Shown: piece after piece, positions 1-32,003 of the stretch | How the letters are laid out: the number at the start of each line of letters is the position of its first letter | How positions within the stretch are numbered: position 1 is the first letter of the stretch | Source: a virus | IMG/VR virus record: IMGVR_UViG_3300031612_000039 | Coordinates: 1 to 32,003 of that record | DNA length: 32,003 bases | Strand: one strand, 5' to 3' | Program-made: the position numbers and the translations under genes | Notes under the pieces: generated by a model | Database searches by the model: none | What the model was told of the DNA's origin: nothing | What the model saw: the letters and a program-made list of their open reading frames with translations, nothing else

Positions 1-879
1 TGTTTCTGATACATAATCATTAACCTCTTCCTCTGTTGACCCACCTTCAATCATATCTTTGGCATGACCCGCGATACCTAGTCCTTTATGATAATCCACC
101 TCCGGTTTTACAACCTTCATCATCGCTACCCCTTGCTCGGATGTTAGTTCTCCCGCTGTCTGTTTCTCCTGTATGTATGCAACAGCTCCCCCGGAGTCTC
201 CGTTCGCTAGTAGTCTATCCACTATCCCTGCGTGTACCTTACCGCTAAATGACACCAAGGCGTGATCAATTATCTTCTGGTCTGTGACCCCCTGTCTCTG
301 GAATTCCGAGATTATCTCGAGTCCTCCTTGCTTAATCTTGCCCGCTGTGATGTTAGCGTTGTCTGCTGTTACCGCTTCGTTTAGCGTTACTTCCAGTCCT
401 TTAGTGAACAAGGTACTCTTATGTGCATCTTCCTGCGTCATCGAGTGTTGATACCTCTTCGCCCGGAAGTTCACTCCTCCCAACTTGGCGGCACTGTTAT
501 ACTTCATCATTCCGTTTTCAGAGAGGTTGTTGGATGCGCCCACCCTCTCTTGTAGCTCTTGATATCTAGCATCCCACCTCGTGTTATAACCATTAGGGCC
601 TTGGGTATATGCGTCCTTGCCCTTTACAGCTAAGGCTTCCTTCGATAACTCCAATACCCCTGCGCGGAGTTGTAGCTCTGCGTCCTTCGCTTGTTGCACA
701 TCTTGTTGCTCCGCGTGGTACAGAGCCATACGAGCAACCCTACTCGCACTGTTCCCGGCGGCGACAGATAGTTTGGCTGTCGCTAACCCTTCAGCGCCGC
801 TGTTCTCTAACGAGACTACACTCTTGTTAGGGTTTATACTTTGTCTTTTAAGACCTGCTGGGTCTGGTATGATAGCCAT
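1..879 (-). CDS. Internal virion (ejection) protein, N-terminal part, cut by window edge
   Basis: The minus-strand frame from ATG at 879 stays open for 293 codons to base 1, so only the N-terminal part is present. It begins MAIIPDPAGLKRQSINPNKS. It is rich in Ala, Gln, Glu and Lys and looks helical, with a stretch near residues 225-260 (HAGIVDRLLANGDSGGAVAY, then a GELTSEQG-like segment) of the kind seen in podovirus internal core proteins. The ATG shares a base with the TAA of the gp14-like gene upstream (TAATG), which implies translational coupling. Position after the nozzle, gp13-like and gp14-like genes matches the T7 gp15/gp16 slot: proteins ejected into the host envelope with the DNA. 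A lytic transglycosylase domain may lie beyond the edge, but none is visible. The role is inferred from order and composition. Confidence 0.72.
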   Translation of the reverse strand, partial: MAIIPDPAGLKRQSINPNKSVVSLENSGAEGLATAKLSVAAGNSASRVARMALYHAEQQDVQQAKDAELQLRAGVLELSKEALAVKGKDAYTQGPNGYNTRWDARYQELQERVGASNNLSENGMMKYNSAAKLGGVNFRAKRYQHSMTQEDAHKSTLFTKGLEVTLNEAVTADNANITAGKIKQGGLEIISEFQRQGVTDQKIIDHALVSFSGKVHAGIVDRLLANGDSGGAVAYIQEKQTAGELTSEQGVAMMKVVKPEVDYHKGLGIAGHAKDMIEGGSTEEEVNDYVSET

Positions 880-1373
880 TAAATAAATGCTCCCGTAGAA
901 TCTCTAAAGAACCTACCTGCACCAAACCACCCTGACGCTCCGGTTCCCGCACCAGATAACACCGTAGACAGCGCTGCAGTTTTACTGGCCTTCAATCCTC
1001 TCTTGCCAGATACTTCTTTAGCCGTTGCTGCTTGCTTGTATTTATTAGATTCTTCTTGGGCACCATATAGAATTCTACTCTTCGCTATCGCGCCCTCTCC
1101 GGCGATATCAGATAGTAACTTTTCTATAGTAGGATCTGAGATACCTCCACCACTATGACCAGCGATAGCTAATGCTTTAGAAGCGAGGTAATCAAATTCT
1201 CGGTCTTTGTTTTCTACATCAACACTCCCCTGTGCTGCTGCCTTCTTAGCATTTTCTCTAAGCTGGTAAGCCTCGTATATACTATCCGAGTATTGTTGTT
1301 TACCTGCATCGAGTTGTCCTCCTGCTCCAAGTAGCCCTCCGACCATTGGTGCTACGCCCGCGATCATTTGCAT
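879..1373 (-). CDS. T7 gp14-like internal virion protein
   Basis: About 164 residues. A Gly/Ala-rich hydrophobic N-terminus (IAGVAPMVGGLLGAGGQ) is followed by a helical, Lys/Glu/Ala-rich middle and a Gly-rich tail. The pattern GHSGGGISDPTIEKLLSDIA followed by LYGAQEE resembles the gp14-type internal virion proteins of podoviruses, which enter the outer membrane during genome ejection. The frame opens at 1388, but a GGAGGA lies seven bases before the ATG at 1373, so I chose 1373. An ATG at 1367 would give a neat ATGA overlap with the GNAT-like gene. It sits between gp13-like and gp15-like genes, in T7 order. Family assignment is by pattern and position. Confidence 0.7.
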   Translation of the reverse strand: MQMIAGVAPMVGGLLGAGGQLDAGKQQYSDSIYEAYQLRENAKKAAAQGSVDVENKDREFDYLASKALAIAGHSGGGISDPTIEKLLSDIAGEGAIAKSRILYGAQEESNKYKQAATAKEVSGKRGLKASKTAALSTVLSGAGTGASGWFGAGRFFRDSTGAFI

Positions 1374-1756
1374 TGTGCATTCCTCCATATATAGAGCCCC
1401 GGCCTTCCGGGAACCTCTTTAAATCCATAGTGTGTTATAAAGCTGTGTGACGTTGGCCTTCCGGTTTCGGGAGTCACTAGAACATGCACCTCCCGATATA
1501 AATCCATCAACTTCACCGCCATGTTTGTAGCCTTTACAATTGCTTTCTTATACTTGAGTGCTCCCTCTTTAAAGTCAGAGAAAGCTATTAGGTAATCCCT
1601 GTCCCGGTACACTCCCCCGATAGCAATTATAGAGTCTCCCTGCTCAACTACTACTCCCCTGAAAGTTTTAATAGGGTCTTCTCCTCCATAAAACTTTCTA
1701 GCATCTGCTTGTGTTGCATACCTAGCTTCCGGTGCTTCCACCTTTCCTTCTCCCAT
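1364..1756 (-). CDS. GNAT-fold acetyltransferase-like protein (T7 gp13-like)
   Basis: About 130 residues with the layout of a GCN5-type N-acetyltransferase: N-terminal RYATQADARKFYG helix, a strand IIAIGGVYRDRDYLIAFSDF, a helix (KYKKAIVKATNMAVKLMDLY), strand VHVLVTPETG, then HSFITHYGFKEVPGRPGLYIWR, the typical C-terminal GF...YIW strand pair. Podovirus gp13-type proteins share this fold and are needed for virion assembly; catalytic activity is not established for them. The gene overlaps the end of the nozzle gene. Starts compete: TTG 1762, ATG 1756 (no Shine-Dalgarno), or GTG 1741, which has GGAGAAGG just upstream (1753-1746). Only the first few residues change. Confidence 0.72.
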   Translation of the reverse strand: MGEGKVEAPEARYATQADARKFYGGEDPIKTFRGVVVEQGDSIIAIGGVYRDRDYLIAFSDFKEGALKYKKAIVKATNMAVKLMDLYREVHVLVTPETGRPTSHSFITHYGFKEVPGRPGLYIWRNAQCK

Positions 1757-4406
1757 CTTCAATAAATATAGTTACTGTTGCTACAGTACATGGTAGGGGA
1801 GAGACTGCTTTCAATACTAGTCTGCTGTCCACATCGTACACTCCGTTTACAGCTACCGCGTCCTCATCATAGAAACTGAACACTTCATTTGTGCCTACAG
1901 GTTTCCCTTTCTTCATTTTAGGGAGTAAGTTCAAGTGAGTATCATCTGTTCCGTACTGTAGCGCTCGGTTATGACTGTCTGTCAAAGTGAACCCCATCTG
2001 TGTAACCCTGCGTGGGTTTGCCATAGACTGAGTCCCTATCGTAGCGTATCCAATCTTCGTGCTCTTAAACAGCGCCTCATACCTCAACCCTATGATGGCA
2101 TTTCCTGTTGCCGTGTCTAGGGTTATCGCCCCGCTACCACTTACCGTGTGTGGTCCTTCATCCTGTCCATTAGCCCAGACATACACTGACTTACCTATTA
2201 GGTGAGTTAGTCCCGTCATCGAGGCCGTAGGGCTTCCGCTAAAGACCACAAAAGAATCTAACATCTTGTTGGTAGTGGCCCCACCAATTGTTTCACTCTG
2301 TAGTGCCCACTTCTCAATATACCTTTTAACAACAGAGTTGATTGTTCTCTTCACTACATAGTACACGGTATCCTCAATGGCTCCCGGTATTATTACTACA
2401 TCCTCTACCAGTCCGTCGGTCTCATACGTTACAAAAGCCTTCACCTCTTCTGCCCTGTCGAACACCATCAGTACTGCGGTACCATCACTTCTTACTAAGT
2501 GAACCGTAGTCTCAGGTCTACGCTGAACTGCTATTCGTACTATGCCGGGTTTACATACATCATGGGATAGAACAGTCAACTCGCCCGTCTCCATCGTAGC
2601 CGCATCCGTTACAACTTCCATAACTCGAGTGGCGGTACGATCTACGAAGATCGCGCTTGCATCAATTTTAATTGCCCCGACGTTAGTCGAGCCATAGGTT
2701 GTAGCTTCTCGTAAATTATAATTAGTAGGTGTTAGTGGTTCCTCTAAGCTAGAAGATCTACACAAAAACTCTGCGCCTTCAGCTCCCGCTACTAATTGCT
2801 GTAGCTGAATCAACCAGTTAATTTTGTCAACAGGGCCGGTACCAATACTTCTATCAATCGGTCCCGCATCTCCTACATAATCCTGATCGTGGTTAGAAAA
2901 GTCATCTACCACGGACCCTATCGTTCTGTCTTTACCTGCCAACCATAATCGTGCACCAAAGAATGCAACCGCCGAAGGAAAACCCCTACGGGTAGACCAA
3001 CGGCCTTCTTTCCAGTTGTCACTTGGAGAAGTCTTACCGAAGTCATCCAACACTACTGCCTGCATTACCGTCGCGCTATTAAAAGCTACCGCGAGTGCGT
3101 GTCCCGTCGATCCGCCGCCCGTATACACTAAGGAGCATACCGCTGTCCCAGAGCTGTAAGCACCAGTTTGAATACCTAGTCGATAAAATATGACTTGATT
3201 ATCGAAGGTGTCATCATAGGTCTTGTTCTGGTTACCTGTGTAGGTCTCTACGTCCGTCCACGCTCCTATCGCGCCTACAGAACGCTGCAGCGTAACAGTA
3301 GCGCTCCAAGTGCCCGTAACTGTGACATTAAATTCTCGCCCGGTTGTAATCCCCGCCACCCGTATCGCATTCGTGAAAGTATTCTCAGCACTTAACGAGG
3401 AGCTTACGTCCTGCCCTACTGAAGTAACCGAATATAGGCTCCCGATGTTAGTGCTCTTAAATATAGCTTTAGAAGCGGTCAGGGTGATCGTGCCGTTTAA
3501 TGCACTTGCGGCTATGGTTATTGGAGTGACATTGGCTGACCGGTAGGGACCTTTCGAGGTAACATAATTTACAATAGACCACGAACTAGTCCCCCTACGT
3601 TCTATCCTCATAGGTCTATGCGTCAGACCACAAGGCATAAATATTACATCCCCAGACTGGCTGTGGCGTATGTCATCTAGTATCGCGGTAGTGATTGTGG
3701 TCGTAAGGACCATATCCCCTGAACTAGCGACGGTACAAGAAGTTACTAGAGCCGCATAATCGTCACGATTAAATAGCTCTATAAAAGTATTAGCTCCCGT
3801 AGGGGTAAAAGCCAGAGAGTGGTACCCAACCCCGAGGCTTGTCTCACCAATATATTGGTCGCCTCCGTCGGCACTCCCTACTCTGAGAGTAACATTACCC
3901 CTCTCGATAATTATGTTTAGAGCGTGTTGTTTGTTCCGATCCGCCGAGGATACAGAGACTGTCTGTTTACGGGAAGCCTGTTGCGTACCGTCCCCAAGAA
4001 GAGACATATAGCTGCCACTGAGCCACGCAGAGACTCCTGCCCCGGCATCTGCGTCCGTCCAACTGGCCAGATCTGAAGAAAAACTTCCGTTTGCCGTTGC
4101 CGTGTCTACCGCGACCCGAGTAACAACAACGTCATTAACCAGTACCCGCATGCTTAGATTAGTTAACTCGATGATAGCGGTATCACCTAGCGCGAACACG
4201 AATGGTATCATCCGTGCCTCTGCATTTCCTTTAGTGGGAGTTATATACTGCGTACCCGGGCGTAACGACATCGGTCCCATCGCTCGAGGCAGCCAGTTTT
4301 TTTGTGTTTCTGCCGACAACGCCAGTCGTTTGATATCGGCTCTCCCGTAAGCGGTCTTATCAACTACCCCACGGTTGAAAGCTAATTTAAAATCCTCTGT
4401 GCCCAT
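1722..4406 (-). CDS. Tail nozzle / tail tubular protein B (T7 gp12-like)
   Basis: 894 residues, close to the usual 750-900 for podovirus nozzles. The N-terminus (FNRGVVDKTAYGRADIKRLA, then NWLPRAMGPMSLRPGTQYIT) is the hallmark of this family: an FxxGEV/VVD-like start, then NWLPR-x-G-P-x-xRPGT. The rest is beta-rich with many Thr/Ser/Val repeats, including a middle region (about 330-430) that looks like an inserted Ig-like or carbohydrate-binding domain. It would form the hexameric distal tube below the adaptor ring. It follows the adaptor by three bases and overlaps the GNAT-like gene at its 3' end. Confidence 0.88.
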   Translation of the reverse strand: MGTEDFKLAFNRGVVDKTAYGRADIKRLALSAETQKNWLPRAMGPMSLRPGTQYITPTKGNAEARMIPFVFALGDTAIIELTNLSMRVLVNDVVVTRVAVDTATANGSFSSDLASWTDADAGAGVSAWLSGSYMSLLGDGTQQASRKQTVSVSSADRNKQHALNIIIERGNVTLRVGSADGGDQYIGETSLGVGYHSLAFTPTGANTFIELFNRDDYAALVTSCTVASSGDMVLTTTITTAILDDIRHSQSGDVIFMPCGLTHRPMRIERRGTSSWSIVNYVTSKGPYRSANVTPITIAASALNGTITLTASKAIFKSTNIGSLYSVTSVGQDVSSSLSAENTFTNAIRVAGITTGREFNVTVTGTWSATVTLQRSVGAIGAWTDVETYTGNQNKTYDDTFDNQVIFYRLGIQTGAYSSGTAVCSLVYTGGGSTGHALAVAFNSATVMQAVVLDDFGKTSPSDNWKEGRWSTRRGFPSAVAFFGARLWLAGKDRTIGSVVDDFSNHDQDYVGDAGPIDRSIGTGPVDKINWLIQLQQLVAGAEGAEFLCRSSSLEEPLTPTNYNLREATTYGSTNVGAIKIDASAIFVDRTATRVMEVVTDAATMETGELTVLSHDVCKPGIVRIAVQRRPETTVHLVRSDGTAVLMVFDRAEEVKAFVTYETDGLVEDVVIIPGAIEDTVYYVVKRTINSVVKRYIEKWALQSETIGGATTNKMLDSFVVFSGSPTASMTGLTHLIGKSVYVWANGQDEGPHTVSGSGAITLDTATGNAIIGLRYEALFKSTKIGYATIGTQSMANPRRVTQMGFTLTDSHNRALQYGTDDTHLNLLPKMKKGKPVGTNEVFSFYDEDAVAVNGVYDVDSRLVLKAVSPLPCTVATVTIFIEDGRRKGGSTGS

Positions 4407-4409
4407 GAG

Positions 4410-5045
4410 TTATACGCCTCTAGTAGTGCGGTCATAATAACTCTTACGTCTTCCTCCGTGTCGAGCGTTCACCCACTTACCCACCGGTAGCTGTTGTGTA
4501 GGCCCTTCTACTGCATCTTTAGATAGTGCGTTGTCCTTTGCCGTCGCGAGTTCTTGTGCAATCTCTCTAGCTTCGAGGGACGGCATGATACGTCTACGAA
4601 TACGGAAAGCTAAGTATGCGGCTACAAAGTAACTAAAAGTTTCAGGCCATGCTGAGTAGTCGTATCCATAGTTTGTATCATTAGACACGTATTGAATGTA
4701 TAAAGAGTCTAACTCAGAGTACCAGAATCCTTGCTCTTCGGTGTATTGGCTGTAAGGTGAATTGAAGAACTCATCTGAACATACCCGGCTAGTTCTAATA
4801 TAATCTGATGGTTTCTCTATCGCTCTACTATATCCGAATGCAGGTGTGACAGAAGGAGTGAAATCAAACTTAGAACTTCGTAATGCAAATTTCCAGTGGC
4901 CCTGCTGTAAGCAGTAGTCCCTTGCCTTAGTCCATGCTTGATCTAATACGTGACGCGGCTCCACATCTTCATCGATTGTTGCCAACTCGCGCTCTCCTAA
5001 TATAAAGAGAGCATCGTTGTATAAGTCTAGTTGTGTTACCGCCAT
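4410..5045 (-). CDS. Tail adaptor / tail tubular protein A (T7 gp11-like)
   Basis: 211 residues. It starts MAVTQLDLYNDALFILGERE, the standard opening of podovirus tail tubular protein A (LxLYNxAL..LGE..L), followed by W..A...CL..GHWKFALR and an IEKPSDYIRTSRVC strand. The C-terminal helix (MPSLEAREIAQELATAKDNALSKDA) and basic RHGGRRKSYY end are also typical. Twelve copies form the ring between connector and nozzle. It lies directly upstream of the nozzle gene, with which it works. Confidence 0.88.
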   Translation of the reverse strand: MAVTQLDLYNDALFILGERELATIDEDVEPRHVLDQAWTKARDYCLQQGHWKFALRSSKFDFTPSVTPAFGYSRAIEKPSDYIRTSRVCSDEFFNSPYSQYTEEQGFWYSELDSLYIQYVSNDTNYGYDYSAWPETFSYFVAAYLAFRIRRRIMPSLEAREIAQELATAKDNALSKDAVEGPTQQLPVGKWVNARHGGRRKSYYDRTTRGV

Positions 5046-5055
5046 AGGTTAACTC

Positions 5056-5469
5056 CTATTCGCTAAAATTCTCCAACCATGCGTTAGCTTCATCAGAGGT
5101 ATCAAAACCATCACCCATGACTTGCTTATCGCTATTCCTCACAACAGCCCATCCTGAGTCACCGCCTAAATGTTTGACAGTGTATATGGAGTTGTCAGCA
5201 GGAGCGTTGAAGTTATCTAGTACTACATAATCCCTGAGACATACGTTAGCCCAGTTCTTACCAGAGGCAGTTACAATCAACTCTGCAAAGAACTTACCGT
5301 CCCGGGGCAATACTTCTATTCGTGCCATCGGTCCTAATAAGTTTGCTACGTTTGTCCAGTACTCTCTTTTCAACATATCTTCTATTGTCACCCCGGGTGG
5401 TGGAGTGATCGCGAACACGTTTCGTACAAATTCTGCGTTCTTAAATTTATTACTTGCGAGTGGTTTCAT
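5056..5469 (-). CDS. Unknown protein between decoration and tail adaptor genes
   Basis: 137 residues, mixed alpha/beta, no signal peptide and no membrane segment. I do not recognise a family. A strand-rich middle (ARIEVLPRDGKFFAELIVTA) and a C-terminal half resembling a small repeat domain (IYTVKHLGGDSGWAVVRNSD, then DEANAWLENF) are visible. It is the first gene after the terminator at 5491-5518, so its transcription needs read-through or a new start. It has its own ribosome site (TAGGAG before ATG 5469). Its place suggests a head-completion or minor virion role, but that is inference. Confidence 0.6.
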   Translation of the reverse strand: MKPLASNKFKNAEFVRNVFAITPPPGVTIEDMLKREYWTNVANLLGPMARIEVLPRDGKFFAELIVTASGKNWANVCLRDYVVLDNFNAPADNSIYTVKHLGGDSGWAVVRNSDKQVMGDGFDTSDEANAWLENFSE

Positions 5470-5490
5470 CTAGGTGGCTCCTATTATTAT

Positions 5491-5518
5491 AAAAAACGGG
5501 CACCCCGAAGGATACCCG
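5491..5518 (-). terminator. Rho-independent terminator after the capsid/decoration unit
   Basis: On the minus strand a nine-pair stem (CGGGTATCC / GGGTGCCCG, with two G-U pairs) is capped by a UUCG tetraloop at 5497-5518 and followed at once by six Ts (5491-5496). This is a textbook intrinsic terminator. It lies 42 bases downstream of the stop codon of the 96-residue protein, separating capsid genes (high level) from tail genes (lower level). Confidence 0.87.
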
Positions 5519-5559
5519 CCCAAGATACCACCACCACAGTAAAACATCTATAGTCTAGA

Positions 5560-5850
5560 TTAGTCTGAATTTGTACCTGATCCAATAACAGTACCGTCGC
5601 TCAAATCAACAGCGGTAGTTGGTGCAGATGTGCTTGCAAGCACGTAGTGTGATGTCACTATATTTGTAGCAGTGTCTTTGTGCCAGAGTAGATCTCCTGC
5701 GTTTATCCCTCTTGCGAGAGCGTCGGTGATAAACCCGTCAGCATCTGCGGCTGCTGTATTATCAGCCGATTCATGATACCAAAGACGTGGACCCGCACCT
5801 AAAGAGGCTGGGGTCAAAAGGTTAAGTGTGTCAGTCGTTGCGTATGCCAT
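5560..5850 (-). CDS. Small head decoration-like protein
   Basis: 96 residues, rich in Ala, Thr, Asp and Ser, with predicted beta strands (RLWYHESADNTAAADADGF, then DLLWHKDTATNIVTSHYVL). It resembles small virion proteins encoded right after major capsid genes in many phages. It lies between the capsid gene and the strong terminator, in the same short transcription unit, which suits a protein needed in capsid-like copy number. A ribosome site (AGGAGAAC) precedes ATG 5850. The decoration role is inferred from position and composition; no specific family is claimed. Confidence 0.55.
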   Translation of the reverse strand: MAYATTDTLNLLTPASLGAGPRLWYHESADNTAAADADGFITDALARGINAGDLLWHKDTATNIVTSHYVLASTSAPTTAVDLSDGTVIGSGTNSD

Positions 5851-5878
5851 AATTAAGTTCTCCTAAAAAATTAATGAC

Positions 5879-5896
5879 GCAACCCCGAAGGGTTGC
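5879..5896 (-). other. UUCG hairpin between capsid and decoration genes
   Basis: On the minus strand GCAACCC-TTCG-GGGTTGC forms a perfect seven-pair stem with a UUCG tetraloop, 13 bases past the capsid stop codon. A run of six Ts follows only after nine more bases. It could be a weak terminator/attenuator setting the capsid to decoration ratio, or a 3' stabiliser of the capsid message. Confidence 0.65.
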
Positions 5897-5909
5897 TGTC
5901 TACCTGCTA

Positions 5910-6743
5910 TTAAGCGCCTGCTGCGAATCCAGAGCCGTCGTGGTTTACCACGATAACACCTTCGTTCTGCAGAAGTTGTGAGCCCATATACACAGTACAA
6001 CGAGCGAATGAGTAATCATTTTCTTCGTTGTATCCAACTTGTGTTTGAATACCACCACTGTTGATCGCATGACCAATAGCTGATTTGTGATATATGAAAC
6101 ACTTCTCAGCGCTTGTTGCTGCACCGGGTAAGCCTGTATGAACAATGAAGTTAACACCAGCCCAACGGAAGAACATGTTCTTACCGGAGAAAGGTTTGTT
6201 ATCAACAAAGTCAGCACTAGCGAACTCAGTAGTCTGCATCAAGTATGAGTAGAAAGCTGGAGTAATTAACGCGGAGATGTTTCCGTCAAATGGTACATCA
6301 GCGTTGCCCAGTAACGTAGTAGCATGCATAACCAAGTCCAAACTGGCTTGAGTAGTGGCACCGGTATTAACCGTTCCAGTATTAAGCTCAGTAATGATGT
6401 CATCATCAATTTTCCGATTGATAACATGCATTGAGGTTTCTTGCATGATCCGGCGTTGATCACCTTGTGAAGCAAAGATGTTGAAGCCGGTTTTCTTTGG
6501 TACGTCATGCCATTCCACCAATGTTGCGGTGTTTTGGGTTAGTGCGTCAGCACGTCCGGGTATAAGACCATTAAGACCACGGGTAACTGCAGCAGCGTCA
6601 CCGGAATCAGCAACTAAAAATGTAGCTGTATTACCTTTGACTTCTACTTCAGTCGTTACGGTGTCCCGAGCGTATGATTGTAGACGCTCGAAGCCTTGAA
6701 TAAATTCTTGTCTATATTGCGTTTGGAATGCGGATTCAGCCAT
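5910..6743 (-). CDS. Major capsid protein
   Basis: 277 residues, directly downstream of the scaffold and a promoter-like site. It starts MAESAFQTQYRQEFIQGFE, followed by a strand-rich N-arm (VEVKGNTATFLVADSG), then the RRIMQETSMHVINRKIDDDI helix, TPAFYSYLMQTTEFASADFV, a loop region with PFSGKNMFFRWAGVNFIVHT and a C-terminal strand CTVYMGSQLLQNEGVIVV. This order fits a compact HK97-fold capsid protein of the type used by podoviruses. The ribosome site AGGGGAGG before ATG 6743 is strong, as expected for the most abundant virion protein. The assignment rests on sequence pattern plus the scaffold-capsid gene order. Confidence 0.83.
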   Translation of the reverse strand: MAESAFQTQYRQEFIQGFERLQSYARDTVTTEVEVKGNTATFLVADSGDAAAVTRGLNGLIPGRADALTQNTATLVEWHDVPKKTGFNIFASQGDQRRIMQETSMHVINRKIDDDIITELNTGTVNTGATTQASLDLVMHATTLLGNADVPFDGNISALITPAFYSYLMQTTEFASADFVDNKPFSGKNMFFRWAGVNFIVHTGLPGAATSAEKCFIYHKSAIGHAINSGGIQTQVGYNEENDYSFARCTVYMGSQLLQNEGVIVVNHDGSGFAAGA

Positions 6744-6894
6744 TTGGGCCTCCCCTATAAAAGTTGAAAATAGAATCTTTCCCTATTAGCAAAGTCTCAG
6801 GGGTGCCTTTTGGATGCTGTCCCCGGGTGTCTTCTAGAGATCGGGAGCAACAAACTACTTGGGCCTTACACTTACTATATTAAATACTTCCCAA

Positions 6895-6923
6895 ATAGTA
6901 CTGACTTAATACGCATATATCAA
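6895..6923 (-). promoter_or_regulatory. Candidate late promoter for the capsid gene (TATGCG class)
   Basis: On the minus strand TTGATA (6923-6918), a 17-base spacer that begins TATGCG, and TACTAT (6900-6895) make a sigma70-like promoter. It lies five bases past the scaffold stop codon and would start RNA near 6888, leaving a leader of about 145 bases before the capsid ATG. An inverted repeat AATACG...CGTATT (6908-6930) surrounds the -35 area. The spacer motif recurs at 10570-10598 and 14218-14246. The 6744-6928 gap holds no gene that I can see. Confidence 0.5.
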
Positions 6924-6928
6924 CCGTA

Positions 6929-7822
6929 TTACTTAACTCCTTTGTGTTTTTCCTGCATCTCAAGAAGTTCCCGGTACCGGTTCTGCATCTTCACAGCACC
7001 GGAGCCCTTGTAGTATGGACCCTCCTTACCTTTACCCATCTCTTTATTAATGGACTCGATTTCATTCTCTACGGTATCTATCGCGGAGGCTCCAGCTTGT
7101 GGAACTACCGTGCCTAAAGGATTTAGCTGTCTGGCGACATTATTAAGCCATCTCAACATCGTCGGGTTACTAGCTACTGGGGTTCCGTCTTCTAACCTAG
7201 CGGTCCAGAGTCCTTCTTTAACTCCCGGAGGTGCGGTGTCTAAAAAGGCATTGATCATGTTGAGATTCTTTTTCAACTCTCCACCCCATACGTCCTCTGA
7301 TGTTAGTTCCTCCCGGGCGTTTAATTCAGCTTCTGCATCCTCCCGGTTTTGATTCTCGAGGAATTCTTCCTTCTGTCGTATCTGAGCATTGACGATAGCA
7401 CTCACTTCTTTGTTAGATAAATTCAGCTCGTGTGCTAACTTCTGGAACTCTTCAACGGCAGGTAGGTCTCCGTCACCAAGTACAAGTCCTGTTTCTAAAT
7501 CCATCTTATAGTCTGTTGGTGTCTTCGGAATATCGTTAGCCTCACGATAATCTATTACCTCTCCTTCTGAGGAATCCTTGTCGGGTTTTCCTTTTGCCTT
7601 CACACTGCCTATCTTATTCTGTGCTTCTATCCCGGCTTTGAGTGCATCGTCCCGGGTGCCGTATCGTTCTAGCCTCTTGAGGAGCTTCTCGTCTCCATCG
7701 GCTATTTTTAGCCTTTCAGCTTCCCATCCCGTAGGTTCGACCTTCTCTTCTACTACCTCTTCTACCGCCGTCTCTTCTACCACTGCCTCTTCTACTACCT
7801 CTTCTACGATATCTTCAGCCAT
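6929..7822 (-). CDS. Capsid scaffolding protein
   Basis: 297 residues, very acidic at the N-terminus (repeats of EEVVEE/VVEET over residues 4-28) and helical with charged coiled-coil-like segments. A LKIADGDEKLLKRLERYG segment followed by YREANDIPKTPTDYKM is typical of podovirus scaffolds, as is the C-terminal basic helix (MQNRYRELLEMQEKHKGVK) that would bind capsid subunits. Position between connector and capsid genes is canonical. Scaffold proteins guide procapsid assembly and then leave. Confidence 0.85.
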   Translation of the reverse strand: MAEDIVEEVVEEAVVEETAVEEVVEEKVEPTGWEAERLKIADGDEKLLKRLERYGTRDDALKAGIEAQNKIGSVKAKGKPDKDSSEGEVIDYREANDIPKTPTDYKMDLETGLVLGDGDLPAVEEFQKLAHELNLSNKEVSAIVNAQIRQKEEFLENQNREDAEAELNAREELTSEDVWGGELKKNLNMINAFLDTAPPGVKEGLWTARLEDGTPVASNPTMLRWLNNVARQLNPLGTVVPQAGASAIDTVENEIESINKEMGKGKEGPYYKGSGAVKMQNRYRELLEMQEKHKGVK

Positions 7823-7846
7823 CTTATTCTCCTGTGTGTGTGGGTG

Positions 7847-8128
7847 TTATTCTTGTTTCTTTAATAGCGCTGCTACATTAAGACTCATTAGTTTCACAAC
7901 TTGCAAACCAACAAATCTACGACCCGAACCAAAAGCATGGTCCCGATCATTAGTTCTATACTCAACGTCTTGATAATTTGAGGCCCCGTGCAGTATCCAC
8001 TCTAGTGCTCGGAGTTGTTGTTGTTTATTGGCTTCCCCCACCGCTAGGGCTTGGATAGCCGTAGCATCTGCTGGTACATATTTTGGGGGTATTAACGGAC
8101 TTGGTTGTTCAATCTTCTTCGTGGGCAT
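7847..8128 (-). CDS. Small conserved phage protein (Bbp19-like)
   Basis: 93 residues. The C-terminal half carries DHAFGSGRRFVGLQVVKLMS, matching the (F/A)xGRRFVGLQxxKLxxLN signature of small proteins coded between connector and scaffold in many podoviruses (Bordetella phage Bbp19-like). Function is unknown; location suggests a minor head or assembly role. A GGAGCAG ribosome site lies before ATG 8128, which is 13 bases past the connector stop. Confidence 0.65.
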   Translation of the reverse strand: MPTKKIEQPSPLIPPKYVPADATAIQALAVGEANKQQQLRALEWILHGASNYQDVEYRTNDRDHAFGSGRRFVGLQVVKLMSLNVAALLKKQE

Positions 8129-8141
8129 TTACTGCTCCTTA

Positions 8142-9788
8142 TTATGGTCCCTCCGGTGGTGCTATTCCTCCCGGGGGTTGTACACTACCTATATTCTTAG
8201 CGACTTCTGATCCTACCTTCATCTGTTCCATCATCTGTGCCTGTTCTTGCTGTTTAGCTTCGTTCTTCGCGATCTCTGCTACTTCTCCCGCAGATCTTAT
8301 CCACTTAGCCGGGACACCACTACCATGCAATGTGTCTCGTACCCCGACAGCAGCATCTATTGTGTGTCTGACGTTTGGATCAATAGCAGATATGTTTGCA
8401 ATGAGTGACGCAGCTTCAAGTAACCTCTGACCTTTCTGGCGTTCTAGCGCATCGTGCAGTGGAGACTCAAATACAAACTCAACATTGCGGTCTTTTAGTT
8501 CGTCCGGGACCTCATACGGGCTACCAAACACTCCGTTTTCCAACAACATCTCGAACGTGTTCTCACATATCGGAGTATTCGACTCTGATTCCATCGGCTC
8601 AAAGAGTGGCAACGCATTGCGGATATATTCTTCTACTCTCTTCCCGGTTTCAAACGCTGTCATCTCTACATCTTGTGGAGGTAGTGATAATTTATCTAAA
8701 AAGAAAGCCTTGACTAGCTGATCCTGTAAAGTATCAGCCATCATAAATCCTGTTGGTAGTCCTGATTTATCAACCGTTAGCGGTCTTAACACTTCCCCTA
8801 ACCGTTCATCATATTCTGAGTCAACCCAAGTTAATCCTCCTGCCATTAAGTTCACATCTGATCTTAATGCGCCCTTCACACCGAGTAGTGGGGGATTGGT
8901 AGACTTTTCTCCAGCCTCCAGTAATGTTATTGTCATTTCCTGAAGAGTTCGTGCATCAGATAAGGCTACGACTGTTGCTGGGGAATAAGCGTACTGCGAC
9001 CCTGATACGGTCTGCCATCTCGGTATAATATATTCTTGTCTTTTGGAACCTACTTCTTCCATGATGTGGTTGTTTTCGGTATCAAAGTAGACACCTACGA
9101 ACGGAGTCTTTATATCCTCTGCAAAAGGACCTGATACTTCAACTGGCATAATCGCATGCCATACTTTAATCTTCTCGTTTGAGTGTCCGTTTTTAATCTT
9201 AGTGTGGACCTCCTCGTGGCAGCTCTTTGGGAATAATTTCACCAATTCTGCTGCAGTAGGCTCCCACTTACGGAACACCGTAGCTATCTTGTTGTCTGTA
9301 TCAGCCACCCAAGCTACATCTCTTAGGTGCCAGCACCTATACAGTAACCCGTTAGCTGTACTGTTTAACGAAAGTTGTATTACATCCTGTCCGAACGCTG
9401 CGAAATCGTGATCGCCTTGCTTCATCGCGATAACAAACTGTGTATCTTTATGATACATCGCCTTACGCATCCTATCTTCTGCTTTTTCTAACCACCTCTT
9501 AGCTTCCGTGCCTACCGTGTCCCAATTTTCTACCTGTATATGGAACCACTTCTTACTCGTAGGCCGTAGCATACCACTAAAGGCATTACCTAGATCACGA
9601 CGGACCATCAGTGGAAAACCCGTAGCAAGATCAGACGCGAAGTCTTCTCCTAGAGTTCTGTCCACGGTAAAGTCTGCACGTTCCGGGTAAAAGTTGGATG
9701 CTATTTCTTGCCAGTAATACATCAGGCTACCCCGGTTACCGAATAGCTGCATCCCTTGTTGTTTTATGAACGCTTCTTTTGATTGCAT
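8142..9788 (-). CDS. Head-tail connector (portal) protein, podovirus type
   Basis: 548 residues, the usual size of the podovirus connector family (Head-tail_con). Visible hallmarks: MYYWQEIASNFYPERADFT near residue 23; ATGFPLMVRRDLGNAFSGML; FRKWEPTAAELVKLFP; YIIPRWQTVSGSQYAYSPAT followed by ALSDARTLQEM, the conserved GSxYGxSPAxxALxDxxTLN-like motif; and the helix TAFETGKRVEEY. The Gln/Pro-rich end is expected to be disordered. Twelve copies form the ring through which DNA is packaged and ejected. It lies four bases after the 179-residue gene and upstream of the Bbp19-like and scaffold genes. Confidence 0.93.
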   Translation of the reverse strand: MQSKEAFIKQQGMQLFGNRGSLMYYWQEIASNFYPERADFTVDRTLGEDFASDLATGFPLMVRRDLGNAFSGMLRPTSKKWFHIQVENWDTVGTEAKRWLEKAEDRMRKAMYHKDTQFVIAMKQGDHDFAAFGQDVIQLSLNSTANGLLYRCWHLRDVAWVADTDNKIATVFRKWEPTAAELVKLFPKSCHEEVHTKIKNGHSNEKIKVWHAIMPVEVSGPFAEDIKTPFVGVYFDTENNHIMEEVGSKRQEYIIPRWQTVSGSQYAYSPATVVALSDARTLQEMTITLLEAGEKSTNPPLLGVKGALRSDVNLMAGGLTWVDSEYDERLGEVLRPLTVDKSGLPTGFMMADTLQDQLVKAFFLDKLSLPPQDVEMTAFETGKRVEEYIRNALPLFEPMESESNTPICENTFEMLLENGVFGSPYEVPDELKDRNVEFVFESPLHDALERQKGQRLLEAASLIANISAIDPNVRHTIDAAVGVRDTLHGSGVPAKWIRSAGEVAEIAKNEAKQQEQAQMMEQMKVGSEVAKNIGSVQPPGGIAPPEGP

Positions 9789-9791
9789 GTA

Positions 9792-10331
9792 TTAAGCTCC
9801 CAGAGAATCGCCTTCGCTACTAGATAACATCGTGCTTGAACGTCCTCCCGTCGCGCGTTGTTTTCTAATACTTAGTTTCTTAGCGTTCTTCAGGCGATCA
9901 CTATCTTGCATCGGGAGAGCTGTCGCCTCCGGTGTGCTACTAGCATTCGGCAGAATTATATCTCCACCTGTTTTCATCGCTGTGCTTAATAGGCTTGCTC
10001 CTACACTACCCGCCCCTATGACATTAGACGCAGTAAATGCACTACTAGCCGCGCTACTAGCGACGGGCGCTAGTGATGCTAATGACAGCCCTGTACCTGC
10101 GCTTGCCGCCGCACCAGCTCCTGCTAATGAAGTCCCTGCTCCAGTGAACGCGGCTACCTGAGAAGCCATAGTCATCGCACTTGCTCCGGTTCCGATAGCT
10201 CCCGCACCAGCAGTGAGTCCCGTAGCAGCTCCCAAAGCAGACCCTATCGATCCTATCGCTCCTAGCGCTGCAGTCCCGGCGCTGGCTAACATACTGCCTG
10301 CCGCCACAGCTATTGGGATCATAAACGGCAT
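9792..10331 (-). CDS. Ala/Gly/Ser-rich small virion-like protein with GGRxST tail
   Basis: 179 residues. Residues 1-115 are low-complexity Ala/Gly/Ser with Val/Ile/Leu, hydrophobic enough to act as membrane-seeking or loosely packed helices. After that comes a charged segment (DRLKNAKKLSIRKQRATG) and the end GGRSSTMLSSSEGDSLGA. The C-terminal GGRxST-(M/L)LS...LG pattern also ends the neighbouring 70-residue protein. No enzyme motif is seen. Position between large terminase and connector suggests a minor virion component, possibly ejected. Function unknown. Confidence 0.55.
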   Translation of the reverse strand: MPFMIPIAVAAGSMLASAGTAALGAIGSIGSALGAATGLTAGAGAIGTGASAMTMASQVAAFTGAGTSLAGAGAAASAGTGLSLASLAPVASSAASSAFTASNVIGAGSVGASLLSTAMKTGGDIILPNASSTPEATALPMQDSDRLKNAKKLSIRKQRATGGRSSTMLSSSEGDSLGA

Positions 10332-10332
10332 C

Positions 10333-10545
10333 TTAACCGCCGCCTAGCTTTTCATCCGACAGTAGAGTACTCCCTCTTCCTCCTGTCTTAGCGCTTGCCA
10401 TTGTCGCTCTACGTCTCGCGACTTTCGTGACATCCTTATCATCCTTCGGTGCGAGTTTGTTTCTTCGCTCTAATTCTTCCGCCGCGAGTACAGCGCGACT
10501 CTTTGGTTTTGGTTTTTTCGGTGGTCCTGAAAACATACTTGGCAT
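10333..10545 (-). CDS. Small basic protein with GGRxST tail
   Basis: 70 residues, very Lys/Arg-rich (PPKKPKPKSRAVLAAEELER, then KVARRRATMASAKTGGRGST). It ends GGRGSTLLSDEKLGGG, the same tail as the adjacent 179-residue protein. Short proteins ending GRxSTLL...LG occur near the connector in many phages; their role is unknown. A strong AAGGAGG precedes ATG 10545, and a promoter-like site lies just upstream. One base separates its stop from the next start. Confidence 0.6.
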   Translation of the reverse strand: MPSMFSGPPKKPKPKSRAVLAAEELERRNKLAPKDDKDVTKVARRRATMASAKTGGRGSTLLSDEKLGGG

Positions 10546-10569
10546 ACACCCTCCTTAGATTAAGTTGCT

Positions 10570-10598
10570 AAAGTAACACAATTGTACGCATAGATTAA
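10570..10598 (-). promoter_or_regulatory. Candidate late promoter before the connector unit (TATGCG class)
   Basis: On the minus strand TTAATC (10598-10593), a 17-base spacer beginning TATGCG (10592-10587) and TACTTT (10575-10570). The hexamers are weak on their own; the call rests on alignment with the sites at 6895-6923 and 14218-14246. RNA would start near 10563 and include the AAGGAGG of the 70-residue gene. It lies in the 56-base gap after the large terminase stop (TGA at 10604-10602). Confidence 0.38.
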
Positions 10599-10601
10599 GT
10601 A

Positions 10602-12194
10602 TCAACGCGATCTCCTGTTAGCCTTTACTTTGTGTCTCGACCCCATGTTTACTTTAGGGTCTCTTCCTGCAGCGCCACCAACCCACCCACCTGCTAGGTT
10701 TGCTTGGAGCACCCCATCGTAGTAACACATAATTACTGCATCACCTTCATCTGTCGAACGTCCTAATCTCTTGCAGACATCCTCCTTAGACTCTACTGCC
10801 ATCGAAGCTCCGTGCATCTTTCCCTTGACTTTATATGAGGGAGCACACAGATCAGCTTTGAGGGTTACGCTTGGAGGTAAAGATACCATCGAGCCCCCGG
10901 GTTGTGAGGGGTCTAACGCTTCCCTAAGTTTCCAGAAGGCTTCGGTCCTCACGTTGGTAAAAGAAAACTTACCATCCTTGGATTTCTTAATACTACCTTT
11001 AACTCCCATGTAAGCCATCGCGTCAATGCCGTTCTTCATCAAGTGTCCGTAACAATCGGCACCCCAACCGCCGCCGACATCTACTATCACCTTCGCGTTG
11101 TCTCTTCTTTCTGATACTACCCGGCCTGCTTGTTTCTTAGCGTCCGATATCTCGTTCCCGGGCACCACCGTAGCTTTGTTGAACCACCCGTCATGTCTTG
11201 TCTGTATCACGTACTTATCTTTAGCAATCGCGATATCTACTCCCATCGCACACATCGGTACTCCTGCTGGTATCTCCGGGGTCCATCTCTTCTGTGCGTC
11301 GGTTACCCACTGAGTAGGTATCACCTGCCAAGGGTTATCTCGTAATGCGGTACCAAAGTCTCCGTCTCTATACGCTGCTCTCAATTCTTGTGGGAGTGAA
11401 TCTAAGTTAGCTTGATAGTCTGTAGTGTTCATCAGGTCTGGATTGTCCTGCAGAGACGCGGGTAAGTAAGTTCTCGAACGAGCATACACTTCTCTTCCGT
11501 CTACCCAGTGGGGCCCTCGCCCGTCCACCTCTATCTCCTGATCCTGACTTGTCGTGTACCATCTCAACTCTCCGGGTTTAGCCGGTTTAGTATGTTGTGG
11601 ATCTAACCACGCAGACCATCGTTCTACTACCCATAGTCCTTCTGGTCTAGTCGGCGGGTTTCCACCACAGACCACCCGGCATCTCTGTCCCTTAGTAACT
11701 GTCCTGTTCCATGCGATAATGAATTCATACTGGGATCTTTCAAAGTCTGATACCTCATCGAAGTAGTACAGATCTCTTGGGATGCCCTTGTACTTCTGCT
11801 TATCCTTCTCTTCGTTGCATCCACCTAGGGCTACCAGTTTACCGTAGGGCCTACGCCATACTCCGGCTTGAATACCACCCCAGCCGTCTCTGTTGCCTAT
11901 GATCGCTTCCATCCTATCTACCAGTTCGTTCACCTCTTTACTGGTGCGTCGTAGTATCAAAGATCTTGTGTGCGCTGTCAGGGCTAACCCAATTCCTAGA
12001 TCTGTCTTACCCCCTCCTGCTTGTCCTCCATAGAACAGCTCATCCGCCTTGCAGAAGTATGCCTCGGTTTGTGGACCGGGGTTAGGAACCCATATCTGTT
12101 CCTTAACACTCTCGTTAACCATTGCATTGAGTAGTTCCTCTTCTTCTGCAGGAACCCCCTCTAGTACGTCGAGTATCTCTTTCAGGCTATTCAC
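10602..12194 (-). CDS. Terminase large subunit
   Basis: 530 residues. The ATPase half shows Walker A GGQAGGGKT at 56-64, an SLILRRTSKEV segment, and Walker B YYFDEVSDFE near 145. The nuclease half starts with MCAMGVDIAIAKDKYVI (first catalytic Asp), then KVIVDVGGGWGADCYGHL (second acidic site) and a later conserved RxxxxWKLREALDP area and GDAVIMCYYDG end. It is the motor that cuts concatemeric DNA and pumps it through the connector. The small subunit is four genes upstream rather than adjacent, with virion-like genes between them. Confidence 0.95.
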   Translation of the reverse strand: MNSLKEILDVLEGVPAEEEELLNAMVNESVKEQIWVPNPGPQTEAYFCKADELFYGGQAGGGKTDLGIGLALTAHTRSLILRRTSKEVNELVDRMEAIIGNRDGWGGIQAGVWRRPYGKLVALGGCNEEKDKQKYKGIPRDLYYFDEVSDFERSQYEFIIAWNRTVTKGQRCRVVCGGNPPTRPEGLWVVERWSAWLDPQHTKPAKPGELRWYTTSQDQEIEVDGRGPHWVDGREVYARSRTYLPASLQDNPDLMNTTDYQANLDSLPQELRAAYRDGDFGTALRDNPWQVIPTQWVTDAQKRWTPEIPAGVPMCAMGVDIAIAKDKYVIQTRHDGWFNKATVVPGNEISDAKKQAGRVVSERRDNAKVIVDVGGGWGADCYGHLMKNGIDAMAYMGVKGSIKKSKDGKFSFTNVRTEAFWKLREALDPSQPGGSMVSLPPSVTLKADLCAPSYKVKGKMHGASMAVESKEDVCKRLGRSTDEGDAVIMCYYDGVLQANLAGGWVGGAAGRDPKVNMGSRHKVKANRRSR

Positions 12195-12214
12195 TTACAC
12201 CTGTTCCTGACAAT

Positions 12215-12559
12215 TTAAACTGTCGAGTGGACGTAACCTATCTGCATCCCAACAGCAGTACCGCTTCCAAGCGTACAGTTGAGAGCCTCGTTGGCTGCCG
12301 TCTCAAACCAACCATTGGGGTTGTACGGCAACACTAGGGACTCCAATGTCGCAAATCCCATCAACGGCATAATCGCTGTAGTTGCTGAATTGAACTGTAC
12401 GGTGTTAGCTCCCCCGGCGCAGTTTAATGCCAGCCATACCACTCTGATCTTGACGTTGGCTGCTGCTGCGGCTACTAGTGCTTGAGCGCTTCCTGTTGCT
12501 GGGTTAACGGTAGCTATTATCGTTCCGCTTTTATGTCTTGCTATATTCGATCCTGCCAT
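12215..12559 (-). CDS. Small beta-rich protein between terminase genes
   Basis: 114 residues, Ala/Val/Thr/Asn-rich with predicted strands (IRVVWLALNCAGGANTVQFN, LESLVLPYNPNGWFET, MQIGYVHST). The look is of a small all-beta virion protein such as a decoration or fibre-associated subunit. Similar short proteins are often coded near head genes, but I cannot name a family. An AAGGAGAT ribosome site precedes ATG 12559. The virion role is inferred. Confidence 0.5.
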   Translation of the reverse strand: MAGSNIARHKSGTIIATVNPATGSAQALVAAAAANVKIRVVWLALNCAGGANTVQFNSATTAIMPLMGFATLESLVLPYNPNGWFETAANEALNCTLGSGTAVGMQIGYVHSTV

Positions 12560-12572
12560 AAGTTATCTCCTT

Positions 12573-12665
12573 TTAGCCTTGCGCCAACATATATGGCTTC
12601 TTCTTCTTAGCTGGGACCGGCGGTCTTCCTCGTTTCTTACCGTATGTACCTTTTCCTTGGGGCAT
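12573..12665 (-). CDS. 30-residue basic protein (MPQGKGTYGKKRGRPP type)
   Basis: A 30-codon frame reads MPQGKGTYGKKRGRPPVPAK, then a Lys run and PYMLAQG. Short phage proteins starting MP-x-GKGTYGxxxGRPPKK recur in many tailed phages. The AT-hook-like KRGRPP core is visible and would suit DNA or RNA minor-groove binding. AGGAG sits eight bases before ATG 12665, and its stop lies in the leader of the 114-residue gene. Function unknown; too short for routine gene callers. Confidence 0.68.
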   Translation of the reverse strand: MPQGKGTYGKKRGRPPVPAKKKKPYMLAQG

Positions 12666-12696
12666 ATTATTTCTCCTATCTATATGTATATTCAGG

Positions 12697-12723
12697 GAGG
12701 GACCCTCGTGAGAAGGCCCCCTC
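12697..12723 (-). other. Composite stem-loop after the jelly-roll gene
   Basis: GAGGG and CCCTC pair around an inner CC/GG and CTC/GAG stem with small bulges, 17 bases past the stop codon of the 269-residue gene. No T-run follows on the minus strand, so it may be an mRNA 3' stabiliser or a Rho-dependent pause rather than an intrinsic terminator. Confidence 0.4.
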
Positions 12724-12739
12724 GCAAGTGGCTACTTAA

Positions 12740-13549
12740 TTAAGCAGCACCCCCAACAGCAGCCCGGTCCATTGATACGTATATGTAATCAACGTCTAGG
12801 GTATAAGAATCCGTACCACTCAAGTTACTGGTGTATACGACAGGGCATAGATCTGTAGCTGGAGTAAGTGCTCCTGTCATAGCTGTTCCAACAGGAAGTC
12901 CATTACGGAAGAACTTAGCCACACCTAACACGTCTATCTCGACTCTTAGTGTTTCATAATCAGCCGCAACCGGAGAAGCTGCTGAGTCTTGTTCAGTCGC
13001 ATCTGTGTTAGCAGCTACACCTACCATTCTCCAAGTGTCAGTGGTAGCTGCTGTATCGAACATCCAGCCTACTGCATCTGAAGCGTTAGTCGTGAATGTA
13101 GTTCCGCTTAGTGTTACTGGAGCTTCAACTCCGGTAGCTACATCAGTGAACCCTACAAAGGTGTAAGCGTTAGTGATACGTGAGTGTTTGATCCTTGTTT
13201 CAAATACAAGGTTGTCATTACTCGCTTGCCACTGTAGTGCGCCGTTTACGGTTACCGCATCAGCAGCTACCCCGGAACCTGCGTTACCAGTAGTCAACCG
13301 AGCAACTCCGCCTATCCCACCAGCTAATATAGCTGCTGTTGCTTGAGCATCTGATCCTTCTGCAGATAGCCAGTTATCCGTTGATAGTGTATCCCCAACG
13401 AAGTCATCTAACAGTACTGCGGTGTACGGTGAAGGAACTAGGAACTGATTGCCCTTTGATCCAACTCCTAAACCTTGCTTGGCTAGTACGTTCTCATTGT
13501 GATCCACGCCTAACTTACGTCCATATATGTTATGTAAAAATGCTGTCAT
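12740..13549 (-). CDS. Concanavalin/laminin-like jelly-roll virion protein
   Basis: 269 residues. After a 40-residue N-terminal stretch (FLHNIYGRKLGVDHNENVLA) comes LLDDFVGDTLSTDNW, the usual opening of lectin-like jelly-roll domains. Alternating strands follow (NLVFETRIKHSRITNAYTFV, TDTWRMVGVAANTD, YETLRVEIDVLGVAKFFRNG), and the domain ends SYTLDVDYIYVSMDR. Such domains in phage heads or fibres bind sugars or decorate capsids. The start overlaps the small terminase stop (ATGA). Fold by pattern; virion location inferred. Confidence 0.62.
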   Translation of the reverse strand: MTAFLHNIYGRKLGVDHNENVLAKQGLGVGSKGNQFLVPSPYTAVLLDDFVGDTLSTDNWLSAEGSDAQATAAILAGGIGGVARLTTGNAGSGVAADAVTVNGALQWQASNDNLVFETRIKHSRITNAYTFVGFTDVATGVEAPVTLSGTTFTTNASDAVGWMFDTAATTDTWRMVGVAANTDATEQDSAASPVAADYETLRVEIDVLGVAKFFRNGLPVGTAMTGALTPATDLCPVVYTSNLSGTDSYTLDVDYIYVSMDRAAVGGAA

Positions 13550-14211
13550 AATTTAATCTCCTTAGTTACAATTGTAGAATTCCCTTGTACTTCCTCAGTT
13601 GACACATCTACTGTGTCTTCTTTAGCTCTCAATGCGCTGTTCAGCACGAACGCTAATCTCCTACCCTTATCGTGTAGTGACATCTCTGCCATCTCGATTG
13701 GTCCTCCTCCCTTCCCGGTTACTTCATGCTTCTCACTCGGAAAGAGTCCTAGGACCTTGGATAACGATTCGAGCGCAGGCATCTTCGGTATGAACTTATA
13801 CTTGAATGTTCTCCTGAAGTTCTTGTCTGCGCCTTCCTCTGTGTAATCAAAGCCAGCGATGCATGCTGCCATATCATCATCTAACTCATGTATATCTTTA
13901 GCGGTACCGTCTTCCTTAAACATTCTCCTTGGATCGAAGTACGCTATCCGGGCATACTCCTTCAAGTTACGGTTCTCGGTTATCTTCAACTTCCGCGCGT
14001 CTGCCTTCCTTCTTCTCTCGATCTCAACCGTTACCGCGTACTCTCGAGGTATCGTGCTGTTGGTATACCCGGCAGCTCTCGCGGCCCGGGAGGCATTCAT
14101 ATCTACCATGTACTCGTCGACGTACTTCTGGCCTTTCGCTGATATCGGCTTAGGTTCACGGTCCTCACTAATACTAGGAGGTATCAGGTCGTCGATGTCA
14201 GTATCGCTCAT
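13546..14211 (-). CDS. Terminase small subunit
   Basis: 221 residues. KGQKYVDEYMVDMNASRAAR followed by AAGYTNST is the helix-turn-helix signature of the Terminase_2 small subunit family. ARIAYFDPRRMFKEDG and KYKFIPKMPALESLSKVLGL also match the family. The protein recognises the packaging site and regulates the large subunit. Only seven bases separate a promoter-like -10 element (14218-14223) from the ATG, and no Shine-Dalgarno is present, so the message may be leaderless. Overlaps the next gene by ATGA. Confidence 0.9.
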   Translation of the reverse strand: MSDTDIDDLIPPSISEDREPKPISAKGQKYVDEYMVDMNASRAARAAGYTNSTIPREYAVTVEIERRRKADARKLKITENRNLKEYARIAYFDPRRMFKEDGTAKDIHELDDDMAACIAGFDYTEEGADKNFRRTFKYKFIPKMPALESLSKVLGLFPSEKHEVTGKGGGPIEMAEMSLHDKGRRLAFVLNSALRAKEDTVDVSTEEVQGNSTIVTKEIKL

Positions 14212-14217
14212 AAGCCG

Positions 14218-14246
14218 ACAATATCGATATATCGCGCATATATCAA
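14218..14246 (-). promoter_or_regulatory. Candidate late promoter for the terminase unit (TATGCG class)
   Basis: On the minus strand TTGATA (14246-14241), a 17-base spacer starting TATGCG (14240-14235) and TATTGT (14223-14218). The first 12 bases (TTGATATATGCG) are identical to the capsid-promoter copy. The -35 overlaps the stop codon of the preceding gene. RNA would start at about the A of the small terminase ATG. A 7-bp hairpin GATATAT/ATATATC and the palindrome CGATATATCG are embedded in the spacer. Confidence 0.5.
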
Positions 14247-14551
14247 GGCTTTGCTGTACCAGAAGAACTGTCCTCAGCTACCCGTCGTCGGGAACGGAGA
14301 ACTGACGATATGTCACGGTCTATCGAGTCTAACTCCTCTTCCAGATGTCTCAAGTGTCTGCGGTCCGGGATCGTTGCCACCCATCCTTGCTGCTCTGATA
14401 TATCTTTGTAGAGCACATCTCGCTGGTTCTCTAGACTCGTAAGCAGATTCTCATACACTACTGTCAGGTCACTGGTCCCCTGACCTCGGTTAATCTTCTC
14501 CCGGTACGGCGGGAACATCGCATCTAACACTTTGTGCAAAAATTTACTCAT
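14243..14551 (-). CDS. Unknown helical protein
   Basis: 102 residues, mostly charged helix (ENLLTSLENQRDVLYKDISE, RRHLRHLEEELDSIDRDISS), likely a coiled coil. Starts MSKFLHKVLDAMFPPYREKI. No signal peptide, no known motif that I recognise. The start overlaps the previous gene by ATGA. Its neighbours (HNH, small terminase) suggest a packaging-time role, but this is a guess. Confidence 0.55.
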   Translation of the reverse strand: MSKFLHKVLDAMFPPYREKINRGQGTSDLTVVYENLLTSLENQRDVLYKDISEQQGWVATIPDRRHLRHLEEELDSIDRDISSVLRSRRRVAEDSSSGTAKP

Positions 14552-14769
14552 ACTATTACTCCTAGTTTATCGCTCGGCTTTTCGCTGTCCGTGGGCAGCA
14601 TGTCCTTCTCGTGCAGTATCGTTCTGAGGCCCGAGGACCGCAGCTCAGAACCGTAGCTAACTTCCCACAGTGTGTCATCAATTAGTCCTAGTAGCTGACC
14701 TTGGACCGCAGTTACCTTGTCTCTTACCATCAGCCACGTCATGAATTTATCTCCGGTCATCATTAACAT
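14548..14769 (-). CDS. Unknown small protein
   Basis: 73 residues starting MLMMTGDKFMTWLMVRDKVT. Helical N-terminal half, then a polar tail. GAGGAG lies six bases before ATG 14769, supporting this start. No family recognised. It is in an overlapping run between the HNH gene and the 102-residue gene. Confidence 0.55.
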   Translation of the reverse strand: MLMMTGDKFMTWLMVRDKVTAVQGQLLGLIDDTLWEVSYGSELRSSGLRTILHEKDMLPTDSEKPSDKLGVIV

Positions 14770-14790
14770 CTTATCTCCTCTGTTAGATTA

Positions 14791-15180
14791 CTATGTCCCT
14801 AGCCTCTTGTACTTCTCTTTCCGCGCGGCAGAGTCATACACTCGTGCCCGGTGTCTGTTCCTATTGGCCCTCGTTCTCTTCCCATCCTCTACCGGGCCTT
14901 TTCTATTCTTGTACGCTTGAGCCCGGGTATTGCACTGCAAATGGCTATACGCGATGTTATCGACATCAAAGAACATCTTAGCCGCCTCCTCGTGGTTCAG
15001 CCAGTCTATCTTGTGCTCGATGCTGAACGTCTCCCGGGTAAGCGCTTCCTTGCATCGGTAACAGGTATGCCCTGCAGCAATAGCCTGACTGAACAGGAGA
15101 TCCTTTGTAAGCCGGTAGTATGCGTTTGAAAAGCTCTCGCCTAGTATCTTTGTCTTCCTCGCGTATGCCCGGTATCCCAT
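14791..15180 (-). CDS. HNH endonuclease
   Basis: 129 residues with a zinc-supported HNH fold: Cys40-x2-Cys43 (CYRC), then the catalytic FSIEHKIDW with His56, Asn75 and His80 in DVDNIAYSHLQCN, with Cys83 close by. The C-terminus is Arg/Lys-rich (RTRANRNRHRARVYD). HNH nucleases coded next to the terminase often work with the large subunit in cutting at packaging ends; free-standing homing activity is the alternative. AAAGGAAG precedes ATG 15180 at good spacing, so this start is firm. Confidence 0.85.
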   Translation of the reverse strand: MGYRAYARKTKILGESFSNAYYRLTKDLLFSQAIAAGHTCYRCKEALTRETFSIEHKIDWLNHEEAAKMFFDVDNIAYSHLQCNTRAQAYKNRKGPVEDGKRTRANRNRHRARVYDSAARKEKYKRLGT

Positions 15181-15274
15181 ATACTTCCTTTAAGAAGTTA
15201 GTAGCGGACCTGCCCCGAGCGGATGAGATACCATTCAAGGTCGTACCCATCGTTACCCGATACAGGCCCTATTA

Positions 15275-15490
15275 CTATTGTAGGGTTACCCGGTAAAAGA
15301 TCAAGGTGTACTCGCCTTGATCATCCCATTCAAACTCCCGGGCTGCTTCAACCTCCTCATGTTCACCCAGCGCTGACATAACCCGGACATTCATCCAAGG
15401 TGGCACTGGCATCTCTCTCCCCTCTTCGGAGAAGATGAAATCATCGCGGTCCACGGGCATCCATGATGTCCACTTATCGAGAACCTTCAT
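15275..15490 (-). CDS. Unknown small acidic protein
   Basis: 71 residues from ATG 15490 (MKVLDKWTSWMPVDRDDFIF). Acidic, with a C-terminal strand pair (EFEWDDQGEYTLIFYRVTL). GGAGAG eight bases upstream supports this start; an upstream GTG at 15544 would add 18 residues but has no ribosome site at a useful distance. No family recognised. First full gene after the repeat-rich gap that follows the primase-helicase. Confidence 0.55.
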   Translation of the reverse strand: MKVLDKWTSWMPVDRDDFIFSEEGREMPVPPWMNVRVMSALGEHEEVEAAREFEWDDQGEYTLIFYRVTLQ

Positions 15491-15512
15491 AATATATCTC
15501 TCCGTAGAGTAG

Positions 15513-15557
15513 TTAAAACCGTGAGCAGCTCTCTTGATTATCACTAGCCGTGCTCAT
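15513..15557 (-). CDS. Possible 14-codon leader peptide
   Basis: ATG 15557 opens MSTASDNQESCSRF then TAA. An ideal AAGGAG sits six bases upstream, inside a GA-repeat. The strength of this site with so short a frame suggests a leader peptide that sets translation of the 71-residue gene 23 bases further on, or simple decay of an older gene. Sequence evidence is only the ribosome site plus frame. Confidence 0.3.
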   Translation of the reverse strand: MSTASDNQESCSRF

Positions 15558-15786
15558 CTCTCTCTCCTTATAGAGAGAGAGAGTGAGCGAGCGCTGTGGA
15601 TATGTGCGTTTTAAAGAGCAACATCAATAACTTACCCTATTTCCTTATCGCTCATTTGCTCACTCACTAAAAGAGCCAGGAATTGATAGCCTTTTTCCCT
15701 TTATAATCAACGACTATTAGAACCTTTTTGTAAAAATACCAAAAACGCGCTCTTTTGATTGCTCACTTGCTCTTTTGGTAAAGAGC
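15558..15786. repeat. Gene-free repeat region with GCTC iterons, AT-rich core and GA tract
   Basis: The longest gap in the window (229 bases) holds repeated GCTC units. GCTCATTTGCTC is at 15650-15661 and GCTCACTTGCTC at 15761-15772. GCTCTTTTG occurs at 15749 and again exactly 20 bases on at 15769, and more GCTC/GAGC units are scattered through the gap. A perfect hairpin GCTCTTT-TGGT-AAAGAGC (15769-15786) abuts the primase-helicase stop. The middle (about 15680-15745) is AT-rich, and a GAGAGA tract lies at 15572-15582. The arrangement (iterons plus AT-rich stretch beside a replication gene) fits an origin or a multi-site operator. No gene is visible. Confidence 0.5.
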
Positions 15787-17814
15787 TCACCTCTTTATTT
15801 CCTCTGGCTGCACGTCAGTTATCATCCCTTCGAGACTCCTTACCATATCCTTTTTTAACGCGGCGTTTAGTGCCCTATCAACATTAGAACGCTTCAATTT
15901 GCCCTCATTGACCATAAAGTCTACGAGTGAGTTGCGATCCGGGTAGAACTCATCGCGTTTGTACATTCTCTTCAAGAATTTTACGACCCGGAGTTCCATC
16001 TTGCCCACCTTATCAGGCATCTTCAAAGGCATATCCTCAGTGTGCGCGATAACACAGCTCTCAACCATCGCGTCATCCTCGTCGAATCCAATAGGCACCA
16101 TCTTTAGCCGGAATCCAAGTTCCTGCGACTCACCACCGTCTCGCAGCTTGTTCACTACTATTGACCGGAGGTCCGCGTTCCGCACTATCTGTAGCTGAAA
16201 GTCCGCTGCACCCAGTAGTGCCGATGAACCCCGAGCGCCCCGATCTTGATCTTTGCCTGTGTGATGTACCAACAACACAGTAGCATCTGTCTTCTCATTT
16301 ATATAACGGCAGTTAGATAGTAGTAGTGACATATCTTCTGCAGCGTTCTCATTTGCTCCCGGGCTTGCACTGGAAAGAGTATCAAACACAACGATCTTGA
16401 TCCCTCCAATGTTGTTAATTGATTCAATAATATCGAGCACGTCATCCCGCTTAGAAAGGTTAACGTTTTGCGGCGTGATGTATAAAGGCGGAGAGTTGGA
16501 CTCATCTATTCCCCTGTCCACTTCATATGCTTTAATTCGGGCGCGAATGCCGTCCTTCCCCTCAACCGCGAAGTACACTACACCACCCTGCTTGACGGGG
16601 AACCCACGCCAATTTTCACCGGTAGCAATCGCATACATGAGATCGAGAACCATGAATGTTTTGCCTCCTCCCGGGGGACCGATAATCATACCCACTTGAG
16701 ACTTGGGTAGAATACCCTTGATATGCCAAGGGATTAGGAACCCTTTCGCCGCGAAGTTGTGGGCCGGTTCTAAATTAAACCGAGACTTCCTGCGCGGAGG
16801 TATTAAATCATCCAGACTAAAAGTATCGCCCACCACTGCTGGTAGTGTAGTAGTAGGAACTACGGGCTCAAAGTCGTTAGCCACTAGCCCCAACTCCATC
16901 AGGTAATCCTCGGTGTGTCTTTCACTGCAATGAGCATGCAGACAGTAGATGCTGGGCTCATCGTATCCATTAGTATGTGCTGGGAAGTAGGTAGTCGAAG
17001 TAATACTGCCTTGGGAACTGTGCTCATGCTCGAACGGGCAGGTTATATGCACTCTCCCGTCACTCTCGGTATCTAACACCATGTTCCTGTCCCGGAGCGT
17101 GTTCAGTAATGGATCTGTGTTGTGAATTGCCTCCATCTTACTTGCCCGGGGGAGTTTAGCAGGCGCAGATGGTTCCGTCGCAAACTCCGCTTCGAGTAAA
17201 TCCCATACCGCTTCAGCCTGTGTCATAGTAAGTGTCGGGATGTCGATTTCATCACTCGGGTAACCAGACTCCCATTGGTATCGCTTTCCGCCAGTGTGTG
17301 TCCCGGCTGCCACCCACTGTTGCCCGGTAGCTAACCACTCGATTATTCCGTGATCACACTTGATGATCCGCTTACCATTGCCCGTACTAATAGGTAACTT
17401 GAAGGGCATTAGAAACTTGGATGAGTCTTCCCGGAACCGGGTAGGAAGGCCATTCATCTGCGCTGGCCCCTGCAGGAATTGTTTGACCTTATAGGATAGT
17501 TCCTTATCTTCGATATCCACGTCGAAAGCGTTACATCCAACGCCCCGGACGCACAGGCTGTAGTCTGGCTCGTTCTGCCACTTTACGAGTTCTCCGGGTG
17601 TAGCTGACTTATTGGTCCATCCTTTGATACCGCATACTTTTCTTCTACTGTCGTATAGTGAGGGGAGCTTACCCATCGTGGTGACCTTAGAATCGGGTGA
17701 TATGGAAGCGTGAGGGTTAGCTACTACTGGGAGTAGATAGTCCGAGAGTCCGAGTGTTTTATTGAACAGCACCCACTCATCTGGGGAGGCCCCCCAACGA
17801 GGTATTTCTGACAT
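15787..17814 (-). CDS. Bifunctional primase/polymerase - RepA-like helicase
   Basis: 675 residues. The N-terminal 180 residues look like a Prim-Pol domain: CNAFDVDIEDKEL gives the DxD metal site and QQWVAAGTHTGGKRYQWESG the later conserved strand. Residues about 260-320 hold a Cys/His cluster (ITCPFEHEHSS, then IYCLHAHCSERH), probably a zinc-binding primase element. Next is a RecA-fold ATPase: Walker A GPPGGGKT near 380, VVYFAVEGKDG, Walker B-like IKIVVFDTLS, and VLLVHHTGKD followed by RGARGSSALLGAADFQLQ, typical of RepA-like hexameric helicases. It would prime and unwind at the phage fork. It is alone on the minus strand, divergent from the other replication genes. Confidence 0.9.
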   Translation of the reverse strand: MSEIPRWGASPDEWVLFNKTLGLSDYLLPVVANPHASISPDSKVTTMGKLPSLYDSRRKVCGIKGWTNKSATPGELVKWQNEPDYSLCVRGVGCNAFDVDIEDKELSYKVKQFLQGPAQMNGLPTRFREDSSKFLMPFKLPISTGNGKRIIKCDHGIIEWLATGQQWVAAGTHTGGKRYQWESGYPSDEIDIPTLTMTQAEAVWDLLEAEFATEPSAPAKLPRASKMEAIHNTDPLLNTLRDRNMVLDTESDGRVHITCPFEHEHSSQGSITSTTYFPAHTNGYDEPSIYCLHAHCSERHTEDYLMELGLVANDFEPVVPTTTLPAVVGDTFSLDDLIPPRRKSRFNLEPAHNFAAKGFLIPWHIKGILPKSQVGMIIGPPGGGKTFMVLDLMYAIATGENWRGFPVKQGGVVYFAVEGKDGIRARIKAYEVDRGIDESNSPPLYITPQNVNLSKRDDVLDIIESINNIGGIKIVVFDTLSSASPGANENAAEDMSLLLSNCRYINEKTDATVLLVHHTGKDQDRGARGSSALLGAADFQLQIVRNADLRSIVVNKLRDGGESQELGFRLKMVPIGFDEDDAMVESCVIAHTEDMPLKMPDKVGKMELRVVKFLKRMYKRDEFYPDRNSLVDFMVNEGKLKRSNVDRALNAALKKDMVRSLEGMITDVQPEEIKR

Positions 17815-17992
17815 GGAAATGATCTCCGGTTATTAAATAAATAAAAGTACCTGCATAAGACTACTCTAAAAAATATTAAAAGTGCAAGGAAAAACTAATT
17901 AATGTCTTTTTAAAGAAATATGTTGACTTTTTAAAAACATGCATGTTATTTTGTTGATGGGTCTAAAGAAGTACCATAACCGAGGATACAAA
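17815..17992. promoter_or_regulatory. Divergent intergenic control region
   Basis: This AT-rich gap of 178 bases separates the leftward late-direction block from the rightward early block. It contains the early promoter listed separately. For the leftward primase-helicase I see only a weak candidate: TTGCAC near 17887, with poor -10 matches 17-18 bases on. CGGAGA precedes its ATG at 17814. No gene is visible in the gap; the frame that starts at 17939 lacks a ribosome site. Confidence 0.5.
17923..17951 (+). promoter_or_regulatory. Early promoter with palindromic operator in the spacer
   Basis: TTGACT (17923-17928), 17 bases, TTATTT (17946-17951): a reasonable sigma70 promoter reading right into the early genes, with transcription expected near 17958. 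The perfect 12-bp palindrome AACATGCATGTT (17936-17947) spans the spacer and touches the -10. That is a good place for a dimeric repressor to block RNA polymerase. No repressor gene is recognised in the window. Confidence 0.55.
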
Positions 17993-18196
17993 ATGAATAA
18001 ATCAAACAACAGATACAAAGAGTTAAGTAAAGAAAATCAATCCGCTATCGACGGATTAGTAAATACAATTGCATCAATGCAAGGGAGTGAATACATGGTC
18101 CCGGTAGTATCAAAGGCCGTTAATACGGCACGTTGCCTAATTGATCTACAATTTAGGGATTGGCTAAATACTAGGGATTACACTAACGAAATCTAA
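17993..18196 (+). CDS. First early gene, unknown
   Basis: 67 residues from ATG 17993 (MNKSNNRYKELSKENQSAID). Helical, with VPVVSKAVNTARCLIDLQF and an RDWLNTRDY end. The start is set by the leader AACCGAGGATACAAAATG, an 18-base stretch repeated exactly before the next gene. No family recognised. As the first gene from the early promoter it is a candidate host-takeover or regulatory protein, by position only. Confidence 0.6.
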   Translation: MNKSNNRYKELSKENQSAIDGLVNTIASMQGSEYMVPVVSKAVNTARCLIDLQFRDWLNTRDYTNEI

Positions 18197-18210
18197 ATAC
18201 GAATCAAACC

Positions 18211-18226
18211 CTCCCCGAAAGGGGAG
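18211..18226 (+). other. GAAA-tetraloop hairpin in early intergenic leader
   Basis: CTCCCC-GAAA-GGGGAG forms a six-pair stem with a stable GNRA tetraloop, 14 bases past the first early stop and 20 bases before the next start. No T-run follows. It is paired in design with the hairpin at 18473-18490 and may protect or process the early message. Confidence 0.6.
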
Positions 18227-18246
18227 ATCTAAACCGAGGATACAAA

Positions 18247-18465
18247 ATGTATAAATTAACAGACAAAGTATTATTTGAACAAGCAGTGGTAACAATGGCA
18301 GAACTTAGAAAAGAACTTGAGAACATTACTAACATGTATCTTGCACAAGTGGAGCTTACAGGGAAATATAATCAAGAACGAAAAGAGCTTAGAAAAGAAG
18401 TGGAAGAACTTAGATATGAATTAAAAAGAGCGCATGCATATATAAGGATGGAAGAAGAAGACTAA
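18247..18465 (+). CDS. Early coiled-coil protein, unknown
   Basis: 72 residues, almost entirely charged heptad-like helix (AELRKELENITNMYLAQVEL, then RKELRKEVEELRYELKRAHA). Probably a coiled-coil dimer. Leader AACCGAGGATACAAAATG is identical over 18 bases to that of the preceding gene. No family recognised. Confidence 0.6.
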   Translation: MYKLTDKVLFEQAVVTMAELRKELENITNMYLAQVELTGKYNQERKELRKEVEELRYELKRAHAYIRMEEED

Positions 18466-18472
18466 ATTAACC

Positions 18473-18490
18473 GCGCCCCGAAAGGGGTGC
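18473..18490 (+). other. Second GAAA-tetraloop hairpin in early unit
   Basis: GCGCCCC-GAAA-GGGGTGC makes a seven-pair stem (one G-U) with a GAAA loop, eight bases after the coiled-coil stop and 17 bases before the next ATG, with the ribosome site GGAGG just beyond. Same architecture as 18211-18226, so the two look like copies of one intercistronic module. Confidence 0.6.
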
Positions 18491-18506
18491 AACTGGAGGT
18501 TACAAA

Positions 18507-18950
18507 ATGACATATTCATTTAAATATTTTTGTGAAGACAACAAATTCGACAGCACCAAGATCGTGTTTAACACTAAAGCTAGGCATGAGATCGAAGATT
18601 ATAAATTTATGAAAGAGGAAGATTCTTTATATAACGGTGAATTTCACCAACTGAAAAAAGAAGCAGAATATTATACATATCGGATGGAGCGGATGGAAAC
18701 ACCCTACAACAGATGTGCTATTACTTTCCGAGATTTCTCAGAATATTGTAACGATTATAGAAAGGCAATGTCAGCATTACACAATGTTGGTATCTGGGGA
18801 GAAGTCATTATCACCGCAACTGGTGCGTATAAATTTACTACTGATAAGGCTGAAATTCAGGGAGCGAGAGACAGAATCGAAGAAGCCAAGAAACCAAAAC
18901 CTGTACCTGATGTGGATGTTTCCGAATTGCTCGGATTATTACAGGCATAA
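18507..18950 (+). CDS. Early protein, unknown
   Basis: 147 residues starting MTYSFKYFCEDNKFDSTKIV. Mixed charged helices (ARHEIEDYKFMKEEDSLYNG), a Tyr/Met-rich middle (YYTYRMERMETPYNRCAITF), a strand pair (WGEVIITATGAYKFTTDK) and an acidic C-terminal end VPDVDVSELLGLLQA that looks like a short linear interaction motif. GGAGG lies eight bases before the ATG. No family recognised. Confidence 0.6.
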   Translation: MTYSFKYFCEDNKFDSTKIVFNTKARHEIEDYKFMKEEDSLYNGEFHQLKKEAEYYTYRMERMETPYNRCAITFRDFSEYCNDYRKAMSALHNVGIWGEVIITATGAYKFTTDKAEIQGARDRIEEAKKPKPVPDVDVSELLGLLQA

Positions 18951-18982
18951 TCTATTTAATTTAAACCAATAGGGGACACAAA

Positions 18983-19219
18983 ATGAACACAACGATACTT
19001 ACCCGGGCCCAGATCAAGGAAGGGGCCAAAGAAGGATGGGCAGATATTCGATCACTGCCCTATGATACTTTTTTTAAGAAAACAGCAACCGCCAAAACCG
19101 TTTTTGTCAGGCAAGGATATAACGCTTTTTCTAAACGGTTCGATTGCCTCGGTTGGGACACCGACGCTGAAGCGGCATTAAAAGGCGATAAATTAGTTTT
19201 TATTAATTTTGAATATTAG
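18983..19219 (+). CDS. Early protein, unknown
   Basis: 78 residues starting MNTTILTRAQIKEGAKEGWA. Contains FFKKTATAKTVFVRQGYNAF and an aromatic end DKLVFINFEY. The leader GGGGACACAAAATG echoes the GGATACAAAATG leader of the earlier genes. Soluble, alpha/beta by eye, no family recognised. Confidence 0.58.
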   Translation: MNTTILTRAQIKEGAKEGWADIRSLPYDTFFKKTATAKTVFVRQGYNAFSKRFDCLGWDTDAEAALKGDKLVFINFEY

Positions 19220-19229
19220 GAGGTATACG

Positions 19230-19364
19230 ATGGAACCAGAACTAGGGATATTAGTACGTGATGGGGTTAAGGTGTACTACACGTACATCAATGGGGTGTA
19301 CTTGGAAAGTTTCAAGTGTTTTAAAGAGGTACCAAAAAAAGAGGAGGATACCAAATGGACGTAA
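19230..19364 (+). CDS. 44-residue early protein, unknown
   Basis: Frame of 44 codons (MEPELGILVRDGVKVYYTYI ...). A perfect AGGAGG (19218-19223) ends six bases before the ATG. Beta-strand-rich then a charged tail (KEVPKKEEDTKWT). Ends by overlapping the next gene by ten bases. Too short to place in a family. Confidence 0.55.
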   Translation: MEPELGILVRDGVKVYYTYINGVYLESFKCFKEVPKKEEDTKWT

Positions 19365-19465
19365 TATTACTTAACAACTGGCAAACTTTAACACTGCTTA
19401 TAGCAGCATGGGTAGCCACCGTGGTCACTATATATCTGATCGTCGTGGGTAAGATAGAGGTTTAA
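19355..19465 (+). CDS. 36-residue single-pass membrane protein
   Basis: MDVILLNNWQTLTLLIAAWV continues into a strongly hydrophobic helix (about residues 11-31) and a short charged end GKIEV. One transmembrane segment. GAGGAGG lies seven bases before the ATG. Small membrane peptides of early phage operons often alter host envelope state or exclude other phages; here that is only a possibility. Confidence 0.55.
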   Translation: MDVILLNNWQTLTLLIAAWVATVVTIYLIVVGKIEV

Positions 19466-19492
19466 CTTTTTTATTTTAATGAGGAAAATAGA

Positions 19493-19621
19493 ATGTCAGA
19501 CCCAATGCAAGATTATGAAGATGATATGGAATTATATGAGCGTGAACAGCTCAGATTGGAAACGGAAGAAGATAGGCGGCGTGAAAATAAAATAGATGAT
19601 AACCACGAGGAAATAAAATGA
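19493..19621 (+). CDS. 42-residue highly acidic early protein
   Basis: MSDPMQDYEDDMELYEREQL then a Glu/Arg-rich helix ending DDNHEEIK. Overall strongly negative, the charge pattern seen in DNA-mimic or inhibitor peptides, though no known one is recognised. GAGG precedes the ATG and the stop overlaps the next, basic protein by ATGA, so the two are translationally coupled. Confidence 0.5.
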   Translation: MSDPMQDYEDDMELYEREQLRLETEEDRRRENKIDDNHEEIK

Positions 19622-19872
19622 TAACATCGCAAGCGTATACGAATGACAAAGGGAACAGACTTTTTACTTGTACAAAAGTTGGGCGAAAATGGGTGACCGG
19701 GGTATGGTGGGAGTACCCGGTTAGGCTCACCAAAATATCAGTAACACTTTATCAAACTTTTAGAGACATTGATAAACAGAAAGCCGGAAGTAAAATGATA
19801 AAATCAATGGCGGTCAAATCTCACGGGAGCCGTAAAAATCTACCAACTGCTTTGAAAAAAGCACTTTACTAA
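19618..19872 (+). CDS. Basic early protein, unknown
   Basis: 84 residues, rich in Lys/Arg/Trp (KVGRKWVTGVWWEYPVRLTK) with an AGSKMIKSMAVKSHGSRKN tail. Strong positive charge contrasts with its acidic overlapping neighbour. Could bind nucleic acid; no family recognised. GAGG lies eight bases before the ATG. Confidence 0.55.
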   Translation: MITSQAYTNDKGNRLFTCTKVGRKWVTGVWWEYPVRLTKISVTLYQTFRDIDKQKAGSKMIKSMAVKSHGSRKNLPTALKKALY

Positions 19873-19883
19873 GAGGAAGCGTA

Positions 19884-20042
19884 ATGCAAACTTTAAATTT
19901 TGTACGAAAAGCAACCGAAGAAAAAGACAACACACTCGGATATCTTTACATCCACCACTGGCCAACCGGCTGGCAAGAACTAATATTTAATTCAAAAGAA
20001 AAAGCTAAAACTTGGCTAAAAAATGAAAACGAGGAGAACTGA
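19884..20042 (+). CDS. 52-residue early protein, unknown
   Basis: MQTLNFVRKATEEKDNTLGY, then YIHHWPTGWQELIFNSKEKA and a Lys/Glu/Asn-rich tail. GAGGAAG precedes the ATG. Short beta plus helix layout. Ends two bases before the next start. No family recognised. Confidence 0.52.
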   Translation: MQTLNFVRKATEEKDNTLGYLYIHHWPTGWQELIFNSKEKAKTWLKNENEEN

Positions 20043-20043
20043 A

Positions 20044-20373
20044 ATGATAATAATGGAATTAGTAGGTGGAGTACCAACCGCCAGTGGCGGTCCAGTGAGT
20101 AGTTTTGATCGTCGGAAGGTAGAATCACACCTAGGCACTAATAAGTGTGGCCCTGTGATTTATCAAGGCTCCCCGGTATGGGCCCGGGACAGCGAAATGG
20201 GAGTCATCAAGAACTGGTACACCGGGAAAGATGTTAAGTGTGCTGCAAATAGCCGGGAGCAAATACTAGAAAGAAAGTGTGAGCTACTCCGTAAAAGTGT
20301 GGCAGACACTGCCGCGATCACTCTAGAAACTTTAAGACAACTATCTGAGTTGGACGACAAAAATAAAGATTGA
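20044..20373 (+). CDS. Early protein, unknown
   Basis: 109 residues from ATG 20044 (MIIMELVGGVPTASGGPVSS); GAGGAG eight bases upstream picks this start over a codon at 20023 inside the previous gene. Central WARDSEMGVIKNWYTGKDVK, then a C-terminal helix (LERKCELLRKSVADTAAITL). No family recognised. Confidence 0.57.
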   Translation: MIIMELVGGVPTASGGPVSSFDRRKVESHLGTNKCGPVIYQGSPVWARDSEMGVIKNWYTGKDVKCAANSREQILERKCELLRKSVADTAAITLETLRQLSELDDKNKD

Positions 20374-20415
20374 AGGCCAATTGGAAAAGTAGTAACATTG
20401 CTTAAAGGAATGAAA

Positions 20416-20472
20416 ATGCTAGATTATTTGAAGTCAATTTGGTATAAAATTTTTGGTAAAAAGAAGGAGTAG
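20416..20472 (+). CDS. 18-residue cationic amphipathic peptide
   Basis: Frame MLDYLKSIWYKIFGKKKE with AAAGGA seven bases before ATG 20416. The pattern (alternating hydrophobics then KKK) is that of an amphipathic membrane-active peptide. Translation is plausible given the ribosome site, but the frame is so short that chance is a real alternative. Confidence 0.35.
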   Translation: MLDYLKSIWYKIFGKKKE

Positions 20473-20497
20473 TAGAAAAAAGCCTTGCAGATTGAGT

Positions 20498-20551
20498 GCG
20501 GCGTTCTGTTAACGTATCCGCCCGTTGCTGCAACCCGGATGGGTAACCGGG
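20498..20551 (+). ncRNA. Predicted structured RNA element
   Basis: Three stem-loops stand back to back in a 104-base gene-free stretch: GCGG-CGTT / AACG-(TAT)-CCGC at 20498-20521, GTTG/CAAC at 20524-20534, and CCCGG/CCGGG with an eight-base loop at 20534-20551. The second and third share a base so are alternatives. It could be a leader of the 127-residue gene that starts at 20577, or a separate small RNA. No known family recognised. Confidence 0.4.
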
Positions 20552-20576
20552 ACTAATTTATTAAAGAGGGCTATTG

Positions 20577-20960
20577 ATGGACGACACACTGTACGCGATG
20601 AAGACTGATTTTTATATATCTCTCGATCTCGAGGAGAAATCCCAAAACTCTTTTGACGGGTCCGCACTCCACATCCTTTTCCTCCGCGATGTCATCGAGA
20701 TATTAACCCGGGAAAAAGTTAAACATTTTTTCCTCACGGATTACAGTGAATTCGCAATGGGTGAAAAAAGGAAAGGAGTAAAAGTTACCATTATGCACCC
20801 TTATGACGACGATGCCGATGAACCTAACTTCGAGGCTACTTTACAGTGTGACCGGGTAGCTCAAAAGTTTAGGTCAAACTTTCATTTAGGTAATGTCCTA
20901 GTTATACATTCCGAGGTCGCAGGCAAATTAGTAACTGGAAAGGAGATCCCCGATGCTTAA
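20577..20960 (+). CDS. Unknown protein
   Basis: 127 residues from ATG 20577 (MDDTLYAMKTDFYISLDLEE); GAGGG eight bases upstream. Alpha/beta by eye: LHILFLRDVIEILTREKVKH, KGVKVTIMHPYDDDADEPNF and LGNVLVIHSEVAGKLVTG. Soluble, acidic, no family recognised. Its end overlaps the next gene. Confidence 0.58.
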   Translation: MDDTLYAMKTDFYISLDLEEKSQNSFDGSALHILFLRDVIEILTREKVKHFFLTDYSEFAMGEKRKGVKVTIMHPYDDDADEPNFEATLQCDRVAQKFRSNFHLGNVLVIHSEVAGKLVTGKEIPDA

Positions 20961-21177
20961 CAAATGGTTAGGACCGCGAAAATCCGAAGGAGAACTTCTT
21001 GTAGACGCGGTGGTCTGGAATAACCCTCCAAAACCACCCCGGAGACTTGGAGACATGACCGAGAAGGAGTTAAAGACAGAGTTATCGCAAATACATAGGG
21101 TGCTCCGAGGAGGTGGTAATCTGGTAATGTCTAAAGACCTCGATCAAACAATTAACTTTTTACCAAATGGGCTGTGA
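20953..21177 (+). CDS. Unknown small protein
   Basis: 74 residues starting MLNKWLGPRKSEGELLVDAV. Pro-rich stretch NNPPKPPRRLGD, then a helix (MTEKELKTELSQIHRVLRGG). The ATG is reached through an eight-base overlap with the previous gene, preceded by AAGGAGAT. No family recognised. Confidence 0.55.
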   Translation: MLNKWLGPRKSEGELLVDAVVWNNPPKPPRRLGDMTEKELKTELSQIHRVLRGGGNLVMSKDLDQTINFLPNGL

Positions 21178-21434
21178 TGAAAAAGTTAGAAGACAAGACT
21201 ATTGACGAGCTATTGCCGATGGTAACTACCGAGCTAGAAGGAGAGTTAATGGTACGGCTATGTGAAGCAACGATAGAAGATGTCGCAGAGGAAGAAGAAG
21301 AAGTATTCATGGAGGTCGAGGTTGATTTTGAAGACCTTGAGGAAAAAGAGATGATGCCGATATACGTCGCGCAGGTTATATGCGCCTGTGGAATGCTAGT
21401 TACGGCGGCTAGTATATTAATATTCATTTGTTAG
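21177..21434 (+). CDS. Acidic tail-anchored membrane protein
   Basis: 85 residues. The soluble part is dominated by Glu/Asp (VAEEEEEVFMEVEVDFEDLE), and a hydrophobic segment PIYVAQVICACGMLVTAASI ends at the C-terminus (about 62-85). So it should be C-tail anchored with a negative cytoplasmic domain. The start shares its A with the previous stop (TGATG). No family recognised. Confidence 0.57.
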   Translation: MKKLEDKTIDELLPMVTTELEGELMVRLCEATIEDVAEEEEEVFMEVEVDFEDLEEKEMMPIYVAQVICACGMLVTAASILIFIC

Positions 21435-21454
21435 TTAATAAAAAGGGGCAAAAG

Positions 21455-21802
21455 ATGGGAATTGAACAAGACATTAAAGACATTAAGATAGCGATAGAAG
21501 AACTCCGGGCTGATCTTGCATCCTCCCGGGCAAGCAATAAAGCAAAAACAAAAACAGTAGCTGAAAAGCTGACGGCAAAAGCAGCACCGGCAGAAAAAAT
21601 AAGTGTCGAAGTTACTTTTGGTGAGGTTCGCAAAGAGGTTATTGAGTGGATAACGCCACAGGTTAAGAAAGATAAGCAGGCCGGGACAGCGGTGATGCAA
21701 AAACTGCTAAAGCAGTTCACCGGGGGCGAACCTTTCCAGTCAGAGTTTGTCCCGGCTAAAAACTTTGGTGCCATACTAGCGTATGTGAGGAGTACTAAAT
21801 AA
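21455..21802 (+). CDS. Small protein upstream of the DUF2800 nuclease
   Basis: 115 residues from ATG 21455 (MGIEQDIKDIKIAIEELRAD). N-terminal coiled coil, Ala/Lys-rich linker, and a C-terminal domain: VTFGEVRKEVIEWITPQVKK, then AVMQKLLKQFTGG and ILAYVRSTK. This resembles short phage proteins near single-strand-annealing or nuclease genes. The stop and next start overlap as TAATG, which links it to the DUF2800 gene. Function unknown. Confidence 0.58.
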   Translation: MGIEQDIKDIKIAIEELRADLASSRASNKAKTKTVAEKLTAKAAPAEKISVEVTFGEVRKEVIEWITPQVKKDKQAGTAVMQKLLKQFTGGEPFQSEFVPAKNFGAILAYVRSTK

Positions 21803-23061
21803 TGGGACACGCAACTTTTAGCCCTTCTGGTGCAGCTAAGTGGATAAACTGCCCCGGGTCTGCAGCGATGGAACAAGGGTTACCTAACCCTTCATCTAAG
21901 TTTGCTGACGAGGGAACCGCTGCTCACTTTCTCGCGAGTACTTGGCTAGAAGAGAACGGCAAGGCCCGTCACTACATAGACAAAAGCATAGTTATCTATA
22001 CTGACGAGACCGTGGACTTTGCGGATAAAACTGTCGACAAACCTATCCGCAGCACTTGGAAAGTAACTGAAGATATGCTTCAGCATGTGCAGCGGTATAC
22101 CGATAACATTGGACATTATCGCGGCAACGGGGAGCTGTATATCGAGCAGAGATTGCCACTGGAGCAGGTCACTGGCGAGACAAAAGCATACGGTACTGCG
22201 GATGCGGTAGTGGTCAAGGAAAACGAGCTGCAGGTCCATGATTTAAAATATGGACGTGGTATAGACGTTGACGCTAAAGATAACCTGCAACTGATCATCT
22301 ATGCTCTCGCAGCTATCGTTAAATATGGACCTAAAAATAATATACGGATGGTGATACATCAGCCCCGTAAGAATAACTTCCCTGAGTTTACGCTCACGAT
22401 AGATCAGATATTAGAACGTGGAAAAGTCATACACGAGGCAGCACTCGACGCGAACGATGAACTAGACTTTGCTAACACAGATAGGTCGAAGATACATACC
22501 GAAAAATTAGTACCGGGAGCGTGGTGCAGGAATAACTTTTGTAGAGCTAGGTCCATCTGCCCGGCTCTCACAGGTAAGGTGCTTGAGACAGTTTCTTTAA
22601 ACGACTTCGAGGACCTTACCACCCAGAAAACAGAGCCCAGTCTGAGTCAAAAAATGGCTATGATCCCAATCATCGAGGACTGGTGCAAAGCTGTCAGGGG
22701 ACAGGTAGAGGCTAAACTTTTCACCGGGGAAGATGTGCTCGGCTGGAAACTGGTGCAAGGGAAGAAGGGCAACCGGAAGTGGGCTGATAGTGAGTCACTT
22801 GAAAAAGATATGTTGGCGATGCGGATAACTCATCGGTACATATATGACTACAAATTGGCATCACCTACGACATTAGAGAAGCATGCTAACGCAGGCAATG
22901 TTAATGGGCCCCAGTGGGTTAAAATAAAGCAACACATAACTCAAGCAGAAGGCGTACCTTCGGTGGCACCGTCATCGGATAAGCGTCCAGCAATAAGCGT
23001 CAACCCGAGAGATGATTTCGATGACGTGGCAGTAACAGATGTACTGAGAGGATTGATTTAA
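21802..23061 (+). CDS. DUF2800 nuclease (Cas4/RecB-like, PD-(D/E)XK)
   Basis: 419 residues, the usual DUF2800 size. It begins HATFSPSGAAKWINCPGSAA with the conserved S..W..CPGS and EGTAAHFLA motifs. The nuclease core is AYGTADAVVV (about 130-139) and LQVHDLKYGRG (about 145-155), giving the D...D-x-K metal site, followed by LQLIIYALAA. CRARSICPAL supplies Cys residues that probably hold an iron-sulphur cluster with upstream Cys. Such proteins are recombination exonucleases acting with a DUF2815 partner, which is the next gene. Confidence 0.88.
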   Translation: MGHATFSPSGAAKWINCPGSAAMEQGLPNPSSKFADEGTAAHFLASTWLEENGKARHYIDKSIVIYTDETVDFADKTVDKPIRSTWKVTEDMLQHVQRYTDNIGHYRGNGELYIEQRLPLEQVTGETKAYGTADAVVVKENELQVHDLKYGRGIDVDAKDNLQLIIYALAAIVKYGPKNNIRMVIHQPRKNNFPEFTLTIDQILERGKVIHEAALDANDELDFANTDRSKIHTEKLVPGAWCRNNFCRARSICPALTGKVLETVSLNDFEDLTTQKTEPSLSQKMAMIPIIEDWCKAVRGQVEAKLFTGEDVLGWKLVQGKKGNRKWADSESLEKDMLAMRITHRYIYDYKLASPTTLEKHANAGNVNGPQWVKIKQHITQAEGVPSVAPSSDKRPAISVNPRDDFDDVAVTDVLRGLI

Positions 23062-23087
23062 AACTTAAATAATAGGAGTAATAAAAG

Positions 23088-23702
23088 ATGGCTAAAGTAA
23101 AATTAAGTAACGTAAGATGTGCATTTTTAAGTACCCTGTGGGAACCTGCAGAATTTAAAGCAGGAGATGGTAGGTTCCGCAGAAGTGCTACCTTTCTCAT
23201 CGAAAAGGGCAGTGCAAATGATAAGGCCCTGCAAAAAGAAATCAAGGCAGTAGCTGCAGCAACATGGGGTGCTAAAGCGGACAAGCAGTTGAAAGACCTC
23301 GCGCCGCAGTCCAACAAGTTCTGCTATATTTTCGAGAAGTCTAATAAAGATGGTGACATCTTCGAGGGGTTTGAAGGCATGATGGCACTCTCCGGCAACC
23401 GGGGCGTAGCTAAAGGACCGATACTAGTGTTGGACCAAGATGCCCGGACTGTTCTAGATGAAAACTCCGGGAAGTTATACGCCGGGTGTTTCGTGAACGC
23501 CACCGTTGATATCTGGGCGCAGAAAGGTGAGTTCACCGGCATACGTTGTGTGCCGATAGGTATCCAATATGTGTCTGAAGGCGACGCATTTACAGGAGCG
23601 CCACCAGCACGTATGGATGACTTCGACGATCTCACAGAAGGTGCAGGAGCAGAAGAGGTAGCAGCACCAGCAGAAGAACTTGATAGTATGTTTGGCGGAT
23701 AA
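23088..23702 (+). CDS. DUF2815 ssDNA-binding protein
   Basis: 204 residues. Starts MAKVKLSNVRCAFLSTLWEP, with KAGDGRFRRSATFLIEKGS and FVNATVDIWAQKGEFTGIRC strands that suit the OB-like DUF2815 fold, and ends in an acidic tail (MDDFDDLTEGAGAEEVAAPA, then EELDSMFGG) like single-stranded-DNA-binding proteins use to recruit partners. It sits between the DUF2800 nuclease and the polymerase, the standard cassette order. Ribosome site AGGAG before ATG 23088. Confidence 0.88.
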   Translation: MAKVKLSNVRCAFLSTLWEPAEFKAGDGRFRRSATFLIEKGSANDKALQKEIKAVAAATWGAKADKQLKDLAPQSNKFCYIFEKSNKDGDIFEGFEGMMALSGNRGVAKGPILVLDQDARTVLDENSGKLYAGCFVNATVDIWAQKGEFTGIRCVPIGIQYVSEGDAFTGAPPARMDDFDDLTEGAGAEEVAAPAEELDSMFGG

Positions 23703-23868
23703 TAAATCCAGAGCGGGACATTCCTCGCCGTGGTTGGTCGCACGGTTATACCCTGATAGAAATTTAGCTGTGGGCTCTGGTATTTGTTCAGCGGCTAATG
23801 ATCGAACACCTGTGTTCCTGAAATCATTGACAGGCTTCGGGGGGATAGACCACTTTATAAGGAAAAGC
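23703..23868 (+). promoter_or_regulatory. Structured 166-base leader of the DNA polymerase gene
   Basis: No convincing gene lies here, though the polymerase frame stays open through it without a ribosome site. It has several inverted repeats: CCGTG/CACGG and ATACC/GGTAT in the first half, then GAACAC-CT-GTGTTC, which competes with CCTGT/ACAGG. AAGGA ends five bases before the polymerase GTG, downstream of all stems. It looks like an mRNA control element, comparable in position to the translational operator of T4 DNA polymerase. Confidence 0.4.
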
Positions 23869-25932
23869 GTGGATAAGTTATGGTACGATTGTGAGACATT
23901 CTCACCAGTAAACATACGAGATGGTACCTATAAGTACACCTCCAATTCTGAAATCATGCTAGTTACCTACGCTATCAACGACGGTCCGGTATACAGTTGG
24001 GATCGTACAGAAGATGACGCGGTCCCCGGTGAACTAAAGCAGGCGTTACAAGATCCTGCCGTAGAGATCTGGGCACACAATAGTATGTTTGATAGGACCG
24101 TACTGTCTAATGGTATCCCTGATCTGTGCCCACCCATCGAGAGATGGAGGGACACCATGATACAGGCTTATATGTGCAGTCTACCGGGAGCACTTGACAA
24201 ACTTTGTCAGGCCCTCAATGTAGGCGAGAACCTATCCAAGATGGATGGTAAGAAGCTCATCAGACTTTTTTGTATACCACAGAAGAGTGGTCCCATTGTA
24301 CGACCTACTAGGCTCACACACCCAGAAGAGTGGGCTAGGTTTGTAGACTACGCGAAGGGTGATATCACTGCGATGCGCGAGTGTCACAGGCTGATGCCCA
24401 AGTGGAACATGAATAAGACATGGCTCGGGGAATGGTACCTCGACCAGAAGATTAACGACAGAGGTTTCTTTGTCGATACCGAACTGGCTACCGCCGCCAT
24501 CGAATCAGTAAAACGTGAGCAAATAAAATTGAGCAAGAAGACTCAAGATGCCACCAGCGGTGATGTAGCCAGTACTACTCAGCGTGATGCTTTGCTGGAA
24601 CATATACTAGCGCATCATGGTGTCGCACTGCCGGATATGAAAAAAGGTACCTTGCAGCGAAGGATAGAGGACCCGGATCTACCACAGGGTGTACGCGATC
24701 TTATAGCTATCAGGCTCCAACAGTCAGCTAGTAGTACCTCGAAGTACGCCGCAGTAATTAAAGCAGTACAGCCAGATGGCAGGTGCCGAGGTACCATCCA
24801 GTTTGGTGGTGCCTCGCGCACACTACGAGCAGCCGGTAGAACATTCCAGCCGCATAATTTGCCGAGTAGGGGACTTCTCCCGGCTAATGAGATAGAGGAC
24901 GGTATAGAGTGTATGAAGGAAGGTACCGAGGCCCTCTTTTACGACAACGTAATGCACTTAGCTTCTTCTGCTATCCGTGGTCTGTTGGTCGCGCCTCCGG
25001 GTAAGAAACTGGTGGTCTCTGATCTATCGAACATTGAAGGTCGGTTCGCCGCTTGGATAGCGGATGAACAATGGAAGCTCCAAGCGTTTAAAGACTATGA
25101 CACCGGGGACGGTCACGATTTGTACAAACTATCATACGCTAAGTCTTTCCACGTCAAACCGGAAGAGGTAACGAAGCCGCAGAGAGATATTGGTAAGGTT
25201 CAGGAACTGATGCTCCAGTACGCTGGCGGTGTAGGTGCATACGTCACCGGAGCACTGGGATACCGATTCGACATCGAGGACATGGCGCAGAAAGCATGGG
25301 ATGAGATCCCGATTGAAACACTTGAGCAAGCTGAAGGTTTTTACGAGTGGGCACTGAAGAAAGATATGCCTTCCTTCGGGTTGAGCAAGCAAGCATACAT
25401 AGTGTGCGATGCATTCAAACGATTGTGGCGCGAATCTAATTCCAACATTACTACTTATTGGGACACTTTGCACAACGCTATTACCAATGCCGTTGCTAAA
25501 CCGGGAAAGCCATTTGTAGCGGGAGCGTTGTTGGTCCAACGGGATGGCAGTTGGTTAAGAATAAGACTGCCATCTGGCAGATATCTCTGCTACCCCAGCA
25601 TCCGGGTTAATGATGATGGCGAGGTTAGTTACCTCGGGGTCAATCAGTATACAAAAAGATGGGACCGGATAGGATCGTGGAAGGGAAAGTTTTTTGAAAA
25701 CGTGTGTCAAGCCGGGTCCCGGGATGTTTTGTACCATCCGATGCAGAAGATGGAAGATGCCGGGTATAAAATAGTTTTGCATGTACACGATGAAGTGGTA
25801 GTAGAAGTACCCGACACAGCAGAATATAATATAGAAAAGTTAGACAGTATGTTATCAGAAGGTGCAGGATGGACAACCGGTTTGCCGCTCTCAGCAGCGG
25901 GATTTGAAACTTATAGATATAGAAAGGGATAA
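23869..25932 (+). CDS. Family A DNA polymerase with 3'-5' exonuclease
   Basis: 687 residues from GTG 23869 (VDKLWYDCETFSPVNIRDG), the start with an AAGGA ribosome site; a longer frame from 23680 lacks one. Exonuclease motifs: YDCET (ExoI, near 7), WAHNSMFD (ExoII) and YAKGDITAM (ExoIII). Polymerase motifs: A, VVSDLSNIEGRFAAW near 383, with the usual DYSQIE core changed to DLSNIE; B, QRDIGKVQELMLQYAGG; C, LHVHDEVVVEV near 637. No 5' nuclease domain. It would be the replicative enzyme of the phage, paired with the primase-helicase on the other strand. Confidence 0.95.
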   Translation: MDKLWYDCETFSPVNIRDGTYKYTSNSEIMLVTYAINDGPVYSWDRTEDDAVPGELKQALQDPAVEIWAHNSMFDRTVLSNGIPDLCPPIERWRDTMIQAYMCSLPGALDKLCQALNVGENLSKMDGKKLIRLFCIPQKSGPIVRPTRLTHPEEWARFVDYAKGDITAMRECHRLMPKWNMNKTWLGEWYLDQKINDRGFFVDTELATAAIESVKREQIKLSKKTQDATSGDVASTTQRDALLEHILAHHGVALPDMKKGTLQRRIEDPDLPQGVRDLIAIRLQQSASSTSKYAAVIKAVQPDGRCRGTIQFGGASRTLRAAGRTFQPHNLPSRGLLPANEIEDGIECMKEGTEALFYDNVMHLASSAIRGLLVAPPGKKLVVSDLSNIEGRFAAWIADEQWKLQAFKDYDTGDGHDLYKLSYAKSFHVKPEEVTKPQRDIGKVQELMLQYAGGVGAYVTGALGYRFDIEDMAQKAWDEIPIETLEQAEGFYEWALKKDMPSFGLSKQAYIVCDAFKRLWRESNSNITTYWDTLHNAITNAVAKPGKPFVAGALLVQRDGSWLRIRLPSGRYLCYPSIRVNDDGEVSYLGVNQYTKRWDRIGSWKGKFFENVCQAGSRDVLYHPMQKMEDAGYKIVLHVHDEVVVEVPDTAEYNIEKLDSMLSEGAGWTTGLPLSAAGFETYRYRKG

Positions 25933-25933
25933 C

Positions 25934-26491
25934 ATGATACTAGTAGGAATATGTGGAAAGGCAAGATCCGGGAAAGATACCGCAGCTAACTATTTATGCA
26001 CCAATTATGGACTACAGAAATATAGCCTTGCTGATCCCATCCGTCGGATGTTGTCAGTGCTTATGGTTAACTACGGCGAGACCGATAAAGAGACCCCGAA
26101 TAAAGTGTTTGGAAAATCCCCCCGGGAGATGATGCAGACACTGGGCACCGAGTGGATGCGGGACTGTGTAAACGAAAATGGGTGGCTCCTGCTTGCGATT
26201 CATGAATACGACTGGCTGGCTGCAAGCCCCTCATGCCAAGGCATGTCGGTGGCAGATATTCGCTTCTCCAACGAAGCAACATGGATCCGTCAGAACGGAA
26301 TTTTGATCCACATGGATAGGCCGGATGCTATACCGGTATCGGAGCACGTTTCCGAGAACGGGATAGAATATGAATCGGGCGACTTGCGAATCAATAATGA
26401 TTCCGACATACCAAGTTTATACCGTCAGTGTGATATGGCAATGGAGATGATTAAATGCAAAAAAGAAGACACTCAGTACTTGAGCAGGTAG
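25934..26491 (+). CDS. Deoxynucleoside monophosphate kinase
   Basis: 185 residues from ATG 25934 (MILVGICGKARSGKDTAANY). The P-loop GKARSGKD (8-15) and following LADPIRRML, PREMMQTLGTEWMR and VADIRFSNEATWIRQNGILI match T4 gp1-like dNMP kinases, which phosphorylate dNMPs to dNDPs for replication. ADIRFSNEA is the conserved strand-turn near the active site. The start follows the polymerase stop by one base; a longer frame from 25862 would lie inside the polymerase. Confidence 0.85.
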   Translation: MILVGICGKARSGKDTAANYLCTNYGLQKYSLADPIRRMLSVLMVNYGETDKETPNKVFGKSPREMMQTLGTEWMRDCVNENGWLLLAIHEYDWLAASPSCQGMSVADIRFSNEATWIRQNGILIHMDRPDAIPVSEHVSENGIEYESGDLRINNDSDIPSLYRQCDMAMEMIKCKKEDTQYLSR

Positions 26492-26679
26492 TTAACCTCA
26501 GCATAGGTTATAGCATTGCGGTGTTCACGCAGATAGTTATGTTCCCGATGTTTGGAATCTATGCCTCCGTAGGCGACAACATGATAATAGCCGCAGTGTT
26601 CACTGTTATCTCTTTCTTCCGGGGATACGCTGTTCGTAGACTTTTTAACTGGTTACAGATGCAAGAGGTTCTGAGATGA
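26455..26679 (+). CDS. DUF7220-like two-helix membrane protein
   Basis: 74 residues with two hydrophobic segments: LSIGYSIAVFTQIVMFPMFG and NMIIAAVFTVISFFRGYAVR, ending RRLFNWL. The sequence S-x-x-E-x-x-x-N...GY......V.PLFG...FT.IS..R.Y..RR.FN is that of the short phage membrane proteins grouped as DUF7220. Role unknown. Overlaps the kinase by 37 bases, with GGAG nine bases upstream. Confidence 0.72.
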   Translation: MQKRRHSVLEQVVNLSIGYSIAVFTQIVMFPMFGIYASVGDNMIIAAVFTVISFFRGYAVRRLFNWLQMQEVLR

Positions 26680-26837
26680 ATGCCTACCGGGAAGGCAAGG
26701 ATGCTTGCTTCCACGGGGATAAGGAAGAGGACAACCCATATGAAGAAGGTACCGAGGCCAGTGAACATTGGCTTGAAGGTTTCTTCCACGAAGAGGTCAT
26801 AGAGAAGACTCATAAGGGGAGACAGGAATGGCAGTGA
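26676..26837 (+). CDS. RMF/CrpP-like small protein
   Basis: 53 residues. AYREGKDACFHGDKEEDNPY followed by EEGTEASEHWLEGF shows the A-Y-x-x-G...NPY...W-x-x-GF signature of ribosome modulation factor and the related CrpP-like phage/plasmid proteins. RMF joins 70S ribosomes into inactive dimers; phage relatives are uncharacterised. Starts in an ATGA overlap with the DUF7220 gene and overlaps the VRR-NUC gene by ten bases. Similarity is motif-level only. Confidence 0.6.
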   Translation: MNAYREGKDACFHGDKEEDNPYEEGTEASEHWLEGFFHEEVIEKTHKGRQEWQ

Positions 26838-27154
26838 AGAAGATACTTGAGAGGGATATTAAAAAGTACCTATTGAAAGAGGTAAAGATCCGGGGTGGTA
26901 TCGCCCGGAAAGTTAACTACGAGAATAGGAAGAACGCGCCAGACTGGCTAATTATTTTGAACGGAATGATGTTGGTAGAGTTGAAAAAGCCGGGAGAAAA
27001 ACCGACACCCGCGCAACGACGAGAGATAGCTGACATTGTATCTAAAGGAGGAAGGGCCGGATATGTAAGTAGCTTCGACGAGGTGGATAGACTGATGCAC
27101 CACATGCGCCCCCGGCTCTTACCTTATACGGTGTTTAGTCCTAGTACCCGATGA
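26828..27154 (+). CDS. VRR-NUC nuclease
   Basis: 108 residues: a stand-alone VRR-NUC domain of the PD-(D/E)XK superfamily. ERDIKKYLLKE helix, NAPDWLIIL (Asp39), LVELKKPGEKPTPAQ (Glu51, Lys53, Gln63) complete the active site. Phage versions cleave branched or Holliday-like DNA. Lies just upstream of the zinc protein and SNF2-type helicase, with a four-base overlap, the usual replication/repair pairing. Confidence 0.9.
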   Translation: MAVKKILERDIKKYLLKEVKIRGGIARKVNYENRKNAPDWLIILNGMMLVELKKPGEKPTPAQRREIADIVSKGGRAGYVSSFDEVDRLMHHMRPRLLPYTVFSPSTR

Positions 27155-27417
27155 AGAAGGATGAGAAGTACAAGAAGCTATTCGTGGAGTCAGGTTACGG
27201 TGCTCTTATAGCTCCCAAGGAACCAGAGGTCGAAGCCGGAGAACCAAAGACATGTCATACTTGCAATGAACACCCGAGACATTTACTTAAATCTGGTAAA
27301 TATGATGCGTATTGCCCGAAGTGTAGGTCTGAGATTAACAAAAAATATGGAACAGCAAGGAGACAAAGGATGAACAGATTCAAAGCGAGATACGACAGAA
27401 GGTATATGGTGAGATGA
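27151..27417 (+). CDS. Small zinc-ribbon protein
   Basis: 88 residues with CHTC (35-38) and CPKC (55-58), a four-Cys zinc site, followed by a very basic helix (RRQRMNRFKARYDRRYMVR). This suits nucleic-acid binding. Overlaps both neighbours by four bases, so probably works with the VRR-NUC nuclease or helicase. Confidence 0.7.
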   Translation: MKKDEKYKKLFVESGYGALIAPKEPEVEAGEPKTCHTCNEHPRHLLKSGKYDAYCPKCRSEINKKYGTARRQRMNRFKARYDRRYMVR

Positions 27418-28820
27418 AGAGGATACCTTTTAAAGCGAGAGAGTATCAGAAGCTGGCAATTGATTTCATCATGGACAATCCACGTTGTGGAGTTTGGGCC
27501 GAGATGGGCCTAGGTAAAACGGTATCTGCACTGACAGCCGGAAACCAGTTGGAGTCTATAGGATTCAAAGGACCCACGTTGATCATTGCTCCCCTGCGGG
27601 TTGCCCGTAGCGTGTGGACAGATGAGTCACGGAAGTGGGAACACCTATCAGGTACCAGTGTCATGCCAATACTCGGCACTGAGTCCGAGCGAAGAAGGGC
27701 CCTTAACTATGACGCTCAATACTACACTATTAATTATGAGAACATCCCTTGGTTGGTTGAGTACCTTGGTGATAGGTGGCACTTCAGGAATGTGATTGCT
27801 GACGAGTCTACTAAGCTGAAAGGTTTCCGCACCCGCCAAGGTACGGAACGTGCGAAGATGTTAGCCCGGGTGATACATACTAAGGTCAAGAGGTATGTAG
27901 GACTAACTGGCACACCTGCACCCAACGGGTTGATGGACCTCTGGGGACAGACTTGGATGATCGATAGGGGCCACAGGTTAGGGCTTTCTTACAGTGGGTT
28001 CAGAGACCGGTGGTTTAATTCAGATTACATGGGACGATCCTTCACACCCCGGGAGAACGCGCATAAGGAAATATACGCTGCGCTGTCTGATATATGTATA
28101 TCCCTCCGGGCTAAAGATTGGTTCGATTTAAAAGACCCAATAGTTAACAACATCTACGTTGACCTCCCGGTGAAGGCGCGAAAGATATATGACAAGATGG
28201 AAAAAGAATTTTATATTGAGTTGGAGGGGAAAGGGATCGAGGCGTTCAATGCTGCGGTAGTGTCAGGTAAGCTGCTGCAGATAGCTAATGGGGCAGCCTA
28301 TGTGGACCCGGACGCATACACTGACGATCAACCTACGGCTAAAGAATGGAAGCTCATACACGATACTAAGTTAGATGCTTTGGAAGAGGTTATAGAGGAG
28401 GCTGCAGGAATGCCCGTGCTAGTGGCGTACAACTTCCGTAGTGATCTCGCAAGACTTATGAAGGCGTTCCCCAAGGGGAGACCTTTGGATGACAGCACAG
28501 AGACGATAGAACAGTGGAACAGAGGAGAGATACCAATACTATTTTCTCACCCGGCAAGTGCAGGACATGGATTGAACCTGCAGTACGGAGGTAATATCAT
28601 TTGTTTCTTCGGTCACAACTGGAACCTCGAGCATAGGATGCAGATGTTAGAACGTATCGGTCCAGTGCGGCAACTCCAAGCTGGCTTTGATCGCCCGGTT
28701 TTTGTACATAACATTATCGCTAGGGAGACAATGGATGAGGTAGTCCTACAGAGGATTGAAGGCAAGAAAGATATACAAGAACTTTTACTAGAAGCTATGA
28801 AGAAGAGGAGAAAGAAATGA
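27414..28820 (+). CDS. SNF2/DEAD-type superfamily 2 helicase
   Basis: 468 residues. REYQKLAIDFI (Q-like motif), MGLGKT (31-36, Walker A), VIADESTKLK near 126 (motif II, DEST rather than DExH), LTGTPAPNGLMDLWGQ (motif III), and the C-terminal domain with HPASAGHGLNLQYGG and ERIGPVRQLQAGF (motif VI-like, with Ile-Gly-Pro-x-Arg where most have a QxxGRxxRxGQ form). These traits define the phage SNF2-like helicases found in DUF2800/DUF2815 cassettes. Probably aids fork repair or recombination. Confidence 0.9.
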   Translation: MKRIPFKAREYQKLAIDFIMDNPRCGVWAEMGLGKTVSALTAGNQLESIGFKGPTLIIAPLRVARSVWTDESRKWEHLSGTSVMPILGTESERRRALNYDAQYYTINYENIPWLVEYLGDRWHFRNVIADESTKLKGFRTRQGTERAKMLARVIHTKVKRYVGLTGTPAPNGLMDLWGQTWMIDRGHRLGLSYSGFRDRWFNSDYMGRSFTPRENAHKEIYAALSDICISLRAKDWFDLKDPIVNNIYVDLPVKARKIYDKMEKEFYIELEGKGIEAFNAAVVSGKLLQIANGAAYVDPDAYTDDQPTAKEWKLIHDTKLDALEEVIEEAAGMPVLVAYNFRSDLARLMKAFPKGRPLDDSTETIEQWNRGEIPILFSHPASAGHGLNLQYGGNIICFFGHNWNLEHRMQMLERIGPVRQLQAGFDRPVFVHNIIARETMDEVVLQRIEGKKDIQELLLEAMKKRRKK

Positions 28821-29020
28821 GTAACCCCGATACGAATGTAACCAAAAATGATTATTGGATCTATGACAGACCGCCGGAGAACCAGAGTAAGAAAATGTTG
28901 CTATTAACCAGAGGTAAAATAGCTATCTTGGGGGACTGGGCTAATCACAAACACGGCTGCATAGCATTTCATGGCCTACCGGACAGAGATAAGAAATTAG
29001 AGCGTGAACTGGGGATATAG
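28817..29020 (+). CDS. Small unknown protein
   Basis: 67 residues starting MSNPDTNVTKNDYWIYDRPP. Compact alpha/beta look with MLLLTRGKIAILGDWANHKH and GCIAFHGLPDRDKK. No family recognised. Overlaps the helicase stop by four bases. Confidence 0.58.
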   Translation: MSNPDTNVTKNDYWIYDRPPENQSKKMLLLTRGKIAILGDWANHKHGCIAFHGLPDRDKKLERELGI

Positions 29021-29021
29021 T

Positions 29022-29252
29022 ATGTTACTAGCAGACGGATTTGAACGGGCATTCATTGGCACCACCGTAGGTCAGCCCGGGAGGGAAGATGACTTAGCGG
29101 TCTACAGCTACAATAAGTGTATAGAAGTTTTAATGACCCAAGACGACGCAATGAGTTACGACGAGGCTGTCGAGTTCTTTTATTACAACGTCGCCGGAGC
29201 TTATGTGGGAGAAGAGACACCAATATTTATTTATATGCACGAGGAGAGATAA
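29022..29252 (+). CDS. Conserved phage protein (DGF...AFIG / NVAGAYVGE type)
   Basis: 76 residues from ATG 29022 (MLLADGFERAFIGTTVGQPG). The combination DGF..AFIG, DLAVYSYNKCIEVLM, MSYDEAVEFFYYNVAGAYVG, EETPIFI is a widely shared phage protein of unknown function. Starting one base after the previous stop, with a GGGG-rich ribosome site; a longer frame from 29004 overlaps the upstream gene and is less likely. Confidence 0.7.
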   Translation: MLLADGFERAFIGTTVGQPGREDDLAVYSYNKCIEVLMTQDDAMSYDEAVEFFYYNVAGAYVGEETPIFIYMHEER

Positions 29253-29419
29253 TGGAAGGAGATAATAAAATTGTATTTACTAAAAAAGAACTGTGGTTAA
29301 ACCAGTGTCCTAGTTTTAATTTTGAGTTAGGTGAAGATGCCTTACTAGCTAAAGCATTAGAAAAGGGGTTTGTGATAAAGATAGGCGAAGACCAATACGA
29401 AGTTAACAACAAATACTAA
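29252..29419 (+). CDS. 55-residue unknown protein
   Basis: MEGDNKIVFTKKELWLNQCP, a helix (LGEDALLAKALEKGFVIKIG) and a DQYEVNNKY end. The start at 29252 follows GAGGAGA at good spacing and overlaps the previous TAA (TAATG); a longer frame open from 29117 lies inside the previous gene. No family recognised. Confidence 0.58.
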   Translation: MEGDNKIVFTKKELWLNQCPSFNFELGEDALLAKALEKGFVIKIGEDQYEVNNKY

Positions 29420-29429
29420 AGGTAAATAA

Positions 29430-29672
29430 ATGAGTCCAAAAATTAATAAGTCTTCGCAAGCACCGTGCCGGACAGCCTATGACACTGAGCATGAGCTAGA
29501 GTTCATTGATAACTTAGGAACTTACTCGAAGAAAATAGGGATAACCCGGGAGCAGTTGCTGACTAACTACACGATTGCTTCGATGACCCGTAAGCGATGG
29601 GGAAAGATAGATTTACAGACCGCACAGAACCATGCTGTCTTTGCTATTCTGGAAGAGCAAGATCCCGGGTGA
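29430..29672 (+). CDS. Last early-strand gene, unknown
   Basis: 80 residues. RTAYDTEHELEFIDNLGTYS, then a helix-turn-helix-like TREQLLTNYTIASMTRKRWG and an acidic end. Could be a small DNA-binding protein, not certain. Its last 29 bases overlap the 3' end of the convergent Rz gene. Confidence 0.57.
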   Translation: MSPKINKSSQAPCRTAYDTEHELEFIDNLGTYSKKIGITREQLLTNYTIASMTRKRWGKIDLQTAQNHAVFAILEEQDPG

Positions 29673-30231
29673 CCTTCTCCTGAAGGGAGGAATAATCTTC
29701 CTTCAGCGACTGAACTACACGCAGGTAGTCCTGACATAACATTAGTCGGGCATTTTCTTCCTCGGCAGGGGTAATGATTCGATTAAGAATTCCTGCTTCA
29801 AGTCGTTCCAACTTTTCAGATAACTCCCTTGACTTCGTATCGGTTCCAGCAAAACGCTCGGCGGCTTCTGATAAGGAACTAACTCTATCTTCTGCGGCAC
29901 GTATACGGTCTTTGTCACGCATCCGCTGAGTATTATAACTATCGATATCAGCATTAAGATTAGCAATCTGTAGTACATAAGCCTTCTCCATCGCGTTTAG
30001 TTCAGCCAGATATACCTCTGTAAGTACCCGAGAATTTTTCTCGGCGGATAAAGTATTGACGTGTACCTGATTTTTGAACTCTTGATATTCCGTAGCCAGC
30101 CTAGTTATCTTAGGCAGCATAGAGTCCTTCCCGGCTTTATGGATCAACCAAGTGTATGTCCCTGTAATCCCCGCTACCATCACGATAATTGAGGCCCACT
30201 TTCCGAAGGTGGCCCAAGCCATAGCGAACAC
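29644..30231 (-). CDS. Rz: i-spanin (Rz-like)
   Basis: 195 residues: a short N-terminus, one transmembrane helix (about 10-30, KWASIIVMVAGITGTYTWLI), and a long periplasmic coiled coil of charged heptads, which is the i-spanin layout. The o-spanin gene (Rz1) is embedded in another frame inside it. Spanins bridge inner and outer membrane and complete lysis of Gram-negative hosts. The frame starts at GTG 30231 (TAGTG coupling with the upstream gene) or at ATG 30222; neither has a clear ribosome site. Confidence 0.85.
   Translation of the reverse strand: MFAMAWATFGKWASIIVMVAGITGTYTWLIHKAGKDSMLPKITRLATEYQEFKNQVHVNTLSAEKNSRVLTEVYLAELNAMEKAYVLQIANLNADIDSYNTQRMRDKDRIRAAEDRVSSLSEAAERFAGTDTKSRELSEKLERLEAGILNRIITPAEEENARLMLCQDYLRVVQSLKEDYSSLQEKVTRDLALPE
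29680..29706. terminator. Strong hairpin at the convergent gene junction
   Basis: CTGAAGGGAGG-AATAA-TCTTCCTTCAG is an 11-pair stem (with two G-U or G-T pairs) and five-base loop, eight bases downstream of the last plus-strand stop and inside the Rz coding end. It has no T-run on either strand, so it would be an imperfect intrinsic terminator, but its position between converging transcripts suits a shared stop or RNA-stability role. Confidence 0.4.
29742..29978 (-). CDS. Rz1: o-spanin lipoprotein (Rz1-like), embedded in Rz
   Basis: 78 residues, fully inside the Rz gene in another frame. Signal peptide YRLLILMLISIVIILSG ends in the lipobox LSGC (Cys20), so it should be lipidated in the outer membrane. 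The mature part is Pro- and Lys-rich (YVPQKIELVPYQKPPSVLLE), typical of Rz1. Embedded Rz1 genes are the lambda arrangement. Together with Rz it fuses the membranes at lysis. Confidence 0.85.
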   Translation of the reverse strand: MYYRLLILMLISIVIILSGCVTKTVYVPQKIELVPYQKPPSVLLEPIRSQGSYLKSWNDLKQEFLIESLPLPRKKMPD

Positions 30232-30566
30232 TATATGGGTGTCCAGCCACTAGGAGCCGGGTCTTTTTCTTCAGGATATTTTCTAGCTAGACCTTTCAGT
30301 TCCTCTGCCTTTTCTGCAGTAAGTTCCCGTACCATGTATTCCATAACTAATACATATGATGCGCCGTCTTCTACCAAGCAACCAACGTAGTGTCCTAACC
30401 ACTCCCCTTGGCTGCCTGTAGTCTTAGAGATCATTAACTCACAACTGTCTTTATTGTATCCACGGTTAGGGTTGTAACCCGGCAGGTCTGCGCTATGGTC
30501 TGCCCTGACCTGTGTAATGAGGATTAATAATACTATAAGACTTATTTTTAACAGTGTCTCTTTCAT
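30231..30566 (-). CDS. Secreted protein in the lysis cassette, unknown
   Basis: 111 residues. MKETLLKISLIVLLILITQV is a clear signal peptide, cleaved probably after RADHSA or VRA. The mature part has two Cys (42 and 63) that may form a disulphide, then an acidic-basic helix (AEKAEELKGLARKYPEEKD). No family recognised. TAGGAG precedes the ATG; the stop and the Rz GTG share bases. Export suggests an envelope job at lysis, perhaps an inhibitor or accessory enzyme. Confidence 0.6.
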   Translation of the reverse strand: MKETLLKISLIVLLILITQVRADHSADLPGYNPNRGYNKDSCELMISKTTGSQGEWLGHYVGCLVEDGASYVLVMEYMVRELTAEKAEELKGLARKYPEEKDPAPSGWTPI

Positions 30567-30574
30567 CGGTACTC

Positions 30575-31000
30575 CTAGTAAGGTCTATACGTTCGTCTAC
30601 TTGTTGGCCTAGTTTGTAAGTGACACCAACCGGGAGTGAACACCGCAGATTCTCGATATAGATCTACCCTTTCCAATACTCCCGGGTTCTTATCTATCCA
30701 GTTGTCTAACCGGTCCCCTTCATCGTAAACATCTACTCCCATCCCTTGTTTGTGAGAGGATCCCTTGACCCCGGTTTGTGACTGGGCAAGTCGAAAACCG
30801 CCGTCACCATATCCACCCCGGCTTCCTGAGATACGTGTACCTGTGTCTTTATCTTTCTCAATTTGCATCCCTGTTGAATCCTCATACTCCTCGAGTAAAG
30901 TGTTTACCCGAGAGAGTAGAAGGGCTGCGGATTCTTTTCGTTCCTTGGTAGCGAAGGGGTGGTCCCTACGACTCCCAAAGTACTGGGAGAAACTGATCAT
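30575..31000 (-). CDS. Endolysin, peptidase M15-like
   Basis: 141 residues. The zinc site of M15 D,D-/L,D-peptidases is readable: SSHKQGMGVDVYD (His83, Asp90) and WCHLQ (His127), with the preceding RLAQSQTGVKGSSH also typical. No signal peptide or cell-wall-binding domain, so it needs the holin to reach the peptidoglycan, where it cleaves the peptide stem. Starts in a TAATG overlap with the holin-like gene. Confidence 0.85.
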   Translation of the reverse strand: MISFSQYFGSRRDHPFATKERKESAALLLSRVNTLLEEYEDSTGMQIEKDKDTGTRISGSRGGYGDGGFRLAQSQTGVKGSSHKQGMGVDVYDEGDRLDNWIDKNPGVLERVDLYRESAVFTPGWCHLQTRPTSRRTYRPY

Positions 31001-31221
31001 TACTTTTCTTCTTTAGTCTCTTTAGGTAGCGCTGGCACCTTTTCTTCTTTAGTCAATACCGCTACTAAAGCAATTGCTGCCAATACAAAACCCTCAACTG
31101 TGGTCCATAGTTCAGGTGCTAAGTTAAGACCAAGCAAACCCCCGGCGGATATTATCCCGGCCCATGTGGTTTTTTCTTTGAGTCTTGCGACTACCCATTC
31201 TAGTATCTTTTTCATTTTCAT
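31000..31221 (-). CDS. Holin-like membrane protein
   Basis: 73 residues with two hydrophobic segments: TWAGIISAGGLLGLNLA and FVLAAIALVAVL, charged N-terminus (KMKKILEWVVARLKEK) and a Lys/Glu tail. This is a common class II holin layout. Directly upstream of, and overlapping, the endolysin. Which of the membrane proteins here is the true pore-former is not settled by sequence. Confidence 0.75.
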   Translation of the reverse strand: MKMKKILEWVVARLKEKTTWAGIISAGGLLGLNLAPELWTTVEGFVLAAIALVAVLTKEEKVPALPKETKEEK

Positions 31222-31223
31222 TT

Positions 31224-31412
31224 CTAAGTCTCCCGGCGTTTAAGTAATATAGAATCTATTCTAACGTGTGCATCATCTGCTACTTTCTTTGCATCTTCGG
31301 CTAAACGTAGGGCTCGTAATAAATCCCCACGGATCGCGAAGTAGGTCCCACCACACATGAAGGCGGTGGTAATCATCCAAGGTACCCAATCTACTGTAAA
31401 AAATTCGTACAT
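31224..31412 (-). CDS. Single-pass membrane protein in lysis cassette
   Basis: 62 residues: one hydrophobic segment (VPWMITTAFMCGGTYFAIRG), then a charged helix (RALRLAEDAKKVADDAHVRI). Good GGGGAG before ATG 31412. Could be an antiholin or second holin; no family recognised. Confidence 0.58.
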   Translation of the reverse strand: MYEFFTVDWVPWMITTAFMCGGTYFAIRGDLLRALRLAEDAKKVADDAHVRIDSILLKRRET

Positions 31413-31424
31413 GTTCTCCCCTAT

Positions 31425-31661
31425 TTATTTATGATATATCCCTACTTCCGCTACTAACCCGGAGACTCGCTCACTGGTTAGTAGCGACCTATTTGTATTA
31501 GCCGTTATCCTTTCTTTCTGGGTGGTGTCTATTTCTTCGGACCTTCCGATCTCTTCTTGTACGTTCCCTTTGATCTCGATAGTTAGTATGTTCAACCATA
31601 TCAGATTCGCGAGGAGCACCGCTGAACCAGCCCGTAGTAAATTCTTTTCTAGGTCTGACAT
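31425..31661 (-). CDS. Single-pass membrane protein with coiled coil
   Basis: 78 residues from ATG 31661 (MSDLEKNLLRAGSAVLLANL), chosen because it shares a base with the upstream stop (TAATG). One transmembrane segment (about 10-30) followed by a polar helix with many Glu/Thr/Asn. A frame from 31742 would run back into the previous gene. Possible lysis-timing partner. Confidence 0.56.
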   Translation of the reverse strand: MSDLEKNLLRAGSAVLLANLIWLNILTIEIKGNVQEEIGRSEEIDTTQKERITANTNRSLLTSERVSGLVAEVGIYHK

Positions 31662-31900
31662 TAGAGTAACCACCGTATCAAAAAGTAGACACCGTATGCA
31701 CAAGGGATACCCGCATACGCAAACCAGAGGTCCATGTTCCACAGGGTAACTTTACGCTTATGCTGGTAGTACTCCCGGCTTAAAGGAAACAGTATTACGA
31801 GCCATGCGAACCACAGTGGCTGCCAGAGTATTAAGAGAGCCGGGACAAACGCTGTGAGCCAGTGCGCGGGTTGGTCTATGAGTTCTTTACGACTTATCAT
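31661..31900 (-). CDS. Multi-pass small membrane protein
   Basis: 79 residues, two to three hydrophobic segments (LTAFVPALLILWQPLWFAWL, VILFPLS, WFAYAGIPCAYGVYFLIRWL), Trp-rich. Opens MISRKELIDQPAHW. ATGA overlap with the preceding 21-codon frame, TAATG with the next. Candidate holin or antiholin. Confidence 0.58.
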   Translation of the reverse strand: MISRKELIDQPAHWLTAFVPALLILWQPLWFAWLVILFPLSREYYQHKRKVTLWNMDLWFAYAGIPCAYGVYFLIRWLL

Positions 31901-31962
31901 TCATTAACCGCAGCAGTAGATTGATAGCCAGTAGTTACATCTGTTAATGTTAATTTTGCCAT
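31897..31962 (-). pseudogene. 21-codon remnant of a tail-fibre-like N-terminus
   Basis: The frame reads MAKLTLTDVTTGYQSTAAVN then Glu and TGA. This is the usual opening of phage fibre or appendage proteins that start MAKLTLTD(V/L)...GY.S...(I/L)NAN, where a much longer chain follows. AAAGGA seven bases upstream gives it a good ribosome site, so the stub is probably still translated. It overlaps the next gene by ATGA. Could be a truncated gene left after module exchange, or a kept leader peptide. Confidence 0.5.
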
Positions 31963-32003
31963 TAAGTTCCTTTAGGATATTTAGCTTTAATTGTCATTAA
32001 ACT
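31962..32003 (-). CDS. Upstream gene end at the right window edge
   Basis: A frame open at the right edge ends MTIKAKYPKGT with TAA overlapping the next ATG (TAATG). Without the flanking sequence I cannot say whether it is a gene end or an 11-codon peptide. Confidence 0.25.
   Translation of the reverse strand, partial: SLMTIKAKYPKGT

Follow-up and report, generated by a model that had tools for sequence, protein, structure and literature searches.

A class of promoter-like sites was found at the late-gene junctions of an uncultured podovirus and its relatives, in which a −35 of TTGAT runs into a clade-specific box that reaches to about −24, with a 17 bp spacer and a TANNNT −10; these sites are distinct from the TTGACA-type early promoters. 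We consider it probable (roughly 0.6) that they are late promoters of a podovirus using the host RNA polymerase, at which sigma70 would act together with a phage regulator at the box. A search of the literature found no description of this promoter class.

Three promoter-like sites precede late units

The window, which is the whole stretch of DNA analysed, is an incomplete virus record of 32,003 bases. Its portal (phrog_332), capsid (phrog_3437), small terminase subunit (terS, phrog_51) and terL (phrog_979) genes assign it to the podoviruses; the late genes are on the minus strand and most of the replication genes are on the plus strand. The three sites, and the genes of the units that they head, are as follows:

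14218–14246, minus strand: predicted late promoter A (terS), TTGATATATGCG (14246–14235), N11, −10 TATTGT (14223–14218)
13546–14211, minus strand: terminase small subunit terS (phrog_51, E=4e-16), in the unit headed by site A
10570–10598, minus strand: predicted late promoter B (connector cluster), TTAATCTATGCG, N11, TACTTT
8142–9788, minus strand: head-tail connector/portal (phrog_332, E=4e-76), in the unit headed by site B
6895–6923, minus strand: predicted late promoter C (capsid), TTGATATATGCG, N11, TACTAT
5910–6743, minus strand: major capsid protein (phrog_3437, E=5e-62), in the unit headed by site C

The sequence-only reading had described three minus-strand sites, each with two hexamers enclosing TATGCG plus 11 bases, and this observation was confirmed, as all three read exactly as described. 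They have the 12-base signal TTGATmTATGCG in common, and the 12-mer said to be identical in two of them (TTGATATATGCG) occurs twice in the record. Their placement at or just past stop codons also held: site A overlaps the TGA at 14245–14243, site B starts 3 bases past the terL stop and site C starts 5 bases past the stop of 6929–7822. Each heads a distinct unit, as had been claimed (terS, the connector cluster with the portal, and the major capsid gene). Site B is followed by a short 5′ UTR with AAGGAGG ahead of the ATG at 10545, and site C by a long 5′ leader that extends as far as the ATG at 6743. Comparison of sites A and C with the sigma70 −35 and −10 hexamers gave 9/12 matching positions.

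TATGCG by itself was not enriched in the window (15 found, 12 expected); in noncoding late-strand DNA it was seen three times against an expectation of 0.24 (Poisson P=0.002). No perfect copy of TTRATMTATGCG-N11-TANTNT was present in the window beyond the three sites, and a full-pattern scan returned 3 perfect matches, shuffled sequences having a mean of 1.8 matches with 3 mismatches allowed. As the full pattern was derived from the sites themselves, independent evidence was needed, and conservation in a related genome supplies it.

Conservation in a related genome

In the main segments that can be aligned, this relative, G1 (IMGVR_UViG_3300038825_001243; 49,967 bp), is approximately 67–83% identical to the window, and approximately 18 kb is present in G1 between the segments that match the two ends of the window. 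All three sites were located at orthologous gene junctions in G1: site A (6146, minus strand) as TTGATATATGCG-N11-TAATCT, site B (2477, minus strand) as TTAATCTATGCG-N11-TATTTT and site C (48292, minus strand) as TTGATCTATGCG-N11-TACTAT. Across the three sites of these two genomes, which are the only 2 independent genomes with the TATGCG form, the 12-mer was identical at 35/36 positions and the next 11 bases at 13/33 (Fisher p=1e-7). This bears out the claim of a shared promoter class, and the bases directly after the −35 are under selection. TATGCG alone was identical at 18/18 positions, against 13/33 for the remaining spacer (p=1e-5), and such conservation of the spacer after the −35 agrees with the earlier view that TATGCG is foreign to a standard sigma70 promoter.

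A position matrix built from the six sites of the two genomes scored 26–28 at those sites; the next best scores were 10.7 in the window and 17.7 in G1, the latter on the opposite strand within a giant gene. A weaker fourth copy was found in G1 at 28667 (TAGATCTATGCT-N11-TAACAT), where it adjoins the giant gene's stop codon, with an ATG 6 nt further on. The region that contains it is absent from the window, and the junction after the giant gene also bears class sites in the relatives G8, G10 and G11. The site A 12-mer is noncoding in one of the two phages and lies in a different reading frame in the other, so coding constraint is not the explanation.

Early promoters as an internal contrast

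In the window, the predicted rightward early promoter of the divergent region has no TATGCG:

17923–17952, plus strand: predicted early rightward promoter, TTGACT-N18-TATTTT, with TG before the −10 and without TATGCG

Its counterpart in G1 reads TTGACA-N18-TACCTT, and the leftward promoter of the divergent region was read as TTGCAC or TTGACT with an 18 bp spacer. TATGCG was absent from the early promoters of both the window and G1; the box is thus not a feature of every promoter in this phage. Additionally, the opposite (early) strand of G10 and G11, two near-complete relatives, was found to carry TTGACA-N17-TGATACNNT.

The same layout with other boxes

Repeated elements were sought in two ways: an unbiased search took in all 12-mers with 3 or more copies at one constant distance upstream of TANNNT, and a seeded scan of 266 related loci (3.9 Mb) used a TTRAT head and eleven control heads. 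The seeded scan returned the TTRAT head in the window, G1, G4, G8, G9, G10 and G11, always with 17 bp; over the same 266 loci the eleven control heads gave a single match (L217), a long repeat. The records of G4, G8 and G9 are incomplete, as is that of the window. G4 had TTGATGTTTTA at six sites, one of them with TCGAT, and G9 had TTGATATCAGC at three sites, while TTGATATTTTA was present at 6–7 sites per genome in three phages (G8, G10 and G11). Exact copies of TTGATATTTTA numbered 6 in G10 and 7 in G11, all of them on the late strand and 0 on the other, and the reversed-pattern controls in these two genomes also gave 0. The junctions bearing class sites in G10 and G11 were those of terS, terL, the capsid gene and the tail, together with that after the giant gene and the divergent region; at the corresponding junctions G14, a close relative of both, had TTGATGTT followed by A or T. 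Analysis of 43 sites in eight genomes revealed an xAxxxT spacing of exactly 17 bp in 39, the others having 16 or 18, and TTGAT was kept in nearly all class sites.

TATGCG was confined to the window, G1 and near-identical short contigs, and none was seen in more distant relatives. The expectation that the motif would be enriched upstream of genes in relatives was borne out in G1, but for the literal TATGCG it does not extend beyond the window's own lineage. Likewise, TATGCG as a fixed element stands within that lineage; other relatives carry TTGAT with a different box, and many have a plain TTGACA. A scan of IMG/VR for TTGATMTATGCG-N11-TANNNT gave at least about 80 loci, all single matches among those listed; as closely related proteins were present among the matches listed only in the window's lineage, the remaining TTGATMTATGCG loci look like chance.

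Among 161 nonredundant relatives, the capsid junction had TTGAC (15) and TTGAT (14) as its two main forms, and at the terL junction of relatives TTGAT was almost the sole form. Mapped on a capsid tree, the two forms TTGAT and TTGAC required approximately six changes and clustered weakly, so the class is patchy and does not form one clean clade. No TTGAT-type class was seen in the cultured relatives HTVC010P, VP5, ZP6, DC33, MZH0603 and Hodr. Because the same junctions in other relatives have a different box or TTGACA, the constrained element is TTGATNT plus a clade-specific extension, covering −35 to −24. The earlier interpretation is partly supported and can be widened: TATGCG is the form that an extended −35 element takes in one clade, and the late timing of this element is a prediction.

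We think it unlikely that the sites are plain host sigma70 promoters in which the box reflects a sequence preference of the polymerase or the spread of copies of an ancestral promoter, with no phage factor. TTGATA with 17 bp and TANNNT would make an acceptable sigma70 promoter, the T-rich boxes look like the run rich in T that follows the −35 in the early promoters of the window and G1, and the relatives with TTGACA at the capsid junction manage without a box. However, TATGCG is fixed in the window and G1 though the adjacent 11 bases differ, its GCG is no AT-rich preference, the early promoters of these phages do not have the box, and several lineages have a late −35 of TTGAT and an early −35 that is mostly TTGAC.

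A candidate fourth site

A further site of the same layout precedes the gene at 5056–5469:

5522–5550, minus strand: candidate fourth site D, TAGATGTTTTAC, N11, TATCTT

The sequence of site D is the same in the window and G1, and a terminator hairpin (5521–5494) follows it directly; a class site and then a hairpin were also found at this junction in G4, G8, G10, G11 and G14. The site D box in the window and G1 is GTTTTA, not TATGCG, so either one regulator must tolerate both boxes or site D is outside the regulon. As the predicted start of D falls within the 5′ arm of the hairpin, the hairpin could stop capsid transcripts and not those of D itself.

The terS start and the capsid leader

The −10 of site A is followed after 6 nt by the terS ATG at 14211, and in G1 the −10 of site A likewise lies 6 nt before the terS ATG. 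The distance from the −10 to the terS ATG was 6–7 nt in the window, G1, G2, G4, G10 and G11 despite their differing sequences, and that to the terL ATG was likewise 6–7 nt in G14. This constant distance supports the −10 assignments, and a leaderless terS mRNA is predicted. The capsid transcript would have a long leader:

6744–6888, minus strand: leader of the capsid mRNA, with repeats of the GGC(N)CCC type that are common to the capsid relatives inspected

The leader had no match in Rfam. The proposal that it forms one stable RNA fold was rejected, its minimum energy in the window being no better than that of shuffles.

Search for a regulator or a phage polymerase

The sequence-only reading had recognised no activator gene, and the scanned ORFs agree with this, showing no RNA polymerase or sigma factor either. 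Among the scanned ORFs of the incomplete record, none was recognised as belonging to a phage RNA polymerase, sigma factor or antiterminator family, the Q, AlpA and GafZ types included, and Pfam and PHROGs scans of a subset of its ORFs gave no MotA or AsiA family. PHROGs scans of the main ORFs of the window gave no RNA polymerase family, nor was one found in the G1 giant protein, and these sequences showed no domain of a T7-type or N4-type polymerase. PF00940 had no match in the window, in a search whose controls were also silent. Two ORFs were rejected as candidate regulators on their predicted folds: that of 20574–20960 matched SAM lyases and not a DNA-binding fold, and that of 21428–21802 had no meaningful match. 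These two ORFs, 29430–29672 and 15275–15544 had no relatives in the cultured-phage collection. A non-structural gene common to class-bearing genomes yet absent from class-lacking relatives was not found. The factor may therefore evolve fast, have no homology from one clade to the next, or be supplied by the host.

Discussion

In the mechanism that we favour, the host sigma70 holoenzyme would bind TTGAT...TANNNT weakly by itself. A phage-specified DNA-binding regulator, made early, would dock on the box (TATGCG in the window's lineage) beside sigma region 4 and contact −35 to −24. Once docked, it would act as T4 MotA or a lambda Q/AlpA-type factor does and switch on the units for terminase, connector and capsid jointly with further late units. 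Spacer bases are also shared among the early promoters of Alteromonas phage ZP6, so shared spacers alone are no proof of an activator.

The box could instead be the loading site of a Q/AlpA/GafZ-type antiterminator, with sigma70 alone initiating and the factor boarding a paused polymerase so that terminators are read through; we regard this as quite unlikely. The elements of Q (PMC6606751), AlpA (PMC7969949) and GafZ (PMC11150451) are between −35 and −10, terminator-like hairpins are present between late units (for example 5521–5494), and G4 is lambda-like and has NinB and NinG. Against this, 3–7 promoters per genome carry the element and not one, it occupies −35 to −24, upstream of −21 and −13, where the tested 21Q sites lie (PMC6606751), and no Q-like gene was found in the scanned ORFs. 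With the layout repeated at the majority of late junctions, an activator is a better fit than a Q-type antiterminator.

It is improbable that the box is a repressor operator that holds the late promoters off early, with release and not activation turning them on: operators in spacers are common among phages, the ZP6 early promoters seem to have inverted repeats in the spacer and G10, G11 and G14 have at the divergent region a small protein that we read as Cro-like, but no box has palindromic symmetry, every clade has the element joined to the −35 in a constant phase, which is what a sigma or activator contact would give, and neither the window nor G1 shows a Cro-like gene.

Beyond activation by a regulator at the box, we suggest tentatively that a widespread uncultured podovirus/prophage family may have a late multi-promoter regulon in which TTGAT is fixed and the adjoining box is rewritten in each clade (TATGCG, GTTTTA, ATTTTA, ATCAGC, GTTAT), to be read by a fast-evolving phage sigma-appropriation factor outside known families. 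Prophage relatives of the phage group are present in the cultured bacteria Rhizobium, Mesorhizobium and Serratia.

Phages without their own polymerase need a late-gene switch, of which, to our knowledge, few examples other than those of T4, lambda, P2 and Mu have been described. The predicted regulon, with 3–7 promoters per genome, belongs to a diverse group of phages to which prophages of cultured bacteria are related; the natural variation of the box may offer a way to find the factor, and early and late promoters contrast cleanly within one genome. The predicted leaderless terS mRNAs and the promoter nested in a terminator are separate predictions that can be tested.

Comparison with known systems

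The TTGACA-type capsid promoters of the same phage group (L008/G2, L010, L388 and others) lie at the same place before the capsid leader and share the 17 bp and the TANNNT; they differ in their consensus −35, TTGACA, and in having no repeated box. The lambda/21 Q, AlpA and GafZ systems resemble the mechanism favoured here in that a factor site lies inside the promoter, between or near −35 and −10, late genes of phages or phage-like elements are served and host sigma70 is used. In those systems the element serves to load an antiterminator, and one or two promoters carry it. The box described here is found at most of the late junctions; it starts directly at the −35, which it abuts, and extends over only the first part of the spacer, and no Q, AlpA or GafZ relative was recognised.

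The MotA/AsiA sigma appropriation system of T4 middle promoters (PMC6755090) resembles the favoured mechanism in that the phage would have no RNA polymerase of its own, a conserved box at about −30 accompanies a normal −10, and many promoters would respond to one factor. MotA boxes are centred at −30 (PMC6755090), and the 12-mer, which spans −35 to −24 from the predicted start, has a similar position near −30. No MotA or AsiA relative was found here, and the T4 MotA box replaces the −35, whereas in the present class TTGAT is retained, the −10 is just TANNNT, late genes are served and the box varies between clades.

The capsid mRNA leader and capsid gene start

6744-6888 (-), capsid mRNA leader, with repeated GGC(C)ACCC / GGCCCC elements 5′ of the capsid gene

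The numerous relatives inspected (leaders of L008-L067 and L204-L219) likewise had these repeats 5′ of the capsid gene; prophages of Rhizobium, Mesorhizobium and Serratia were among these relatives. The leader looks like a series of single-stranded motifs that recur, not like a single stable structure, because the folding energy of the window's leader was no better than that of shuffled sequences and a search of 8 sources gave no Rfam family match. In the related loci L018, L032 and L035, CCACCGGCAACGACTGAGTG...GCGACAGTCTGA lay immediately 5′ of the capsid match and was preceded by an apparent endonuclease coding sequence, which together suggest that a self-splicing intron lies close to the start of the capsid gene.

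Promoter-like repeats in other loci

L384 (Alteromonas phage ZP6) 37917-, 37173-, 35321- (-), three predicted early-strand promoters sharing TTGACAnnnGCA...GTGcTACAaT
L217 (Bauldia MAG) 4326, 6630, 8185, a repeat in three nearly identical copies, each about 50 bp long and with TTGAAGTGGCTG-N11-TACCTT inside it

The spacer of the three ZP6 promoters apparently contained an inverted repeat, which could be an operator. The L217 repeats are possibly a further promoter repeat or a mobile element.

Other regions of the window and its relative

15545-15786 (-), 240 bp noncoding stretch between the primase-helicase gene and 15275-15544
G1 28668-40454 (-) (L220), giant protein of 3,928 aa within the virion-gene region
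20574-20960 (+), early protein of 128 aa

The noncoding stretch carried repeated GAGTGAGCAAATGAGC / GCTCTTT motifs. The region of the giant gene of G1, a relative of 49,967 bp, was absent from the window; in a domain search the 3,928-aa protein matched DUF3293 and, weakly, LPD22, but showed no polymerase domain. The early protein had 40% identity to its G1 counterpart. Its AlphaFold model (pLDDT 73) matched the phage SAM lyase 6zm9/6znb and the SAM lyases 9lqd/9lqe (Foldseek E-values between about 1e-4 and 8e-4, VIA Z 10-11), and these structural matches make it probable that the product is an anti-restriction SAM lyase of the kind found in phage T3.
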